Below are positions 1-64,000 of a stretch of DNA of 64,000 bases, one piece after another. The DNA is taken from positions 1,894,580 to 1,958,579 of the forward strand of contig NZ_FUZU01000001.1 in the NCBI RefSeq assembly GCF_900167975.1, read 5' to 3'. Source of the stretch: Ohtaekwangia koreensis. Lineage in GTDB: Bacteria; Bacteroidota; Bacteroidia; Cytophagales; Cyclobacteriaceae. A model generated the notes under the pieces. That model worked only from the letters and a program-made list of their open reading frames with translations. It was not told the origin of the DNA and made no database searches. The translations under genes and the position numbers were made by a program. The first letter of the stretch is position 1. Each line of letters starts with the position of its first letter.

Positions 1-136
1 CAAAGCATGATGTTGCTGTTAATCGTTATTTGTGGAACGGTTAATCACCTACTGTTGATTGTATACAAGATTACAAAAAGCAGGCGTGCACTACAACATC
101 CGTATGCGTTTCACTTATTCCGGAAACGGGTAATTG

Positions 137-1069
137 CTACAACTGCGCCAGCATACGGAGAGCATCCTGCTTGTCAACGCCAAGTTGAACTTTCAATTCC
201 TCGAGATCATTGAACCGGGCATCGCCCCTAATAAGTTTGTGGAAGTAAAGCGTTAACGATTCGCCATATATATCCTTATCGAAATCAAAGATGTTAACCT
301 CTATATTCCGCTTTGTTCCGTTCACGGTTGGCCGGTTACCAATATATAGCATGCCCTTATAGGTTGTGTGTTCATGCAATACTGTAACGGCATATATACC
401 ATCGGCAGGAATGAGTTTGTACTTGGTGTCAACTTCAATGTTGGCAGTAGGGTATCCCAGAAGCCGGCCTAATTTATCGCCCATTACCACGCGACCAGTA
501 AGCGCATACGGTTGTCCTAAAAAATGCGTAGCAGTATCTATATCACCTTCATCGAGCGCCTTTCGTATTTTGGATGAGCTTACACCAACGTGATCTATAT
601 CCTGTCGTGGAATCTCTTCTACCTCAAAACCATATTTAGGAGCATTCAACTTAAGCTGTTCGAAGCTGCCCTCGCGGTTATGTCCAAAACGATGATCGTA
701 GCCTATAACAAGTTTCTTTGTGCCAATGGTATCTACCAGTATCTTTTGGATAAACTCCTCTGATGTATATTGTGAAAATTCTTTGGTAAATGGAATGCGG
801 ACGAGGTGTTGTATACCTTGCTCTTTCAGCAAAGCTGCTTTTTCTTCGAAGGTATTCAGTAGTTTGAGAGAGTCGTCTTCCGGATGAAGTACTAAACGTG
901 GATGTGGCCAAAATGTGATCACAACGGTTTCTCCGTTGTTACGCGTTGCAATCTCCTGAAGACGTGCTAATATTTTCTGATGACCAACGTGCACACCATC
1001 AAACGTGCCGCTGGTAACCACTGCGTAGTTTAATCTTGATAAGTCATCGATGCCGTGATATATCTTCAT
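137..1069 (-). CDS. ribF: Bifunctional riboflavin kinase / FAD synthetase
   Basis: Converts riboflavin to FMN and FMN to FAD in the cytoplasm. The N-terminal nucleotidyltransferase half shows the GTFDGVHVGH motif (about residues 21-30), and later ISSSKIR-type residues appear as VSSSKIRKAL. The C-terminal riboflavin kinase half carries GYPTANI near residue 200. The length of 310 residues is normal for the family. I start it at the ATG whose first base is 1069, because this ATG overlaps the truB stop codon as ATGA, a classic translational-coupling arrangement. A longer in-frame reading to 1132 would lie inside truB and adds a non-conserved N-terminus. It is the last gene of the ftsX-DUF3098-uppP-truB-ribF run. 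Confidence 0.95.
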   Translation of the reverse strand: MKIYHGIDDLSRLNYAVVTSGTFDGVHVGHQKILARLQEIATRNNGETVVITFWPHPRLVLHPEDDSLKLLNTFEEKAALLKEQGIQHLVRIPFTKEFSQYTSEEFIQKILVDTIGTKKLVIGYDHRFGHNREGSFEQLKLNAPKYGFEVEEIPRQDIDHVGVSSSKIRKALDEGDIDTATHFLGQPYALTGRVVMGDKLGRLLGYPTANIEVDTKYKLIPADGIYAVTVLHEHTTYKGMLYIGNRPTVNGTKRNIEVNIFDFDKDIYGESLTLYFHKLIRGDARFNDLEELKVQLGVDKQDALRMLAQL

Positions 1070-1725
1070 AACATTACTTCTTCGATGGTTTGAGCATCTT
1101 TTAACAGGGAAGCTCCAATCCTGGTTCGGCAAAGTTCTGAAAGATATGCTCCAACACCAAGGGCATTTCCTAAATCACGTGCTATACTCCTGATATACGT
1201 TCCTTTGGAACAAACAATTCGAAAGGACAACTCGGGCAAGTTGATCGCGGTAATTTCAAATTCCCGGATTTCAACATCCCGATGTTTGAGTTCTATTTCT
1301 TTTCCTTTACGGGCATAGTCGTAAGCACGTTTACCACCCACGCGTATAGCGGAGTGCATCGGTGGCAACTGACTGATGTTTCCTATAAATGGTTTAACAG
1401 CGTCCTCAATTGCCTGAGACGTGATATGTGCGATATCGGTTGCCTCGCTTATTTCTGTTTCAAGATCATGCGAAGGAGTGGTGCTACCCAGTATAAATTT
1501 ACCGGTATATTCTTTCTCCTGCCCCATGAATTCTTCAATGCGCTTGGTCATTTTACCAGTGCATATAATAAGTAGTCCTGTGGCCAGTGGATCCAACGTA
1601 CCTGCGTGTCCAATCTTCTTGATCTTGAGTTTATACCGTAGCTTGTTTACGACATCAAAGGATGTCCACTCAAGCGGTTTATTGATGAGCAGGATACGGC
1701 CTTCTTCCGGGGTTGAGTTTTCCAT
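1066..1725 (-). CDS. truB: tRNA pseudouridine-55 synthase
   Basis: Makes pseudouridine 55 in the T-loop of tRNAs. The catalytic motif HAGTLDPLATGLL (about residues 40-52, with the nucleophilic Asp) is present, as are KGTYIRSIARDLG and the conserved SAIRVGGKRAYDYAR segment. At 219 residues it lacks the C-terminal PUA-like domain of longer TruB proteins. Its start ATG shares one base with the uppP stop (TAATG), and its own stop overlaps the ribF start, so it is probably translationally coupled on both sides. Confidence 0.95.
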   Translation of the reverse strand: MENSTPEEGRILLINKPLEWTSFDVVNKLRYKLKIKKIGHAGTLDPLATGLLIICTGKMTKRIEEFMGQEKEYTGKFILGSTTPSHDLETEISEATDIAHITSQAIEDAVKPFIGNISQLPPMHSAIRVGGKRAYDYARKGKEIELKHRDVEIREFEITAINLPELSFRIVCSKGTYIRSIARDLGNALGVGAYLSELCRTRIGASLLKDAQTIEEVML

Positions 1726-2516
1726 TATACGATGGAGAGTCCTACTCCAAGATAATATAGCACAAGAATGACAATGCCCAATACGATGCGGTAATAACCG
1801 AAGAGCTTGAAGCCATGCTTGGTAAGAAATGTTATGAAGGATTTGATGGCGATCATGGCAACTATAAATGCTATAACATTGCCAACTGCAAAGAGCGTTA
1901 TTTCGTGTGTGCCGAAACTCCCACCGTCCATAATATACTCCAGAATTTTTAAGGCGGTAGCTGCAAACATGGTTGGTACCGCCAGGAAGAATGAGAACTC
2001 CGCAGCAGTCTTTTTATTAAGTTTTTGGGATAATCCCCCGATGATCGTAGCGGCAGAACGTGATACTCCCGGGATCATCGAGATAATCTGGATGATTCCG
2101 ATCTTCAATGCCGTGGGATAGTCGATTTGTTTTTGACTCGTTTCATTTCCTTCGAAGATCTTGTCTACGAACAAAAAGAAGATTCCTCCAATGAGCAACG
2201 TATAGCCAACAACATCTACACGCTCCAGCAACGCATCTATATAGTCTTTAAAAAGAAGACCCACGATGGCTACGGGTATAAATGCAACAATCAGTTTAAA
2301 GTAAAATTCAAATGACTGGAAGAAGCGTTTCCAGTAGAGTACGATTACGGAGAGAATTGCACCAAGCTGGATGGCTACCGTAAACATCTTTGTGAACGGA
2401 TCACTCGCAATTCCCATCAGGGAAGAACCGATGATCATGTGTCCGGTAGAAGATATAGGTAAAAATTCAGTAACGCCTTCAATGATGGCGAGAATGATAG
2501 CTTGCAGGATAGTCAT
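1725..2516 (-). CDS. uppP: Undecaprenyl-diphosphatase
   Basis: Integral membrane enzyme of the BacA/UppP family that recycles undecaprenyl pyrophosphate to the lipid carrier used for peptidoglycan and other surface glycans. The protein is hydrophobic throughout (about eight membrane segments). It carries the family signatures [15 protein letters not shown] near the N-terminus and [13 protein letters not shown] near residue 150, which supply the catalytic Glu, Ser and Arg. Its 263 residues match the usual length. It sits between the DUF3098 gene and truB, and its stop codon overlaps the truB start by one base. Confidence 0.96.
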
Positions 2517-2596
2517 GCGAATTGATTTCAGATTCCGCTATATATACTTGAGCATGGTTAATGCCAGCAATATATTATGGAATTTTAAATACTATA

Positions 2597-2800
2597 CTAT
2601 TTTGTAGGGCGATGCAGGATAGCGTAAATCTGTACAACGAAGCCAGCCATTACAACGATGGGTCCTAAGGTCAATCCCAGGAAGCCAAAGCCATGTTGTG
2701 TTTTGTCAAGGGACATAATGACGAACCCAATGATGATTGCCATCACGCCGATGATCATCCACTGATAATTCTTTTTGCCAAAGGGAAGTTTGCTTTCCAT
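2597..2800 (-). CDS. DUF3098 small membrane protein
   Basis: A 67-residue protein with two predicted membrane helices: IIGVMAIIIGFVIM near residues 16-30 and LGPIVVMAGFVVQIYAI near 44-60. The N-terminal FGKKNYQWMIIG block and the location between ftsX and uppP match what I recall of the DUF3098 family of Bacteroidota. No enzymatic residues are visible and the function is unknown. It is 15 nt from ftsX and belongs to the same transcription unit, which suggests a role linked to cell-envelope growth (inference). Confidence 0.85.
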   Translation of the reverse strand: MESKLPFGKKNYQWMIIGVMAIIIGFVIMSLDKTQHGFGFLGLTLGPIVVMAGFVVQIYAILHRPTK

Positions 2801-2815
2801 GTGTGTTTTAATTTT

Positions 2816-3700
2816 TCAATATAATTGGTCGAGTGACATTCGTAAATACCGGTTGATAGAGAAGAAAGTGCCGATAACAGCTACGATCATTCCGATCATC
2901 ACCAGCGAGCCCAGCAACATCATGAAGTGCTCTTGATTATGTAAAAGTGCAAGGTCTGTAATTTTGCGCTGTGCATAGTCTGATAAAGACCAGAGCAGGA
3001 CCGAGGTGATAAATCCTGCCAGTAACCCATACGTTGCAGCACGCAGTAAAAAAGGTCGTTGAATAAACCAACGCTTGGCACCTACCAGCTGCATACTGCG
3101 TATAAGAAAACGCTGTGAGAACAAAGCCAGGCGCAGGGTGTTATTTATTAACAGTATAACTGTGATTAATAACAATACAATGAGACCCATGAGTATAAAC
3201 CCAAGCTTGGTAACATTGCTGTTTACAGATTCAATCAAACCTTCTACATAGTATACCTGGAAAACACCATTCATTTTTTGAAGGTCAGCCTTTATCTTTT
3301 CCATTTGACTTTTGGAATGAAAGTCAGGATCAATGTTTACGAGGTATGCATCCTTTAAGGGATTCTCCCCTATAAATTGCGTGAAGTCTTCTCCGGTTTC
3401 TGCGATGAATTTTTTGGCTGCATCTTCTTTTGAAAAGAAAGCAACACCTTTACCTTCTCCATGATTTACAAAATCCATGGAAAGTAGTTTGTTCTCGATC
3501 TGAAGTCGTTGTGTTTCCGTCAGGTTTGATTTGAGATACACCTGCATTTTTATATTCTGCCGAACCTGGTGTTCTAACTCCTGCGAGTAAATGATTAAAA
3601 GGCCAAACAAGCCGATAACAAACAGGGCTAGTGTTATGCTGATGACTACACCAATGCCAGGGTAGCCTCCTAACTTCTTTTTACGGGCTTTCTTCTCCAT
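2816..3700 (-). CDS. ftsX: Cell division protein FtsX (permease-like)
   Basis: Integral membrane partner of FtsE, which couples ATP hydrolysis to peptidoglycan hydrolase activation at the septum. The topology is the expected one: one N-terminal helix (VISITLALFVIGLFGLL), a periplasmic domain of roughly 100 residues (MQVYLKSNL... onwards), then three more helices with VGAKRWFIQRPFL between them. No ftsE is in the window. I prefer the ATG at 3700 (MEKKARKKK, 294 residues) over an ATG four codons upstream, because a perfect TAACTTTG -7 element overlaps the upstream codon. Confidence 0.93.
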   Translation of the reverse strand: MEKKARKKKLGGYPGIGVVISITLALFVIGLFGLLIIYSQELEHQVRQNIKMQVYLKSNLTETQRLQIENKLLSMDFVNHGEGKGVAFFSKEDAAKKFIAETGEDFTQFIGENPLKDAYLVNIDPDFHSKSQMEKIKADLQKMNGVFQVYYVEGLIESVNSNVTKLGFILMGLIVLLLITVILLINNTLRLALFSQRFLIRSMQLVGAKRWFIQRPFLLRAATYGLLAGFITSVLLWSLSDYAQRKITDLALLHNQEHFMMLLGSLVMIGMIVAVIGTFFSINRYLRMSLDQLY

Positions 3701-3709
3701 GTTGATCGC

Positions 3710-3717
3710 CAAAGTTA
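3710..3717 (-). promoter_or_regulatory. Possible -7 promoter element for the ftsX operon
   Basis: Reads TAACTTTG on the minus strand, an exact match to the Bacteroidota TAnnTTTG element. No TTTG was seen at the usual 19-20 nt upstream; one sits only 11 nt away. If functional, transcription would start within a few bases of the preferred ftsX ATG, giving an almost leaderless mRNA. Confidence 0.35.
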
Positions 3718-3773
3718 GGAGAAATTACCAAATAGTAGCGTGGTAATCGAATCGTTGCTGATTTAGGCTATAA

Positions 3774-3801
3774 ACAAAAAAAGTCCCGCCATAAGCGGGA
3801 C
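3774..3801 (-). terminator. Intrinsic terminator after the sigma/anti-sigma pair
   Basis: Perfect 7-bp stem, GTCCCGC (3783-3789) with GCGGGAC (3795-3801), and a 5-nt loop. On the minus strand it is followed by a run of seven T. It lies 30 nt beyond the stop of the gene at 3831 and separates it from ftsX. Confidence 0.9.
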
Positions 3802-3830
3802 CCTTAGAATTGAATGTTTATTTCTGTTTA

Positions 3831-4751
3831 TCAATTTCCACGATGCTCTTTCAATTTCTTGATCAGGGCCGGGTCGCTGATGGCTGCCAGAGGTTTCACT
3901 TTTTCATTAGCCTCATTCAGCAGGTAGTATTTATTTTCATGGAACAGGAAAACAGTGTGTTTGTTTTCGCTGAAGAACTCCATGATCTCGATAAGCTTTT
4001 TATCAAATGGTCCGTATAAGTATAGCTCTCCATTTTTAAACTGGTAGTGGAAATTATACTTCTTGTTCTTGCTATCTGTCTTAACCATGAGCGAAGACTT
4101 GGCAGACTTCGGAGTGCTCTCGGTTGCTGTTTTATTTTCAATAGCTTTTGTTTCTGTTTCTTCACTTGGATCAAATACGTTGATCTCAGGTTTTGATAAC
4201 GAATCCTTCTGCTTTGGAGCAACAACTACAGGCTTGCTTACGCTGGTTGTTTCTTTAACAGCAGGCTGTTTTTTCTCAACCACAACAGACGAAGGTTGTT
4301 CCTTGGGCTTTTCTGATTCAGGCACTGCCGTTGAAGGCGTTGAATTTGTTTCTGGTTCAGGAGTCGGCTGTTCAATTTCTTTTTGAACTTCCACTGGCTG
4401 TTCAGTTTTTGTAATAGGCTGCTGTTCAGCAGCGGTGGTTTCTTCTTTCTGATCCAGGTAGAAATATATACCTGTAGCAACCAACCCTGCGGCTACCAGC
4501 CCGATCAGCGTTTTGGCTCCAACCGAAATCTCGGTGCCATACGAAGATGGGATCGGTACATTATTCAACATGCTTTTCAATTCGGCAACGCGCGCCTTCC
4601 TTATACCCTCGGCAATTTTTTGCTGCAGGTTATATTCGCGTTTCAGGTTCGGATCAGCTTGCAATTTTTGTTCGAACGCTGCCTTGTCGTCAGCGCTTAG
4701 TGTATTGCGGATGTATCCGTCCAGTAAATCAAAATCTTTTTCTAATGCCAT
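3831..4751 (-). CDS. Single-pass membrane protein, probable anti-sigma partner
   Basis: 306 residues. The N-terminal about 75 residues (MALEKDFDLLDGYIRNTLSADDKAAFEQKL and on) look like the helical anti-sigma-type domain seen next to Bacteroidota ECF sigma factors. One membrane helix follows (about 80-98, TLIGLVAAGLVATGIYFYL). Then comes a long Glu/Pro/Thr/Lys-rich linker (about 100-215) and a C-terminal globular region ending in ISDPALIKKLKEHRGN. The N-terminus would be cytoplasmic and the C-terminus periplasmic. The N-domain has no cysteine, so it is not a zinc-binding (ZAS) anti-sigma. Its ATG starts 4 nt after the sigma-factor stop, which makes the pairing likely. The sigma-binding role is inferred from context. 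Confidence 0.72.
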   Translation of the reverse strand: MALEKDFDLLDGYIRNTLSADDKAAFEQKLQADPNLKREYNLQQKIAEGIRKARVAELKSMLNNVPIPSSYGTEISVGAKTLIGLVAAGLVATGIYFYLDQKEETTAAEQQPITKTEQPVEVQKEIEQPTPEPETNSTPSTAVPESEKPKEQPSSVVVEKKQPAVKETTSVSKPVVVAPKQKDSLSKPEINVFDPSEETETKAIENKTATESTPKSAKSSLMVKTDSKNKKYNFHYQFKNGELYLYGPFDKKLIEIMEFFSENKHTVFLFHENKYYLLNEANEKVKPLAAISDPALIKKLKEHRGN

Positions 4752-4755
4752 AACT

Positions 4756-5319
4756 CTAATCCAAAAAATCCTGCTCAGAATACTGAGTTTTCACTAATTC
4801 ATCCAGTTTCATTTTACATTTATACTTCTTGGTCTTTGCCGTATCAGTATTCGCGAACCCTAGTTTGTCAGCGATTTCCTGCATCGACATTTCTTCGAAG
4901 TAGTAATACATGAGCACCTTCTTGCACGTTTCTCCAAGTTGCTCGATGCATTTTAAAATTATTCGATCACGTTCTGCCGTTTCAGTATCTAACGAAACAG
5001 CCGAGTCTTTTTCTTCATTGGAGAGGCGTTTTTTTCGATCCAGTTCTTTTCGCCACAGATTCTGACAAATGCTGTAGATATAGGTACTGATTTTCGAAGT
5101 CATCACCAGGTTGCCGGAGGTAGCCTTCTGCCAGAAAACGATTAATGCATCCTGGTAAACATCACGAGCCTCTTCTTCCGTTCCGCTGTTGGTGATGACC
5201 AGCTTGGTCATCATCCTGTAATATTTCTTATACAAGAACTCAAGAGCCTTCTCATCGCCTTTACAAATGCGCTCGAAAATTTCCTTTTCGTCTATGTGTG
5301 AGCTCGACCTGTATACCAT
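4756..5319 (-). CDS. RNA polymerase sigma factor, ECF-type sigma-70 family
   Basis: 187 residues with region 2 at about 25-95 (ALEFLYKKYYRMMTKLV, then the DVYQDALIVFWQ segment) and region 4 near 120-175 (LGETCKKVLMYYYFEEMSMQEIADKLGF, a helix-turn-helix). It should redirect RNA polymerase to a specific regulon. It is co-transcribed with the membrane protein that starts 4 nt downstream, which suggests control by a membrane anti-sigma factor. The upstream region has GGAAC followed about 16 nt later by an AT-rich stretch, but I do not see a convincing autoregulated promoter. Confidence 0.88.
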   Translation of the reverse strand: MVYRSSSHIDEKEIFERICKGDEKALEFLYKKYYRMMTKLVITNSGTEEEARDVYQDALIVFWQKATSGNLVMTSKISTYIYSICQNLWRKELDRKKRLSNEEKDSAVSLDTETAERDRIILKCIEQLGETCKKVLMYYYFEEMSMQEIADKLGFANTDTAKTKKYKCKMKLDELVKTQYSEQDFLD

Positions 5320-5390
5320 CTTTTAATGAGGTTGTAACCGCTGGGGTTCCTTTTTTATGTTTTTTTCTACGAATTAACGAATATGAGAGA

Positions 5391-5816
5391 TCAATTTATA
5401 CGTGCCCACGTTTGTGTTCGGTAAAATGGTCCCCAGTATCCGCGTACTTTCAGGTCATTTCCCTCCAGCCATAATTTGCACTTGTATACCTTGCCTTCCT
5501 CCGGATCAAGTATATTTCCTTCCGAATACTCACTTCCCGATTTCTGCATGTCTTTGATAATTTCCATGCCGATTATCTTCTTCTTATAGCGTGCATCATT
5601 TTCAGGACATTCATTGCAAAGTGGGTCTGGATTTTCGCCTTCCGAAGGAAATATCCTTATAATTTTCCCGAAAACCTTCCCGTCTCGTTCGAAGATTTCA
5701 ACGATCGATTTTTGCTCGCCTGTCTTGTCATCCGTTGTCTTCCACTTTCCGGTGATGGATTGAGCATGGCCCAGGCAAGCAATAAAAATGAAGAGGAGAG
5801 GGGGTATAAGTTTCAT
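5391..5816 (-). CDS. Secreted DUF2147 family protein
   Basis: 141 residues with an N-terminal signal peptide (MKLIPPLLFIFIACLGHAQS, cleavage probably after HAQ). The mature part begins ITGKWKTTDDKTGEQKSIVEI, which is typical of DUF2147 (a lipocalin-like fold in the family), and ends LKVRGYWGPFYRTQTWARIN. Two cysteines (DPLCNECPEN) lie close together and could form a disulfide or bind a metal. The protein is probably periplasmic and its function is unknown. It appears to be a single-gene unit. Confidence 0.82.
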   Translation of the reverse strand: MKLIPPLLFIFIACLGHAQSITGKWKTTDDKTGEQKSIVEIFERDGKVFGKIIRIFPSEGENPDPLCNECPENDARYKKKIIGMEIIKDMQKSGSEYSEGNILDPEEGKVYKCKLWLEGNDLKVRGYWGPFYRTQTWARIN

Positions 5817-5847
5817 TGTCAGGTATTATGCATGAATAAAATTTTTT

Positions 5848-5978
5848 AAAAATAGTCTATTTTGTTGTATGCAGCTATTCTCAAAGATCAGTCAACAACG
5901 CAAGGCTCCGGAACGTTGATTTTCGATGACCAGCCAAAATTATTGAAGATCATCTAAGTATAGTTGTAGACTATTTTT
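5848..5978. repeat. 12-bp inverted repeats flanking 107 nt
   Basis: AAAAATAGTCTA at 5848-5859 is the exact reverse complement of TAGACTATTTTT at 5967-5978. The arms enclose 107 nt with no coding sequence, between the DUF2147 gene and the hppA terminator. No target-site duplication is obvious. It may be a tiny non-autonomous element or chance in AT-rich DNA. Confidence 0.4.
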
Positions 5979-5985
5979 CTAATAA

Positions 5986-6011
5986 GAAACCCCGGCATAG
6001 CCCGGGGTTTC
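5986..6011 (-). terminator. Terminator downstream of hppA
   Basis: Ten-base-pair stem, GAAACCCCGG (5986-5995) with CCGGGGTTTC (6002-6011), and a 6-nt loop, 29 nt past the hppA stop. The following minus-strand sequence is T-rich but has no long U run. Confidence 0.75.
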
Positions 6012-6039
6012 TATATATCTTGATATTCAATCGCGTTGT

Positions 6040-8217
6040 TTATTTCACCACTGTTTCACTTACAATTTCAACTTTCGCTTTGGTCTGTTCTTTTATCACC
6101 GCTGCAGTATGATCCTTGTGGGATATATGTGGAGCGATGATCAAGGCTACAATAGAAGTAAGTTTGATAAGGATGTTCATCGAAGGACCTGATGTATCTT
6201 TGAATGGATCACCAACAGTATCTCCGGTTACAGATGCTTTGTGAGGTTCAGATTTTTTATAGTACATCTGTCCGTTGATCTCAACACCTTTCTCGAAAGA
6301 TTTCTTGGCGTTGTCCCATGCACCACCTGCGTTTGATTGAAACATACCCATCAATACACCGGATACAGTGACACCTGCGAGTAAGCCTCCCAATACTTCG
6401 GGGCCAAAGGTAAATCCTACAATGATCGGCACGATCAAAGCGATAGCACCCGGAGCGATCATCTCACGTATAGATGCTTTGGTTGATATAGCCACACACT
6501 TCTCGTATTCAGGTTTTGCTTTATACTCCATGATGCCTGGTATTTCGCGGAACTGTCTGCGTACTTCGTTCACCATATCCATCGCAGCACGGCCTACAGC
6601 AGCAATTGCTAAAGATGAAAAGATAAACGGTATCATTCCTCCTACAAATAAACCTGCCAGTACAGGAGCCTTATATATATCAATTGCAGAGATGCCAGAT
6701 ATACCTACGAAAGCTGCAAACAACGCCAATGATGTAAGCGCGGCAGAAGCTATAGCAAATCCTTTTCCGGTAGCCGCAGTAGTGTTCCCGACAGCATCAA
6801 GGTTATCTGTACGATGACGAACTTCTTCTGGTAACTGACTCATTTCAGCAATACCCCCTGCGTTGTCAGCGATAGGTCCGAATGCATCTATAGCCAACTG
6901 CATCGCGGTGGTTGCCATCATACCGGCAGCAGCAATCGCTACACCATAGAGACCTGCAAATTCATACGAAGCAATAATACCGCCTGCCAGTACAAAGATT
7001 GGAGCCACCGTAGATTCCATACCTACTGACAGACCGCCTATAATGTTTGTTGCATGACCCGTACCGGATTGCTTGATGATCGAAAGGACTGGGCGTTTAC
7101 CCATAGCCGTATAGTATTCTGTGATGATACTCATCAACGTACCCACTATCAGTCCGATGATGATCGCTATGAAAACATCCGTAGAAGTAAATTCAACACC
7201 ACGGTGTACCAGTTTTTCCGGAAGTAAATATTTCACTGCGAAGAAAGAAGCTATAGCAGTCATGATGATCGATGACCAGTTGCCTATATTTAATGCGGTC
7301 TGCACACTATCTGTTTCTTTCTTGATGCGAACAAACCACGTACCCACGATCGAAAAGATCAATCCAAGACCAGCGATTAACATTGGTAACAGGATTGGTG
7401 ACATGCCACCGAATTTATCACTGGAAGCATCAATCTCCTGACCTAATACCATAGTAGCAAGAATGGTTGCTACATAGGAACCGAATAAATCCGCACCCAT
7501 TCCGGCAACATCTCCTACGTTATCTCCTACGTTGTCTGCAATGGTGGCAGGATTGCGAACATCATCTTCAGGTATACCGGCTTCAACTTTACCAACCAGG
7601 TCAGCACCAACATCAGCAGCCTTGGTATATATACCGCCTCCTACACGAGCGAACAACGCGATAGATTCAGCGCCCAAAGAAAAGCCAGCCAACACTTCAA
7701 TGGCTTTTTTCATTTGAAGACCTGTGACCGCAGCACCTTCGGGAACAAAATATTGCATGAGTACAATGAACAATCCTCCAAGACCAAGTATGGCAAGTCC
7801 AGCAACACCTATACCCATTACAGAACCTCCTGTAAAAGATACTCTGAGGGCAAGCGCAAGACTTGTACGTGCGGCTTGTGTGGTGCGTACATTCGCTTTG
7901 GTAGCGATCTTCATACCGATGTATCCTGCGAAAGCAGATAACACAGCACCAATTAAAAACGATACAGCAATAATGGGATGAGAATCTTCAACGAGTCCGC
8001 CTGACCAACCGAGCAGGATGGCTGCTATCACTGCGAAATACGAAAGAACTTTCCATTCAGCTCTCAAAAAGGCCATGGCCCCGGTAGCGATATAGCCTGC
8101 AAGCTCCTGCATTTTTGCGTCACCGGCATCTTGCTTGGTGACCCATGCTGATTTGATTGCCATCGCAATCAGGCCGACTATTCCGAGTGCGGGGATAATA
8201 AGTAAAATACTATTCAT
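6040..8217 (-). CDS. hppA: Membrane-bound ion-translocating pyrophosphatase (K+-dependent type)
   Basis: Hydrolyses pyrophosphate and pumps Na+ and/or H+ across the inner membrane. It has about 16 membrane segments. The substrate-binding signatures are [18 protein letters not shown] and [20 protein letters not shown] in the N-terminal third, and the C-terminal Asp/Lys motifs are [14 protein letters not shown] and [20 protein letters not shown]. The [10 protein letters not shown] segment has Ala in the position that is Lys in K+-independent enzymes, so K+ dependence is expected. I do not decide between Na+ and H+. The start at 8217 ([12 protein letters not shown], 725 residues) matches family N-termini; an in-frame extension to 8271 overlaps the 5' hairpin. 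Confidence 0.93.
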
Positions 8218-8251
8218 TGGTTTTAAAGATTTAGGGATCTGATTGTACATA

Positions 8252-8280
8252 AAAGCCATCTTGATTAACAAGATGGCTTT
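8252..8280 (-). promoter_or_regulatory. Stem-loop in the hppA 5' leader
   Basis: Perfect 12-bp stem, AAAGCCATCTTG (8252-8263) with CAAGATGGCTTT (8269-8280), with a 5-nt loop. On the minus strand it ends in TTTTAT, 34 nt before the hppA ATG. The predicted promoter at 8291-8321 would place the transcript start just before the stem. It may therefore be a 5'-protective hairpin, an attenuator, or a terminator for upstream read-through. Confidence 0.6.
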
Positions 8281-8290
8281 CTAAGAATGG

Positions 8291-8321
8291 CAAATATAGA
8301 AATAGGAGGCAAACCGCCAAA
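8291..8321 (-). promoter_or_regulatory. Bacteroidota-type promoter of hppA
   Basis: On the minus strand TTTG (8318-8321) is followed by exactly 19 nt and then TATATTTG (8291-8298), a full match to TTTG-N19-TAnnTTTG. It lies about 75 nt upstream of the hppA ATG. Confidence 0.65.
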
Positions 8322-8495
8322 TTTGTAACAGAGGCAGATTTTTTTGTGAGAGACTTTTAATCAATGCGTTACAACAACAATGATCTGGGGTTGAAAGCAA
8401 TCCCAGAGCATTTTGATGAAGCCGGGGGCGTGGCTGATCCGAGTGGTAGATTTTGAAATAACTATTGAACAACTCAGGGTATAAATTGACCTGAT

Positions 8496-8879
8496 TTATA
8501 TACCGAACATTTGCTTTAGGGCAATCCAAAGATTTTTCTTTTTCACATCATCCAGTTTATGAATGGCATCAGCAACAATGATCGATACTCCATTCATGGA
8601 AAGATGTTCATATACTTTGTCGGATGAGCGAAGGGGAGCACCCAAGGCTAACACCTTCGTGGGGGCGAGTGGTGCTATAATATCGAGCGTAAAATCGTTA
8701 TGTATTACAATCTGCACAGAAGCCATGCTCAACTTTACCGCAGCCAGCATTTTTGTAAGAACGGTTCGTTCATCTTCTGTATGTTCTTCCCACGGTCTGG
8801 AAAGTATAATTAACATACGGGAAGGGATCTGGTATAGCTCTTCCTGATATAGGCTTTCGATGACAGATGATTGACTCAC
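8496..8879 (-). CDS. Conserved hypothetical protein, possible DNA polymerase III psi-like
   Basis: 127 residues with a GTG start that overlaps the thioesterase stop as GTGA (8876-8879), so the two are translationally coupled. It is soluble, with alternating hydrophobic strands: RMLIILSRPW, SVQIVIHND and TKVLALGAP. It ends in VSIIVADAIHKLDDVKKKN and LWIALKQMFGI. The pattern of a KVLxLG strand, an ADxxxxL segment and a final LWxxLK helix recalls proteins I associate with HolD/psi-like clamp-loader subunits. That is a weak resemblance and not an assignment. The ATG-free start rests on the overlap. Confidence 0.7.
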   Translation of the reverse strand: MSQSSVIESLYQEELYQIPSRMLIILSRPWEEHTEDERTVLTKMLAAVKLSMASVQIVIHNDFTLDIIAPLAPTKVLALGAPLRSSDKVYEHLSMNGVSIIVADAIHKLDDVKKKNLWIALKQMFGI

Positions 8880-9400
8880 GCTTCTTTAATATCAAATATA
8901 GACCTTAACTCATTTGCTTCAGATGGCTTCATCCTTCCGGAGAGGATCAAACGAAGTTGTCTTCTGCGAAGTGCACCGCTATAAAGTTCTTTCTCTTCTT
9001 CTGTTTCCGGTTCTACTTCCGGTACATTTACAGGCTTGCCATTCTGATCCAGTGCTACAAATGTAAAGTAGGCAGCATTGCTTTCAAACTTATGACCCGA
9101 TGGTGCATCTTCTGCTTCAACATCAATGCGTATCTCCATCGATGAATTAAACGCGCGGGTAATTTTTGCTTTTAACGTCACCACGTTACCGAGTCTGATG
9201 GGATGCTTAAAAGATATATTATCCACCGAAGCCGTAACGACAGTACTATTTGAATGCTTTTGTCCGACAATTGCCGATACGATATCCATCCAATGCATCA
9301 ACCGTCCACCCATCAGGTTATTAAGTGTATTCGTATCGTTTGGCAAAACCAACTCCGTCATGCTGACAGATGATTCGCGGGGAAATTTCTTTTTACGCAT
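8876..9400 (-). CDS. Acyl-CoA thioesterase, hotdog fold (YciA/BFIT-like)
   Basis: 174 residues forming a single hotdog domain that hydrolyses acyl-CoA thioesters in the cytoplasm. Typical features are the N-terminal TELVLPNDTNTLNNLMGGRLMHWMD block (catalytic Asn/Gly helix; ending at about residue 39), then VTASVDNISFKHPIRLGNVV and the AYFTFVALD strand. The C-terminal extension of about 60 residues (EPETEEEKELYSGALRRRQ onwards) is charged. It is the first gene of a two-gene unit with the small protein at 8496, whose GTG overlaps its stop. Confidence 0.9.
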   Translation of the reverse strand: MRKKKFPRESSVSMTELVLPNDTNTLNNLMGGRLMHWMDIVSAIVGQKHSNSTVVTASVDNISFKHPIRLGNVVTLKAKITRAFNSSMEIRIDVEAEDAPSGHKFESNAAYFTFVALDQNGKPVNVPEVEPETEEEKELYSGALRRRQLRLILSGRMKPSEANELRSIFDIKEA

Positions 9401-9597
9401 TATTTAATATTGATAAAGGTTAGGTTGACTGAAAATATAGTGGGTAGATAGCTTTAGAAGCAAAATACTTTCCTATAGTTTATACATCAACACACGAGAA
9501 CATTCGATTGCAATTCACTAATAACCGTTAGTTCGTGCAAAAATCTAAAAAAATAGCTTGCAATCAAGTATATCATTTCATTATTTCGGTGCGCCTT

Positions 9598-9705
9598 ATG
9601 CAAGCAATACAAAATATAGCAACATCCTCTCTCTTCATTTCTGCGAAGAGCGTTGCTTGCATTTCCATTATCGCTATTATTACCATTACCATCATTACGG
9701 GGTAA
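9598..9705 (+). CDS. thrL: Threonine-operon leader peptide (attenuation)
   Basis: A 35-codon frame that begins ATG at 9598 and stops TAA at 9703-9705, 106 nt upstream of thrA. Its C-terminus reads CISIIAIITITIITG, so Ile and Thr make up 11 of the last 15 residues. This closely parallels the Ile/Thr-rich end of the enterobacterial thr leader, including the final Thr-Gly. Threonine and isoleucine are both end products of this pathway, so ribosome stalling at these codons would sense their charged tRNAs. The stop codon lies in one arm of a downstream hairpin. The start codon is the first in-frame ATG. The regulatory role is inference from position and composition. Confidence 0.72.
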   Translation: MQAIQNIATSSLFISAKSVACISIIAIITITIITG

Positions 9706-9760
9706 CCCGTGATCATCCCTTACCCCAGCCCCATAGGATTATGTCCGTCTCCAGGAGACG
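9699..9760 (+). promoter_or_regulatory. Alternative RNA hairpins between thr leader and thrA
   Basis: Three candidate stems were found. GGGGTAA (9699-9705) pairs with TTACCCC (9720-9726). A competing short stem ACGGG (9697-9701) pairs with CCCGT (9706-9710). CGTCTC (9746-9751) pairs with GAGACG (9755-9760), and weaker outer pairs could extend it. The first arm includes the leader stop codon, so a translating or stalled ribosome would change the folding. No hairpin with a clear U run was found, so the exact termination step is not visible. Confidence 0.5.
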
Positions 9761-9811
9761 AATGCGTAACCGACAGTTAAAGTAGATAGAACACCCTGAT
9801 AATTATTTTTC

Positions 9812-12256
9812 ATGAAAATATTAAAGTTCGGTGGCTCATCGGTGGCCACCCCTGCGCGGATACAATCTGTTGTAGAAATAGTTAAGCCTTATTTAAAAGG
9901 AGATGTAGCCGTAGTATACTCAGCCTTTGGAGGAATAACCGATGTATTAATAAACGTCAGCAAGCTCGCACTGGAGGGTAATCTGGAGTATAAAACCAAA
10001 CTTGCTGAACTTGAAAAACGCCACCTGGATGCAGTCCGAGAACTGATTGGGGTACAGAAACAGAGCAGCATTCTGGCGCAAGTAAAGTTTATGATCAACG
10101 AACTGGAAGATGTTCTTCATGGGATCTTCCTGGTAAAGGAGCGTACACCCCGCACGTTGGATTACATCATGAGCTTCGGTGAGCGGTTGTCAGCATATAT
10201 AATTTCAGAAGCTTTTAAAGACCGTGGCATTGCCGCTGAATTTTTAGATGCACGTAAAGTCGTTCGCACCGATGCTAACTTTGGATATGCTAAAGTAGAT
10301 TTTGAGACAACGAATAAACTCATCGGTGATTATTTTAAGAATCATACCGATCTTCAAATCATAACCGGTTTCATTGGAACCTCCGAGACGGGTGAGACAA
10401 CAACATTAGGACGTAGTGGTTCAGACTATACCGCAGCCATTTTTGCCGGAGCATTGCATGCAACGGATCTGGAAATATGGACTGATGTAGATGGTATGAT
10501 GACTGCTGATCCGCGCCTGGTGAAGAAAGCATTCACAGTGCCGCAGATGAGCTACGAAGAAGCGATGGAGTTATCGCACTTCGGGGCGAAAGTAATTTTC
10601 CCGGCTACCATGCAGCCTGCCATGGTAAATCGTATACCTATATGGATCAAGAATACATTTAATCCTTCTTTCGAAGGAACTGTTATCCATGCGGATTCAA
10701 AAAATGGAAAGTTGATCAAAGGTATATCTTCTATGAACCAGGTAACATTGCTAAGCGTACAAGGCAGTGGTTTACTCGGTGTAGTGGGAGCATCCATGCG
10801 ATTGTTTGCTACACTTGCCCGTGAGAAAATAAACGTAATCCTCATTAGTCAGGCATCGTCAGAACACTCCATCTGTCTGGCGATTGAAAATCAATATACC
10901 AAGCAAGCAAAGTCAGCGATAGAGAAGGAATTTCAATATGAAATCAGAAATGAGGAGATAGATGAAGTGCAGGTAGAAACAGACTTGTCGATCGTTGCCG
11001 TAGTAGGCGATGGCATGAAGCATAGCCCCGGTACAAGCGGTCGCATGTTCAGTTCTCTTGGTAAGAACGGTGTCAACGTAATGGCTATAGCACAGGGTTC
11101 TTCCGAGCGTAATATATCCGCGGTTGTGCGGCAGGCAGATGTTGCCAAAGCGTTGAATGCTTTGCACGAGGCATTCTTCTTATCGGATCGTAAGGTGTTA
11201 AATGTTTTTCTGGTGGGTACAGGACTCATTGGAAATTCCCTTGTGAATATGATTGAGGAACAGTATAACAAACTGGCGAAAGAAAATCTGCTGGAAGTAA
11301 ATGTTATAGCTGTTGCCAACAGTAAGAAAATGATCTTCAATGAAGATGGTCTGAAGTTATCTACTTGCATTGAGAGGATGAAGCAAGAAGGAGAGGCCAT
11401 GAGTATGAAAGGATTTGCCGATAAAATGATCGGTTTGAATCTGCCCAACAGCATATTTGTTGATTGTACTTCAAGTGAAGAAGTTACTGCTTCCTACGAA
11501 GAAATCTTATCCGCCAATATATCGATCGTAACACCGAACAAGAAAGCAAATTCCGCTTCGATGGATCAATACTATACTTTAAAGCAAACTGCTTTTAAGC
11601 GTGGTGTTAAATTCTTGTACGAGACCAATGTTGGTGCTGGACTTCCGGTTATCAATACATTAAACGACTTGTTGTTGAGTGGTGATAAAGTGATCTGTAT
11701 TGAAGGTGTGCTGAGCGGTACATTAAACTTTATTTTCAGTTCCTATACCGAAGGCAAGAAGTTCAGCGATGTAGTGAAAGAAGCGAAAGAGAAAGGATAT
11801 ACCGAACCGGACCCACGTGATGATTTAAGTGGTATGGATGTAGCGCGAAAGATATTGATCCTCTCTCGCGAAACGGGATTGTCCTTCGAGTTGAATGATA
11901 TACAAGTAGAGAATCTTGTCCCCGATGATTGCCGCAAAGGAAGTGTAGAAGATTTCTTTGCTTCATTAGAGAAACACGACACAGCGTTTGAAAAACTTCG
12001 TGCCGGTGCTCATTCAAAAGGAGAGAAGCTGCGGTATATGGCGGTTCTTAAAGACGGAAAGGTGAGTGTAAAACTCGGCTCTGTCAACAATGATCATCCA
12101 TTCTACTCACTCTCTGGTAGCGACAATATAATCTTGTTAACAACCGAGCGCTATCACGAAAGGCCGTTGGTAATTCGCGGGCCGGGAGCAGGAGCAGCCG
12201 TAACAGCAGCGGGTGTATTTGCAGATGTGATACGTATTGGACATTACGCCAAATAA
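9812..12256 (+). CDS. thrA: Bifunctional aspartokinase / homoserine dehydrogenase
   Basis: 814 residues. It catalyses the first step (aspartate phosphorylation) and third step (aspartate semialdehyde to homoserine) of threonine synthesis. The aspartokinase half starts MKILKFGGSSVATPARI and has SFGERLSAYIIS and TTLGRSGSDYTAA. Regulatory ACT domains follow at about 310-460. The dehydrogenase half begins near 463 with VFLVGTGLIGNSLVN (NAD(P)-binding) and carries NVGAGLPVINTL near 607 and GVLSGTLNFIF. It is the first gene of thrABC and follows the leader peptide. The length matches ThrA/MetL-type fusions. Confidence 0.97.
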   Translation: MKILKFGGSSVATPARIQSVVEIVKPYLKGDVAVVYSAFGGITDVLINVSKLALEGNLEYKTKLAELEKRHLDAVRELIGVQKQSSILAQVKFMINELEDVLHGIFLVKERTPRTLDYIMSFGERLSAYIISEAFKDRGIAAEFLDARKVVRTDANFGYAKVDFETTNKLIGDYFKNHTDLQIITGFIGTSETGETTTLGRSGSDYTAAIFAGALHATDLEIWTDVDGMMTADPRLVKKAFTVPQMSYEEAMELSHFGAKVIFPATMQPAMVNRIPIWIKNTFNPSFEGTVIHADSKNGKLIKGISSMNQVTLLSVQGSGLLGVVGASMRLFATLAREKINVILISQASSEHSICLAIENQYTKQAKSAIEKEFQYEIRNEEIDEVQVETDLSIVAVVGDGMKHSPGTSGRMFSSLGKNGVNVMAIAQGSSERNISAVVRQADVAKALNALHEAFFLSDRKVLNVFLVGTGLIGNSLVNMIEEQYNKLAKENLLEVNVIAVANSKKMIFNEDGLKLSTCIERMKQEGEAMSMKGFADKMIGLNLPNSIFVDCTSSEEVTASYEEILSANISIVTPNKKANSASMDQYYTLKQTAFKRGVKFLYETNVGAGLPVINTLNDLLLSGDKVICIEGVLSGTLNFIFSSYTEGKKFSDVVKEAKEKGYTEPDPRDDLSGMDVARKILILSRETGLSFELNDIQVENLVPDDCRKGSVEDFFASLEKHDTAFEKLRAGAHSKGEKLRYMAVLKDGKVSVKLGSVNNDHPFYSLSGSDNIILLTTERYHERPLVIRGPGAGAAVTAAGVFADVIRIGHYAK

Positions 12257-12273
12257 CTTTGAACCGTTGATCA

Positions 12274-12331
12274 TTGTTCGTTAATAGTTATATATACTAT
12301 AAACGAATAGCGATTAACAGATAACGAACAA
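12274..12331. repeat. Intergenic inverted repeat between thrA and thrB
   Basis: TTGTTCGTTA (12274-12283) is the exact reverse complement of TAACGAACAA (12322-12331). Inner arms GTTAAT and ATTAAC also pair. It resembles other GTTAATCG-type palindromes in this window and would form a stem-loop in the thr mRNA. Confidence 0.55.
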
Positions 12332-12344
12332 CCGACAACCAAGA

Positions 12345-13277
12345 ATGAAATCAATAAAAGCATCTGCCCCCGCGACTGTAGCAAACGTCTCTTGCGGCTT
12401 TGATATTTTCGGATTTGCAGTAGAAGCACCCGCAGATGAAGTGATCGTAACACTTACCGATAAACCCGGAGTTACCATTACTAAAATTATAGGGGATGAT
12501 GGCAGACTTCCTTTGGAAGCATCAAAGAATACATGCGGTGTTGCTGTATTGGAATTTTTAAAAGCTGTTAATAGTAAATATGGTGCAGAAATTATACTCT
12601 ATAAAAACCTTCCGTTAGGAAGTGGCATGGGATCAAGCGCAGCAAGTTCTGCAGCAGCCCTGGTAGCGATTAACGAATTGCATGGTAATCCACTTACGCG
12701 CGAACAGCTTCTTCCTTTTGCGATGGAATCTGAGCGTATAGCATGTGGTTCTGCGCATGCCGATAACGTTGCGCCCTCTCTGTTGGGTGGCTTTGTTTTG
12801 ATCAGAGGATATGCTCCTCTGGACGTTGCTACTATACCTACACCAGCTAATTTGTTTTGCACGCTGGTACATCCTCATCTTGAATTAAAGACCGAAGATT
12901 CCAGGCGCGTATTAAAACCAACTATACCCATAAAGGATGCCATTACACAGTGGGGAAATATAGCAGGCATGGTAGTGGGCTTAATGAAACCGGATTACGG
13001 ATTGATCCAGCGTTCATTGAATGATGTAGTCGCTGAGCCGATTCGTTCTGTACTGATTCCTGGCTTCTATACGATAAAGGAAGAAGCGATTAAAGCAGGT
13101 GCGCTGGGCTGTGGTATATCCGGATCGGGGCCAACCATCTTTGCGTTATCAACCGAAAGAACTATAGCACAAACCGTTGGTGAAGCGATGCAAAAGCAGT
13201 TTGATCTCCTGCAGTTAAAGAGCGATGTGTTCGTTTCTAAAATCAATGGCGAAGGAGCCATGATATTAAAAGGGTAA
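12345..13277 (+). CDS. thrB: Homoserine kinase
   Basis: 310 residues, GHMP kinase superfamily. It phosphorylates homoserine to O-phosphohomoserine. The N-terminus KASAPATVANVSCGFDIFG is typical. The ATP-binding loop LPLGSGMGSSAASSAAAL lies near residues 88-105, and the C-terminal GCGISGSGPTIFAL is the third GHMP motif. It is the second gene of the thr operon, 88 nt after thrA, with an inverted repeat in the gap. Confidence 0.97.
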   Translation: MKSIKASAPATVANVSCGFDIFGFAVEAPADEVIVTLTDKPGVTITKIIGDDGRLPLEASKNTCGVAVLEFLKAVNSKYGAEIILYKNLPLGSGMGSSAASSAAALVAINELHGNPLTREQLLPFAMESERIACGSAHADNVAPSLLGGFVLIRGYAPLDVATIPTPANLFCTLVHPHLELKTEDSRRVLKPTIPIKDAITQWGNIAGMVVGLMKPDYGLIQRSLNDVVAEPIRSVLIPGFYTIKEEAIKAGALGCGISGSGPTIFALSTERTIAQTVGEAMQKQFDLLQLKSDVFVSKINGEGAMILKG

Positions 13278-13348
13278 TACTATTCAATGGTATACATATC
13301 GCTACACGATCAGCGACTTGCAAATTATAATCTACAACCATCAGCGAA

Positions 13349-14653
13349 ATGAAATTTTATAGTACCAATAACAAGAATTTAAAAGTTGATCTAAAGGAAG
13401 CGGTAACACAAGGACTGGCACCGGATAACGGACTCTATATGCCCGAGCATATACCAGTGTTGCCAAAAGAATTTTTCGATACCATTCATACGAAATCCTT
13501 TCGGGATATAGCCTTCATCGTTGCTCAAAATATTATCGGGGATGATGTTCCCGCTGATGAACTCAGAAGAATCGTTGATCATACGATTCAATTCGATGCC
13601 CCGGTAGTGGAGGTGGATGATCATGCGTATGCGTTAGAACTTTTTCATGGTCCTACATTAGCCTTTAAAGATTTTGGTGCACGCTTTATGTCTCAGCTGT
13701 TGGGATATTTTGCGAAGGAACAAAGTCAAGAGATTATTGTTCTGGTGGCAACCTCGGGAGATACTGGCAGTGCCGTTGCCAATGGTTTCTTAGGCGTAAA
13801 AGGCACGAAGGTTATTGTACTATATCCTTCCGGGAAAGTAAGCGAGATACAGGAAAAACAGTTTACAACACTTGGGCAGAACGTAATAGCTCTGGAGGTA
13901 GACGGTACATTTGACGATTGCCAACGCCTGGTGAAGCAGGCATTTTTAGATGACGTGCTGCGGAAGAAATACTTCCTCACTTCTGCGAACTCGATTAATA
14001 TAGCACGGTTGATTCCACAGTCCTTTTATTACTTCTATGCATATGCACAAGTGAAGGATAAAAATAAGCCCGTAGTGATTTCTATACCGAGTGGAAACTT
14101 CGGAAATCTGACAGGTGGATTGCTGGCACAACGTATGGGGCTACCGATCGAGCGATTCATTGCCACTACGAATGTGAATGATGTTGTTCCTGAGTATTTG
14201 AAGACTGAAGTATTTACACCGCGTCCTTCCAGGCAAACGATCAGTAATGCGATGGATGTAGGCAACCCAAGTAACTTTGTAAGGTTGTTAGATCTGTTTG
14301 ATAAAGACTTCGCGAGGCTTTCGAAAGATATTGTGGGGTATGCTTTCTCGGATGATGAGACACGTGCTGCCATGCGCCATATATATGCGTCTACCGACTA
14401 TGTTATGGATCCTCATGGAGCCATTGGGTATCTGGGATTGATCAAGTACCTGGAAGAACGTGGTGAAGATATAACCGGTATATTTCTTGAGACAGCGCAT
14501 CCTGCTAAATTTAAGGAAGTAGTGGATGAAACGTTGTCGCGCCCGATTGATATACCTTTGCCGCTTCAGCGATTTCTGGAGCAACCCAAGAAAAGTATAC
14601 CAATGAAAAGCGACTTCGAAGGGTTTAAAGATTTTCTTCTGAGTACTCTGTAG
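13349..14653 (+). CDS. thrC: Threonine synthase
   Basis: 434 residues. A PLP enzyme that converts O-phosphohomoserine to threonine. The N-terminus MKFYSTNNKNLKVDLKEAV is the long-form type; the PLP lysine lies in PTLAFKDFGARFM (about residue 110). The phosphate-binding ATSGDTGSAVANGF and SIPSGNFGNLTGGLLA segments are intact. It is the last thr gene. Its 3' end overlaps the tail of the convergent GtrA-like gene by 29 bp, so the two transcripts are complementary there. Confidence 0.97.
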   Translation: MKFYSTNNKNLKVDLKEAVTQGLAPDNGLYMPEHIPVLPKEFFDTIHTKSFRDIAFIVAQNIIGDDVPADELRRIVDHTIQFDAPVVEVDDHAYALELFHGPTLAFKDFGARFMSQLLGYFAKEQSQEIIVLVATSGDTGSAVANGFLGVKGTKVIVLYPSGKVSEIQEKQFTTLGQNVIALEVDGTFDDCQRLVKQAFLDDVLRKKYFLTSANSINIARLIPQSFYYFYAYAQVKDKNKPVVISIPSGNFGNLTGGLLAQRMGLPIERFIATTNVNDVVPEYLKTEVFTPRPSRQTISNAMDVGNPSNFVRLLDLFDKDFARLSKDIVGYAFSDDETRAAMRHIYASTDYVMDPHGAIGYLGLIKYLEERGEDITGIFLETAHPAKFKEVVDETLSRPIDIPLPLQRFLEQPKKSIPMKSDFEGFKDFLLSTL

Positions 14654-15089
14654 AAGATTGCTGCGTTACGACAGCGCGATTACGAAATACTAAATGTTTT
14701 CGCGTAAAGAAATTCCAGATAACAGTGATAGCAATGGCTATCACTTTTGCTATTCTATAGTCTATGGCGGTGAATTCCACAACGGCCCACAGTACAATCT
14801 GATTTACCACCAGGCCTCCCAATAAGCACAGGAAAAAGAGACCGGCCTCTTGTGCTTTGTTGGCACTTTGCGTTCCGTTAAAAACGAAGCGCTTGGTTAA
14901 TATATAGGTAACGATGTTGGTCAATGCAAATGCAAACACATTGCCGAAGAGATAATCTATAGAGAGCTTCTCTACAAATAGAATCAGTAAAGAGAATTCA
15001 ATGACTGCTGAAATGCCTCCTACAAAAACGAACTTGGTGAACTCAGCTTTCAGTAACTTCAATATGTTTTCAAAAATGCTTTTCGTCAT
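14625..15089 (-). CDS. GtrA-like family membrane protein
   Basis: 154 residues from the ATG at 15089; a TTG four codons upstream is less likely. Four membrane helices are visible: FVFVGGISAVIEFSLLILFV, LFGNVFAFALTNIVTYIL, AGLFFLCLLGGLVVNQIVLW and IAKVIAIAITVIWNFF. They end in the typical WNFFTRKHLVFRN signature of GtrA proteins, which are linked to polyprenyl-linked sugar transfer in surface polysaccharide synthesis. It stands alone here, with no glycosyltransferase neighbour, so its substrate cannot be inferred. It is convergent with thrC and overlaps it by 29 bp. Confidence 0.87.
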   Translation of the reverse strand: MTKSIFENILKLLKAEFTKFVFVGGISAVIEFSLLILFVEKLSIDYLFGNVFAFALTNIVTYILTKRFVFNGTQSANKAQEAGLFFLCLLGGLVVNQIVLWAVVEFTAIDYRIAKVIAIAITVIWNFFTRKHLVFRNRAVVTQQSSTEYSEENL

Positions 15090-15166
15090 AAGGAGTGGCA
15101 AAGAAACGAATTTTTATTTTAACATCTCACATGCTTCTTAATTGCTGTTAATCAATCGATTGAAGC

Positions 15167-15817
15167 TTAGCTTTTCCATCCTTGTTCACCTAGCAGCGGC
15201 ACAAAAGCGAAGTAATCAAACTCTTCTTTCAGAAGCTTTCCACCCTTCTTTCTGATCCGGAGCATTACTTGTTTTTCTTTATCGCCAACCGGTATCACAA
15301 GAATGCCATCTTCTTTCAACTGGTCTGTGAGCGCTGTAGGCACTACTGGTGCTCCTGCTGTTACAATAATTTTATCAAATGGCGCTTTTGCGGGAAGTCC
15401 TTTTGATCCATCACCAAAAAAGAAATAAGGTTTATATCCAATCCTTGGTAAAAATTCCATAGCCGTTTCATAAAGCTTCCGCTTATACTCTATAGTATAG
15501 ACTTTAGCTCCAAGGGCAAGGAGCACGCATGCCTGGTATCCTGAGCCTGTCCCGATTTCAAGGACTTTATCGCCTGGTTTGATTTCAAGCTTTTCTGATT
15601 GAAAGGCAACCGTGTAAGGTTGGGATATGGTTTGGCCTTCACCAATCGGAAAGGCTTTGTCTTCATAAGCATGTTCCAACAATGCATTTTCAAAAAAAAC
15701 GTGCCTGGGCACGGTACCTATGGCCGCTAAAACAGCCTCGTCTTTGATGCCCTTCAGCGCTAGTTTTTTTACGAGTTTATTGCGCAATCCGCGTTGTCTA
15801 TAGTTGTCTTCAAACAT
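15167..15817 (-). CDS. pcm: Protein-L-isoaspartate O-methyltransferase
   Basis: 216 residues. It repairs isoaspartyl residues in damaged proteins using S-adenosylmethionine. Characteristic segments are VPRHVFFENALLEHAYEDKA, GEGQTISQPYTVAFQ (substrate-binding), VLEIGTGSGYQACVLL (SAM motif I) and DKIIVTAGAPVVP. The length is normal. It is a single gene on the minus strand; its start ATG (MFEDNYRQRGLRNKL) fits the family N-terminus. Confidence 0.95.
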   Translation of the reverse strand: MFEDNYRQRGLRNKLVKKLALKGIKDEAVLAAIGTVPRHVFFENALLEHAYEDKAFPIGEGQTISQPYTVAFQSEKLEIKPGDKVLEIGTGSGYQACVLLALGAKVYTIEYKRKLYETAMEFLPRIGYKPYFFFGDGSKGLPAKAPFDKIIVTAGAPVVPTALTDQLKEDGILVIPVGDKEKQVMLRIRKKGGKLLKEEFDYFAFVPLLGEQGWKS

Positions 15818-16012
15818 GAATTTTTCCCTTCAAAAATGCCGTTGTGGATAAAATGTGGATCGATTGTGTATAATACTTAATTATCTGATTTACAATATTT
15901 TAAAACAAAATTTAAAAATGCACGTCAAGCAAAAAGTGCGTTTTCAGGGCCTCCGAAAGTGTCAACTTTTAGAGGGGGGAAAGTTTCAGAAATTCTTTAG
16001 GAAAATTCGAAG

Positions 16013-16186
16013 CTATGCCCTTACTTTAAAGTCTCCTCTCCACACAGTGATCAGCTTTTTGCCATAGCGTTTCACATGTGCCTCGACCGGAGAGCCGGTG
16101 GTTTCACCACTGACCTGAAGGACGAGAGAGAAGTGTAAATTAAGGCCAGTTACTCTTAAACGAGTGGCTGGCCTTTCACTTTTAGA
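16013..16186 (-). other. Unidentified open segment in frame after the hbd stop
   Basis: On the minus strand the 57 codons directly after the hbd TGA stay open, in the same frame, to a TAG at 16013-16015. The reading has a protein-like composition, for example VEAHVKRYGKKLITVWRGDF near its end. It contains no ATG; GTG appears only late. The plus strand is also open over much of it (CLDRRAGGFTTDLKDEREV then stop). Openness on both strands together with several hairpins (CCGG-AGAG-CCGG at 16088-16099 and GTGG-TTTCA-CCAC near 16099-16111) suggests either a decayed gene, a structured RNA or a small repeat. I could not identify it. Confidence 0.35.
16142..16175. terminator. Hairpin between hbd and the unidentified element
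   Basis: AAGGCCAG (16142-16149) pairs with CTGGCCTT (16168-16175), extended inward by two G-U pairs and ACTC/GAGT to about 14 bp with a 6-nt loop. It lies 12 nt after the hbd stop on the minus strand. On the plus strand it is followed by TTCACTTTT. It could terminate hbd or a plus-strand RNA. Confidence 0.6.
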
Positions 16187-17080
16187 TCAATTTCTTACAA
16201 ATCTGCTTGAAACTTTTAGCTCTTTGCTCCCAGGAGTATAAGCGTAAAATCCGTTCCCTGACTTTATTCCTTTGTGCCCGGCCTGAACCATGTTTACCAA
16301 TAAAGGACAAGGCGCGTATTTGGGATTGCCAAAGCCGTCATGCAATACATTCAATATAGAGAGGCAAACATCCAGCCCGATGAAATCAGCAAGTTGTAAT
16401 GGTCCCATAGGATGCGCCATTCCGAGCTTCATCACAGAATCGATTTCTTCAACACCGGCAACGCCTTCATACAATGAATATATAGCTTCATTGATCATGG
16501 GCATAAGTATACGATTGGCTATAAAACCTGGATAGTCATTTACTTCTACAGGAATCTTTTCAAGACTCCGCGATAATTCCATGATGGTGCTTGTAACCTC
16601 ATTACTCGTATTGTAACCTCTTATAACTTCTACCAGTTTCATAACCGGTACAGGATTCATAAAATGCATTCCGATTACTTTATCGGCTCGTTTTGTTACT
16701 GATGCAATCTCGGTGATCGAGATAGAGGAGGTGTTGGTTGCTAAAATAGTGTCCGGTAAAGTAGCGGCATCAAGGTCCTGAAAGATTTTTAGTTTCAAGT
16801 CTATATTTTCTGTGGCGGCTTCCACCACCAGATCAACGTTGCTTACACCCGATTTCAAATCAGAAGATGTAGCTATATTTTCTAGCGTCTGTTTTTTAAT
16901 GGCTTCCGTGATGGTTCCTTTCTCTACTTGCCTGGTCAGATTTTTATCAATGGTGTTGATTGCTTTCTTCAGCGCTTCTTCAGCGATATCGATTAACGTT
17001 ACTGTATATCCGTGTTGCGCAAAAGTATGTGCGATGCCATTTCCCATTGTACCCGATCCGATCACAGCAATGTTCTTCAT
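16187..17080 (-). CDS. hbd: 3-hydroxybutyryl-CoA dehydrogenase
   Basis: 297 residues. It interconverts acetoacetyl-CoA or 3-ketoacyl-CoA and the 3-hydroxyacyl-CoA using NAD(P). The Rossmann glycine motif VIGSGTMGNGIA is at residues 6-17. NTSSISITEIA and the catalytic histidine in GMHFMNPVPVMKLVEV (His139) are present, as is DYPGFIANRILMPMINEAI. The length is that of stand-alone Hbd/FadB2 proteins without a hydratase domain. It is a single minus-strand gene. The segment beyond its TGA stays open in frame for 57 more codons, which is noted separately. Confidence 0.93.
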   Translation of the reverse strand: MKNIAVIGSGTMGNGIAHTFAQHGYTVTLIDIAEEALKKAINTIDKNLTRQVEKGTITEAIKKQTLENIATSSDLKSGVSNVDLVVEAATENIDLKLKIFQDLDAATLPDTILATNTSSISITEIASVTKRADKVIGMHFMNPVPVMKLVEVIRGYNTSNEVTSTIMELSRSLEKIPVEVNDYPGFIANRILMPMINEAIYSLYEGVAGVEEIDSVMKLGMAHPMGPLQLADFIGLDVCLSILNVLHDGFGNPKYAPCPLLVNMVQAGHKGIKSGNGFYAYTPGSKELKVSSRFVRN

Positions 17081-17146
17081 GTTGAATAAATTTAGCGAAC
17101 AAAGATAAGCATAGTAACGAGTTTGGGTGCCGTGGTGCAGGCTGTA

Positions 17147-18601
17147 TCAGAACTCTTTTTTGATATTGAAGAAGAACCCGCGGTCGCCTTCTGCATTGTA
17201 GGTGTACTCGAAGCGAAATACCATGTCATATGATCCCACTATATCAATACCTGCACCTACACCGGAAAGAAATTTGTTGGTTAAACGACTATTAACTTCA
17301 TAGTTCGGATAGTTGCTCACGTATCCAACATCCGCATAAGTCTTTAGATAAATCGCTAACGGTATATGTCTGAATTGTGGAATGGGCATAGCGCCCCAAT
17401 GATAGGTTCTGGAAAGTATTTTTTTCTTGAAGGTTGTTTTGTTCAATATATACTCAGGGCCTTCAATTACATAAATTTCGTATCCACGAATAATTTGCTT
17501 TTGATATCCCAAGGCTCCGTAGTTATAGTAAGGAAGGTTCTTTGGATTACTCCAATATCCAACGGTATAGTTTGAAAGATAAAATCCTTTTTGAAGATCG
17601 ATGAAGCTGGCAAACGTTGCACTGATTTCAAATTTCTTCACATCATCTGAAGCAGCTAAGCCGTTTTGCGTAGCGAAAGCAGAGAGGTAATATCCTCGCA
17701 ACGGATAGCCTATATAATCACGGTGATCGGAATTGAATTGATACGTGAGCGCAGCAAATTGTTGTGATCTGTTTTCTTTGCCGAGATAATCCGGATTCAA
17801 TAACGCAACGGTATCGCGAATAGTGGTGCTTTTGTAAAAGAGAGAAAGTATATGCGACTCATAGAACGAAGGGCGATAAGTATAGGTAAGTCCTCCGGTT
17901 CGCATCGTACGCACAATGTCTTCGGATTCAAGAAATACGAGTTTATGATCGGCTGTGCGGTATGCCAGGTTTTTTGTTTCAGCGAAATCAAAATCGATGG
18001 CTAAACCATGCCGTTGTTTTTTATCTATATAGGGAAAGCGATAGGTGATTCCGAACCTGCGCGAGAATCCGAATTGTGCCAGAAAGCGTAACGTTTCATT
18101 TCGACCACGCATATTATATTGATATAGTCGCAGACCATAATTTACCCTGCTGAAATCATGACCATAATTTTGCCACCATTCATTGAAGTTACGATCCGCC
18201 AGTTCAAATATAGGGGAGGGGAATGTATACCATCGTTCATTCAGATCGATCAGTAAATCAACCTGATCTGTTTCCAATTCAAGTGTTCTGATCTCTACGG
18301 TATTGAACAACCTGGTGTTGATCAATTTTTTCTTATCGACCTCCAGTATACTTTGCAGATCACTGCTATAGATGAAGTCTCCTGACTTAAGTGTGAGCTC
18401 CCGCAAAATTATAGGGTCACGCGTTACACGATTGCCAACAATAAAGATCCGGTTGATTCGCAGAAAACGCCCAGTGCTATCTGCAACGATACGGGTACGG
18501 CTCGGTCTTTTGGTAGAGTCAGACAAAGCAGTACTGTCAGAGATTTGAGTACTCTTTGCAGGGGTAAAAAAACTAATTAAACTAAAGATAATTGCCAGCA
18601 T
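17147..18601 (-). CDS. Outer-membrane beta-barrel protein with POTRA domain (BamA/Omp85-like)
   Basis: 484 residues with an N-terminal hydrophobic signal (MLAIIFSLISFFTPAKS). One POTRA-like domain follows at about 48-120 (INRIFIVGNRVTRDPIILREL and LINTRLFNTVEIRTLELE), then a predicted C-terminal beta barrel ending in FRFEYTYNAEGDRGFFFNIKKEF. This matches the short surface-antigen-D15-type proteins of Bacteroidota, not the main BamA with five POTRA domains. It is probably an outer-membrane insertion or transport component; its substrate is unknown. It lies between lgt and hbd. Confidence 0.82.
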   Translation of the reverse strand: MLAIIFSLISFFTPAKSTQISDSTALSDSTKRPSRTRIVADSTGRFLRINRIFIVGNRVTRDPIILRELTLKSGDFIYSSDLQSILEVDKKKLINTRLFNTVEIRTLELETDQVDLLIDLNERWYTFPSPIFELADRNFNEWWQNYGHDFSRVNYGLRLYQYNMRGRNETLRFLAQFGFSRRFGITYRFPYIDKKQRHGLAIDFDFAETKNLAYRTADHKLVFLESEDIVRTMRTGGLTYTYRPSFYESHILSLFYKSTTIRDTVALLNPDYLGKENRSQQFAALTYQFNSDHRDYIGYPLRGYYLSAFATQNGLAASDDVKKFEISATFASFIDLQKGFYLSNYTVGYWSNPKNLPYYNYGALGYQKQIIRGYEIYVIEGPEYILNKTTFKKKILSRTYHWGAMPIPQFRHIPLAIYLKTYADVGYVSNYPNYEVNSRLTNKFLSGVGAGIDIVGSYDMVFRFEYTYNAEGDRGFFFNIKKEF

Positions 18602-18666
18602 TCTGTAACGCTAAGACTTACTCTATGTTAGACAAGTTTAACGTTAACTTCCGAAAATCTGGATTT

Positions 18667-19785
18667 TTAATCAGCCTTTTTTCTGAATGATAGCACAAGG
18701 ATAACAATCCCCGCCAGTATGAGAGGAATGCTGAGGATTTGTCCCATATTAATAGGTAGTGTTGCCTCGAATGCTTCCTGATCTTCTTTCAGATACTCAA
18801 AGAGGAATCGCATACCAAAACACCAGATCAGGAAGATCCCGAAAATTCTTCCCGGCACAAGGTGCTCTTTGTACTTAGCCCACATGGCCAGTAAAAATAA
18901 GAACAGCAGGACGCAGGAAATAGATTCATATAGCTGTGCAGGATGACGCGCTATACCAACTGTACTGACTTTTGCTACGAAGCCTTTGTTATCAGGATTT
19001 GCGATCTGGTAATCGAGCCGGAGCTTCGGAGTTTCATCAAAAAATTCTGATAACTGTGACGCCAGCAGAGGACGCATTGTACCATTAATAAGATTATCAA
19101 TCTGATTTTCATCAGCCGTTGGCTTGAAGAACACATATACCAGCAACGGCACTTTACCTTCTGCAACTTTCGGTATAGAATCGTTTTTATAGTATACTAC
19201 ATCTTCTACGATCTCCTCAACATCGTGACGCTTGTCTTTCAACGTTTCTGTTAACCTCCCGGTGAATACAACACCCCACGGTTTATCGGTAGGCTTACCA
19301 ATAATCTCCGAGTTAAAATAATTACCAAGTCTGATCAAGGCTCCCGTTAATGCCACAAGAATGACAATGCGATCCAGCACTTGCAGATAATTCTGACCAG
19401 GTTTCTTCTTACGACTATACAACCACAAAGCGAATAAAATACCAATGGCCCCACCGTGACTTGCCAAGCCTTGCAAGCCGGTAAAGCGAAACGGATTAAA
19501 CTCAAATGGTAAAAAGATACTTAATGGATCGGTCCAGATAATTTCGGGTTGATAAAAAATAACATGACCCAGACGTGCCCCCAGAATAGTTGCCACCACC
19601 ATGTAAATGGTGAGCGTATCAACGTCCTTTTCAGGTTTGCCTTCTTTGCGAAACATATAGTAAAGGATCTGCTGGCTTACCAGGAAGCCTAACGCGAAAA
19701 ACAATCCATACCAACGAAGAGCGAAAGAACCAATTGAAAAGATCTCCGGACTTCCGTTCCAAATAACGTAACTGAGTATAGCCAT
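18667..19785 (-). CDS. lgt: Prolipoprotein diacylglyceryl transferase with a large insert
   Basis: 372 residues. It attaches diacylglycerol to the lipobox cysteine of prolipoproteins. Membrane helices and signatures are as expected: LRWYGLFFALGF, GARLGHVIFY, LASHGGAIG, the conserved RLGNYFNSEIIG, and RHPAQLYESI. Between residues about 177 and 277 (nucleotides 18955-19257) there is an extra soluble stretch of about 100 residues that is not in the E. coli enzyme (291 residues). By position it follows the WGVVF strand and so should be periplasmic. Such inserts occur in Bacteroidota Lgt proteins as far as I recall. It precedes the beta-barrel gene. Confidence 0.93.
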   Translation of the reverse strand: MAILSYVIWNGSPEIFSIGSFALRWYGLFFALGFLVSQQILYYMFRKEGKPEKDVDTLTIYMVVATILGARLGHVIFYQPEIIWTDPLSIFLPFEFNPFRFTGLQGLASHGGAIGILFALWLYSRKKKPGQNYLQVLDRIVILVALTGALIRLGNYFNSEIIGKPTDKPWGVVFTGRLTETLKDKRHDVEEIVEDVVYYKNDSIPKVAEGKVPLLVYVFFKPTADENQIDNLINGTMRPLLASQLSEFFDETPKLRLDYQIANPDNKGFVAKVSTVGIARHPAQLYESISCVLLFLFLLAMWAKYKEHLVPGRIFGIFLIWCFGMRFLFEYLKEDQEAFEATLPINMGQILSIPLILAGIVILVLSFRKKAD

Positions 19786-19898
19786 GGCGGCAAATATAGT
19801 AGAAAGCTGAAATCAAAAAGCCTGTTACGGCTTAAAGTGAAAAGCTTAAAGTTGAAAGATATTGAGAGACAATAAGATTACAGCACAATAATGCCGGT

Positions 19899-21731
19899 TT
19901 AATATTGATCAAGCTTTGAAAGTTCCTCACTAAACCCTGAAGATAAAATCGGGAATCGGCACCATGTACGCGGATCCACGTTGAGGTCGTCCAGGTGGAA
20001 CGCTGGCGCCAGACGCTCACGCTTCCATTGGTTAGCAGCCCAAAGTCGGAAGAATTTCTTAATCCAGAGTTTTAGCGCATCGGGTTCGTAATTGATCTTC
20101 ATCACCTCATATACTTGCAGCGGAGACTTTCTTTCATAGATCGCCCACTTTTCAATTTCCGCCAGCACAGCATAAGGCATTAAGTCATCTTCGTCTGTTT
20201 GGTTGCGTTCCAGCGGTCTCAACTCCGCAGTAGGCCGCAGGTTGTTTACCGCGTTGAGACCTGTCTGATTCAATTCCTTTTCAGCCCAACGAAGCCATTG
20301 CAGTATAAATACCTTACTCAACCCAGCTATAGGGGAGAGGCTTCCACTGGTGTCACCATCCATCGTGGCATATCCTACATCACCTTCACTTCGGTTGGAG
20401 GTGGTGAGGAGCACGGCACGTTTTACATTCGCTAACATCCAGATGATGGGCGAGCGTGAACGGGCCTGTATATTTTGAAGCGTAACATCATCTTCTTCCC
20501 ACGTAAGTTTTCGACCGATCGCCTTTTCAATTTTCTGCGAATAAGAATTTACTTCTTCATCTATTGTCCATTGGTGGAATTCCGCCCCTATAGATTCTGC
20601 TAAAGTCTTGGCCGCATTAAATGTTTGTGATGACGAATTTGTTGTGCCCTGGTATGCACAGGTTAAAAGTTTGTTCACCGCCTCGTGAACGCTCTCCGCC
20701 TGAATGCTCAATGCCTTGTTAAATTTTTCCCAACCTAATTCTGATGATGCACGCTTTACCATTTCAGCAACGAACACTGCGCAGCAAGATGAATCGGCTC
20801 CGCCACTTAGCGAAAGGACAAATCCCTTTGCTTTACTTTTTCGAATATAGTCATACAACGCCAGGGCTACGGCTTGAGCCAGTTCCTCATTCTTGTCTTT
20901 GATATCGTCAGAGATCACAACCTGGCTGTTGGCCGGATTTTTAAAGTCTACATCACAGGCCAGTATATTAAAATTGCGGAAGGAGAGTCGCTTGTTTACA
21001 GCCAGTAATTTTTCTTTTTGCGAAATGATGATGTCGCCATCGTAGATCATTTTGCCGGCTTCATTTCCCAGGAGGTTGGTGAAGAGATATACGCAGTTAA
21101 AATTTACGGATCCATCCAGTACAACTTCTCTTTCACGAAGTAAACTCTTACCCATGGCAAAATGACTCGCACTCGGATTTAAGATCAGATGTACACCTCT
21201 TTCCATTAACCGGTAGCCCGGCCGGTAGTTTTTTCTCCAGCCATCTTCACAGATTTCGAAACCGAATTTTATACCTTCAATTTCATAGATGAGATCGCCA
21301 GCCTGAATCTTTTCATCACCCCTTATTATTTCGATGATACGATAGGGGATCCAGGGATCAAACCAGCGTGGTTCATAGTGCACGCCATCGCGCGCCAGGT
21401 TCTGTTTGAATGTTATACCTATAATTTTTCCATCACTGATAACACACGAACCATTATAGGTTATTCCATCCAATCGTACAGGCAGACCAATACAAATCGT
21501 AATACCATTGGTATACTCACGAATCTTCAATACTTCTTTCCAGGCGTGTTCACTTAGCCAATCGCTGAGAAACAGATCTTCACATCCATAGCCGGTTACA
21601 CAGAGCTCCGGAAAACAAAGGATCTTAATCTGTTGCTTTTTAGCTTCTTCAATGGCTTCAAGAATGTTGTTTGTATTGTTATTCCAATCGAATGGAATCT
21701 GGTTCACTGTAGCGCCTCCGATTTTCAGCAT
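19899..21731 (-). CDS. nadE: Glutamine-dependent NAD+ synthetase
   Basis: 610 residues. It amidates nicotinic acid adenine dinucleotide to NAD+ with glutamine as nitrogen donor. The N-terminal nitrilase-type glutaminase has the Glu in CFPELCVTGYG and the nucleophilic Cys in GFEICEDGWRKNY. The C-terminal synthetase domain carries the ATP pyrophosphatase loop LSLSGGADSSC near residue 300 and GYATMDGDTSGSLSPIAGL. The two-domain length is usual for this class. A stand-alone minus-strand gene with a 113-nt gap to lgt. Confidence 0.96.
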   Translation of the reverse strand: MLKIGGATVNQIPFDWNNNTNNILEAIEEAKKQQIKILCFPELCVTGYGCEDLFLSDWLSEHAWKEVLKIREYTNGITICIGLPVRLDGITYNGSCVISDGKIIGITFKQNLARDGVHYEPRWFDPWIPYRIIEIIRGDEKIQAGDLIYEIEGIKFGFEICEDGWRKNYRPGYRLMERGVHLILNPSASHFAMGKSLLREREVVLDGSVNFNCVYLFTNLLGNEAGKMIYDGDIIISQKEKLLAVNKRLSFRNFNILACDVDFKNPANSQVVISDDIKDKNEELAQAVALALYDYIRKSKAKGFVLSLSGGADSSCCAVFVAEMVKRASSELGWEKFNKALSIQAESVHEAVNKLLTCAYQGTTNSSSQTFNAAKTLAESIGAEFHQWTIDEEVNSYSQKIEKAIGRKLTWEEDDVTLQNIQARSRSPIIWMLANVKRAVLLTTSNRSEGDVGYATMDGDTSGSLSPIAGLSKVFILQWLRWAEKELNQTGLNAVNNLRPTAELRPLERNQTDEDDLMPYAVLAEIEKWAIYERKSPLQVYEVMKINYEPDALKLWIKKFFRLWAANQWKRERLAPAFHLDDLNVDPRTWCRFPILSSGFSEELSKLDQY

Positions 21732-21947
21732 AGCGGATTAGTTTGAATAGTAAAGCGTGAATGCAGCACAAATGTAAACAGCAGCCACTGTATGCCTATA
21801 GCAATTTCCAATAGCGCGATTCGTATTCGCTGCAACTCCTATATCTCAAACAAATATGAAAATTAATTCGTCACTTTCCTGAACTGCTTTTTTGAGATTA
21901 CCCGAATGAGTAGATGTATTTTTAAGAAGAGATTACAGCGATTTCGT

Positions 21948-22679
21948 CTAGGAGAGAAGATTGAGCATCTCACACGTTTTCAGTGCAGCATCTTGTTCAG
22001 CTTTTTTCTTGCTGTTGCCATAGCCAGTGCCTTTGGCTTCATTATCGACAAGCACTTGTGCTGTAAATTCTTTGTGGTTCTTTCCTTTTTTCACATTGAG
22101 GATTTCGAACTTCACTTCTTTTCCTTCGCGTTGTGCCCACTCTATAATCTTACTCTTGAAATTGGAGTTTGAGTTTACCAATTCATCCAGATCATAATTG
22201 GGGTTGATAAGTTTATCGATCACAAACTTCTTTGTTCGCAGATAACCTTTGTCAAGGTATATAGCTCCAACGATGGCCTCTAATGTATTTCCTAAGATTA
22301 CTTGTTGAAGATGTGAATTCTTCTGATCGTATTGAACAATGTTACCGACACCAATCTTTCGAGCGAGGAGATTAAGTGTTTCCCGGTTTACGATACGTGA
22401 TCGTATTTCGGTAAGAAATCCTTCTGATCTGAATGGAAATTTTTTGAAAAGATAGTCTGCTACTGCAGCTCCGAGAATGGCATCACCAAGATACTCAAGC
22501 CGTTCATTTGATTCTTTAAAGCCCTGACCGTTTTCTTTGGCAATAGAACTATGGACTGTCGCTAAACGGTATAGTTCAAGATTGGAAGGTGTAAGGCCGG
22601 CAATGTTTTTAATAGCCCTGATCAACTTCTCATCATTCTTCGATTTCCCTTTCGGAAGCTTAAGGATTTTCCAGACCAA
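21948..22679 (-). CDS. rnc: Ribonuclease III
   Basis: 243 residues. A double-stranded RNA endonuclease for rRNA and mRNA processing. The signature NERLEYLGDAILGAAVADY lies near 58-76, with a second catalytic acidic cluster in LEAIVGAIYLDKGY. A dsRNA-binding domain runs from about 172 to the end (KSKIIEWAQREGKEVKF to KKKAEQDAALKTCEMLNLLS). No ATG precedes the conserved part; the first plausible start is TTG at 22679, and the true start could lie slightly upstream. It follows acpP-fabF, a common order in bacteria. Confidence 0.92.
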   Translation of the reverse strand: MVWKILKLPKGKSKNDEKLIRAIKNIAGLTPSNLELYRLATVHSSIAKENGQGFKESNERLEYLGDAILGAAVADYLFKKFPFRSEGFLTEIRSRIVNRETLNLLARKIGVGNIVQYDQKNSHLQQVILGNTLEAIVGAIYLDKGYLRTKKFVIDKLINPNYDLDELVNSNSNFKSKIIEWAQREGKEVKFEILNVKKGKNHKEFTAQVLVDNEAKGTGYGNSKKKAEQDAALKTCEMLNLLS

Positions 22680-22904
22680 GTTGTATATCAGTTCATTTTT
22701 TAGTCGGATGCTAATTTAATAAGATTCTTGGTATAAATACTCTGCGAAGGAAAGGTGTTGTTCAGATTATTGTGTTGAAGGGTGAAAAAATAATCAAAAG
22801 TATATTTCAGCCTCTTTCAATAATACCTGTGAAGTATACACAAGCCTATACCGGACTCCCAATGAAAAAATCAGAAGCCCTCGTGAATATTATCCTTAAA
22901 AGAA

Positions 22905-24152
22905 TCAGATTTTCTTGAAGATCACGGAGAAGTTATGACCACCAAAGCCAAAGGTATTACTCAACGCGATGTTTACGTTGCGTTCCTGTGCTTTGTTAAA
23001 AGTCATATTCAATTTAGGATCAAGTTCCGGGTCATCCTCGAAGTGATTGATAGTAGGAGGGACGATGGAATGATTGATTGCCATGATACACGCTATACTT
23101 TCTATCGCTCCTGCGGCACCCAATAAATGTCCCGTCATTGATTTGGTAGAGCTGATGTTTAATTTATAAGCATGCTCACCAAATACTTTTTGTATCGCGC
23201 GAATCTCACCTATATCACCTAGTGGTGTAGAGGTACCATGTGTATTAATGTAATCGATTTGGTCTACAGTAATTTCAGCATCTTCCAATGCATTATACAT
23301 TACCTGGATGATGCCGGCTCCGTCTGGATGAGGAGCCGTGATGTGATAAGCGTCGGATGACATACCGCCACCAATCACTTCTGCATAAATTTTAGCTCCC
23401 CTTTTCACAGCGTGTTCATACTCCTCTAGAATCAATGCACCGGCTCCTTCGCCAAGTACAAAGCCATCACGGTCTTTATCATAAGGACGTGATGCAGTCT
23501 CCGGAGAATTGTTACGCTCAGAGAGCGCTCTTAAAGCATTGAATCCACCCACACCTGCTTCACATACAGCAGCTTCAGAACCACCGGATACAATAATGTC
23601 GGCCTTTCCTAAACGTAAAAAAGTAAAGGCGTCATACAATGCATTGGTAGAAGAAGCACAGGCAGAAACGGTTACATAGTTCGGCCCGCGAAAACCATAT
23701 TTAATAGAGATATGACCTGCGCTGAGGTCAGGGATCATTTTAGGAATAAAGAAGGGATTGAATCTTGGAGTTCCATCGCCTTTGGCATATACCTTTACTT
23801 CTTCCTGAAAAGTTAATAACCCCCCGATACCGGAACCCCAGATCACACCAACGCGATTTGGGTTGAGTTCAGCTAGCGGGAGGTTAGCATCTTTTATAGC
23901 CTCATCCACAGCCACCATAGCATATTGCGCGAACGGGTCCATCTTACGCGCTTCCTTACGGTCCATAAAGTTACCGATGTCGAAGTTTTTTACTTCGCAG
24001 GCAAACTTTGTTTTAAAGAGCGTTGAATCAAAGCGTGTTATGGGAGCTGCTCCACTTTTACCGTTTTTTAGTCCATCCCAAAACGCTGTTAACGTATTGC
24101 CGATGGGTGTGAGTGCACCAAGTCCTGTAACGACTACTCGCTTCAATCTCAT
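22905..24152 (-). CDS. fabF: Beta-ketoacyl-ACP synthase II
   Basis: 415 residues. It elongates fatty acyl chains by condensing malonyl-ACP with acyl-ACP. The catalytic Cys165 lies in TVSACASSTNALYDAF, and the two histidines are in NTHGTSTPLGD (His305) and KSMTGHLLGAAG (His342). The N-terminus MRLKRVVVTGLGALTPIGN supports the chosen ATG. It is 37 nt downstream of acpP and in the same operon, with rnc 225 nt further on. Confidence 0.97.
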   Translation of the reverse strand: MRLKRVVVTGLGALTPIGNTLTAFWDGLKNGKSGAAPITRFDSTLFKTKFACEVKNFDIGNFMDRKEARKMDPFAQYAMVAVDEAIKDANLPLAELNPNRVGVIWGSGIGGLLTFQEEVKVYAKGDGTPRFNPFFIPKMIPDLSAGHISIKYGFRGPNYVTVSACASSTNALYDAFTFLRLGKADIIVSGGSEAAVCEAGVGGFNALRALSERNNSPETASRPYDKDRDGFVLGEGAGALILEEYEHAVKRGAKIYAEVIGGGMSSDAYHITAPHPDGAGIIQVMYNALEDAEITVDQIDYINTHGTSTPLGDIGEIRAIQKVFGEHAYKLNISSTKSMTGHLLGAAGAIESIACIMAINHSIVPPTINHFEDDPELDPKLNMTFNKAQERNVNIALSNTFGFGGHNFSVIFKKI

Positions 24153-24189
24153 GATCTATGGGGTGTGGTTGTATAAAGGCAGTGGTCAA

Positions 24190-24429
24190 TTATTTCTTTA
24201 CGTTTTGCTCCAAGTAAGAGATGGCCTGGCCAACAGTAGAAATATTTTCAGCCTGGTCGTCCGGGATAGAAATATTGAATTCCTTTTCGAACTCCATAAT
24301 AAGTTCTACGGTGTCAAGTGAGTCAGCTCCAAGGTCGTTAGTGAAGCTAGCCTCAGGAGTAACTTCAGATTCTTCAACACCAAGTTTTTCGATGATGATC
24401 TGCTTTACTTTTTGTGCAATTTCAGACAT
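24190..24429 (-). CDS. acpP: Acyl carrier protein
   Basis: 79 residues, acidic. It carries growing fatty acids on a 4'-phosphopantetheine arm attached to Ser37 in the GADSLDTVE motif. Helical segments [17 protein letters not shown] and [19 protein letters not shown] are standard. First gene of the acpP-fabF(-rnc) unit, with a near-consensus promoter about 40 nt upstream. Confidence 0.98.
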
Positions 24430-24461
24430 GTTTTTAAGGTTTATGATTTAAAAATCAGTTG

Positions 24462-24493
24462 CAAAGAAAGAGATTTACGTGAATATTATCAAA
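24462..24493 (-). promoter_or_regulatory. Probable promoter of acpP-fabF
   Basis: On the minus strand TTTG (24490-24493) is followed by 20 nt and TTTCTTTG (24462-24469), one mismatch from TAnnTTTG. It is 33 nt from the acpP ATG. Confidence 0.5.
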
Positions 24494-24542
24494 CTTTTTT
24501 GAATAGCCTCAAAGCTCTAATAAGGAGTGAATTCATAGGAAA

Positions 24543-24965
24543 ATGAAGAAAAGCAAACTTGTTATCGAATATGAATATGACTTTGATCTGTTGGGACTGA
24601 CCTCAACAGCACGTGGCTATAAACTCGCGTGGGAAATTAACCAGGCATTACATGTTCAACTGGTAAAACAGCCCGATTTAGCAGTGGGATTTAAAAATAA
24701 TGAAGAAAAATTTTTTTCTTTCTATGCTTTTGAAACTCAACTCAATCGTTTGAAACTGTTTAAAAACAAACCTTTGGATACTGAGCCCGGAAAGTATTTT
24801 TTAATCCCTGAATTTCCTCACTTCGATTTTATAATTTTGGCGGCTATGAAAGATCAGTACACCCATCTGCAGTTGCTGGAGTTGATCAAGTCAATACCTT
24901 CTATTCAGTTTGTGGCGTTCATACCTATGGATGGCCTCAAGTCTAAATCAAATTTTATTTTCTGA
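24543..24965 (+). CDS. IPExxxVDY family protein
   Basis: 140 residues, soluble. The segment FLIPEFPHFDFIILAAMKD fits the IPExxxVDY family signature, with Phe-Asp-Phe in place of Val-Asp-Tyr. The N-terminal KLVIEYEYDFDLLGLTSTARGYKLAWEIN is also as I recall for the family. The family is restricted to Bacteroidota and often sits next to pyk, as here (63 nt upstream). The function is unknown. Confidence 0.85.
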   Translation: MKKSKLVIEYEYDFDLLGLTSTARGYKLAWEINQALHVQLVKQPDLAVGFKNNEEKFFSFYAFETQLNRLKLFKNKPLDTEPGKYFLIPEFPHFDFIILAAMKDQYTHLQLLELIKSIPSIQFVAFIPMDGLKSKSNFIF

Positions 24966-25027
24966 TCCCTTCCATGCACGCTGATTTATTTCATATTATT
25001 CATCCATACGAAATATCTTAAACCTTT

Positions 25028-26458
25028 ATGTTAGAAAAAGTATCGTTCAACAAGACTAAAATTGTTGCCACTGTAGGCCCTGCTTCAAATTCAAAAGAGA
25101 TGCTTCACGCATTGATCAAAGAAGGAGTCGATGTTTTCCGGCTTAACTTCTCTCATGGTAAACATGAAGATCATTTGAAAGTAATCAACTTCGTACGCGA
25201 GTTGAACAAAGAGTTAGGGACAACGGTATCGCTGCTGCAGGATTTACAAGGCCCGAAAATCAGAGTGGATGAAGTTGAGCCAGGCACTGTAATCGAACGT
25301 GGACAAGAACTGATCATCACAACACGTGACTTGGTTGGTAATCGTGAGATCGCCAGCACTTCGTACAAAAATCTTCCGAGAGATGTAAAAGTTGGTGATA
25401 CCATTCTGGTTGATGATGGTAAGATAGAATTGAAAGTAAAGGAAATCCGTGATATAGATGTAGTAACAGAAGTTGTTTATGGCGGACCTCTTAAATCACG
25501 AAAAGGTATAAATCTTCCATTCACAAAAGTTTCTGCTCCCTCATTGACAGAAAAAGATTTGAAAGACCTTGAATTCGGTTTGGCAAATGATGTGGATTGG
25601 ATCGCGCTTTCTTTTGTACGTAAAGCTTTCGATATAGAATCATTACGTTCTATCATCGATTCAAAAAAATCCAATGCGCGGATTGTAGCGAAGATTGAAA
25701 AACCAGAAGCCCTTAGCAACATTGATGAGATCATCGCTTTAACGGATGCTGTAATGGTAGCACGTGGAGATCTGGGGGTTGAAATCTGGCTCGAAGAAGT
25801 GCCGATGGTTCAGAAAATGCTGGTTGAGAAATGTAACAAAGCAGGGAAGCCTGTTATTGTTGCTACGCAGATGATGGAGAGTATGATTGAGAACCCTCGC
25901 CCTACACGCGCTGAAACCAATGACGTTGCCAATGCAGTAATGGATGGCGCTGATGCAGTAATGCTTTCAGCAGAAACAGCTGCCGGTAAATACCCGATTG
26001 AAGTAATTCGCAGTATGGTGCGTACGGTAGCTTCCGTAGAGAAGAGCCCGAATATTTATTATCGCTTCCGTGATGTAAATAAAAATTCACCAACCTATAA
26101 CCACGATAACTTTGTATTAGCAGCTTGTAAACTTGCTAAAGATGTAGGAGCAAAAGCAATTGTAGGGATGACACAATCCGGCTATACTGCTTTTCAATCT
26201 TCAGCCTATAGACCGAATGCAAATATATTTGTGTTTACATCCAACAAATCGTTGTTGACAAAAATGAACCTGGTGTGGGGAACACAAGCGTATCATTATG
26301 ATAAGATAAATTCTACTGACGAAACTATAGCCGATGTGGAAAAAATTCTGAAAGAAGAAGGACACGTTCAATCCGGTGACTTGTTCATCATTCTGGCAAG
26401 TATGCCGATTCAGGAAAAAGCGCGTACAAACACCTTGAAGATTAATGTAGTGAAGTAA
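25028..26458 (+). CDS. pyk: Pyruvate kinase
   Basis: 476 residues. It transfers phosphate from phosphoenolpyruvate to ADP in the last step of glycolysis. The N-terminus KTKIVATVGPAS and the substrate segment DVFRLNFSHG are present. The catalytic site includes KIEKPEAL and VMVARGDLGVEI, and PTRAETNDVANAV is the ADP/K+ region. The C-terminal regulatory domain is present. Followed by a strong intrinsic terminator. Confidence 0.97.
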   Translation: MLEKVSFNKTKIVATVGPASNSKEMLHALIKEGVDVFRLNFSHGKHEDHLKVINFVRELNKELGTTVSLLQDLQGPKIRVDEVEPGTVIERGQELIITTRDLVGNREIASTSYKNLPRDVKVGDTILVDDGKIELKVKEIRDIDVVTEVVYGGPLKSRKGINLPFTKVSAPSLTEKDLKDLEFGLANDVDWIALSFVRKAFDIESLRSIIDSKKSNARIVAKIEKPEALSNIDEIIALTDAVMVARGDLGVEIWLEEVPMVQKMLVEKCNKAGKPVIVATQMMESMIENPRPTRAETNDVANAVMDGADAVMLSAETAAGKYPIEVIRSMVRTVASVEKSPNIYYRFRDVNKNSPTYNHDNFVLAACKLAKDVGAKAIVGMTQSGYTAFQSSAYRPNANIFVFTSNKSLLTKMNLVWGTQAYHYDKINSTDETIADVEKILKEEGHVQSGDLFIILASMPIQEKARTNTLKINVVK

Positions 26459-26479
26459 TTTTACTATACTATATATTGA

Positions 26480-26513
26480 AAAAAGCAGCAAGCCATAAGC
26501 CTGCTGCTTTTTT
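26480..26513 (+). terminator. Intrinsic terminator of pyk
   Basis: AGCAGCA (26484-26490) pairs with TGCTGCT (26502-26508), extended by A/T pairs on the outside and followed by six T on the plus strand; 22 nt after the pyk stop. Confidence 0.9.
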
Positions 26514-26575
26514 GTTGTTAATCGTTGACTGTATATACGTTGCCTGTGGATGCGACTAACGGATAATGCTAAGTG

Positions 26576-27634
26576 TTAAAGAAAATCAATATCAACATTT
26601 AGCGGGTAGCGCATCAGGTAACGGAGTGCTTGCTTCATGGTAAGATCTTCAAACAGCACTTGGTATAGTGTATTTGTAATCGGTGCGCGAACCTTGTAAT
26701 AGTCAGCGCATTTCTTTGTAATGCGAATGGTATTTATACCCTCAGCAACTTCATCGGTGCTCTCCAGAATCTGTTTTAGCGTTTCACCTTTAGCAAGCCG
26801 GTGACCGATCGTAAAGTTTCTGCTCAACGAACTGTTACAAGTAGTTACGAGATCACCTATACCAGCAACTCCTAAAAATGCTTTTGTATTTCCTCCCAGG
26901 GCACGGCCGAGGTATATCATTTCCACCATGCCGCGACTGACTAATAATCCTTTTGCGTTTTCGCCATAGCCAAGACCACTTAATGCTCCCGCTGCTATAG
27001 CAATAATATTTTTAAGGACACCTGCGAGTTCAACTCCAACAAGATCGTTGTTGCCATATACCTGGAAGTGGTCGTTGCGCAGTAATTGTTTGCCAAGAGT
27101 AATTACTTCGTTGAAATGACTGGCTATAACTGTTGCTGCCGGTTGATTTGCCGCAAGCTCTTTGGAAAGGTTAGGGCCCGCCAGACATCCCACGCGAACA
27201 ACAACACTTTCTTCCATGATCACTTCACTCATGGTTTTTACCTGGCTTCGATTCAGCTTTGTTATAGTCTCTATGCTTTGACCATTTGTAAGCGTAAGGT
27301 CAAAACCTTTTGTGCCATGAATTAAAATATGGTAGGGGTGAAGATGTGGTGACAATTGTTTCATCATAGAGCGAAAATGCTCCGATGGAACAATCGGGAA
27401 CAACACGTTACACTCGCGTGCCATGACAGCGAGGTCGTTGATAGGTTCAATGTTCGCGTGCATCATGTGCCCGCGGTTTTCACGTGTCTCCAGAATGCGT
27501 TGTATTACTTTCTCATCACGAGCATAGAGTAATACTTTACGGTGCTGCGCCAGAAGGTTTGCCACCACACTGCCGAAATTACCAGCCCCGATTACGCCAA
27601 CCGGTTTATCGTCAGATAAACTTTTCAAGGTCAT
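26576..27634 (-). CDS. gpsA: Glycerol-3-phosphate dehydrogenase [NAD(P)+]
   Basis: 352 residues from the ATG at 27634 (MTLKSLSDDKPVGVIG). It reduces dihydroxyacetone phosphate to sn-glycerol-3-phosphate for phospholipid synthesis. The NAD-binding motif VGVIGAGNFGSVVANLLA lies near the N-terminus. The catalytic lysine is in LAGVLKNIIAIAAGALSGLG, and the substrate segment AGIGDLVTTCNSSLSRNF is intact. The start lies inside the 3' end of the acyltransferase gene (23-bp overlap), which ties glycerol-3-phosphate formation to its acylation. Confidence 0.95.
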   Translation of the reverse strand: MTLKSLSDDKPVGVIGAGNFGSVVANLLAQHRKVLLYARDEKVIQRILETRENRGHMMHANIEPINDLAVMARECNVLFPIVPSEHFRSMMKQLSPHLHPYHILIHGTKGFDLTLTNGQSIETITKLNRSQVKTMSEVIMEESVVVRVGCLAGPNLSKELAANQPAATVIASHFNEVITLGKQLLRNDHFQVYGNNDLVGVELAGVLKNIIAIAAGALSGLGYGENAKGLLVSRGMVEMIYLGRALGGNTKAFLGVAGIGDLVTTCNSSLSRNFTIGHRLAKGETLKQILESTDEVAEGINTIRITKKCADYYKVRAPITNTLYQVLFEDLTMKQALRYLMRYPLNVDIDFL

Positions 27635-29309
27635 AGCCAACCAGCCTGTTGTGGTAATAATATAATGTATTGAAGTCTTTCGTGATTATGTTTCCTTCAC
27701 GGTTAAGCAACAGCGGTCTTTTCAAATGAAATATACCCACGTTGTCGAGCCCATGACGGATAACTAAATCAATATTACCTTTCAGATGTGTAGCATGGTA
27801 TACTTTACCTTCATCTTTTAATTTATAGATCTGCTTGCGAACGCGTTTACACGTTTCGCGAAATTCTTCGTATGGTATAACTTGATCTTCTTCCGGAAGA
27901 CGCAGCAGTCCGAACAGGTCAAGTTTTGGATGCTTCTTCTGCCATAATTCAAATGCCACAAAAGCAACCAGGTGACTTGCGAATACTCTGTTGATGCGAT
28001 GATACTCCGATACGATCTTCTGACTTAACATCCGGGTATATTCATCTTCCCGTTGTTTGTCAATCGTTATTTGTTCATTGCTGATAAAGTAGTCACGTGT
28101 ATCGATAATTCTTCCCTGCGGATCAAGGCTGTTGCCATTGTCATCTACATAGTTACCCATAACATCGAGCGCCTTGCCAATGGAAACTGAAATATTAGAT
28201 CCTTTGGTGAAGAATTTGAACAGGAACTGAAGCAATTGCCAGCTACCATATTTATCTTGTTCTGGCAGATAACGATCTTGTCCTTTTACCGATAGATAAT
28301 CATCAATTAAGTCTGGTGCCTCCAGTACGAAGTGATAATTCAGTGTAACAGGAACAACAAAGATCTTCCGTACCTCTTCATCTTTTGCTAAAGAATCAAT
28401 GTATAGATTGCGTTGCGCCTCAACGGCTGAACTGAGTAATCCGAGCTTGAGTTGTTTTTCAAGAACTCCCGAACGCGAGCGTGTTCCCCCGGGGAAAAAT
28501 AAACTATGCGCTCCCTTTTGTATGGCAAGCGTTGAGTATAATTTAAGTGTTTCGAGGTAAGGAAGATTCTTTTTTCTTCGATCAACTTTATAAGCACCAA
28601 GGCTATTCATAAAGTAAGCGAAGATCTTGATGTTAAAAAGATTCAGCCCGGCTCCATATATAAAGGCAGGTAATCCAAGCGAATGAATAACCCACCCGAT
28701 GAGGATGGAGTCAAGATTGCTAAAGTGTGTAGGCACCATGATCACTGTTCCCTTTGTGGCCAGTGTTCGCAGTTGCTTTACTTTACCAACAATGTGAATC
28801 TTATCGCGTAGCGTATAGCGATTCCTGAAAAAGGCACCGAATTTTTTTACACGTGCTCCATTCAATAAACGCGAGAACCAGAATTTTACAATCTCGCGAG
28901 TTACTTTATAGGAACTGGCGTTAAAGTTTCCCGCAATTTCATTCGCATAGCGGGAAACGATTCGATGCAAAATTTCCTCAGCTTTAACTTGAGCTTCTTC
29001 TGGAGGTTTCGTATCGAGACCTACCATGTCCTCTTTGATCGAGGCCCAAAAGCGTGGTTCATCTACCGGATCAACACGCCAGCGATTCCGCTTCATGCGT
29101 TGTTGTTCGCGATAAACAGTAGTTTGAAGTTCGTCAATAAGTTGTTTCGTGGTAGGGCGTAATTCCTTTACACGTGCAATGGAATTATTCGCAACCTCTT
29201 CTATAAACTCCTTGCGGTTTTTACTCAATTGATAGACAGGCCAATCAGGTATACCATCCAGGATGGGCTTGTACTTCTTATTCTTATTTTTCTTCTCTAC
29301 GACTTCCAT
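27612..29309 (-). CDS. Glycerol-3-phosphate acyltransferase-like (PlsB-type)
   Basis: 565 residues from the ATG at 29309; a TTG four codons upstream is less likely. The acyltransferase HxxxxD motif is seen as PTHFSNLDSILIGW, followed by the binding motif LFFPGGTRSRSG and the hydrophobic block VVPVTLNYHFVLEAP. No obvious membrane span dominates, so it is probably membrane-associated. It likely makes lysophosphatidate from glycerol-3-phosphate, because gpsA overlaps its 3' end. It is shorter than E. coli PlsB (807 residues), so a different acyl acceptor cannot be excluded. Confidence 0.82.
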   Translation of the reverse strand: MEVVEKKNKNKKYKPILDGIPDWPVYQLSKNRKEFIEEVANNSIARVKELRPTTKQLIDELQTTVYREQQRMKRNRWRVDPVDEPRFWASIKEDMVGLDTKPPEEAQVKAEEILHRIVSRYANEIAGNFNASSYKVTREIVKFWFSRLLNGARVKKFGAFFRNRYTLRDKIHIVGKVKQLRTLATKGTVIMVPTHFSNLDSILIGWVIHSLGLPAFIYGAGLNLFNIKIFAYFMNSLGAYKVDRRKKNLPYLETLKLYSTLAIQKGAHSLFFPGGTRSRSGVLEKQLKLGLLSSAVEAQRNLYIDSLAKDEEVRKIFVVPVTLNYHFVLEAPDLIDDYLSVKGQDRYLPEQDKYGSWQLLQFLFKFFTKGSNISVSIGKALDVMGNYVDDNGNSLDPQGRIIDTRDYFISNEQITIDKQREDEYTRMLSQKIVSEYHRINRVFASHLVAFVAFELWQKKHPKLDLFGLLRLPEEDQVIPYEEFRETCKRVRKQIYKLKDEGKVYHATHLKGNIDLVIRHGLDNVGIFHLKRPLLLNREGNIITKDFNTLYYYHNRLVGYDLEKFI

Positions 29310-29377
29310 TCGGGGACGCAAAATAGTGAAAAGTTGAACGTTATGGTTATTCGTTAAATCTTAAGGCCACACAACAG

Positions 29378-29620
29378 TTAACCTATCACATTCAACCTGT
29401 CGCGAAGGCTAGTCTCCATTTCTTCAAACCGGGTGAGGGTCTGGCGGATAAACTCTTCGTTGATCAAGGTGCGAAGATCAGCTTCGGCCGTAATATCATA
29501 CTCGTTGATCTTAAAAGTTTGTTCCATAAGCCCTTGCTCAAATTTAATAAGGTAGCGGTTGTTCCAGGCAAAGAGGGTAATCTTGCAATCCGGATGTGGG
29601 ATTTCTCCAACTACGCGCAT
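29378..29620 (-). CDS. Conserved hypothetical protein (Bacteroidota)
   Basis: 80 residues, soluble, no signal. The N-terminal half forms beta strands (MRVVGEIPHPDCKITLFAWN, YLIKFEQGLMEQTFKI) and the C-terminal half is helical (LRTLINEEFIRQTLTRFEEME). I recall similar 75-80-residue proteins in Bacteroidota but no function. It is 69 nt upstream of the acyltransferase and may share its transcript. Confidence 0.78.
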   Translation of the reverse strand: MRVVGEIPHPDCKITLFAWNNRYLIKFEQGLMEQTFKINEYDITAEADLRTLINEEFIRQTLTRFEEMETSLRDRLNVIG

Positions 29621-29762
29621 AGTGTTATCAATAGTTTAAGCGCGTAAAGTTCAATGATTTGTATCGAAGGATCAAACCTTTTTTAGACATGACAGTAATC
29701 TACACAAAGGGTTTTGTGATAAATTTTAAGATACTACTTATAAAAGTATGGGAGCCTGGTCG

Positions 29763-29933
29763 TCAGGATTCCTGAAAGGTAAGCTGTTCTTTTACAACGG
29801 TCAGTTCCTTTTCAAGATTTCTGTACACTGAACTGTTGTGAAGTTGATCAAATTTCATTTGACGAATAAGGCGTTGAAGTTCTAGCTCGCGTTTTAGCAA
29901 GGAAGCCTTCAAGGCTTTAGGATCGGATTTCAT
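29763..29933 (-). CDS. Small helical protein, 56 residues
   Basis: ATG at 29933 to TGA at 29763-29765. The sequence is rich in Leu, Lys and Glu with heptad-like spacing (SLLKRELELQRLIRQMKF, YRNLEKELTVVKEQL), so it probably forms a coiled coil. No signal or membrane segment. It lies 142 nt upstream of the 80-residue gene. Small size limits confidence; family unknown. Confidence 0.6.
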   Translation of the reverse strand: MKSDPKALKASLLKRELELQRLIRQMKFDQLHNSSVYRNLEKELTVVKEQLTFQES

Positions 29934-30238
29934 GAACGGTTAATAGGTTGGTTTGGTAGAGACGAAGATATTAGATTATATCCAAGAGAGAAAATTAAGG
30001 GTATAATTATTTTATGAATACTCAAAAATAATTATCGATCAGCGGAAAGTAAAGCTGGTAAATACATTCCGAGGATCGTGCAAATAGGTGATCAGGTATA
30101 CATTATAAATTAACTGCTTAAGTAATTTTTATAGTGAGGTATAAAAGGATTGATGATGAGGTCACCTCAACCCTTGTAATACATTTCTAATTGGGCTGGT
30201 CTGGAGACGAAGTGAAGTGAGATATTCGAGGCGCCGTT
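29934..30238. other. Intergenic stretch, nothing recognised
   Basis: About 300 nt of AT-rich sequence between the small helical protein and the weak ORF at 30239. No stem-loop with a U run, RNA gene or consensus promoter was seen. Confidence 0.5.
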
Positions 30239-30370
30239 ATGAAAGCAAAGTGTTACGTTGTTTTGATGAAGGATCGGAAAGAACTGACGGGAGGGGGAGT
30301 GAAAACCTGCCAAATTTTTAAAAACTGGTCCCAGGTTAAGAATAAAAACGGTTTCATACCGTTAAAGTAG
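30239..30370 (+). CDS. Doubtful small ORF, 43 residues
   Basis: ATG at 30239 to TAG at 30368-30370; the reading includes CYVVLMKDRKELTGGG and KTCQIFKNWSQVKNKNG. Composition is plausible for a basic peptide or gene remnant, but there is no conserved feature and the length is within chance. Listed so that the region is described. Confidence 0.2.
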   Translation: MKAKCYVVLMKDRKELTGGGVKTCQIFKNWSQVKNKNGFIPLK

Positions 30371-30458
30371 TTGATCTTTCAAGTTCAATCGGAAGATTTT
30401 ATATTGTAACTTATCGTATTCTTTTGATGTTGATCAACAGGACAATACATTTACATCC

Positions 30459-33407
30459 ATGAAGGCGCCCCTTTTAACCCGAAGTATAGTACGAGGAATT
30501 TTCCTGGTCTTTTGTTTTATTTTATCAGGCGTAACAGCATTTGCCACGCACTTACGCGCAGGAAATATCATTGTTAAGAGGATAGGAACCTGTGACGCAA
30601 AAAAATATAGCATAACCGTTATTGTTTATACCAACACGCTCAATACAAATGTTCTTTTTGGTGGCGACCAGGATTACCTAGATTTCGGTGATAAGAGTCC
30701 AAGAATATTGATTCCTGAGATTGGTCCAGGTCATCCCAACTATTCTGTGATCGATGCACAACGTGGTATTGCGCGTGCATTCTATACTGTTGAATGGACA
30801 TACGGTGGTCCTGGCAGATATACAATCAGCTATGTAGAGCCTAACCGTAACGAAGGTGTTCTTAACATGGACAATTCGGTAAACACTACCTTCTATATAG
30901 AAACACAAATTGTTATTGATCCTTTTTTGGGCTGCAGTACACCAGCTGATCTTACTATTCCTCCAATCGACAGAGCTTGCTCCGGCAAAGCTTTTTTTCA
31001 CAACCCGGGTGCCTTTGATCCAGATGGAAATGATAGTTTATCATATGAAATGGTTGTTCCTTATAGAGACCGTAACGCAACTGTTTTAAACTATAGAGCT
31101 CCCAACGACCCTAAATTTTATGTTGACTTCAATACCGGTAATGAAACTGATGATGGCCCTCCTGTCTTTAATATAAATTCACTGGATGGCACCATCACCT
31201 GGGATGCTCCCGGGTTTGCCGGAGAATATAATATAGCATTCATCGTTCGCGAGTGGCGGAAGGTACTTGGTAAATGGGTAGCAATGGGATATGTAAGACG
31301 TGATATGCAAATCATTGTAGAAGATGATTGTAATAATCAGCGACCAGATCTTGAAGTACCAGAAGATGTTTGTATTGAAGCCGGAAAGACACTGAAGGAA
31401 ACTATAATTGGAACAGATCCAGATATACCACCAGATAAAGTGAAGCTCGAAGCCTTCTCTCAGATTTTTGAATTTATACCTTCAGAGTCACCGGCTACTG
31501 TTTCGCCGGATCCTGCTATATTCCAAAACTCGCCAGGTAAACTGGAGTTTGAATGGCACACAACCTGTGAGCATATTCGTGAGCAACCGTACCAGGTAGT
31601 GTTTAAAGTTTCCGATAGCCGGAGTAATGGTGTCTCGCTCGTCACCTATAAAACATGGCGTATTAAAGTTGTCGGGCCGGCACCAAAGTGGAATGACGCG
31701 ACATTGGATATCAGTAAACGACAGGCGACTATAAAATGGGATCCATACTTCTGTGTTAATGCCGAGAAAATGCAGATATGGCGTAAAGTTGATAGTACTT
31801 CTTTCAGGCCGGATACTTGCCAGACCGGTATGCCCGACTATTTAGGATATACCAACATTGCTACCATTGCAGCTAAGACTGCTTCTGGAACTCAGGTAAC
31901 ACAGTATATAGATAACAACGGAGGTAAAGGGCTGGCACCGGGTGCTATGTACTGCTACAGACTCGTGGCTACATTTCCACTTCCAGATGGAGGAGAAAGT
32001 TATGTATCAAAAGATACTTGTGTCGGGCCGATTCCTGCCGATGTTCCCATTATTACAAATGTGAGTGTTGAAAAAACAGGTACTACAGATGGACAAATAC
32101 GCGTCAGTTGGAAGCGACCATTCGATGCCAATAAGACACTATATCCACCGCCTTATACTTATGAAGTATATAGGGCTATCGGGTATACACGCGGCACAGA
32201 TTCAACGCTTGTCGCTACCCTAAGCGATACTACGTTCCTCGATCCTGGGCTGAATACCGAAGAGAGTATATATAATTATAGTATAGCAGCATATTCTCCA
32301 GGTTCGTCTCTGCCTATTAAATTCGTGGGCGCTTCAGATGTTGCCTCTGCTGTAAGGCTTGATACAAAATCACAAGTAGGACAAATTCAATTGAATTGGA
32401 CAGCCGTTGTGCCTTGGTCTAATCAGATACAAGATCATCCGAGGCATCTCATCTATAGAGGCCCTGAAGGTTCTACCGAGTCAGAGCTTGTTCTGATTGA
32501 TAGTATAGATGCCACGATCGATGGATTACAGTATACAGATAAGGGACAATACAACAATACTCCACTGAACGAAGGAACAACATACTGCTATCGTGTAAAA
32601 ACGCGTGGGGGATATGGTAACCCTGCTAAAATTCCGGAGCCGCTGGAGAACTTCTCGCAAATAATTTGTGTACAACCAGGAGATAGCATTCCTCCTTGCA
32701 AACCTATTCTTACTGTTGACTTACTGGATTGCGATCAATTCAAGTCACAGCAGAACTCATGTTTTGGAAGTACTTATAGCAATGTGCTGAACTGGAGCAA
32801 TGATGCAGCTACCGAATGCCAATCAGATATTAGCAGCTATCGGATATATAGATCTGCCACACCTGGAGGTGAGAGTGTTTTCATTGCAGAAGTACCGGCT
32901 GTACAAACAACATATTCGGATACAAATCTTCCTTCCTTCGCGCGATGCTATACTATAGTAGCAGTAGACCGCTCCGGAAATGAGAGTGAACCCAGCGAGC
33001 CTGTATGTAATGACAACTGTCCTTACTATGAATTACCGAATGTATTTACACCAAACGGTGATGGCAAGAATGATGTGTTTAGTGCCTTCAACATCCGTGA
33101 TTACTTGGAGAGCTGTTCAAATCCAGAAGAGTGCGTTATACCTCAGAACCTGATAGAAAAATGTGCACGCTTTGTAGAGAAAGTTAAGTTCAAAGTGTTT
33201 AACCGCTGGGGACAAGAAGTATATAGTTATGAGTCTGGCAGTGAGAATAGTATATTCATTGACTGGGATGGTAAAAATTCCAGTGGTGTAGAGTTATCAC
33301 CCGCTGTTTACTATTATGTAGCTGAAGTCACCTTTATTACTCTTGACCCTGGAAGCAGTACTCAAACCTTTAAAGGATGGGTGCATTTGGTAGACGGTCA
33401 GCAATAG
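30459..33407 (+). CDS. T9SS type B exported protein with gliding-motility C-terminal domain
   Basis: 982 residues with a signal peptide (GIFLVFCFILSGVTAFATHLR, split here at the hydrophobic core; cleavage probably near FAT). The middle part is beta-rich with repeated fibronectin III-like modules, for example GQIRVSWKRPFD and GQIQLNWTAVVP. The C-terminal about 110 residues form the CHU_C/gliding-motility-type domain: NVFTPNGDGKNDVF, then VFNRWGQEVYSY and WDGKNSSGVELSPAVYYYV. This domain directs export by the type IX secretion system (type B), so the protein is probably secreted or surface-bound. No T9SS machinery genes are nearby. A hairpin follows the stop. Confidence 0.9.
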   Translation: MKAPLLTRSIVRGIFLVFCFILSGVTAFATHLRAGNIIVKRIGTCDAKKYSITVIVYTNTLNTNVLFGGDQDYLDFGDKSPRILIPEIGPGHPNYSVIDAQRGIARAFYTVEWTYGGPGRYTISYVEPNRNEGVLNMDNSVNTTFYIETQIVIDPFLGCSTPADLTIPPIDRACSGKAFFHNPGAFDPDGNDSLSYEMVVPYRDRNATVLNYRAPNDPKFYVDFNTGNETDDGPPVFNINSLDGTITWDAPGFAGEYNIAFIVREWRKVLGKWVAMGYVRRDMQIIVEDDCNNQRPDLEVPEDVCIEAGKTLKETIIGTDPDIPPDKVKLEAFSQIFEFIPSESPATVSPDPAIFQNSPGKLEFEWHTTCEHIREQPYQVVFKVSDSRSNGVSLVTYKTWRIKVVGPAPKWNDATLDISKRQATIKWDPYFCVNAEKMQIWRKVDSTSFRPDTCQTGMPDYLGYTNIATIAAKTASGTQVTQYIDNNGGKGLAPGAMYCYRLVATFPLPDGGESYVSKDTCVGPIPADVPIITNVSVEKTGTTDGQIRVSWKRPFDANKTLYPPPYTYEVYRAIGYTRGTDSTLVATLSDTTFLDPGLNTEESIYNYSIAAYSPGSSLPIKFVGASDVASAVRLDTKSQVGQIQLNWTAVVPWSNQIQDHPRHLIYRGPEGSTESELVLIDSIDATIDGLQYTDKGQYNNTPLNEGTTYCYRVKTRGGYGNPAKIPEPLENFSQIICVQPGDSIPPCKPILTVDLLDCDQFKSQQNSCFGSTYSNVLNWSNDAATECQSDISSYRIYRSATPGGESVFIAEVPAVQTTYSDTNLPSFARCYTIVAVDRSGNESEPSEPVCNDNCPYYELPNVFTPNGDGKNDVFSAFNIRDYLESCSNPEECVIPQNLIEKCARFVEKVKFKVFNRWGQEVYSYESGSENSIFIDWDGKNSSGVELSPAVYYYVAEVTFITLDPGSSTQTFKGWVHLVDGQQ

Positions 33408-33433
33408 GTAAAAGATATAATTGAATCTTATAG

Positions 33434-33472
33434 CAGGCACGATAAACTTGGAAATCAAGTCGATCGTGCCTG
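33434..33472 (+). terminator. Probable terminator after the T9SS cargo gene
   Basis: CAGGCACGAT (33434-33443) pairs with ATCGTGCCTG (33463-33472), and an inner ACTTG/CAAGT stem continues it. The T run after the stem is weak. Confidence 0.65.
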
Positions 33473-33556
33473 TTCGATTTACAATGCTTCAGCCGTTGGG
33501 ATGTCGTAATAATTAGCCGATTACAAGCACAATCTTCACACATTTCAGCTTTTTAT

Positions 33557-33564
33557 TATTTTTG
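33557..33564 (+). promoter_or_regulatory. Possible -7 element of fabD
   Basis: TATTTTTG matches TAnnTTTG exactly, 32 nt before the fabD ATG. No TTTG is found at the expected upstream spacing. Confidence 0.35.
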
Positions 33565-33596
33565 AGCGCGGATAGTTTATCCCTATCTGAAAATTT

Positions 33597-34469
33597 ATGA
33601 AGGCATATGTATTTCCAGGACAAGGTGCACAGTTCACCGGTATGGGTAAAGACCTGTATGAATCAAGCGCAAAGGCAAAAGAACTGTTTGATCAGGCAGA
33701 TGATATCCTTGGCTTTAAACTGACTAAGATCATGTTTGAAGGAACCGCAGATGAGCAGAAGCAAACTAAAGTTACTCAACCCGCTATATTTCTACATTCA
33801 GTAGGTATTGCTTTGTCGAGCGATACTTTTCAGCCGGACATGGTTGCGGGCCATTCACTTGGTGAATTCTCCGCATTGGTTACCAATAAAACATTATCCT
33901 TTGAAGATGGCCTTCGTCTTGTTTCAAAGCGAGCTTTGGCGATGCAACATGCCTGTGAGATTAATCCTTCGACCATGGCTGCAATCCTTGGTTTAGATGA
34001 TAAGATTGTTGAAGATATATGTGCGTCTATCGAGGAGGTTGTGGTTGCGGCAAACTATAATTGCCCCGGACAGCTTGTTATTTCAGGAACGATGAAAGGG
34101 ATTGAAATCGCCTGTGAAAAGCTGAAAGCTGCAGGTGCTAAACGTGCTTTGCCACTCCAGGTAGGAGGAGCATTTCACTCTCCATTGATGGAACCTGCAC
34201 GTGAAGAACTTGCTGCTGCCATTGAAAGCACTTCCTTTAAACAACCGATCTGCGCAGTATATCAAAACGTAAATGCACTACCGGCAACAGATATAGCAAC
34301 AATCAAGAAAAACCTGATAGCACAATTGACAGCGCCTGTTCGCTGGACACAATCTGTGCAGAATATGGTAAAGGACGGTGGCAAAACATTTATAGAATGT
34401 GGCCCGGGAAAAGTACTTCAAGGTCTTGTAAAAAAGATATCACCGGAAGCAGAAGTATCCAGTCTTTAG
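33597..34469 (+). CDS. fabD: Malonyl-CoA:ACP transacylase
   Basis: 290 residues. It loads malonyl groups onto acyl carrier protein for fatty acid synthesis. The N-terminus MKAYVFPGQGAQFTGMG is typical. The catalytic Ser87 lies in VAGHSLGEFSAL and the histidine in VGGAFHSPLMEPA. The length is normal. It stands apart from acpP-fabF in this genome segment and is convergent with folK across a short hairpin. Confidence 0.96.
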   Translation: MKAYVFPGQGAQFTGMGKDLYESSAKAKELFDQADDILGFKLTKIMFEGTADEQKQTKVTQPAIFLHSVGIALSSDTFQPDMVAGHSLGEFSALVTNKTLSFEDGLRLVSKRALAMQHACEINPSTMAAILGLDDKIVEDICASIEEVVVAANYNCPGQLVISGTMKGIEIACEKLKAAGAKRALPLQVGGAFHSPLMEPAREELAAAIESTSFKQPICAVYQNVNALPATDIATIKKNLIAQLTAPVRWTQSVQNMVKDGGKTFIECGPGKVLQGLVKKISPEAEVSSL

Positions 34470-34481
34470 GTATATCGAAAG

Positions 34482-34508
34482 GTGTGTGCATATATACTGT
34501 GCACACAC
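34482..34508. terminator. Hairpin between convergent fabD and folK
   Basis: GTGTGTGCA (34482-34490) pairs exactly with TGCACACAC (34500-34508) around a 9-nt loop. Placed 12 nt after the fabD stop and touching the folK stop, it could serve both directions; the U runs are weak. Confidence 0.5.
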
Positions 34509-34991
34509 TTATACCTTCACAACAGCAAGTTGATCTTCACAGATCAATAAGAGTTCTCGAATCTCTTTTCTGGTGATGGGGTGGATAACTTCTGATGCAA
34601 TTTCGGATAGCGGCACCAACGTAAATCTCCGATTTGTCATTTGAGGATGCGGTATTTTCAGACGTTCATGCTCGACAATAACATCTCCATAAAGAAGTAT
34701 ATCAATATCAATTATTCGCGATCCCCAGACTTCCGTCCGCGTTCTCCCCATGTGCTCTTCGATCTGCAGGGTAGTTTGTAACAGTGTGTCAGGATCGAGG
34801 AGCGTTTCAATCTCGATAACCTGGTTATAAAAATCCGGTTGATCACTCTTACCCCATGCAGCAGTTTGATAAATGGAAGAAGCTTTCACGATTCTTCCAG
34901 CCGTTTGCTGAATAAGATTTCGGGAAGTTTCAAGGTTTTGAGCGCGATCGCCCAGATTGCTTCCTAACAAAAGAAAAATACCGTTGTTCAT
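34509..34991 (-). CDS. folK: 2-amino-4-hydroxy-6-hydroxymethyldihydropteridine pyrophosphokinase
   Basis: 160 residues. It pyrophosphorylates the pterin precursor in folate synthesis. Motifs: LLLGSNLGDRAQNL at the N-terminus, TAAWGKSDQPDFYNQVIE, and the ATP/Mg site GRTRTEVWGSRIIDIDILLYG. The length is standard for a monofunctional HPPK. It is divergent from sppA; an exact TATGTTTG -7 element (35008-35015) lies just upstream of its ATG. Confidence 0.95.
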   Translation of the reverse strand: MNNGIFLLLGSNLGDRAQNLETSRNLIQQTAGRIVKASSIYQTAAWGKSDQPDFYNQVIEIETLLDPDTLLQTTLQIEEHMGRTRTEVWGSRIIDIDILLYGDVIVEHERLKIPHPQMTNRRFTLVPLSEIASEVIHPITRKEIRELLLICEDQLAVVKV

Positions 34992-35007
34992 GTAATTGTG
35001 TACCCTG

Positions 35008-35015
35008 CAAACATA
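35008..35015 (-). promoter_or_regulatory. Possible -7 element of folK
   Basis: TATGTTTG on the minus strand matches TAnnTTTG, 16 nt before the folK ATG, which would give a very short leader. No clear -33 TTTG. Confidence 0.35.
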
Positions 35016-35067
35016 CTTTTTTATTCGGTTGGGTATTGCTTAATTTCGAACCTTAAAGTCAACACGT

Positions 35068-36822
35068 ATGAATTTTTGGAAGAGCTTTTTTGCCGCTTTT
35101 TTGGCACTGATTCTTTTTACCGTCATTTCTTTTATTTTATTGATTGGCGTTATTGGAGGTATAACCGCTGAAGATGAAGTGATTGTAGCGGACAACTCAG
35201 TATTGCATTTGAAATTAGACGCACAGATCACGGAGCTTCAAACTGAAAATCCGTTGGAGGGATTGCCTTTCTCAAGTGAAGGACCCAAGATTGGATTGCT
35301 GCAACTTAAAGAGGTAATCAAGCATGCGAAAGATGATGCGAGTATCAAAGGTATTTACCTGGAAGTAAGTTACCCGATGGCCGGCTTCTCGACCATTGAG
35401 GAAATTCGTCAGTCATTACTCGATTTCCGCAAGAGCGGTAAATGGGTTATTGCCTACGATGAAGTGATGTCTGAAAGCGCATACTACCTCGCATCGGCTG
35501 CTGATAAGATATACCTTAATCCCGAAGGCGAAGTTGAATTCAATGGTTTAACGATAGAGATATCTTTCTTCAAACGTCTCTTCGATAAACTGGAAATAAA
35601 ACCACAGATCTTTAGAGTAGGTGAATTTAAAAGTGCTGTTGAACCATTTATACTCGAGAAGATGAGTCCTGAGAATAGACTGCAACTTACAGAGCTTGCC
35701 AACTCTATATATGGATTTACACTTCAACGCATTTCAGAATCCCGTAACATCCCGGTAGAAAAACTGAAAGAGATTTCAGATAAAATGCTTGTGCACAATG
35801 CAGCAGAAGCAAAACAATTTGGATTGGTAGATGAGTTGCTCTATAAGGATCAATTGACAGAAAATCTGAAAGGCCGTTTGAATCTTTCTGAAAGTGATGA
35901 TATAAAATTTATCAAGTATACTAAATATAGGAAGAGCTTCTCATCCTATAAAAGTTCTAAGAACGAGATTGCTGTTATCGTTGCAGATGGTACGATTATG
36001 CCGGGTAAAGCTGATGATCAGCAACAAGTAATCGGCGCTGATACGTTTGTAGAGGAGATTCGTAAAGCACGTACCGATGATGATATCAAAGCGATTGTTA
36101 TCCGTGTAAATTCTCCAGGCGGAGAATTTCGTGCATCGGATATGATGTGGCGTGAAATACAACTCGCGAAGAAAGCAAAGCCAGTGATAGCTTCCATGGG
36201 CGACTATGCGGCATCAGGAGGTTATTATATGGCGATGGGCTGTGATACCATCGTGGCGCAACCTCATACGATCACAGGCTCTATCGGAATTTTTGGGATG
36301 ATGTTCGACATGAGTGGATTTCTCGGTAATAAACTCGGCATTACATTTGACGAAGTAAAGACTGGAGAATTTGGAGAAATGTATACTGTATCCAGACCGT
36401 TGACAGAAGCAGAAAAGAATTTCTGGCAGAAGAATCTGAACGATCACTATGATACATTTACCGGTAAAGCAGCAGAAGGCAGAGGTATATCTGTAGAAGA
36501 AATTAAAAAGGTAGCTTCTGGTCGTGTATGGTCAGGTGCACAGGCAACCGAACGGAAACTTGTTGATGTACTCGGAGGCTTTGATGATGCGGTGAGAATT
36601 GCCGCAGAAAAAGCAGGCGTTGCAGATGACTATAAAATCCGTTTCTATCCGAAGCACAAAGCTTTCCTCGAACAACTGATGACACAACTGGAAGAGAATG
36701 CGAAGACCGATGCAATCAAATCTGAATTGGGTGAATCTTATATTTGGTATCAGCAATTGAACAAGATTAAAAATTACCAGGGAACACAGGCGCGCATGCC
36801 GTTCGAAATTCAACTTCATTAA
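35068..36822 (+). CDS. sppA: Signal peptide peptidase SppA, 67-kDa type
   Basis: 584 residues. A membrane-anchored serine protease that degrades cleaved signal peptides. The N-terminal membrane helix is FFAAFLALILFTVISFILLIG (listed only as its core). Two S49 domains follow: the first supplies the general-base lysine in VGEFKSAVEPF (Lys188), and the second supplies the nucleophile in GDYAASGGYYMAMG (Ser383). The double-domain length matches the E. coli type rather than the short Gram-positive type. It is followed after 24 nt by bioB, possibly on the same transcript. Confidence 0.94.
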   Translation: MNFWKSFFAAFLALILFTVISFILLIGVIGGITAEDEVIVADNSVLHLKLDAQITELQTENPLEGLPFSSEGPKIGLLQLKEVIKHAKDDASIKGIYLEVSYPMAGFSTIEEIRQSLLDFRKSGKWVIAYDEVMSESAYYLASAADKIYLNPEGEVEFNGLTIEISFFKRLFDKLEIKPQIFRVGEFKSAVEPFILEKMSPENRLQLTELANSIYGFTLQRISESRNIPVEKLKEISDKMLVHNAAEAKQFGLVDELLYKDQLTENLKGRLNLSESDDIKFIKYTKYRKSFSSYKSSKNEIAVIVADGTIMPGKADDQQQVIGADTFVEEIRKARTDDDIKAIVIRVNSPGGEFRASDMMWREIQLAKKAKPVIASMGDYAASGGYYMAMGCDTIVAQPHTITGSIGIFGMMFDMSGFLGNKLGITFDEVKTGEFGEMYTVSRPLTEAEKNFWQKNLNDHYDTFTGKAAEGRGISVEEIKKVASGRVWSGAQATERKLVDVLGGFDDAVRIAAEKAGVADDYKIRFYPKHKAFLEQLMTQLEENAKTDAIKSELGESYIWYQQLNKIKNYQGTQARMPFEIQLH

Positions 36823-36846
36823 TCATTAACCTACTGAAATATATAC

Positions 36847-37818
36847 ATGACCGCTATACGCAATAATTGGACACGCGAAGAAATCGCAGCCATCTATAAT
36901 AAACCTGTATTGGAACTCATCTATCAGGCAGCAAGTGTACACCGTGAGTTTCATGATCCACAAGAGGTTCAGGTATGTACATTGCTCTCGGTAAAAACCG
37001 GAGGATGTCCTGAAGACTGCGCGTACTGTCCGCAAGCCGCACGCTATCACACCGAAGTAAAAGTGCAGAAGCTGATGGAAGTAAACGAAGTAATAGAGAA
37101 AGCTTTAGAAGCGAAAGAATCTGGTAGCACTCGATTCTGTATGGGAGCCGCATGGCGCGAGGTACGCGACAACCGTGACTTCGATAAAGTAATCGAAATG
37201 GTAAAGGGTGTGAACTCAATGGGCCTTGAAGTATGCTGCACACTCGGTATGCTTACGCCTGAACAAGCACAGAAGTTGAAAGATGCAGGACTCTACGCAT
37301 ACAATCACAATCTCGATACCAGCGAAGAGTACTATGATGATATCATCACTACGCGTACCTATAAAGATCGCCTCGATACCTTAAGCCATGTTCGGAAGGC
37401 AAATATATCTGTATGCTCCGGTGGTATCATTGGTATGGGGGAACAGGAAGATGACCGGATCGGTATGCTTCTCACATTAGCAACGTTACCCGAGCATCCT
37501 GAATCAGTACCGGTAAATGCTTTAGTACCAGTGGAAGGAACACCACTCGAAGATCAACCTAAGGTATCGGTGTGGGAGATGGTACGCATGATTGCTACCG
37601 CCCGTATCACTATGCCAAGAACAATGGTACGCTTGTCAGCAGGCCGTGTACGCATGAACCTCGAGGAACAAGCACTCTGCTTCATGGCAGGAGCCAATAG
37701 TATATTTGCTGGAGATAAACTTCTAACTACTCCTAACCCAGGCTATATAAAAGATCAGGAGATGTTTCAACAGCTTCAGTTAACGCCCCGGAAGGCGCAT
37801 AAGGAAGTAGTTGCATAG
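36847..37818 (+). CDS. bioB: Biotin synthase
   Basis: 323 residues. A radical SAM enzyme that inserts sulfur into dethiobiotin. The SAM-binding [4Fe-4S] cysteines Cys54, Cys58 and Cys61 lie in [38 protein letters not shown] and the C-terminal [16 protein letters not shown] block are conserved. No other biotin genes are in the window; the close sppA upstream is an unrelated neighbour. A long hairpin terminates it. Confidence 0.96.
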
Positions 37819-37830
37819 AACTACATAGAT

Positions 37831-37880
37831 GGGGTGATGCTTTCTTGAAAATAGTGCACAAAAAGAAAGTGAGTCACCCC
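37831..37880. terminator. Terminator downstream of bioB
   Basis: GGGGTGA (37831-37837) pairs with TCACCCC (37874-37880), and CTTTCTT (37840-37846) with AAGAAAG (37863-37869). A T-rich tract follows on the plus strand. It also separates bioB from the convergent small gene at 37891. Confidence 0.75.
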
Positions 37881-37890
37881 TTCTAATTTT

Positions 37891-38028
37891 TTAAAACTGA
37901 TTTAGGTAAAACAATAGGCCTAAAGAAATAATCGCAGATAACGTCAAAATTCTATTTACGCGCTTCGAACGGATTAATTCCTTTTCAAGCTCTTGATATT
38001 TCTCTTCATCAAAGATCTCTACCGCCAT
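37891..38028 (-). CDS. Small protein with C-terminal membrane helix, 45 residues
   Basis: ATG at 38028 to TAA at 37891-37893. The N-terminal half is charged and helical (EIFDEEKYQELEKELIRSKR). The last about 18 residues are hydrophobic (ILTLSAIISLGLLFYL), followed by NQF. This is the layout of a tail-anchored inner-membrane protein. No family recognised. It is convergent with bioB. Confidence 0.62.
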   Translation of the reverse strand: MAVEIFDEEKYQELEKELIRSKRVNRILTLSAIISLGLLFYLNQF

Positions 38029-38040
38029 TTAATATCGGCC

Positions 38041-39060
38041 TTGTATACGAAGTATATCCTGATTGGATTAGCAGTTTTGTAAAACAATTGTAGCAACGAG
38101 GTAAAATCAATAGCCCTTGCAAAGGAAATATATATGATTAAAGGATAGTGTATAACAAAACTTTACAAATAAGTTAATGTGTGTACAGCTATCAGAACCA
38201 GACGACAACATAAATCAAGCGGAGAAGTAGATATAGTTATCAATAATTTATCTGAAATCTTAAAAAACACACCTACCAAAGGTATACAAACAGTAAAGAA
38301 CCGGGCCAATATATATTATAAGTACGTTGCGTTTTAGTGAAGGTAAAGGGTATACTTTGATGTTGGTTGATATGAATATAAATTTCGTAGAATGTATCCT
38401 GCGAATTCGTAAACTACTGAATGCTGAGTGGGTGAAAGTACATGCCAGCTGGGTGATAGCTAGTTAGTAGCTGGAACGAACGACCAATATTCTTTCTTCT
38501 GGTAAATTTCAAAAGCTTTTAAGCGACATAAACAATTTATCATCGTCTGCATTCCAAGGTCTGGTTCGAATAAGGAGAATATTTGCCTGGCTGAACTCCT
38601 TGTTTCCCTTCCCGGCCGTGGCACAAATCGATAGAACATGAAATTTCAATGGTAATGTCGGTTTTCTGCTGAAGATTACTGGTTACCTGTTACAAACAGT
38701 GTTAGCCAGGCTTTAAAACAGCATTTTGTATATCTGAATCAGGGTAAATCAGATTGTTTTGGTTACATTTCCTACGTAATATGACGATTTTATAATGTAA
38801 TAAATGTCCCTTAAGACCATATATTAATACTTAAAGTATTACTTTAATATGCGTTATTACACGTAATTCTAGTCAGTGGATTACATAGCTTACGTGTTTG
38901 ATAAAGTAAACGAGTGCGAATGCTGTTCAGAAATCTGTCTTTTTAGGGAGTATTTTTCTTTTCCTTGTTACACCGCTTATCATGGGAATCGAACAACCCA
39001 CCTGCTGTTGCCTAATTGGCAGACGTCATAAACTGTGTTGTGGATTATAGAGAAAATCCT
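38041..39060. other. 1-kb region without a clear gene
   Basis: AT-rich sequence with several short open frames but no convincing gene. These are a GTG-started plus frame at 38179-38337 (52 residues, includes EVDIVINNLSEILKN), a plus frame of about 35 residues near 38361, and a minus frame at 38463-38639 (about 58 residues, includes EPDLGMQTMINCLCRLKAF). They have no conserved features and may be remnants of decayed genes. No RNA gene or IS end recognised. Confidence 0.4.
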
Positions 39061-39072
39061 TCAATTGTATAT

Positions 39073-39126
39073 AAACAACAATGCTGCTTATGATTATATT
39101 TTGAATCATGAGCAGCATTGTTGTTT
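39073..39126 (-). terminator. Long hairpin downstream of the small secreted-protein genes
   Basis: AAACAACAATGCTGCT (39073-39088) is the exact complement of AGCAGCATTGTTGTTT (39111-39126); TGATT/AATCA pairs continue inside. It follows the minus-strand gene ending at 39178 and is the likely terminator, although the better T run lies on the plus-strand side. Confidence 0.7.
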
Positions 39127-39177
39127 GTGGTTTTTTATGCTAGATATTAACCTAAAACGGGAGGAATAATATTATTA

Positions 39178-39348
39178 CTAAAGTTTATCCTCCATTGCAA
39201 AACCACCTGGTTGCGCACTTGAGGTTTTGTCTACTTTATTTTGAACACCCTCAGCACCTTTGGTTGAAAATCGGTTAACCGATACAAATGTAAATGAGAG
39301 AGTTAGTATTGCTGCTATAGATAGGAAGAGTATTGCTTTATTTTTCAT
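39178..39348 (-). CDS. Small exported or membrane peptide, 56 residues
   Basis: ATG at 39348 to TAG at 39178-39180. An N-terminal hydrophobic signal (KAILFLSIAAILTLSFTFVS) is followed by a short polar tail (NRFSTKGAEGVQNKVDKTSS to GGFAMEDKL). It is either a signal-anchored protein or a secreted peptide. It shares orientation with the 46-residue lipoprotein 37 nt upstream and is probably co-transcribed. Function unknown. Confidence 0.65.
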   Translation of the reverse strand: MKNKAILFLSIAAILTLSFTFVSVNRFSTKGAEGVQNKVDKTSSAQPGGFAMEDKL

Positions 39349-39385
39349 TCTGATCTTGGATTAAAATATGTAACTGAAATGTTTT

Positions 39386-39526
39386 CTATCTTGGTTTTTC
39401 TTTGTCCTCTGATTCACCACCACCACCATTTAGCTCAATTTGTGGAGTTACTTCTTCTTCTGTGCAGGAGGTAACTGTTATACCGGCCAGTAACGAAAGC
39501 ATGAGAATGTAAATCAATTTTTTCAT
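39386..39526 (-). CDS. Small lipoprotein, 46 residues
   Basis: ATG at 39526 to TAG at 39386-39388. Signal peptide KKLIYILMLSLLAGITVTSC ends in a lipobox (VTSC, Cys21). The mature part is only 26 residues, acidic with a GGGG stretch (EEEVTPQIELNGGGGESED). It is divergent from the histidine kinase gene, with about 106 nt between the starts. Function unknown. Confidence 0.68.
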   Translation of the reverse strand: MKKLIYILMLSLLAGITVTSCTEEEVTPQIELNGGGGESEDKEKPR

Positions 39527-39632
39527 AGTAATAAAGGATTTAGGTTTTTCGATTATTTTGTTCTTAAATTGTGCATCAAAGATCCTTTGTCAGGAATTAA
39601 TATTTCGTTTAATAAAATTTTGAAGATCACAC

Positions 39633-41786
39633 GTGTACCAATTTTTTTTTAAAGGGAGAGGCTCATTCTTACCGTTGATTGTATTTGCTTTCTTGCTGGT
39701 CACTCTCAAGTGTGCTTATTCACAAACTAAAATTGACTCGTTGAAAACTTTGTTGGATAAAACATCTGATGAAGCGCGATATGATGTTTTACTTAATCTC
39801 ACATTTGAGTTGTCAGGAGTAGATGACACGCAGGGACTCGTATACGCGAATGAAGCTATTATACTTGCGCTCAAAGCAGGAGACAGTTTGGAAATCGTTA
39901 GGTCTACAAGAATTAAAGGACAAATGCTACGCAGGCAGGATAATCTGGAAGCTGCCATCACTTTATTAAACCAAATACTTCCTTGTGCTGTTCGCAATCA
40001 TTTTGAGGACGAAGAAAAAAAGATTCTAAATACATTGGCTTTAGCACATACATTCAGAGCGGAATATGATGAAGCTTTAAAATATCATTTCCGCTCTTTA
40101 GTTATCAGAGAAAGGCAGGGTAAGAAGGACGAAATTAGTATTGCGTTGAATAATATAGGGCTTGTTTATTTCAAGCTCAAAAATTATGAAAGAGCTCTAG
40201 ACTATTACGAGCAATGCCTAGCCTTAAAAAACGAGATTAAGGATACATATGACCTCGATAGATTATTGATAAATATAGGGCTTTGCTATAATCAATTGAA
40301 TGATTATAGAAAGGCAAGAAGTTTTATCGAGAATGGCTTTGCCATATGCAATACAAACTGTAGTGATGCTATTAGAATTGAAGGTGAATTTGGACTTGGG
40401 GTATCTTATTTTATCGAGTCAGAAACAACTCATGATAATTTACTGAGATTAAAATCAAAGGAATACTTCTTAAAGTCTTATGAAACAGCTAAGAAGAAAG
40501 ATGATAAAAGATGGCGGCTCGAGAACCTTGTGTACTTATCAAGAATATATACCAATATGAACATGGTTGAGGATGCAAGGAAGTCCTTAATGGAAGCAGA
40601 ATCTATTGCAAATGAAACTGACTATAATCTTTTATTGATTGAGATATATAAGGCCTTTTCAATTTTGTTTAATCAAACTAAGGAATTTGAAGCGGCAGCC
40701 TTGTATCAGGAAAAGTATATAGAACTCAAAGACAGCATTTATAACGAATCACTGATTAAGAACCTGTCGAGAGTTCAAACTGATTACGAACAACGCGAAA
40801 ACATCGCCACCATCGCTGCTAAAGAAGAAGTAATCAAACAACAGCGTGACCTAAATATAGCTATAGCAGTAATTGCTATGCTTGCCGGGTTATTGGTATT
40901 GGTGTTACAACGGAGTAACCGGACGATCAAGCGGGTGAATGCTCAGCTTTCGGAGGCGAAGGAAGTCATTGAAGAACAGAACAAATTACTGGAAAGTAAA
41001 AATAAATATCTTGATAAAGAGGTTGAGTCGAAGACTGTTGATTTGGAGCGTGTCAATCAATCACTCAAGCAAGTGAATGATGAGCTTGATAACTTTATCT
41101 ATAAAACATCCCATGATATACGCGGGCCGCTCGCGAGCTTAAAAGGTATGTGTAACGTGGCTTTGATGGATGTAAAAGATCCCGTGGCACTCGACTACTT
41201 GAGCAAGCTTGATACAACAGCAGAGCGATTGAATACTATACTTACGCGCTTGCTGATCATCAACCAGATTAACAACTCGAAGTTGAGTGTTGCGCGCATT
41301 GACTTTGAGTCAATCGTAAACGATGTGTTGTTGCTGGAGAAGAAGAAAGGACTTCCTCAAAAGCTAAAGATCAGAAGACACATCAGCAATCAATCGACTA
41401 TATTATCGGATAAAGAACTTATTCGCATTGTATTGGAGAACCTCATTGATAACGCAATCAAGTTTTACAACGACTCCGAGCGTGTAGATTCATTTGTAGA
41501 TATACATGTCACGTCCAATGACCAGGACCAAGTGAAGGTGCGTGTTATCGACAACGGTATCGGTATCAGCGAAGCGAATCCCGGCAAGCTTTTCAGAATG
41601 TTCTTCCGGGCATCGGAGCGATCGGAAACAGGAGGTATAGGGCTATACATCGTTAAGACTGCTACAGCAAAGCTTGGCGGTAAAGTTGGGCTGCTAACCA
41701 CTCCTGAGGGTTTTACTGAATTTTACGTTGTCTTCCCGTCTACGCCTCCTAAGCAGGATGATGATGCTGAAAAGCCTTCGATCTGA
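39633..41786 (+). CDS. TPR-containing sensor histidine kinase
   Basis: 717 residues. A signal segment (SFLPLIVFAFLLVTLKCAYS) is followed by a periplasmic array of TPR-like repeats over about 40-395 (for example ALNNIGLVYFKLKNYERALD). A membrane helix lies near 406-428, then a coiled coil. The HisKA domain has His494 in TSHDIRGPLASLKGM, and the HATPase domain shows NLIDNAIKFY, DNGIGI and GGIGLYIVK. No receiver domain and no response-regulator gene are nearby. The start is GTG at 39633, and a run of nine T lies just after it, so both the start and slippage at this tract need checking. Confidence 0.88.
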   Translation: MYQFFFKGRGSFLPLIVFAFLLVTLKCAYSQTKIDSLKTLLDKTSDEARYDVLLNLTFELSGVDDTQGLVYANEAIILALKAGDSLEIVRSTRIKGQMLRRQDNLEAAITLLNQILPCAVRNHFEDEEKKILNTLALAHTFRAEYDEALKYHFRSLVIRERQGKKDEISIALNNIGLVYFKLKNYERALDYYEQCLALKNEIKDTYDLDRLLINIGLCYNQLNDYRKARSFIENGFAICNTNCSDAIRIEGEFGLGVSYFIESETTHDNLLRLKSKEYFLKSYETAKKKDDKRWRLENLVYLSRIYTNMNMVEDARKSLMEAESIANETDYNLLLIEIYKAFSILFNQTKEFEAAALYQEKYIELKDSIYNESLIKNLSRVQTDYEQRENIATIAAKEEVIKQQRDLNIAIAVIAMLAGLLVLVLQRSNRTIKRVNAQLSEAKEVIEEQNKLLESKNKYLDKEVESKTVDLERVNQSLKQVNDELDNFIYKTSHDIRGPLASLKGMCNVALMDVKDPVALDYLSKLDTTAERLNTILTRLLIINQINNSKLSVARIDFESIVNDVLLLEKKKGLPQKLKIRRHISNQSTILSDKELIRIVLENLIDNAIKFYNDSERVDSFVDIHVTSNDQDQVKVRVIDNGIGISEANPGKLFRMFFRASERSETGGIGLYIVKTATAKLGGKVGLLTTPEGFTEFYVVFPSTPPKQDDDAEKPSI

Positions 41787-41850
41787 TTGCGGAAAGGAAT
41801 TTTTTTAGCTCCAATTCTATTATCATCTTTGCACGCTCGTGCATAAAATC

Positions 41851-43938
41851 ATGACTAACTTTAAACGATATACTCTCACGGCTGCTTTGCCGTACGCCAA
41901 CGGTCCTCTTCACATCGGCCATATTGCTGGCGCGTATTTGCCAGCAGATACATATGCCCGCTACCTTCGGTTAAGGGGAGAGGATGTAGCCTTTATCTGT
42001 GGCTCCGATGAGCATGGTGTTGCCATAACATTAGGTGCCCGAAAAGAAGGCGTAACACCTCGGGCCTTCGTTGATAAGTATCATCAGCTGATGAAGAAGG
42101 CGTTCGAAGATTTCGGAATCTCATTCGATATTTATTCACGTACCTCCAACCCGGTTCACTACGAGACAGCGCAGGAGTTTTTTAAAACAATCTACGATAA
42201 AGATCTCTTCATCGAAGAGACCTCTGATCAGTATTATGATGAACAGGAAGGTATATTTCTGGCCGATCGTTATATCATTGGTACATGTCCGAATTGTAGT
42301 AACCCGAATGCGTATGGTGATCAGTGTGAAAAATGCGGCACGAGTTTAAGTCCTAAACAGCTGATCAACCCCAGGTCTACTGTTTCTGGAAACACACCGG
42401 TATTGAAGCCCACCAAGCATTGGTATTTTCCTTTGGATAAATTTGAAGGATGGCTCAAAGAGTGGTTGATAGAAGGTCATAAAGACTGGAAGACAAATGT
42501 ATATGGTCAGTGTAAATCATGGCTTGACCAGGGTTTACAACCACGTTCGATCACACGTGATCTTGATTGGGGTATTCCTGTTCCGCTACCGGATGCCAAT
42601 GGCAAAGTACTATACGTTTGGTTCGATGCACCGATCGGGTATATATCTGCAACAAAAGAATGGAAGCCGAACGACTGGCAGAAGTATTGGAAAGATCCTG
42701 AAACACGACTGATTCATTTTATAGGCAAAGACAATATTGTATTTCACTGTATAATTTTCCCGGCTATGTTGAAGGCTGCGGGTGAATATATTCTTCCCGA
42801 CAATGTTCCGGCAAATGAATTTTTAAACCTGGAAGGGGAGAAGCTTTCTACTTCGCGTAATCATGCGGTATGGTTACATGAATACTTGCAAGACTTACCT
42901 GGAAGAAGAGATGAATTGCGATATGTGTTAACATCCATCTCACCTGAAACAAAAGATGCTGACTTCACCTGGAAAGATTATCAGCAGAAGGTGAACAGCG
43001 AGATGGTATCTATACTTGGTAATTTCGTGAATCGTGTAATGGTGCTCACCTGGAAATACTTCGATGGTAAAGTTCCTTCAGAACATGAATTGCCAGGTAC
43101 AGATGATCGCAGGAAAAGAGTTCTATCACTGTATACCCAAGCGCATACCGATCTGGATAAAGCTGTGAAAGATATGGCAGATGCGTTGAAGAACTTCCGT
43201 TTCCGTGAAGCTCAATTCCAGATGCTGAATTTGTCGCGCATAGGAAACAAATTCCTGGCTGATACAGAGCCTTGGAAGCTGGCCAAAGAAGACATGGAAG
43301 CAGTCGGATGTATACTAAACTATGCATTAACAATTGTTGGAAATATAGCACTTGCCATGGAGCCATTTTTACCGGATGGTGCTGCGAGCATTTGTAAACA
43401 ACTGAGCAGCGATTTGAAGCAAAGCAGAAAAAACTTCTGGGAAAAAGAAGCGATGGTTCATATCGTTCCGCAAGGTCATTCGTTGGGAAAAGCAGAATTG
43501 CTCTATAGGAATGTAGAAGATACTGAGATTGAAAAACAAACTGAGCGTTTAAAGAAACATCAGCCAGTGGTTCAGGCAGCCGCTATAGATAATCCTGTGA
43601 AGCCGCTCAAGCCAGAGATTGTATTCGATGACTTTGCCAAACTGGATATTCGTATAGGCACAGTTACTGCCGCAGAAAAAATGGAGAAGTCAAATAAACT
43701 CTTGAAGCTGCGTGTAAACGATGGGTTGGGAGGCAGAACCATTTTGAGTGGTATAGCACTGCACTATACTCCAGAAGAAATGATTGGAAAGCAAGTGACA
43801 TTTATAGCGAACCTCGCGCCACGTAAGATGATGGGCACAGAATCGCAAGGCATGATATTGATGGCAGAAGATAAAGACGGCAAACTTAAACTGGTAAGCC
43901 CGATTGATGAAGTATCATCCGGATCGCAAGTATCCTGA
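41851..43938 (+). CDS. metG: Methionyl-tRNA synthetase
   Basis: 695 residues from the ATG at 41851 ([18 protein letters not shown]); a GTG four codons upstream is less likely. It charges tRNA-Met. The HIGH motif is seen as PLHIGHIAG. The zinc knuckle is [18 protein letters not shown]. The KMSKS-equivalent reads [10 protein letters not shown], a form I regard as usual in Bacteroidota. The C-terminal tRNA-binding (EMAP/Trbp111-like) domain runs from about residue 590 ([20 protein letters not shown]). Confidence 0.96.
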
Positions 43939-43958
43939 TCAATATAGATATTCAGTAT

Positions 43959-44000
43959 AGGTTAATCGTACGCTATATATAGCAATCATGCGGTTAACCT
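43959..44000. repeat. Inverted repeat between metG and the convergent gene
   Basis: AGGTTAA (43959-43965) pairs with TTAACCT (43994-44000), extended outward by T-A and CAGT/ACTG with one mismatch. It contains a GTTAATCG core like other intergenic palindromes in this window and may act as a bidirectional terminator. Confidence 0.5.
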
Positions 44001-44021
44001 AAACTGATTACCATGAAGGTT

Positions 44022-44306
44022 TTACTGAATACCTTTCTCGTCCCATGTCACATCGCCACTCTTCCTGGCGTGAACCTTCATCGTTACCACAACTTCGTCT
44101 GCGCCCGAATCGAGACAAATCTGTTGTGCTTCTTTGGCAACACGCATGATGGTATCGTAATCTCCCTGCATAACAGTTTCCATAGCGCCGACTTTATAGG
44201 CTACACCGGATTTATCGATGACTTCAATTGCCTTGTCAATGATCGGATAAGGATGCCCTTTTGATATAGGTACAATTTGAATGGCTATGTGTACTTGATT
44301 TTTCAT
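44022..44306 (-). CDS. Thiamine-binding-like protein (MTH1187/YkoF family)
   Basis: 94 residues, cytoplasmic. The alternating pattern VHIAIQIVPIS, YPIIDKAIEVIDKSGVAYKVG, METVMQGDYDTIMRVAKEAQ and VVVTMKVHARKSG is that of the MTH1187/DUF77 fold, which binds thiamine or its precursors in studied members. No thiamine genes are nearby. It is 15 nt from pth on the same strand, so it may be the last gene of the prs-rplY-pth unit. Confidence 0.85.
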   Translation of the reverse strand: MKNQVHIAIQIVPISKGHPYPIIDKAIEVIDKSGVAYKVGAMETVMQGDYDTIMRVAKEAQQICLDSGADEVVVTMKVHARKSGDVTWDEKGIQ

Positions 44307-44321
44307 GATGCTATAGGTATA

Positions 44322-44882
44322 CTATTTATTGAAGAGATTCATGGTGCGCTCAGGGCCAATGGTACAAAAGGATAAAACTATTTCATTTGCCTTGTTTATG
44401 ATTTCAGGAAGAGCATTGAATTCTTCTTTGCTAAAATTACTAAGTACAAAATCCACTTGCTGTCCTTTTCCAAAATCGCTGCCAATACCAAAACGTAGTC
44501 TGGAATATTCCTGGCCGGACAGTAACAGTTCTATGTTTTTCAATCCGTTGTGACCCGCTGCACTGCCTTTCGTACGAAGACGCAAACTTCCAAAGGGGAG
44601 CGCCAGGTCATCGACAACCACTAATAAATTTTCTTTCGGAATTTTAAGCTCCTGTAACCAATACGCGATTGCCTTACCACTCAGGTTCATATAGGTAGTA
44701 GGCTTTATCAGGTGAATACTCTTGCCCTTAAATTTGAATTCAGCTTTTTCCGCTAGCCTGCCCGTTGTGAAGTTTACTTTATGCTGATCTGCGAGTTGAT
44801 CCAATACAAGGAAGCCTATATTATGGCGCGTGAGTTCATATTCCGCCCCGATGTTACCAAGTCCTGCAATTAAATACTTCAT
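44322..44882 (-). CDS. pth: Peptidyl-tRNA hydrolase
   Basis: 186 residues. It releases peptides from prematurely dropped peptidyl-tRNA. The N-terminal motif reads [18 protein letters not shown], with the catalytic His in TRHN; Ile replaces the usual Pro in [14 protein letters not shown] and [16 protein letters not shown] are conserved, as is [13 protein letters not shown]. It lies downstream of rplY, a common arrangement. Confidence 0.96.
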
Positions 44883-44966
44883 CTGAATAATTTATAGTCG
44901 CATATGAGTGATGATAAAACTGACGTTACGCGAATCCAAAGATTTCATTCGAATCGGTAATAAACA

Positions 44967-45000
44967 AAAAATCCTTCCCGGTTTCTCGGGAAGGATTTTT
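44967..45000 (-). terminator. Intrinsic terminator between rplY and pth
   Basis: Stem AAAAATCCTTCCCG (44967-44980) with CGGGAAGGATTTTT (44987-45000), loop of 6 nt, ending in T on the minus strand. It follows the rplY stop by 20 nt and may limit read-through into pth. Confidence 0.88.
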
Positions 45001-45019
45001 TATATGATCAGGTATCAGA

Positions 45020-45670
45020 TTACTTTTTACCTTCTTCTTTCTTAGGAGCTTCCTTCTTAGCACCTGCAGCAGGAGCAGCTTCAGGGTTAGCAGCAGCGGC
45101 AGCAGCTTCATCGGCAGCCAATTTAGCAGCGCGAGGAACTTCAACAGCAGCGATGGTTGCTTGCTTAGGATCAAGGAATTCAAGACCTTCTATTTTCATA
45201 TCACCGATCTTAATCGCGTGATGGAAATCGAGATCCGAAACATTCACATCGATATGATCTGGCATATCTTTAGGGAAACCATATACTTTCAACGCAGCGC
45301 GTTTACGTACCAGTGTACCTCCTTTAGCAACACCAGGAGCAGTACCAACCAAACGAACAGGAATGCTCATTTTGATTTTTCTGTCTTCTGATATACGCAG
45401 GAAATCAGCGTGAAGGATAACTTCACTTACTGGGTGGAATTGAACTTCCTGAAGAATAGCCTGAGCTTCTTCACCTTCAATATTGATGTGTACAAAGTGC
45501 GCTTCAGTGGTATAAACCAATTCACGGAACAGGATCATCGGAGAGTAAAAATGAATTTGTTCATTTCCTCCGTACAATACACAGGGAACAAGACCCTCAT
45601 CCCGTAACTTCTGGGAACCAGTCTTGCCGAGATTTGCTCTTCTATACCCTATAATCTCAACAGTTTTCAT
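45020..45670 (-). CDS. rplY: 50S ribosomal protein L25 / general stress protein Ctc
   Basis: 216 residues. It binds 5S rRNA. The N-terminal L25 domain (KTVEIIGYRRANLGKTGSQK, then LVPCVLYGGNEQIHF) is followed by the Ctc/TL5 C-terminal beta domain (KIKMSIPVRLVGTAPGVAKG). A low-complexity Ala/Lys/Glu tail occupies about 180-216 and is typical of Bacteroidota. It is 36 nt downstream of prs. Confidence 0.95.
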   Translation of the reverse strand: MKTVEIIGYRRANLGKTGSQKLRDEGLVPCVLYGGNEQIHFYSPMILFRELVYTTEAHFVHINIEGEEAQAILQEVQFHPVSEVILHADFLRISEDRKIKMSIPVRLVGTAPGVAKGGTLVRKRAALKVYGFPKDMPDHIDVNVSDLDFHHAIKIGDMKIEGLEFLDPKQATIAAVEVPRAAKLAADEAAAAAANPEAAPAAGAKKEAPKKEEGKK

Positions 45671-45706
45671 AAGTATATAATTGTTTAATTAAAAAGTTTC
45701 TAAGTT

Positions 45707-46636
45707 TTAAAGTTTGATAAAGAGTGAACTTATCGACTCATTATCATGAATTTTGCGAATGGCTTTTGCAAAGAGGGTAGAAACCGAAAGCACTTTTATT
45801 TTTGAGCTTTCTTGTTTCAAGGGAATCGTATCCGACACCACTAACTCTTCGAGTAAAGATCCATCGATATTTTGATAGGCGTTGCCTGAAAGCACAGCGT
45901 GTGTACATACTGCACGTACTGACTTGGCACCTTTTTCTTTTAACAATGTAGCGGCCTTGCAGATTGTACCAGCAGTATCAACAAGATCATCCACCAGTAC
46001 AACATCTTTACCATCAACTTCTCCGATGAGTCTCATGGAGTCTACTTTGTTTGCTTCTTTTCTATGCTTATCACAAACTGCGAGATCAGCGTCAAAGAAT
46101 TTAGCAAAGCTTCTTGCTCTTTTTATACCACCAACATCAGGAGATGCAAACATGATATCGCTTAAGCCTAAAGATTTAAGGTAAGGAACAAATATATAGG
46201 AGCCATCCAAGTGATCTACGGGAATATCGAAGAAGCCCTGAATCTGATCAGCATGTAGATCACACGCCATGATGCGTGTTGCTCCTGCTGCAGAAATAAG
46301 ATTAGCATGAAGCTTTGCAGCTATAGCAACTCTGGGCTTATCTTTTCGGTCTTGACGAGCGTATCCGAAATAAGGAATCACAACATTGACACTGGATGCA
46401 CTGGCACGTTTGGCAGCATCTACCATCAACAATAATTCCATCAGGTTATCAGAAGGAGGGAAGGTTGATTGGATTAGAAATACCTCATGGCCGCGAACAG
46501 ATTCTGTGATGTAAGGTGACATTTCACCATCGCTGAATTGCTGATAGTTTACTTCACCTAAACGCTCACCATAAGCGTTGGCGATTTTTTCAGCCAGGTA
46601 GGATGTAGCTCTTCCGCTAAAAATTTTAACTGCCAT
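45707..46636 (-). CDS. prs: Ribose-phosphate pyrophosphokinase
   Basis: 309 residues. It makes PRPP from ribose-5-phosphate and ATP for nucleotide, His and Trp synthesis. Recognisable segments are SDGEMSPYITESVRGHEVFL, YFGYARQDRKDKPRV (flexible loop), ACDLHADQIQGFFDIPVDHL, and the PRPP loop VVLVDDLVDTAGTICKA. Lies between tRNA-Gln and rplY on the minus strand. Confidence 0.96.
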   Translation of the reverse strand: MAVKIFSGRATSYLAEKIANAYGERLGEVNYQQFSDGEMSPYITESVRGHEVFLIQSTFPPSDNLMELLLMVDAAKRASASSVNVVIPYFGYARQDRKDKPRVAIAAKLHANLISAAGATRIMACDLHADQIQGFFDIPVDHLDGSYIFVPYLKSLGLSDIMFASPDVGGIKRARSFAKFFDADLAVCDKHRKEANKVDSMRLIGEVDGKDVVLVDDLVDTAGTICKAATLLKEKGAKSVRAVCTHAVLSGNAYQNIDGSLLEELVVSDTIPLKQESSKIKVLSVSTLFAKAIRKIHDNESISSLFIKL

Positions 46637-46724
46637 GGTTGTGCCCCGTTAGGTCATTACCGGTTAATTGTTATCAAGTATACTGATTCGTTTTACAAAC
46701 GAATTCAAGGACAACGTTTAACGA

Positions 46725-46748
46725 AGAATCCCGCATAAGCGGGATTCT
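46725..46748 (-). terminator. Hairpin downstream of tRNA-Gln
   Basis: AGAATCCCGC (46725-46734) pairs with GCGGGATTCT (46739-46748), a 10-bp stem with a 4-nt loop. It lies 9 nt past the tRNA 3' end, between the tRNA and prs. On the minus strand the U run precedes the stem, so termination may be weak. Confidence 0.6.
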
Positions 46749-46757
46749 AAAAAACTG

Positions 46758-46830
46758 TTGTCCGACCAGGGCTCGAACCTGGACTTTCCTGAATCAAAAT
46801 CAGGCGTGTTGCCAGTTACACCATCGGACA
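46758..46830 (-). tRNA. tRNA-Gln (anticodon UUG)
   Basis: A full cloverleaf on the minus strand. The 7-bp acceptor stem is TGTCCGA with TCGGACA, and the discriminator is A at 46758. The anticodon stem CCTGA/TCAGG holds a loop with TTG, reading CAA/CAG. The T arm is CCAGG-TTCGAGC-CCTGG. CCA is not encoded. A TACCTTTG -7 element lies about 50 nt upstream. Hairpin downstream. Confidence 0.95.
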
Positions 46831-46882
46831 ATACTCACCTGAAACCGGTCAATTCGATGTCAGACCCATGAATTTGGGATTG

Positions 46883-46890
46883 CAAAGGTA
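46883..46890 (-). promoter_or_regulatory. Possible -7 element of the tRNA-Gln unit
   Basis: TACCTTTG on the minus strand matches TAnnTTTG exactly; no TTTG at the standard spacing. It would give about 45 nt of leader before the tRNA. Confidence 0.4.
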
Positions 46891-46928
46891 GAATTATTTT
46901 TCAGAAATGTTAATCTCAGCGAAAAAAT

Positions 46929-47504
46929 TTAGAGATCATTTTCTTGATTGGAAACAGTTGTGCCTTCCATAAAGCCTTCTGCCCAGAAACGATACTTATC
47001 AAGGATTGAAATAACTGCATTTCGAAGATGCCTGCTGTTGTTGAAATCAATTGAACCATACATGGTGGTAGCATAGCCTTGCCATATAGATCTGTTCTGA
47101 CGTCTGTCATAGAATTGAATGAGAAGCGTGCCCGTACTCATTGTAAATTTCTGAGCATCATATTCTATATTATCATTCTGAGTCTTCACCCATTCTTCTA
47201 TAGCAGGTTGATTGTAGCCATTAAACCGAAGACTATCATCAAACATTTTGAATCCTATAATAAGATGTGGTCTGTTTTCTGATTGACGATAGCCCAGGAA
47301 TTTCATGCGTGCTACAATTGATTTCTCAATGATAGAGTTTACCATGCTGGAGTCAGCAGGGCCTGCAGGCTTCATGATGTCGAACGTTCGATACTTTTTA
47401 AAGTTGCCTTTATAGCTATAGTCGTATTCGACTGGTAATTCTTTATATCCTAGGCACGAGGTGAGAAGTGCCAATACTACTAGAGGAGCTAAAATCTTCT
47501 TCAT
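46929..47504 (-). CDS. DUF4136 lipoprotein
   Basis: 191 residues. A lipobox signal (KKILAPLVVLALLTSC, Cys17) predicts a lipid-anchored envelope protein. The rest resembles DUF4136: FKKYRTFDIMKPAG, a helical segment IIEKSIVARMKFLGYRQSE, then FTMSTGTLLIQFYD and SIWQGYATTMYGS. Function unknown. A single gene between purL and tRNA-Gln. Confidence 0.82.
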   Translation of the reverse strand: MKKILAPLVVLALLTSCLGYKELPVEYDYSYKGNFKKYRTFDIMKPAGPADSSMVNSIIEKSIVARMKFLGYRQSENRPHLIIGFKMFDDSLRFNGYNQPAIEEWVKTQNDNIEYDAQKFTMSTGTLLIQFYDRRQNRSIWQGYATTMYGSIDFNNSRHLRNAVISILDKYRFWAEGFMEGTTVSNQENDL

Positions 47505-47576
47505 AAGCCGGCATGTTATTCTGTGAATATAAGGTTAATCATTCATCAGAACAACAGCCGGTTAGACCTTTTGTTA

Positions 47577-50500
47577 TCAAGAGTTTTTCTTTACCCACTC
47601 ACGGGCATTCACGAAAGCTTCAATCCACGGAGAGACTTGATCTTGCTTGCGATCTGATGGGTAAAATCCCCAGTTCCAAGGGAAGAGTGATCTTTCTATG
47701 TGTGGCATAATAGCAAGGTGCCGTCCGTCTTTTGAGCAAAGTGCTGCAACAGAATAATCAGAGTCATTCGGGTTACCCGGATATTCAGGGTATGCATACT
47801 CTGCCGCGACCTTGAATTGAGAGTGATCAGAAGGCAAACGGAATTTACCTTCACCATGTGCTACCCAAACACCGAGTCGTGTTCCACTAAGACTATTCAG
47901 CATAACGGAATCATTTTGAGGAATGGTAACATTCAGAAATATAGACTCAAATTTTCCGGAACCATTGTGATGCATGCGTGGATGTTCTTCACCCATCTCC
48001 GGATACAATAATCCTAACTCCATCACAAGCTGGCATCCATTACAAACACCTAAGCTGAGAGTATCTTTTCGCTTGTAAAAATTCTCAAGAGCTTGCTTTG
48101 CCTTGGGATTGTATAGGAAAGCACCCGCCCAACCTTTCGCGGAACCAAGTACATCTGAATTTGAGAAGCCTCCTACAAATACAATGAGGTTTACGTCCGA
48201 GAGATCTTCACGTCCTGTAACAAGATCTGTCATGTGTATATCTTTCACATCGAATCCTGCAAGGTATAGCGAGTATGCCATTTCCCGATCGCCATTCACA
48301 CCTTTCTCGCGCATGATGGCTGCTTTTAGTCCCGATGGTTTTCTGCGTTTAGCATCTATACTATATGTTTCAAATCTTCCATCGAATTTGGGCTGGAAGT
48401 TATAGTGAAGAACCTGCTTTTTGTAATGGGTATACCGGCTTTCTGCATGTGCAGGTGTACGTTGCTTGCTATCGAGTAAGAACGAAGTTTTATACCACAC
48501 ATCACGGAGCTCATCTACTTTAAATTTCAAGAGTTGCTCCTGATGACGGATAGTAACATTTCGTTCGTCACTTACGTGACCGAGTATATGATATCTTATT
48601 CCATTTTGATTTAAGACTGATGTTACTTTACTCTCGTCTGAAACCTGGATTACTACACCTGGATTTTCTGAGAATAACACTTTGATAAGATCACTATGCA
48701 GAGACGAAAGATTTAATGTAAGCCCAACACTTGGTTGAGCGAAACACATTTCAAGTAAAGCTGTAATGATACCGCCTTCGGATATATCATGTCCTGCCAG
48801 AATAAGATCTTGTCCAATCAACAATTGGATACTTTCAAAAGCTTTTGCAAAATAGCTTTCATCTTTTATAGTAGGTACTTCGTTGCCTAGCAGGTTTAAT
48901 ATCTGTGCAAAACTGCTTCCACCTAGTTTACGATCATCATTAGAAAAATCAATCAGTATAACTTTTGATCCTTCAATTTTTTCCAAGACAGGTGAAACAG
49001 TTTTAGTGATGTCACTTACTTCTGCACCGGCAGAGATAATGACCGTACCCGGAGAATATACTACTTCACCATTCGGATACTTCTGCGTCATCGAAAGAGA
49101 ATCTTTACCAGTAGGTATATTAATGCCGAGCTTTATAGCAAAATCACTGACTGCTTCAACCGCTTGATATAGTCTGGCGTTTTCACCTTCCTGTTTTGCG
49201 GGCCACATCCAGTTGGCACTTAAGGAAACGCCTTTCAATCCGTGCGTTAGCTTGGCCCATACTATATTTGTAAGCGACTCTGCAATTGCTAATTTACTTC
49301 CTGCTACAGGATCGACTAATGCAGCACCAGGCGCATGGCCTATAGATGTAGCTACACCTTTGTGGCTGCTATAGTCTAGCGCCATCACCCCCACGTTATT
49401 CAACGGCAATTGTATAGGACCGCACGTTTGTTGTGTAGCAACTTTGCCGGTTACAGAACGGTCTACTTTATTTGTCAGCCAATCCTTACAAGCAACCGCT
49501 TCAAGTTGAAGTACTTGTTCGAGGTATTCATTCACTTTCGTGACATCATACTCCAGTGGCTTGAAGTTGCTAGGCTTGGTTTGATCAGTAAGAATTGTTT
49601 TCGGAGAAGAGCCCAACAAATGCTTTACTTCGAAATCTATAGGTTTTCTCGGTTGATTATCTTTTTGAAAATGTAGTCTATGATCACCCGTAGCTTCACC
49701 GATTACATACATCGGTGCCCGCTCACGTTCAGAAACTTTTTTCAGGAGCTCTATATCTTTTTGTTTGATCGCGAGCCCCATGCGTTCCTGCGATTCGTTG
49801 CTGATAATTTCTTTGTCTGATAAAGTAGGATCTCCTATAGGAAGCTTGTCGATTTGAATGGTTCCCCCGGTTTCTTCAAGCAATTCAGATAAACAATTGA
49901 AGTGTCCACCAGCACCATGATCGTGAATAGAAACTATAGGATTTATACCGGCTTCCACCATTGCGCGTATAGCATTCATAACACGCTTCTGCATTTCAGG
50001 ATTCGAGCGTTGTATAGCGTTAAGTTCTATAGCATTTCCATACTCACCGGTTGCTACTGACGACACAGCGCTTCCACCCATACCAATGCGATAGTTGTCG
50101 CCACCGAGCAACACAATTTTGTCGCCTGCTTCAAGGTGTTCCTTCTGGCTGTCGTTTTCTTTTCCGAAACCTATACCGCCGGCCAGCATAATTACTTTAT
50201 CGAAACCATACTTCTTGTTGTTTTCGATATGCTCGAATGTCAGTACACTTCCAACGATAACGGGCTGCCCGAATTTATTCCCGAAATCAGAAGCACCATC
50301 GGATGCCTTGATCAGAATTTCTTCTGGAGATTGATAAAGCCATTTGCGTGCTTCAAATTTTTTCTCCCACGGTCTTCCGTTTTCAAGGCGAGGGTAGGAG
50401 GTAATATATACCGCTGTTCCGGCCAGAGGCAATGCACCTTTACCGCCTGCGAGGCGATCGCGGATCTCTCCACCAGAGCCAGTAGCCGCTCCGTTGAATG

Positions 50501-51269
50501 GCTCAACTGTGGTAGGGAAATTATGGGTTTCAGCTTTCAACGAGATTACTGAAGCTATATCTTCAATCGTAAAGAAGTCGGCTATATCCTGACGGGCAGG
50601 AGCAAACTGCTCTATAGTCGGACCTTTAATAAAAGCAACGTTGTCCTTATAGGCTGATACTATATAATTCGGATTCTCTTTTGAGGTCTTTTTGATAAGC
50701 TGGAACAGTGTTGATGTTTTTTCCTGTCCATCAATAATAAAAGTACCGTTAAAGATTTTATGACGACAGTGTTCTGAGTTCACTTGTGAGAAGCCAAATA
50801 CTTCGCTATCGGTTAATTTGCGACCCAGTTGTTTGCTTACGTTTTCAAGGTATTCAATCTCGACTGCGCTTAATGCAAGTCCTTCTTTCTCGTTGTATGC
50901 AGCAATGTTGTCGATTTCAAGGATCGGCTCTGGTGTGTGGTGAATTGTAAAGAGATCCTGATCCAGTGATGTATACACCACCTGCAGCATTTTATCATGC
51001 TTGATGGAATCGCCCTCCACAGCAAAAAATTCTTCGATCCGTTGTATCCCAACAATGCCCATGGTTTGCGTGATCTCCACAGCATTGGTACTCCAGGGAG
51101 TGATCATTTCTTTACGCGGACCGATAAATTTTCCGGTAAGCGATTTTTCGGCTAAAGGTTCAGCTTTGCTGAAAAGCCAGGTAAGCTTCTGAACGTCTGA
51201 ATTTTGCAAAGGCTGTACCGTGCCAACCGCGTAAATGGTGTTGGCCTTCGAACGAAAGAATAAAATCAT
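47577..51269 (-). CDS. purL: Phosphoribosylformylglycinamidine synthase, large single-chain type
   Basis: 1230 residues from the ATG at 51269 (MILFFRSKANTIYAVG). Fourth step of purine synthesis, with both the synthetase and the glutaminase in one chain, as in E. coli. The synthetase region shows SVISLKAETHNFPTTVEPFN, GATGSGGEIRDRL and PTGKDSLSMTQKYP. The C-terminal glutaminase has FVGGFSNSDVLGSAKGWAG, the nucleophilic Cys in LGVCNGCQL, and a terminal His-Glu (HIERSLFPWNWGF). An exact TATTTTTG -7 element lies just upstream at 51295-51302. Confidence 0.97.
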   Translation of the reverse strand: MILFFRSKANTIYAVGTVQPLQNSDVQKLTWLFSKAEPLAEKSLTGKFIGPRKEMITPWSTNAVEITQTMGIVGIQRIEEFFAVEGDSIKHDKMLQVVYTSLDQDLFTIHHTPEPILEIDNIAAYNEKEGLALSAVEIEYLENVSKQLGRKLTDSEVFGFSQVNSEHCRHKIFNGTFIIDGQEKTSTLFQLIKKTSKENPNYIVSAYKDNVAFIKGPTIEQFAPARQDIADFFTIEDIASVISLKAETHNFPTTVEPFNGAATGSGGEIRDRLAGGKGALPLAGTAVYITSYPRLENGRPWEKKFEARKWLYQSPEEILIKASDGASDFGNKFGQPVIVGSVLTFEHIENNKKYGFDKVIMLAGGIGFGKENDSQKEHLEAGDKIVLLGGDNYRIGMGGSAVSSVATGEYGNAIELNAIQRSNPEMQKRVMNAIRAMVEAGINPIVSIHDHGAGGHFNCLSELLEETGGTIQIDKLPIGDPTLSDKEIISNESQERMGLAIKQKDIELLKKVSERERAPMYVIGEATGDHRLHFQKDNQPRKPIDFEVKHLLGSSPKTILTDQTKPSNFKPLEYDVTKVNEYLEQVLQLEAVACKDWLTNKVDRSVTGKVATQQTCGPIQLPLNNVGVMALDYSSHKGVATSIGHAPGAALVDPVAGSKLAIAESLTNIVWAKLTHGLKGVSLSANWMWPAKQEGENARLYQAVEAVSDFAIKLGINIPTGKDSLSMTQKYPNGEVVYSPGTVIISAGAEVSDITKTVSPVLEKIEGSKVILIDFSNDDRKLGGSSFAQILNLLGNEVPTIKDESYFAKAFESIQLLIGQDLILAGHDISEGGIITALLEMCFAQPSVGLTLNLSSLHSDLIKVLFSENPGVVIQVSDESKVTSVLNQNGIRYHILGHVSDERNVTIRHQEQLLKFKVDELRDVWYKTSFLLDSKQRTPAHAESRYTHYKKQVLHYNFQPKFDGRFETYSIDAKRRKPSGLKAAIMREKGVNGDREMAYSLYLAGFDVKDIHMTDLVTGREDLSDVNLIVFVGGFSNSDVLGSAKGWAGAFLYNPKAKQALENFYKRKDTLSLGVCNGCQLVMELGLLYPEMGEEHPRMHHNGSGKFESIFLNVTIPQNDSVMLNSLSGTRLGVWVAHGEGKFRLPSDHSQFKVAAEYAYPEYPGNPNDSDYSVAALCSKDGRHLAIMPHIERSLFPWNWGFYPSDRKQDQVSPWIEAFVNAREWVKKNS

Positions 51270-51294
51270 TGGATTAAACTCGGATTTGAGCTCG

Positions 51295-51302
51295 CAAAAA
51301 TA
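51295..51302 (-). promoter_or_regulatory. Possible -7 element of purL
   Basis: TATTTTTG on the minus strand matches TAnnTTTG, about 25 nt before the purL ATG. A matching TTTG upstream was not found. Confidence 0.38.
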
Positions 51303-51362
51303 CAAGCATTTTGCAGGAATGGGAGCGTTTTCTTTAAATAATGTCTCGATACTTTCTAACGC

Positions 51363-52142
51363 TTACAGAAGATTGCCAAGTTCCCGAGCGCTGAGAAGAT
51401 TATGTCCTGCTTCAATAACATGTAAACGATGGTGCTCAACGCTTTGCGAAAGGCGATTCATGCTTTTCGGTGTGATCACTTTATCGTACTTCCCAACGAT
51501 GATCGTAAGTGATATTTTATATTGATTGATCAATCCGCCAATGTCACGCATACTGAATTTCAGTTTACGAAATACCACCCACGAATAGTAAACTCGTTTT
51601 CTTTTTTCTGCGGTATCCATCTGGTACTCAGCAAAACGAAGCACTCCTTTATCAATTAATCCGATACGATGTAATGATTTTCCGATCGTAAGAAATCTTC
51701 CATGATGGTTAATCATGCTTTTAAAAAGTTTTCTCGATATCCAGGGGTAGGTTGCCAGACTATACCAAAAGTTTGTCGTTACTCCATCCGGAGCCAACAG
51801 AAATAATTCCCTTGTCATTTGCGGAAAAGCCTCTACTGTCGCCAAAGCGAATTTTCCGCCAAGACTATATCCTAAAATTGAAAATGTTTTAATGTGGGTT
51901 TCATTTAAAAAGGACTGCATAATGTTTCTCCACTCACTTTTTTCGAGCGGTTTTTCATCGTTAACCCATTTGCTTTTGCCGTGGAAGTAAAGATCGAAAA
52001 TATAGCATGTATACCGGTCAGCCAGCGATTTTGCTAATGGTGTGAACACAGCGTTATCCTGACCGAAGCCATGAAAAAGCAGAAGCACCTCTTTTCCGTT
52101 GCCGGATTTAGTATAAAATAATGTCGATGTTTCTACATTCAT
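51363..52142 (-). CDS. Alpha/beta hydrolase
   Basis: 259 residues from the ATG at 52142; a TTG six codons upstream is less likely. The fold is shown by the oxyanion segment LLLFHGFGQDNAVF and the nucleophile elbow ILGYSLGGKFAL (Ser). A catalytic Asp may lie in IVGKYDKVITPKSMN, and the His in VIEAGHNLLS. Substrate not predictable. No signal peptide. It stands between purL and the divergent sigma-factor gene. Confidence 0.85.
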   Translation of the reverse strand: MNVETSTLFYTKSGNGKEVLLLFHGFGQDNAVFTPLAKSLADRYTCYIFDLYFHGKSKWVNDEKPLEKSEWRNIMQSFLNETHIKTFSILGYSLGGKFALATVEAFPQMTRELFLLAPDGVTTNFWYSLATYPWISRKLFKSMINHHGRFLTIGKSLHRIGLIDKGVLRFAEYQMDTAEKRKRVYYSWVVFRKLKFSMRDIGGLINQYKISLTIIVGKYDKVITPKSMNRLSQSVEHHRLHVIEAGHNLLSARELGNLL

Positions 52143-52272
52143 GATCTTGCAGGCCGACAAATTAAAAGAACTTACCGACTGGCAGCCGCTATTCGCCTAC
52201 TTATTTTCGTCTTCCCTAAAATAAATAGATACATAGCATCGTCTTTCAGGCTAAACGAAGCGATTGAAGGCG

Positions 52273-52827
52273 ATGGAATTAGTCATGCAAATAAAAGAAC
52301 AGACATTTCTGAAGGAGAAAGACAGGTTGCTGAGCTTTATACGCAATCGTGTTTCTACTGTTGAGGAAGCAGAAGACATTCTCCAGGATGTGTTTTATCA
52401 ATTTGTAGCAGGTTACGAAACGATTGAATCTATCGATCGTGTTACGTCTTGGCTATTTTCAGTCGCTCGTAACAAGATCATCGATCGGTATAGAAGAGAG
52501 GCATCCAGACCACAACGCGCTGACTTCAGCGGTACAGCAAGCCTCGATGATGATGCTCCTATAACATTACAGGAAATTTTACCGGATCTCGGCAATACAC
52601 CTGAGGACTCATACTTGCGTGAAGCCATTTGGGAAGCCATCATGGAAGCGCTCGATGAGTTGCCACCTGAACAGCGTGAGATTTTTATACTAAACGAAAT
52701 TGAAGAACGCAGTTTTAGAGATATAGCGGAAGAGACAGGCGTTTCAATCAATACACTTCTCTCGCGAAAACGATACGCGATTCTTGCACTCAGAAAAAAA
52801 TTACAACGATTGTATAATGATATTTAA
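52273..52827 (+). CDS. RNA polymerase sigma factor, ECF subfamily
   Basis: 184 residues from the ATG at 52273; other starts nearby are possible. Region 2 is seen in RLLSFIRNRVSTVEEAEDILQDVFYQF and SWLFSVARNKIIDRYRR. Region 4 lies near the C-terminus (ALDELPPEQREIFILNEIEE, then SFRDIAEETGVSINTLLSRK). It is followed after 12 nt by a small membrane protein, which may be its partner; no classical anti-sigma domain is seen. Confidence 0.9.
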   Translation: MELVMQIKEQTFLKEKDRLLSFIRNRVSTVEEAEDILQDVFYQFVAGYETIESIDRVTSWLFSVARNKIIDRYRREASRPQRADFSGTASLDDDAPITLQEILPDLGNTPEDSYLREAIWEAIMEALDELPPEQREIFILNEIEERSFRDIAEETGVSINTLLSRKRYAILALRKKLQRLYNDI

Positions 52828-52839
52828 GGCCAACGGGTT

Positions 52840-53199
52840 ATGAAAAAATTAGATTTTGCAAAATGTGCAGCGTTGGGATTATTGGCTGTTACGATATTAG
52901 GATTGATTACCATGGTATTATGGAACTGGTTAGTTCCGGTTTTGTTTAGCGGTCCCGTTATTACATACTGGCAGGCACTTGGCCTGCTTATTTTAAGCAA
53001 GATATTATTCTGGGGCTGGGGTGGTAAGGGCCACTATCAAGCGAAGGATTCGGCACCTTACTGGAAGCATCGTTTTTATGAAAAATTCTCCAACATGCCT
53101 GTTGACCAACGTGAGGAATTCAAACGGAGAATGAAGGAAAAGTGGTGCAACTTCGAAAAGAAGACTTCAGATCAAAAAACAGACGCTTCACACGATTAG
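52840..53199 (+). CDS. Small membrane protein downstream of an ECF sigma factor
   Basis: 119 residues. Two membrane helices (CAALGLLAVTILGLITMVLW and YWQALGLLILSKILFWGWGG) are followed by a charged cytoplasmic tail (WKHRFYEKFSNMPVDQREEF to the end). The WNWLVP and GLLILSKILF patterns resemble conserved small proteins I recall next to sigma factors in Bacteroidota. Probably membrane-bound; it may sense or modulate the sigma factor, which is inference. It precedes the tetR-efflux operon but has its own gap of 126 nt. Confidence 0.72.
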   Translation: MKKLDFAKCAALGLLAVTILGLITMVLWNWLVPVLFSGPVITYWQALGLLILSKILFWGWGGKGHYQAKDSAPYWKHRFYEKFSNMPVDQREEFKRRMKEKWCNFEKKTSDQKTDASHD

Positions 53200-53278
53200 A
53201 GAGTCGTTTTAAGAAAATCGTCTGAAAAAATCTTTATAAAACTCAACCTGCACGTGTTTTAGGCCGTTTAAGGAAACT

Positions 53279-53317
53279 GTGGAAACTTTTGATATGTAAA
53301 AAGTTTCCATAGTTTTG
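53279..53317 (+). promoter_or_regulatory. Promoter and palindromic operator of tetR-efflux operon
   Basis: The -33 TTTG (53288-53291) is followed by 18 nt and a -7 element TAGTTTTG (53310-53317), matching TAnnTTTG. Overlaying it is a palindrome, GGAAACTTTT (53281-53290) with AAAAGTTTCC (53299-53308) around an 8-nt spacer. The centre of the palindrome lies between the two promoter boxes, so a bound repressor would block RNA polymerase. The adjacent TetR protein is the likely ligand (inference). Confidence 0.7.
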
Positions 53318-53325
53318 CGATCATT

Positions 53326-53961
53326 ATGGAAGATTTAAACACCAGAGAAAAGATTTTAAAAGGGGCGGACGGCCTTTTTACAAAGTACGGTGTTCGCAGT
53401 ATTTCGATGGACGATATAGCCCGTCACTTGTCAGTATCCAAGAAAACTCTTTATCAACATTTCGCTGATAAAGAAGATATAGTGACGCTGGTATGCCAGG
53501 CACATCTGCAGGAAAGCCGAAATGAATTTGAATCCATTCACGCCAGTGCTGAGAACGCTATAGATGAACTTGCCAAGCTCTCGCTTTGTGTGAGAAAAAA
53601 TGTAGAGGATGTAAACCCGTCACTCTTATTTGATCTGCAGAAATATTATCCGAAAGCATGGGCAGTGTGGCTGGAATTTAAACGCATGTGTATATATGAC
53701 TCTGTCAAGAGAAATCTTGAGCAGGGTATAGCGGAAGGATTTTACAGAACTGAAATTAATGCAGAGATTTTAAGTATAGTGCGGATGGCGTTGATTGAGA
53801 TTGCATTTGATGACAAGACCTTCTCACAAGATAAGTTTAAAATGGCTGAAGTACAGATGCAGATATTCGATCAATTCGTATATGGCATTGTAACAGAGAA
53901 AGGAAGAAAACTTTATCAGAAGTGTAAGGAGAAAAATTCAACAGAAGTAGTAACCCGATAA
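53326..53961 (+). CDS. TetR/AcrR-family transcriptional regulator
   Basis: 211 residues. The N-terminal helix-turn-helix is REKILKGADGLFTKYGVRSI, then SMDDIARHLSVSKKTLYQHF, typical of TetR. The C-terminal ligand-binding part has no diagnostic motif. The start codon is 8 nt from the -7 element. First gene of a four-gene unit with tolC, adaptor and RND pump (gaps of 11, 12 and 84 nt). It probably represses that unit through the palindrome at 53281-53308. Confidence 0.92.
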   Translation: MEDLNTREKILKGADGLFTKYGVRSISMDDIARHLSVSKKTLYQHFADKEDIVTLVCQAHLQESRNEFESIHASAENAIDELAKLSLCVRKNVEDVNPSLLFDLQKYYPKAWAVWLEFKRMCIYDSVKRNLEQGIAEGFYRTEINAEILSIVRMALIEIAFDDKTFSQDKFKMAEVQMQIFDQFVYGIVTEKGRKLYQKCKEKNSTEVVTR

Positions 53962-53972
53962 TTAACCCCAAT

Positions 53973-55445
53973 ATGAAACGCTTTTATCAAACTATTTTAC
54001 TTTGTTTAGTTGTACCGCTATGGACGAATGCGCAGTCTACTGATACTACATCATTTTCATTGGAAGAATGTATTAAGTATGCACTGGAGAATACAGTAGA
54101 TGTTAAGAACGCCCGCGTTGATGCACAGATATCAGAAGCAAAGGTAAAGGAAACCTTTGGTATAGGTTTACCACAAGTAAGTGGTGAGGTAAGTCTTCAG
54201 CATAACCAGAAACTACCACGTTTTTTTTCCAGCTATGCAACCGCTCAAGGCTTTGCAGGTGTGGATGCCGATGGAAATCCGCTATTAGATATACCAGGTC
54301 TACAACCAACGGATGTAGTTGCTTCTCCTAACTTTTTTCAACTTCCCAGCAGTGGTAATGCTAGTATAACAGTTAATCAATTACTGTTCAGCAGTTCTTA
54401 CCTGGTTGGTTTGAAGGCAGCGGGAACTTATAAAGAGCTGTCCTATAAAACAGAAGAACAAACACAAATTCAAGTTGTAGAAAATGTAACGAAGGCATAT
54501 TATGCTGTGTTGATCAATAATGAACGTATCAACCTTTTTGATAATAACATTTCTCGTGTCGACTCTCTGTTAAGAAGTACAACGGCATTAAACAAGAATG
54601 GATTTGCAGAAGAGATCGATGTGGATAGAACCAAAGTAACGCTAAACAATCTTAAGTCAGAGCGTTTGAAGTTTCTTAATCTTCAGAACCTGAGTTTGAA
54701 TCTGTTGAAGTTTCAAATGAATTATCCGATGGAGAAATCAATCCAAGTAAGCGGTACGATTGCATCTCTTCAGGTTGATGAAGATCTTTTTAATGAGTAT
54801 CAACAAGGTTGGGATTTTAAAAATCGAATTGAGTATAAAGTGTTGGACACTCAACGCAAGCTTCAGGAACTTGATATTAAAAACAAATACTCTGCATCGT
54901 TACCAAGCTTGTCTGCATTTGCAAACTTAGGATACTCAACACAATCAGAAAATATTAGAGGTATATTTAAAACGAATACAGAGATGCAAGAGACACCTCA
55001 GATAGGCCCTGATAAGTGGTATTCCTTTTCTTCGTTTGGTGTGACGCTAAGTGTTCCATTATTCAGCGGTTTACAGAGAACATATCAAGTTCAACAAGCT
55101 AAACTTTCACTGCTTAAAATTCAGAACAACTATAATTCTTTAAAGCAAAATATAGACTTAAGTATTCAGCAAAATACAGTTACCTATAAAAACTCGATTG
55201 AAACATTAAAGTCGCAGCAGGAAAATATGACACTTGCTGAAAAAGTAGCGCGTGTCACCAAGATCAAATATCAACAAGGTGTAGGCTCTAATATTGAAGT
55301 GACGGATGCTGAGAGCAGCTTGCGCGAAGCTCAGGTAAATTACTACAATGCTTTATACGATGCCATCATCGCGAAAGTAGATCTGGATAAGGCCTACGCT
55401 AAAATAGATCCTAGTCAGTACGTATCAGCAGAACCCAAAAAATAG
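53973..55445 (+). CDS. TolC family outer-membrane efflux protein
   Basis: 490 residues with a signal peptide (FYQTILLCLVVPLWTNAQS). Two outer-membrane-efflux repeats are visible, each with a long helical pair; SLEECIKYALENTVDVKNAR starts the first and SVPLFSGLQRTYQVQQAKLS the second. It would form the trimeric outer-membrane channel of the RND system encoded downstream. 11 nt after tetR. Confidence 0.94.
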   Translation: MKRFYQTILLCLVVPLWTNAQSTDTTSFSLEECIKYALENTVDVKNARVDAQISEAKVKETFGIGLPQVSGEVSLQHNQKLPRFFSSYATAQGFAGVDADGNPLLDIPGLQPTDVVASPNFFQLPSSGNASITVNQLLFSSSYLVGLKAAGTYKELSYKTEEQTQIQVVENVTKAYYAVLINNERINLFDNNISRVDSLLRSTTALNKNGFAEEIDVDRTKVTLNNLKSERLKFLNLQNLSLNLLKFQMNYPMEKSIQVSGTIASLQVDEDLFNEYQQGWDFKNRIEYKVLDTQRKLQELDIKNKYSASLPSLSAFANLGYSTQSENIRGIFKTNTEMQETPQIGPDKWYSFSSFGVTLSVPLFSGLQRTYQVQQAKLSLLKIQNNYNSLKQNIDLSIQQNTVTYKNSIETLKSQQENMTLAEKVARVTKIKYQQGVGSNIEVTDAESSLREAQVNYYNALYDAIIAKVDLDKAYAKIDPSQYVSAEPKK

Positions 55446-55457
55446 TCATAACCCCAA

Positions 55458-56606
55458 ATGAAAAATAACCACTTTATGAAATCAACGATATATACTCATT
55501 TATCTGTCATTGTCATTGCGGGAATGCTGGCGGCTTGTAGTGCAGCTACTCCGGATGATAAAAAAGCACAGCTTGATAAACTTAAGAAACAAGAGACTGA
55601 AATAACAAAACAAATTCAGCAGCTCGAAGCAGAGATTGCTAAAACAAATCCTGACTCTACGGTTTCAGTAAAAGCAAAAGAAGTATCGGTAACTGAGCTT
55701 GCACCTCGCAAGTTTGACCATTACGTTCAGACACAAGGTAGCGTAGACGCTGAAGATAATATCCTGGTGAGTGCTAAATCTGCAGGTGTTGTTACTGCGG
55801 TATATGTTAAAGAAGGACAGCAAGTATCAAAAGGCCAGGTACTGGCTCAAATCGACAATTCCGTAATCGCTCGAAATATAGAGGCACAGAAGTCACAGTT
55901 AGAACTAGCCGTATCCATTTTCAATCGCCAGAAGAATCTGTGGGATCAGAAGATTGGTACCGAAGTACAATACCTGCAAGCGAAGACTAATAAAGAAAGT
56001 CTTGAGAAACAGATTGAATCGCTAAATGAACAAAACGAGATGACCCGCATTAAATCTCCAATCAGCGGTACCGTTGATGAGGTTGTGGTAAAGATCGGAG
56101 AAAATATAGCGCCCGGTATGCCTGCGGTTCGTGTTGTGAATACTTCCAACCTGAAGCTTATCGCTAATGTTTCGGAAGCCTATGTTACTCAAATCAAAAA
56201 AGGTAACACTGCGACTATAGATATACCTGAATTGAAAAAACTAATGACGGCACAGGTAACATTTGTTGGTAAAACAATAGATCCACTTTCACGGACATTC
56301 CCGGTTGAAGTTAAATTACCTTCTAACGCTGATCTTCGCCCGAACATGACTGGTATTCTGAAAGTAATTTTTCACTCAGAACCATCTACCATTGTAGTGC
56401 CGGTTAATATAGTACAGGATCTCAATAAAGAGAAAATTGTATTTATAGTAGAAACAAATGGCAAGCAAACGATAGCCCGTAAAAAGGTTGTAACAATCGA
56501 AGGTGTGTACGACAATCTTGCACAAGTGAAAGGTCTGAATGCAGGTGATAAAGTTGTAACCTTCGGATACCAGGGATTGAATGACGGTCAAGTAATTAAA
56601 ATATAG
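55458..56606 (+). CDS. RND efflux periplasmic adaptor (membrane-fusion protein)
   Basis: 382 residues. A lipobox near residue 27 (VIAGMLAACSAATP) predicts membrane anchoring by lipid. A coiled coil lies at about 35-55, then the biotinyl-lipoyl-like domain (VTAVYVKEGQQVSKGQVLAQ) interrupted by an alpha-hairpin (residues about 130-195), and the beta-barrel domain (TIDPLSRTFPVEVKLPSNAD). It joins the RND pump to TolC. An ATG six codons downstream is an alternative start. Confidence 0.93.
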   Translation: MKNNHFMKSTIYTHLSVIVIAGMLAACSAATPDDKKAQLDKLKKQETEITKQIQQLEAEIAKTNPDSTVSVKAKEVSVTELAPRKFDHYVQTQGSVDAEDNILVSAKSAGVVTAVYVKEGQQVSKGQVLAQIDNSVIARNIEAQKSQLELAVSIFNRQKNLWDQKIGTEVQYLQAKTNKESLEKQIESLNEQNEMTRIKSPISGTVDEVVVKIGENIAPGMPAVRVVNTSNLKLIANVSEAYVTQIKKGNTATIDIPELKKLMTAQVTFVGKTIDPLSRTFPVEVKLPSNADLRPNMTGILKVIFHSEPSTIVVPVNIVQDLNKEKIVFIVETNGKQTIARKKVVTIEGVYDNLAQVKGLNAGDKVVTFGYQGLNDGQVIKI

Positions 56607-56690
56607 TTAGAGAAAGTTTAGAGTCTTTGGTAACGAATCGGATTTGTTACCAATGGCTCGCGACATTACCCACAACTAACACTGAAATTT

Positions 56691-59600
56691 ATGCATGACA
56701 TAGAGAAAGAATTTAAACCCACCAGTTGGTCGATCGATAATAAGGTGGCGATCTACGTTGCTACTATTATTATCTGCCTGGCGGGGATCATGACGTACAA
56801 CAGTCTGCCTAAGGAGAATTTCCCGGAGGTAGTATTTCCGCAGATATATGTAGCCACTGTATATCCCGGTGCTCCTGAAGATATAGAGAACCTGATTTCT
56901 AAACAGATTGAGAAACAGGTAAAATCTATAGCCGGTGTTAAAAAAATAACCAGCAATTCACTGCAGAACTTCTCTAACGTAATCATCGAATTCGAAACGG
57001 ATGTTGAAGTTAAAGAAGCAAAGCGTGAAGTACAGGAAGCCGTTGATAAAGCGAAGAAAGATCTTCCCACTGATCTGGACGATGATCCGCAAGTAGTGGA
57101 TGTTGATATTTCGGAAGTTCCGATCATGAATATAAATCTATCCGGTGATTACGATTTGCAAACATTGAAAAAATATGCCGAGCAAATGCAAGACCGGATT
57201 GAATCCCTTAAAGAAATCCGCAGAGTAGATATAGTCGGTGCGCTTGATCGTGAGATTCAGGTAAACGTGGATCTATATAAATCAGCACTGGCAGGTGTAA
57301 GCCTTGATGATATTTCACAAGCTATAAAGTATGAGAACGTCATCATTGCTGGTGGACAGCTTTCTGTTGATGGAATGAAACGCTCTATGAGTGTGAACGG
57401 TGAATTTGTTTCTGCCGAGCAAATGGGCGGTATCGTTATTGGTGGTACAAAAGGAGGCAAGGTATATTTAAGAGATGTTGCTGAGGTAAGCGATACACAC
57501 AAAGAACAAGAGAGCTTTGCACGTTTAGACGAGAAAAATGTTGTTACACTAAACGTTGTAAAACGCGGTGGTGAAAACCTGATTCTTGCTTCTGACCAGA
57601 TCAATGAGATCGTTAAGGAATATGAAAATGGTATTTTACCCAATGGTTTAAAAGTAACGATCACTGCCGATCAATCGGACAACACACGTATGACGTTGCA
57701 CGATTTGATCAACACGATCATTATTGGTTTCGTACTGGTAACTATAATTCTCATGTTCTTCATGGGTGCAACCAATGCGATCTTCGTAGGATTGTCCGTT
57801 CCACTCTCCAGCTTTATTGCGTTCCTAACGTTCCCCACATTAGGGTTTACACTGAACATGATGACGCTGTTTTCTTTTCTGCTGGCGTTAGGCATAGTTG
57901 TGGATGATGCGATCGTAGTAATTGAAAACACACACCGTGTATTTGATAATGGCAAAGTGCCAATTCGTAAAGCAGCGAAGATTGCTGCCGGCGAAGTATT
58001 CATGCCCGTGTTATCAGGTACATTAGTAGTACTTGCTCCATTTGTACCGTTGGCTTTCTGGCCAGGTGTTATAGGTAAATTTATGTTTTACCTTCCCGTT
58101 ACACTAATCGTTGCATTGCTTGCTTCACTTGTTGTGGCCTATATAATGAACCCCGTGTTCGCTGCAGACTTCATGAAACCACACGATCACGATCATGACA
58201 ACAAACCAAAATTTACCAAGGGCTATAAAATATCAGCTGTTGTTTTTCTGGCCATCGCACTGTTGTTCTATGTAACAGGTTCTTTCGGTATGGGTAATTT
58301 TACGATATTCATTTTCGGTATATATTCATTACACCGTTTTGTGTTGGAAGAAGTTATATCTGGTTTTCAAACAAAAGCATGGCCTTCCGTACAACGCGGC
58401 TATGGTAAATGTATTACGTGGTGTCTTGAAAGCTGGAGACCGTATGGTGTAGTAGGTGGAGTAGTTGCATTGTTTATATTTTCAATAATCTTTACAGGAA
58501 TTCGTAAGCCTCCTGTTGTATTCTTCCCGCAAGGCGATCCTAATTTTATATTTGCCTATGTCCGTATGCCGATTGGTACAGATCAAGTTGTTACAGATTC
58601 CATTACCAACATTGTGGAAGACCGGGTTATTAAAGTGATCGGAAAAGATACAACGATGGTTGAGTCTATTATATCCAACGTATCGGTGGGGGCAGCGGAA
58701 GATCAATTCTCCGGAACGCAGGCGCAGCCACATTTAGGAAAAGTTACCGTTGCGTTTGTTGATTTTGCAAAACGTGATGGACGCTCTTCAAAAGATTATC
58801 TTGATAAAATCCGCGAAGCTGTAAAAGGAATCAAAGGCGCTGAAATTTCTGTTAACCAGGAGCAAGGTGGTCCGCCAACAGGTAAACCAATCAACATTGA
58901 AATTGCAGCGGATAATTTTGACTTACTCGTTTCTACTGCTGATCGTACAAAACGTTATCTTGATTCCTTGCAGGTTCCGGGTGTAGAAGAATTGAAGTCA
59001 GATTTTCAAAGCGATAAACCGGAGATTGTAATCAAGATCGATCGTGAAAAAGCAAATCGTGAAGGTATATCAACGGGAGTGATCGGTGGAATTTTGAATA
59101 CTGCAATCTATGGTCAGGAAGTTTCAAGGTTCCGTGATGAGAATGATGATTACCCGATTGAACTGCGTATAAAAGAGGATCAGCGAAATGATATCAATAC
59201 CTTGATGAACCTTCCGGTCACCTATCGAGATATGGCTAGCGGAGGAGCTGTACGCCAAGTGCCGTTATCATCTTTTGCAACGATAGAATACTCGAACAGT
59301 TATGCCGGTATTAAACGTATCGATCAGAAACGTGTCATATCACTTTCATCAAATGTACTCAGTGACTATAATGAAAACGAAGTTGTAGCCGATATACAAA
59401 ACCGGTTAAAGTCAATTTCTATACCAGACGAAGTAACAGTTAAGATGACAGGTGCACAGGAAGATCAGGCAGAGACGTCAGCGTTCCTGGGTGTAGCCGG
59501 ACTGGTAGCCCTGGGGTTGATCTTTATGATTCTTGTAATCCAGTTTAACTCCGTAAGCAAGCCACTCATCATTCTGATGGAAATTATATTCAGTGTGATT

Positions 59601-60098
59601 GGTGTGTTGCTAGGTTTCTCATTATTCAGAATGGAGATATCCATTGTTATGTCGGGTGTCGGTATAATGGCATTGGCAGGTATCGTGGTTCGTAACGGTA
59701 TATTGTTGGTGGAATTTACAGATCTCCTTATATCCCAAGGTATAGAACTGAAAGAAGCCATCATTGAAGCAGCAAGAACCAGGATGACACCTGTATTATT
59801 GACAGCAATGGCCGCTACATTAGGACTTATACCATTGGCGGTTGGATTGAACATCGACTTCGTAACGTTGTTCACTGAATTCAATCCACATATATTCTTT
59901 GGTGGTGATAACGTTGCTTTCTGGGGACCTCTGTCATGGACGATGATCTTCGGTTTGATCTTCGGTACATTCCTAACATTGTTCCTGGTGCCAGTGATGT
60001 ATCTGCTGGTAGCAAAGTTGAAATCCAAAGTTTATAAGGATAAGAAAGAAGAAGTACATGGTGGTGAAACTGCAGACGGAGCGATTGCTACCGTATAA
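56691..60098 (+). CDS. RND-family efflux transporter (AcrB/MexF-like) with an insert
   Basis: 1135 residues. A proton-driven inner-membrane pump with an N-terminal helix (AIYVATIIICLAGIMTYNSL) and two large periplasmic loops. The proton-relay aspartates lie in GIVVDDAIVVIENTHRVF (about 402-415); the second conserved position reads GIVVRNGILLVEF, with Arg in place of the common Lys. Between TM6 and TM7 (about 495-560) there is an extra stretch that starts HDHDHDNKPKFTKG and contains two added hydrophobic segments, which makes it about 90 residues longer than AcrB. It is the last gene of the operon, and an inverted repeat follows. Confidence 0.93.
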   Translation: MHDIEKEFKPTSWSIDNKVAIYVATIIICLAGIMTYNSLPKENFPEVVFPQIYVATVYPGAPEDIENLISKQIEKQVKSIAGVKKITSNSLQNFSNVIIEFETDVEVKEAKREVQEAVDKAKKDLPTDLDDDPQVVDVDISEVPIMNINLSGDYDLQTLKKYAEQMQDRIESLKEIRRVDIVGALDREIQVNVDLYKSALAGVSLDDISQAIKYENVIIAGGQLSVDGMKRSMSVNGEFVSAEQMGGIVIGGTKGGKVYLRDVAEVSDTHKEQESFARLDEKNVVTLNVVKRGGENLILASDQINEIVKEYENGILPNGLKVTITADQSDNTRMTLHDLINTIIIGFVLVTIILMFFMGATNAIFVGLSVPLSSFIAFLTFPTLGFTLNMMTLFSFLLALGIVVDDAIVVIENTHRVFDNGKVPIRKAAKIAAGEVFMPVLSGTLVVLAPFVPLAFWPGVIGKFMFYLPVTLIVALLASLVVAYIMNPVFAADFMKPHDHDHDNKPKFTKGYKISAVVFLAIALLFYVTGSFGMGNFTIFIFGIYSLHRFVLEEVISGFQTKAWPSVQRGYGKCITWCLESWRPYGVVGGVVALFIFSIIFTGIRKPPVVFFPQGDPNFIFAYVRMPIGTDQVVTDSITNIVEDRVIKVIGKDTTMVESIISNVSVGAAEDQFSGTQAQPHLGKVTVAFVDFAKRDGRSSKDYLDKIREAVKGIKGAEISVNQEQGGPPTGKPINIEIAADNFDLLVSTADRTKRYLDSLQVPGVEELKSDFQSDKPEIVIKIDREKANREGISTGVIGGILNTAIYGQEVSRFRDENDDYPIELRIKEDQRNDINTLMNLPVTYRDMASGGAVRQVPLSSFATIEYSNSYAGIKRIDQKRVISLSSNVLSDYNENEVVADIQNRLKSISIPDEVTVKMTGAQEDQAETSAFLGVAGLVALGLIFMILVIQFNSVSKPLIILMEIIFSVIGVLLGFSLFRMEISIVMSGVGIMALAGIVVRNGILLVEFTDLLISQGIELKEAIIEAARTRMTPVLLTAMAATLGLIPLAVGLNIDFVTLFTEFNPHIFFGGDNVAFWGPLSWTMIFGLIFGTFLTLFLVPVMYLLVAKLKSKVYKDKKEEVHGGETADGAIATV

Positions 60099-60111
60099 AG
60101 TATAAACGGGG

Positions 60112-60179
60112 AGTTAATCGTTAGCCGCGACAGGTAAATAGGTTCAGTTTGGTTTTTTTGATGCGGCTAACGATTAACT
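60112..60179. repeat. Large inverted repeat after the RND gene
   Basis: AGTTAATCGTTAGCCGC (60112-60128) is the exact reverse complement of GCGGCTAACGATTAACT (60163-60179), with a 34-nt spacer. It is the best member of a GTTAATCG-type intergenic palindrome group and may act as a terminator or mRNA stabiliser. Confidence 0.7.
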
Positions 60180-60207
60180 TTCTGTAACCAGAAACTAAAA
60201 ATTGAAG

Positions 60208-60239
60208 AAAGTCGTCTATACATGTAGACGACTTTTTTT
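60208..60239 (+). terminator. Intrinsic terminator upstream of the metallophosphoesterase
   Basis: GTCGTCTA (60211-60218) pairs with TAGACGAC (60225-60232), with outer A/T pairs and a run of seven T. It ends the efflux operon and lies directly before the next ATG, so that gene may also depend on read-through or a leader hairpin. Confidence 0.85.
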
Positions 60240-60242
60240 ATT

Positions 60243-61493
60243 ATGAGATCTCGCATGACGACTTTGATATTCTTTGGGTTACTCTTTCTGGTAATAGATT
60301 ACTATGTATTTCAAGCGATAAAGATTGTAAGTGAAGACTGGAGTCCGGTTTCGAAAAATATAGTTCGGATTGGCTTCTGGGTTCCTACCTTGTTAAGTAT
60401 AGGAGCACTTCTTTGGTGGACACTTGGTGATCCCTACCAGGTAAGTGCAGGTACCCGTAATTGGATCCTTACCGGGCTCGTTGCTGTGTACTTTTCAAAA
60501 GTATTTGCTGTAGTCGTTCTGTTTATAGATGATTTATACAGAGGTATGCGATGGCTGGTGAGTTTCTTTTACAAAGGACCATCGGGTGATTTGCCGGGAG
60601 AAGCTATAACGCGGTCAGAGTTTTTGTCAAAGACTGCGCTCGTAGCGGCAGCCGTTCCGTTTGGTACCATGGTATATGGTGTAGTTTCCGGTGCGCATGA
60701 TTATCGTGTAAGAAAGAAAACTATATACCTTCCGAATCTCCCAAAGGCGTTTGATGGTATAAAGATCGGACAGCTTTCGGATATTCACTCCGGAAGTTTC
60801 TTTAACAAGACTGCCGTAAAAGGTGGAATTGAAATGATGTTGAATGAAAAGCCAGATATACTCTTCTTTACGGGTGACCTGGTAAACAACGAATCTGCCG
60901 AAGTAAAAGATTACATCGATATCTTCAATAAACTGAAAGCACCTTTGGGAGTATTCTCGGTAACGGGTAATCACGACTATGGCGACTATCACCAATGGCC
61001 ATCACTTCAGGCGAAGCAAAAGAATTTTAAGGACCTTATAGAAGCGCATCGTTTGCTCGGATTTAACCTGCTAATGAATGAACATAAATTTATAGAGACA
61101 GGAGGAGAGAAGCTGGCAATTCTGGGTATAGAGAATTGGGGAGGAGGAAGATTTGCCAAGTATGGTAAACTTGACCAGGCCTATGCCGGAACGGAAGATG
61201 CTCCTGTAAAGCTTTTGCTTTCACATGACCCAAGTCACTGGGATGCTCAGGTTCGTCCGTTGTATCCGGATATAGATATAGCATTTGCCGGACATACACA
61301 TGGTTTTCAATTTGGCATCGAGATCGGGAATATAAAGTGGAGTCCTTCACAATATGCCTACAAGCAATGGGCAGGACTATACCAGGAAGGATCTCAATAC
61401 CTGTATGTCAATCGTGGCTTTGGATATTTAGGTTATCCTGGAAGAATAGGAATGCCACCGGAGTTGACGATCATAGAACTGAAACGTTCCTGA
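60243..61493 (+). CDS. Membrane-anchored metallophosphoesterase (YkuE-like)
   Basis: 416 residues. About three N-terminal membrane helices (LIFFGLLFLVIDYYVFQAI and others), then a short segment SEFLSKTALVAAAVPFG that recalls a Tat-like signal. The calcineurin-type domain follows with the metal motifs LSDIHSGSF, TGDLVNNESAE, TGNHDYGDYHQW and FAGHTHGFQFG. It probably acts outside the cytoplasm. Substrate unknown. The start ATG is 3 nt after the U run of a terminator, an unusual spacing. Confidence 0.87.
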   Translation: MRSRMTTLIFFGLLFLVIDYYVFQAIKIVSEDWSPVSKNIVRIGFWVPTLLSIGALLWWTLGDPYQVSAGTRNWILTGLVAVYFSKVFAVVVLFIDDLYRGMRWLVSFFYKGPSGDLPGEAITRSEFLSKTALVAAAVPFGTMVYGVVSGAHDYRVRKKTIYLPNLPKAFDGIKIGQLSDIHSGSFFNKTAVKGGIEMMLNEKPDILFFTGDLVNNESAEVKDYIDIFNKLKAPLGVFSVTGNHDYGDYHQWPSLQAKQKNFKDLIEAHRLLGFNLLMNEHKFIETGGEKLAILGIENWGGGRFAKYGKLDQAYAGTEDAPVKLLLSHDPSHWDAQVRPLYPDIDIAFAGHTHGFQFGIEIGNIKWSPSQYAYKQWAGLYQEGSQYLYVNRGFGYLGYPGRIGMPPELTIIELKRS

Positions 61494-61520
61494 TCATGAC
61501 ATATAGTATAGATAAACAAG

Positions 61521-62171
61521 CTAATTTTCAGAGATACTATTGTGTTTCCAGAAGTTGATAATCTTTTCTATATCCAATGTGAATTCGCTGGTGTGCGCAC
61601 CGCTTAATCCTTCCTCAAGATTTTGCATGGTGCCATCCTTAACGGCCTTGTAAATCATGCTTGCGAAATGCCCCGAGCCACTACGCCCGCAATATAGGTA
61701 GCCCCCGTGAGCAGCAATATCTTTGAACAGTGATTCACAGAAGTTAAGCGCAAACCGGTTGCCACCAATCGTTATGCGAACATCCGATGCCGTCCGGTGT
61801 ATATCTCCAATAACTCCACAGTCGAGATAGTCAATCTGCATACCTTGTAATGCTTGTCCTCTGCGGATAGTATCTTTATAGAACGAATTACTACCATCAA
61901 TTATAATATCACTCACGGAGAGATATCCCGAAAGGTTGGCAAGTGTTTCATCCATCCGGTCGCCTGCAGAAATCATCATCCAGATCACTCGTTTTGTGGA
62001 GAGGCTTTCAGCAAAATCTTTTAGCGACTTCGTTGTTGATATACCTTTTCGATGAATGTCTTGCAAAACATCTTCGTTGTGATCGTATACAACAACCTTG
62101 TATCCTTTCGAGTGTAGTGACAGCGCAAGATTAAATCCCGTTTCTTCTAGACCGATCAATCCGATTTGCAT
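61521..62171 (-). CDS. Degenerate 6-phosphogluconate dehydrogenase homologue
   Basis: 216 residues; stand-alone YqeC-type enzymes are about 300. The order of family motifs is retained, but key residues differ. The NADP loop reads IGLEETGFNLA. The DGGNSYYKD block is IDGSNSFYKD, and the GTSGG block is CGVIGD. The active-site block GSGHFxKMxHNG reads GSGHFASMIYKAVKDG, so the catalytic Lys and the His-Asn pair are missing. The C-terminal domain is largely absent. It is probably inactive as a 6PGDH or has another role; it is adjacent to a gluconokinase. Confidence 0.75.
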   Translation of the reverse strand: MQIGLIGLEETGFNLALSLHSKGYKVVVYDHNEDVLQDIHRKGISTTKSLKDFAESLSTKRVIWMMISAGDRMDETLANLSGYLSVSDIIIDGSNSFYKDTIRRGQALQGMQIDYLDCGVIGDIHRTASDVRITIGGNRFALNFCESLFKDIAAHGGYLYCGRSGSGHFASMIYKAVKDGTMQNLEEGLSGAHTSEFTLDIEKIINFWKHNSISEN

Positions 62172-62224
62172 ACTTGTTATAGATGACGTTGAAAGTTAAG
62201 ATGTATAGTTCATCTCCTGAAATT

Positions 62225-63733
62225 CTATTGAAGCACCGATGTTCTCATGTCCGATACTATACTCATATTGAGAAGCAAAGTATTCGTAAGATTCCGGAAC
62301 AACGGAAATATGCGCTCTTTATATACCTGGTGATTTGCTAAGTCCGGTGTAAAGACACGCACCTGATCCTGCTTAAACGAGTTATAGTCGGGTAACGATT
62401 CCAGTTTCTTAATAGCCATATAGGCCGCACCAATGGCAGAAGCGTCATCCGTGTTGGTAAGGCCTATAGGTTTACCAAAAATATCGGCTAGCAATTGCAC
62501 CCAGCGCTCCGAACGAACAAACCCTCCACTTACATTTACCTGTTGTATAATCAATCCTGATTCTTCCAGGCATTGACTGATATGATATAGCGATAGTGTA
62601 ATGCCTTCGAGTACAGCACGTGTGAAATATGCCTGCGTATGATGCGCGGTAATACCAAAAAATACCCCGGAGGTTTCACTGTTCCACAATGGGGCACGTT
62701 CACCTAATATATAGGGCAGAAAGATTAATCCATCGGAGCCGGCTTTGACAAGATCTATATCTTTGAGAACATCATCGTAATCAGAAGGAGACGCAAGTTC
62801 TTTCTTCAGGAAATTCAACATATACCATTTGAGTGCTACACCACCGTTGTTAATCGGTCCACCGGAGATAAACGTATTTTCATCCAGTCGGTAATTGAAG
62901 GTCATGGCGCCATAATTAAAAGTAGGTCTCGTGCTGGCAACACGTATCGCTCCACTCGTGCCGATGGTCAACGCCGCGATGCCCGGGTCAACGGCCTGGC
63001 TACCCACATTGGCACAGCAACCATCACTGGCACCTATGATAAAGGGTATATCAATTGGTAAGCCCGTAATTTTAGAAGTCTCTTCCGTCAATGTACTACG
63101 TTGAAACGTTGTGCTGACAGGTGTTGAAAGTTTTGATTCGGATATTTCACATACTTGTAGCGCCTGTTCACTCCAGGTAAGTTTTTCAATATCGAATAGG
63201 CCGGTTGCCGATGCAATAGAGTGATCGACCTCGTACGTCCCAAAAAGCTTGAACCAGATATACTCTTTTATAGATATATACTTTGAAGCAGCTGTGTAGA
63301 TTTCAGGAGCATGTTCTCGCAACCATATAATTTTACACAGCGGAGACATGGCGTGAACGGGAGTTCCGGATTGCTTGTACAGTGTTTCACCAAGCGCAGA
63401 ATTTTTAATTCGGTCTGCTATCGAAGCGCTCCGGTTATCTGCCCAGGTAATCATGTTCATAAGTGGATTCCCCTGCGTATCAACTGGGATGAAACTATGC
63501 ATGGCACTGCTAAGAGCAACTCCCTGCGGACTTTGCTGCAGAGCTGTCGTGCATCGAAGTATACATTTCAGAAAAGCCTGCCAGATGATCTCCGGTGCCT
63601 GTTCGCTATAACCGGGTTGAGTTGACAACGTAGGATAAGCAACCTGTTCGGTATATATCGCTTTCCCATTGTAGTCAACCGCTACCGCCTTTGTACTTCC
63701 TGTTCCGATGTCTATACCGAGCATGTACTTCAT
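62225..63733 (-). CDS. Gluconokinase-like FGGY carbohydrate kinase
   Basis: 502 residues from the ATG at 63733 (MKYMLGIDIGTGSTKA). The FGGY phosphate motif is MLGIDIGTGSTKAVAVD. ALSSAMHSFIPVD (substrate region), IGASDGCCANVGSQAVDPG and the C-terminal VNVSGGFVRSERWVQLLADI are typical of GntK/XylB members. Gluconate is the likely sugar because a 6-phosphogluconate-dehydrogenase-like gene follows 53 nt downstream, but xylulose or a related sugar is possible. A longer in-frame start exists 17 codons upstream. Confidence 0.88.
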   Translation of the reverse strand: MKYMLGIDIGTGSTKAVAVDYNGKAIYTEQVAYPTLSTQPGYSEQAPEIIWQAFLKCILRCTTALQQSPQGVALSSAMHSFIPVDTQGNPLMNMITWADNRSASIADRIKNSALGETLYKQSGTPVHAMSPLCKIIWLREHAPEIYTAASKYISIKEYIWFKLFGTYEVDHSIASATGLFDIEKLTWSEQALQVCEISESKLSTPVSTTFQRSTLTEETSKITGLPIDIPFIIGASDGCCANVGSQAVDPGIAALTIGTSGAIRVASTRPTFNYGAMTFNYRLDENTFISGGPINNGGVALKWYMLNFLKKELASPSDYDDVLKDIDLVKAGSDGLIFLPYILGERAPLWNSETSGVFFGITAHHTQAYFTRAVLEGITLSLYHISQCLEESGLIIQQVNVSGGFVRSERWVQLLADIFGKPIGLTNTDDASAIGAAYMAIKKLESLPDYNSFKQDQVRVFTPDLANHQVYKERIFPLFRNLTNTLLLNMSIVSDMRTSVLQ

Positions 63734-63818
63734 AGCAAAATCAAAAGCCCAAATTACAAATTCCAGCGTGAAGTACGGATGCAAACAAGATAATCGAATC
63801 AGAATGTGTGAAAATAAA

Positions 63819-63845
63819 AAGGCATCCGAGGTAATCGGATGCCTT
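63819..63845 (-). terminator. Intrinsic terminator of the DoxX-like gene
   Basis: AAGGCATCCGA (63819-63829) pairs with TCGGATGCCTT (63835-63845), loop of 5 nt, followed on the minus strand by TTTTATTTT. It separates the DoxX-like gene from the kinase. Confidence 0.9.
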
Positions 63846-63867
63846 CGGTTTAGGTTAGGAGAATGCT

Positions 63868-64000
63868 TTACGAATGCTCTGCAATGTGCATTTCTTTTCT
63901 TCGCTTCGCATCGATAGAATAGCGTCCTGCACCAAACACCATGAATGTGACCAAACCAACTAAGACGACAATGGAAAGCCAGAGTTCCATATGCTGGCCT
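63868..64000 (-). CDS. DoxX-family membrane protein, C-terminal part
   Basis: Minus-strand frame that runs off the window end; the visible 43 residues end TAA at 63868-63870. A membrane helix (LWLSIVVLVGLVTFMVFGAG) is followed by RYSIDAKRRKEM, a pattern common at the end of DoxX proteins. The rest of the gene lies outside the window. Confidence 0.6.
   Translation of the reverse strand, partial: GQHMELWLSIVVLVGLVTFMVFGAGRYSIDAKRRKEMHIAEHS

Follow-up and report, generated by a model that had tools for sequence, protein, structure and literature searches.

Upstream of the thrABC operon of Ohtaekwangia koreensis lies a short frame that ends in a run of isoleucine and threonine codons, and we hold with good confidence that it serves as a Thr/Ile-sensing leader-peptide attenuator of this operon, a confidence that applies to sensing and attenuation and not to the Rho-dependent step discussed below. 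It was found in a 64,000-nucleotide stretch of the 7.24 Mb genome (the window), whose coordinates are used here. The frame, its conservation, a hairpin over the stop codon (P1) and the absence of a classical terminator switch from this leader type are direct results of the computation. That thrABC is under attenuation control is very likely on sequence grounds, and this tiny gene, rich in Thr and Ile codons, probably lets stalled ribosomes switch the pathway on.

The leader frame occupies 9598-9705 of the forward strand (35 codons plus the stop codon at 9703-9705) and translates as MQAIQNIATSSLFISAKSVACISIIAIITITIITG. Its C-terminal end, CISIIAIITITIITG, has Ile or Thr at 11 of 15 residues, exactly as described in the original prediction. 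The presumed sensing codons form the run at residues 22-34 (ISIIAIITITIIT, 9661-9699, forward strand). Ten Ile/Thr residues are present in the densest 12-residue stretch, a count that 3000 dinucleotide shuffles of the 500 nt preceding thrA never produced; their maximum was nine, reached four times. The leader stop is 106 nt from the start of thrA (9812-12256), which encodes a fused aspartokinase and homoserine dehydrogenase and is followed, also on the forward strand, by a GHMP kinase gene identified by context as thrB (homoserine kinase, 12345-13277) and by thrC (threonine synthase, 13349-14653). A short frame with a run of end-product codons directly upstream of thrA-thrB-thrC is the general layout of a leader-peptide attenuator, and the frame is a real Thr/Ile leader peptide.

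Among the matches listed, the nearest ThrA proteins are those of an uncultured MAG (99% identical), a second MAG (92%), Parachryseolinea silvisoli (84%), Dawidia soli (84%) and Chryseolinea serpens (82%), with P. silvisoli and C. serpens belonging to the Fulvivirgaceae of the Cytophagales. From 80 ThrA loci, three without a gene start were dropped (L067, L084, L089) and 44 were read. In 42 of these 44 named relatives the frame ends in ATTACGGGGTRR; the exceptions are L071, which has no such end, and L060, in which the stop of the conserved ACTACGGGGTRR end is replaced by TGG, giving a leader three codons longer (TTTGWRP-stop). The remaining 33 loci (ThrA 52-58% identical) showed no TG-ended Ile/Thr leader in a listing of one best frame per locus. 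At the family level, 100 of 126 genomes with a ThrA match were scored (L130 had no upstream DNA and 25 were left out), under a rule that misses some frames visible by eye (L225, L229). The (I/T)TG-stop signature is present in 48 of the 52 scored genomes with ThrA at least 57% identical (12/12 at 70% or above, 36/40 at 57-69%), in none of 30 at 50-56% and in none of 18 below 50%; other Ile/Thr-rich frames occur in 5 and 7 genomes of the latter two classes. Overall, 48 genomes carry the TG signature, 12 a different Ile/Thr-rich frame and 40 neither.

For comparison of the leaders, groups were drawn by hand: A1 (n = 24, including the window), A2 (n = 23), A3 (n = 25) and B (n = 13), with the exact ATTACGGGGTRR end in 58 of the 72 A1-A3 sequences. 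In-frame Ile/Thr codons make up 196 of 288 positions of the run in A1, 167 of 276 in A2 and 136 of 300 in A3, while the other two frames give only 2-18 across A1-A3 (2 and 4 of 288 in A1). Ile and Thr interchange within the run, the positions adjacent to the stop are the most constant, and other residues are rare near the stop; the N-terminal half of the leader drifts, while the run and the end are kept. Conservation of the frame and its Ile/Thr codons in relatives, on which the prediction had itself been staked, is thus found in the named relatives (42/44), in the family (48/52) and in the frame test, and together with a run beyond chance and the interchange of Ile and Thr it argues for an attenuator. 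A nucleotide signature, ATYACGGGGTRA(N)CCCGT, points the same way, since it occurs once per genome, at thrA, in six of seven members of the genus; the seventh genome (G001, 99% complete) has neither a fused ThrA of this kind nor the leader signature. A second form of the layout is seen in L153, L157, L178, L195, L223, L226, L227, L228 and L236, whose frames end in TP-stop, TPxRG-stop and the like.

Codon choice within the run is also biased. ATA accounts for 2%, 2% and 8% of the Ile codons in A1, A2 and A3, compared with 31% in 25 long frames of the window, and ACC for 45%, 38% and 57% of the Thr codons, compared with 25%. The avoidance of ATA and preference for ACC further support the attenuator reading, and fit either a sensor tuned to particular tRNA isoacceptors or selection for RNA that contains C and little G.

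The prediction would fall if transcription began downstream of 9705; promoter-like boxes lie instead upstream of the leader ATG, conserved in 14 of 24 A1 sequences, and a start is predicted there. The element TTATTTCG precedes the frame in these 14 A1 sequences, in 1 of 23 in A2 and in 0 of 25 in A3. Among the 15 TTATTTCG sequences (window included), 14 have TTG[CG] at a distance of exactly 21 nt ahead of the -7-like box, and the leader ATG follows the box by 6-12 nt. In the window, the putative -33-like TTG element is at 9558-9560 and the -7-like box, TATTTCGG, at 9582-9589, both on the forward strand, the latter being an imperfect match to the Bacteroidota consensus TAnnTTTG. Boxes that are similar but different were seen by eye in the other groups. 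Setting the box at -12 to -5, the position given for the Bacteroidota -7 box in a passage of PMC9723704, places the predicted transcription start near 9594, about 4 nt ahead of the ATG.

The stop codon is positioned in the loop of hairpin P1, ATTACGGG(GTAA)CCCGTGAT (9694-9713, forward strand), the core of which pairs ACGGG at 9697-9701 with CCCGT at 9706-9710. This core is identical in all 40 distinct copies from A1 and A3, which leaves hardly any covariation there and indicates a constraint on the sequence that goes beyond pairing. Folding of P1 is stronger than in shuffles for 16 of 24 A1 and 12 of 25 A3 sequences, and is not significant in A2 (0/23) or B (1/13). Several B leaders have a CCCC/GGGG hairpin at the place of P1, and in several of the TP-stop leaders such a hairpin at the stop replaces ACGGG/CCCGT. 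The stem originally proposed to hold the stop codon, GGGGTAA (9699-9705) with TTACCCC (9720-9726) on the forward strand (P2), can pair in the window and is weakly supported or unsupported in the relatives: at least seven uninterrupted pairs occur at chance in A1 (8/24, 8.3 expected) and somewhat above chance in A2 (19/23, 12.9 expected) and A3 (15/25, 7.9 expected). Predicted folding of the window RNA without a ribosome favours P1 over P2 by 0.96 to 0.03, so that P1, and not P2, is the best-supported stem. In folds computed for successive codon positions of the ribosome on the window RNA, as had been suggested, P1 is predicted to form (0.89-0.97) when the A-site is at least 21 nt before the stop, and neither stem forms when it is closer than 18 nt; P2 dominates (0.75) solely at 18 nt. 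Ribosome position thus switches P1, and this in silico behaviour, together with the promoter-like boxes, adds to the case for attenuation.

A [CT]ATA element lies 8-10 nt behind P1 in 42 of 56 distinct A1, A3 and B copies, against 4.2 expected. The spacing matches that of hairpin-stabilised pauses, in which the hairpin is 11-12 nt before the paused 3' end according to a passage of PMC12288461. The element is absent from the window's own copy, which reads CATCCCTTACCCC there, and A2 differs too. A second promoter at this element was considered and rejected, as by eye the position of its -33 box is occupied by P1.

No terminator-like site was found on the forward strand of 9000-10000, in agreement with the original statement that a clear U-run terminator is missing. 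The leader and the operon are therefore not separated by the U-run terminator of a classical attenuator, although the same scanner finds those of the his and trp leaders. Before hisG (L240, G000:C6:1508296-1508760, reverse strand), a leader peptide with five His codons (MNNNITSGLHHHHHGNDTMRGTAF) is followed by an 11-pair hairpin with a TTTTTG tail (TTTTTGTTTA), a classical his attenuator. Before the gene for a chorismate-binding enzyme (L241, G000:C3:561868-562623, reverse strand), a leader peptide with three Trp codons (MKQFNNIAWWWHISRYDM) precedes a 12-pair hairpin with seven T (TTTTTTTGCC), a classical trp attenuator. These two leaders of the same genome, each a short peptide with a cognate run before a biosynthetic gene, show that leader-peptide control is in use there; they differ from the thr leader in their stems with T-rich tails. 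A search for an ilvD leader carrying a run of Ile, Leu and Val codons found none.

Classical thr leaders are present elsewhere, with strong U-run terminators in two loci of the family (L208, L214) and four of the class (L176, L189, L191, L196). As in the window, their thrA is of this kind and is preceded by an Ile/Thr-rich frame, but the 5' arm of their terminator pairs with the leader end: pairing of the leader end with downstream RNA has a mean z of -1.64 and -2.13 for two choices of window, with three of six sequences in each. No such excess is seen in A1, A2, A3 or B, where this pairing is at chance level in the same windows (mean z -0.31 to 0.58). The G run next to the stop likewise shows no clear pairing with downstream RNA: its mean z is -0.36 when the downstream RNA is shuffled (p ≤ 0.05 in 8 of 85) and -0.91 when the G-run RNA is shuffled, and P2-type pairing is in modest excess in A3 only (mean z -0.98). 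A classical antiterminator/terminator switch was rejected, as pairing of the leader end and post-stop RNA with downstream RNA is at chance in all four groups. The absence of a U-run terminator, the chance-level pairing and the presence of classical attenuators at his and trp in this genome together indicate that the read-out of the thr leader differs.

The proposed mechanism begins with transcription starting a few bases before the ATG, so that translation of the leader would follow immediately. When charged tRNA-Thr and tRNA-Ile are plentiful, the ribosome would reach the stop codon; with a shortage of either it would stall in the Ile/Thr run, and its position would decide whether P1 folds over the stop codon. 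Stalling is expected to raise thrABC expression. Once a ribosome has finished and departed, the RNA of the run, poor in G, and the C-rich stretch that follows the stop would lie exposed. A stalled ribosome would mask this RNA, and if Rho loads there, control would have the right sign. In tnaC, a stalled ribosome masks RNA from Rho. The proposed logic is the same here, with the Rho step predicted from composition; tnaC senses free tryptophan through the nascent peptide, whereas stalling in the window leader would come from uncharged tRNA. We therefore favour, at somewhat less than an even chance, Rho-dependent termination between the leader stop and thrA as the putative read-out.

The case for a Rho step rests on the C-rich, G-poor composition behind the stop, to which P1's own C-rich arm contributes. 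In the window this stretch, a candidate part of a Rho loading site, is at 9706-9734 on the forward strand. For this comparison, 209 upstream stretches gave 198 distinct ones, of which 95 satisfied the Ile/Thr rule; the TG signature occurs in several of the other 103 (L068, L121, L131, L142, L201, L234). L060, L078, L179, L194 and the classical leaders were taken out of the terminator-less set. In the 60 nt behind the stop, 85 terminator-less leaders have C 0.286, G 0.148 and YC 0.194 per nt, compared with 0.183, 0.178 and 0.097 in six classical leaders and 0.192, 0.182 and 0.102 upstream of thrA in 102 leaderless genomes. G is 8-12% in the region 20-40 nt before the leader stop. The bias is not clear in group B, unlike A1-A3 (C 0.20-0.23 and G 0.15-0.22 in the first 40 nt behind the stop), and the C excess of the 60 nt behind the window's leader stop is matched in 3.2% of all stretches of that length in the window. 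A broader proposal, which we regard as rather unlikely in its entirety, is a Cytophagales class of leader switch in which the terminator has been replaced by a stop-codon hairpin, pausing of RNA polymerase about 11-12 nt further on, and loading of Rho onto the run. If true, the sensing Ile/Thr codons would double as the Rho site and be masked directly by the stalled ribosome.

The same sensing could instead be coupled to intrinsic or NusA/NusG-dependent termination with little or no U tract, at a hairpin termed P3 or, in some relatives, at P1, making the leader a degenerate descendant of the classical form; we consider this unlikely. P3 (9736-9771, forward strand) consists of an inner stem, GTCTC(CAG)GAGAC at 9747-9759, and an outer stem. 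It lies about 30-55 nt behind the leader stop, where by eye classical leaders have their terminator hairpin, and it exceeds shuffles at p ≤ 0.05 in 10 of 24 A1 (mean z -1.88) and 9 of 25 A3 sequences (mean z -1.44), as well as in 5 of 23 A2 and 2 of 13 B. In A1, its pairs 4 and 6 are above every shuffle, a pair count based on 16 distinct sequences after L066 and L119 fell out. The [CT]ATA element at pause spacing behind P1 also favours this alternative, as does a lax scan for terminator-like sites, which matched 25 of the 85 terminator-less leaders, compared with 6% of shuffles. Of these 25 matches, 18 are P1 followed by a T-rich tail, and an intrinsic terminator may be present in some relatives. 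The terminator rule recovers six of eight leaders listed as classical and gives nothing for L174 and L225, in which T runs are visible by eye. Against this alternative, neither P3 nor P1 is followed by a T run in the window, which also has no [CT]ATA, P3 is predicted to form at every ribosome position tried, and upstream pairing is at chance. P1 itself was rejected as the terminator: stalls near the beginning of the run would give control of the wrong sign, and no T-rich tail follows P1 in the window. A ribosome stalled at the final codons would prevent P1 from folding, so that P1 may act as a terminator in relatives. A stop-codon hairpin and a U-run terminator are seen within one Thr leader in L174, of the same order, which has CCCGG-TAA-CCGGG around the stop and then AGCCCG...CGGGCTTTTT, a terminator by eye.

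Control at the level of thrA translation or mRNA stability rather than transcription, with the same sensing, is quite unlikely. It would accord with the lack of a terminator on the forward strand of 9000-10000 and with initiation in this phylum without Shine-Dalgarno sites, tuned by mRNA structure (a passage of PMC6847099), but the thrA start is 106 nt away, no conserved helix reaches it in the A1 and A3 consensus folds (up to 100 nt behind the stop), and by eye the gap sequence adjoining thrA is not conserved. That the frame is a functional small protein or a mere booster of operon translation without amino acid control is very improbable, since its N-terminal half drifts while the run and end stay, the amino acids of the run match the operon, and reinitiation over 106 nt is unlikely where, according to a passage of PMC4833913, the Bacteroidetes peak is at 11-14 bp.

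The Thr/Ile-sensing leader described here resembles enterobacterial thrL (Rfam Thr_leader, RF00506) in placing a short Thr/Ile-rich leader peptide directly before thrABC. The E. coli leader peptide contains a TITxxTG stretch that is also present in the window leader. The window leader differs from thrL in having neither a U-run terminator nor leader-to-terminator-arm pairing, and in having a short conserved hairpin whose loop contains the stop codon. No Rfam family matched the window at gathering score, and Thr_leader gave no match at E up to 10 in 9450-9850. Within the same phylum, Flavobacterium psychrophilum has been suggested to use leader-peptide attenuation, with leader peptides ahead of its amino acid biosynthesis operons (PMC9723704), in a passage that describes neither thr nor terminator-less leaders in any detail. 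For Bacteroides thetaiotaomicron, a passage of PMC7366714 mentions short 5' UTR frames that resemble leader peptides. A comparative survey by Lopatovskaya and others (2010) is cited in a passage of PMC4833913, and a search of the open-licence literature found no paper on this leader. Searches based on terminators would miss this class of leader, and one such survey states, in the passage seen, that Rho-dependent cases escape it (PMC2965389).

Leader-peptide attenuation is a textbook device, here kept in part of a Bacteroidota family without the textbook terminator. The textbook forms persist beside it, for his and trp in the same genome and for thr in some members of the family. This natural series within one family makes a read-out of ribosome position without an intrinsic terminator testable.
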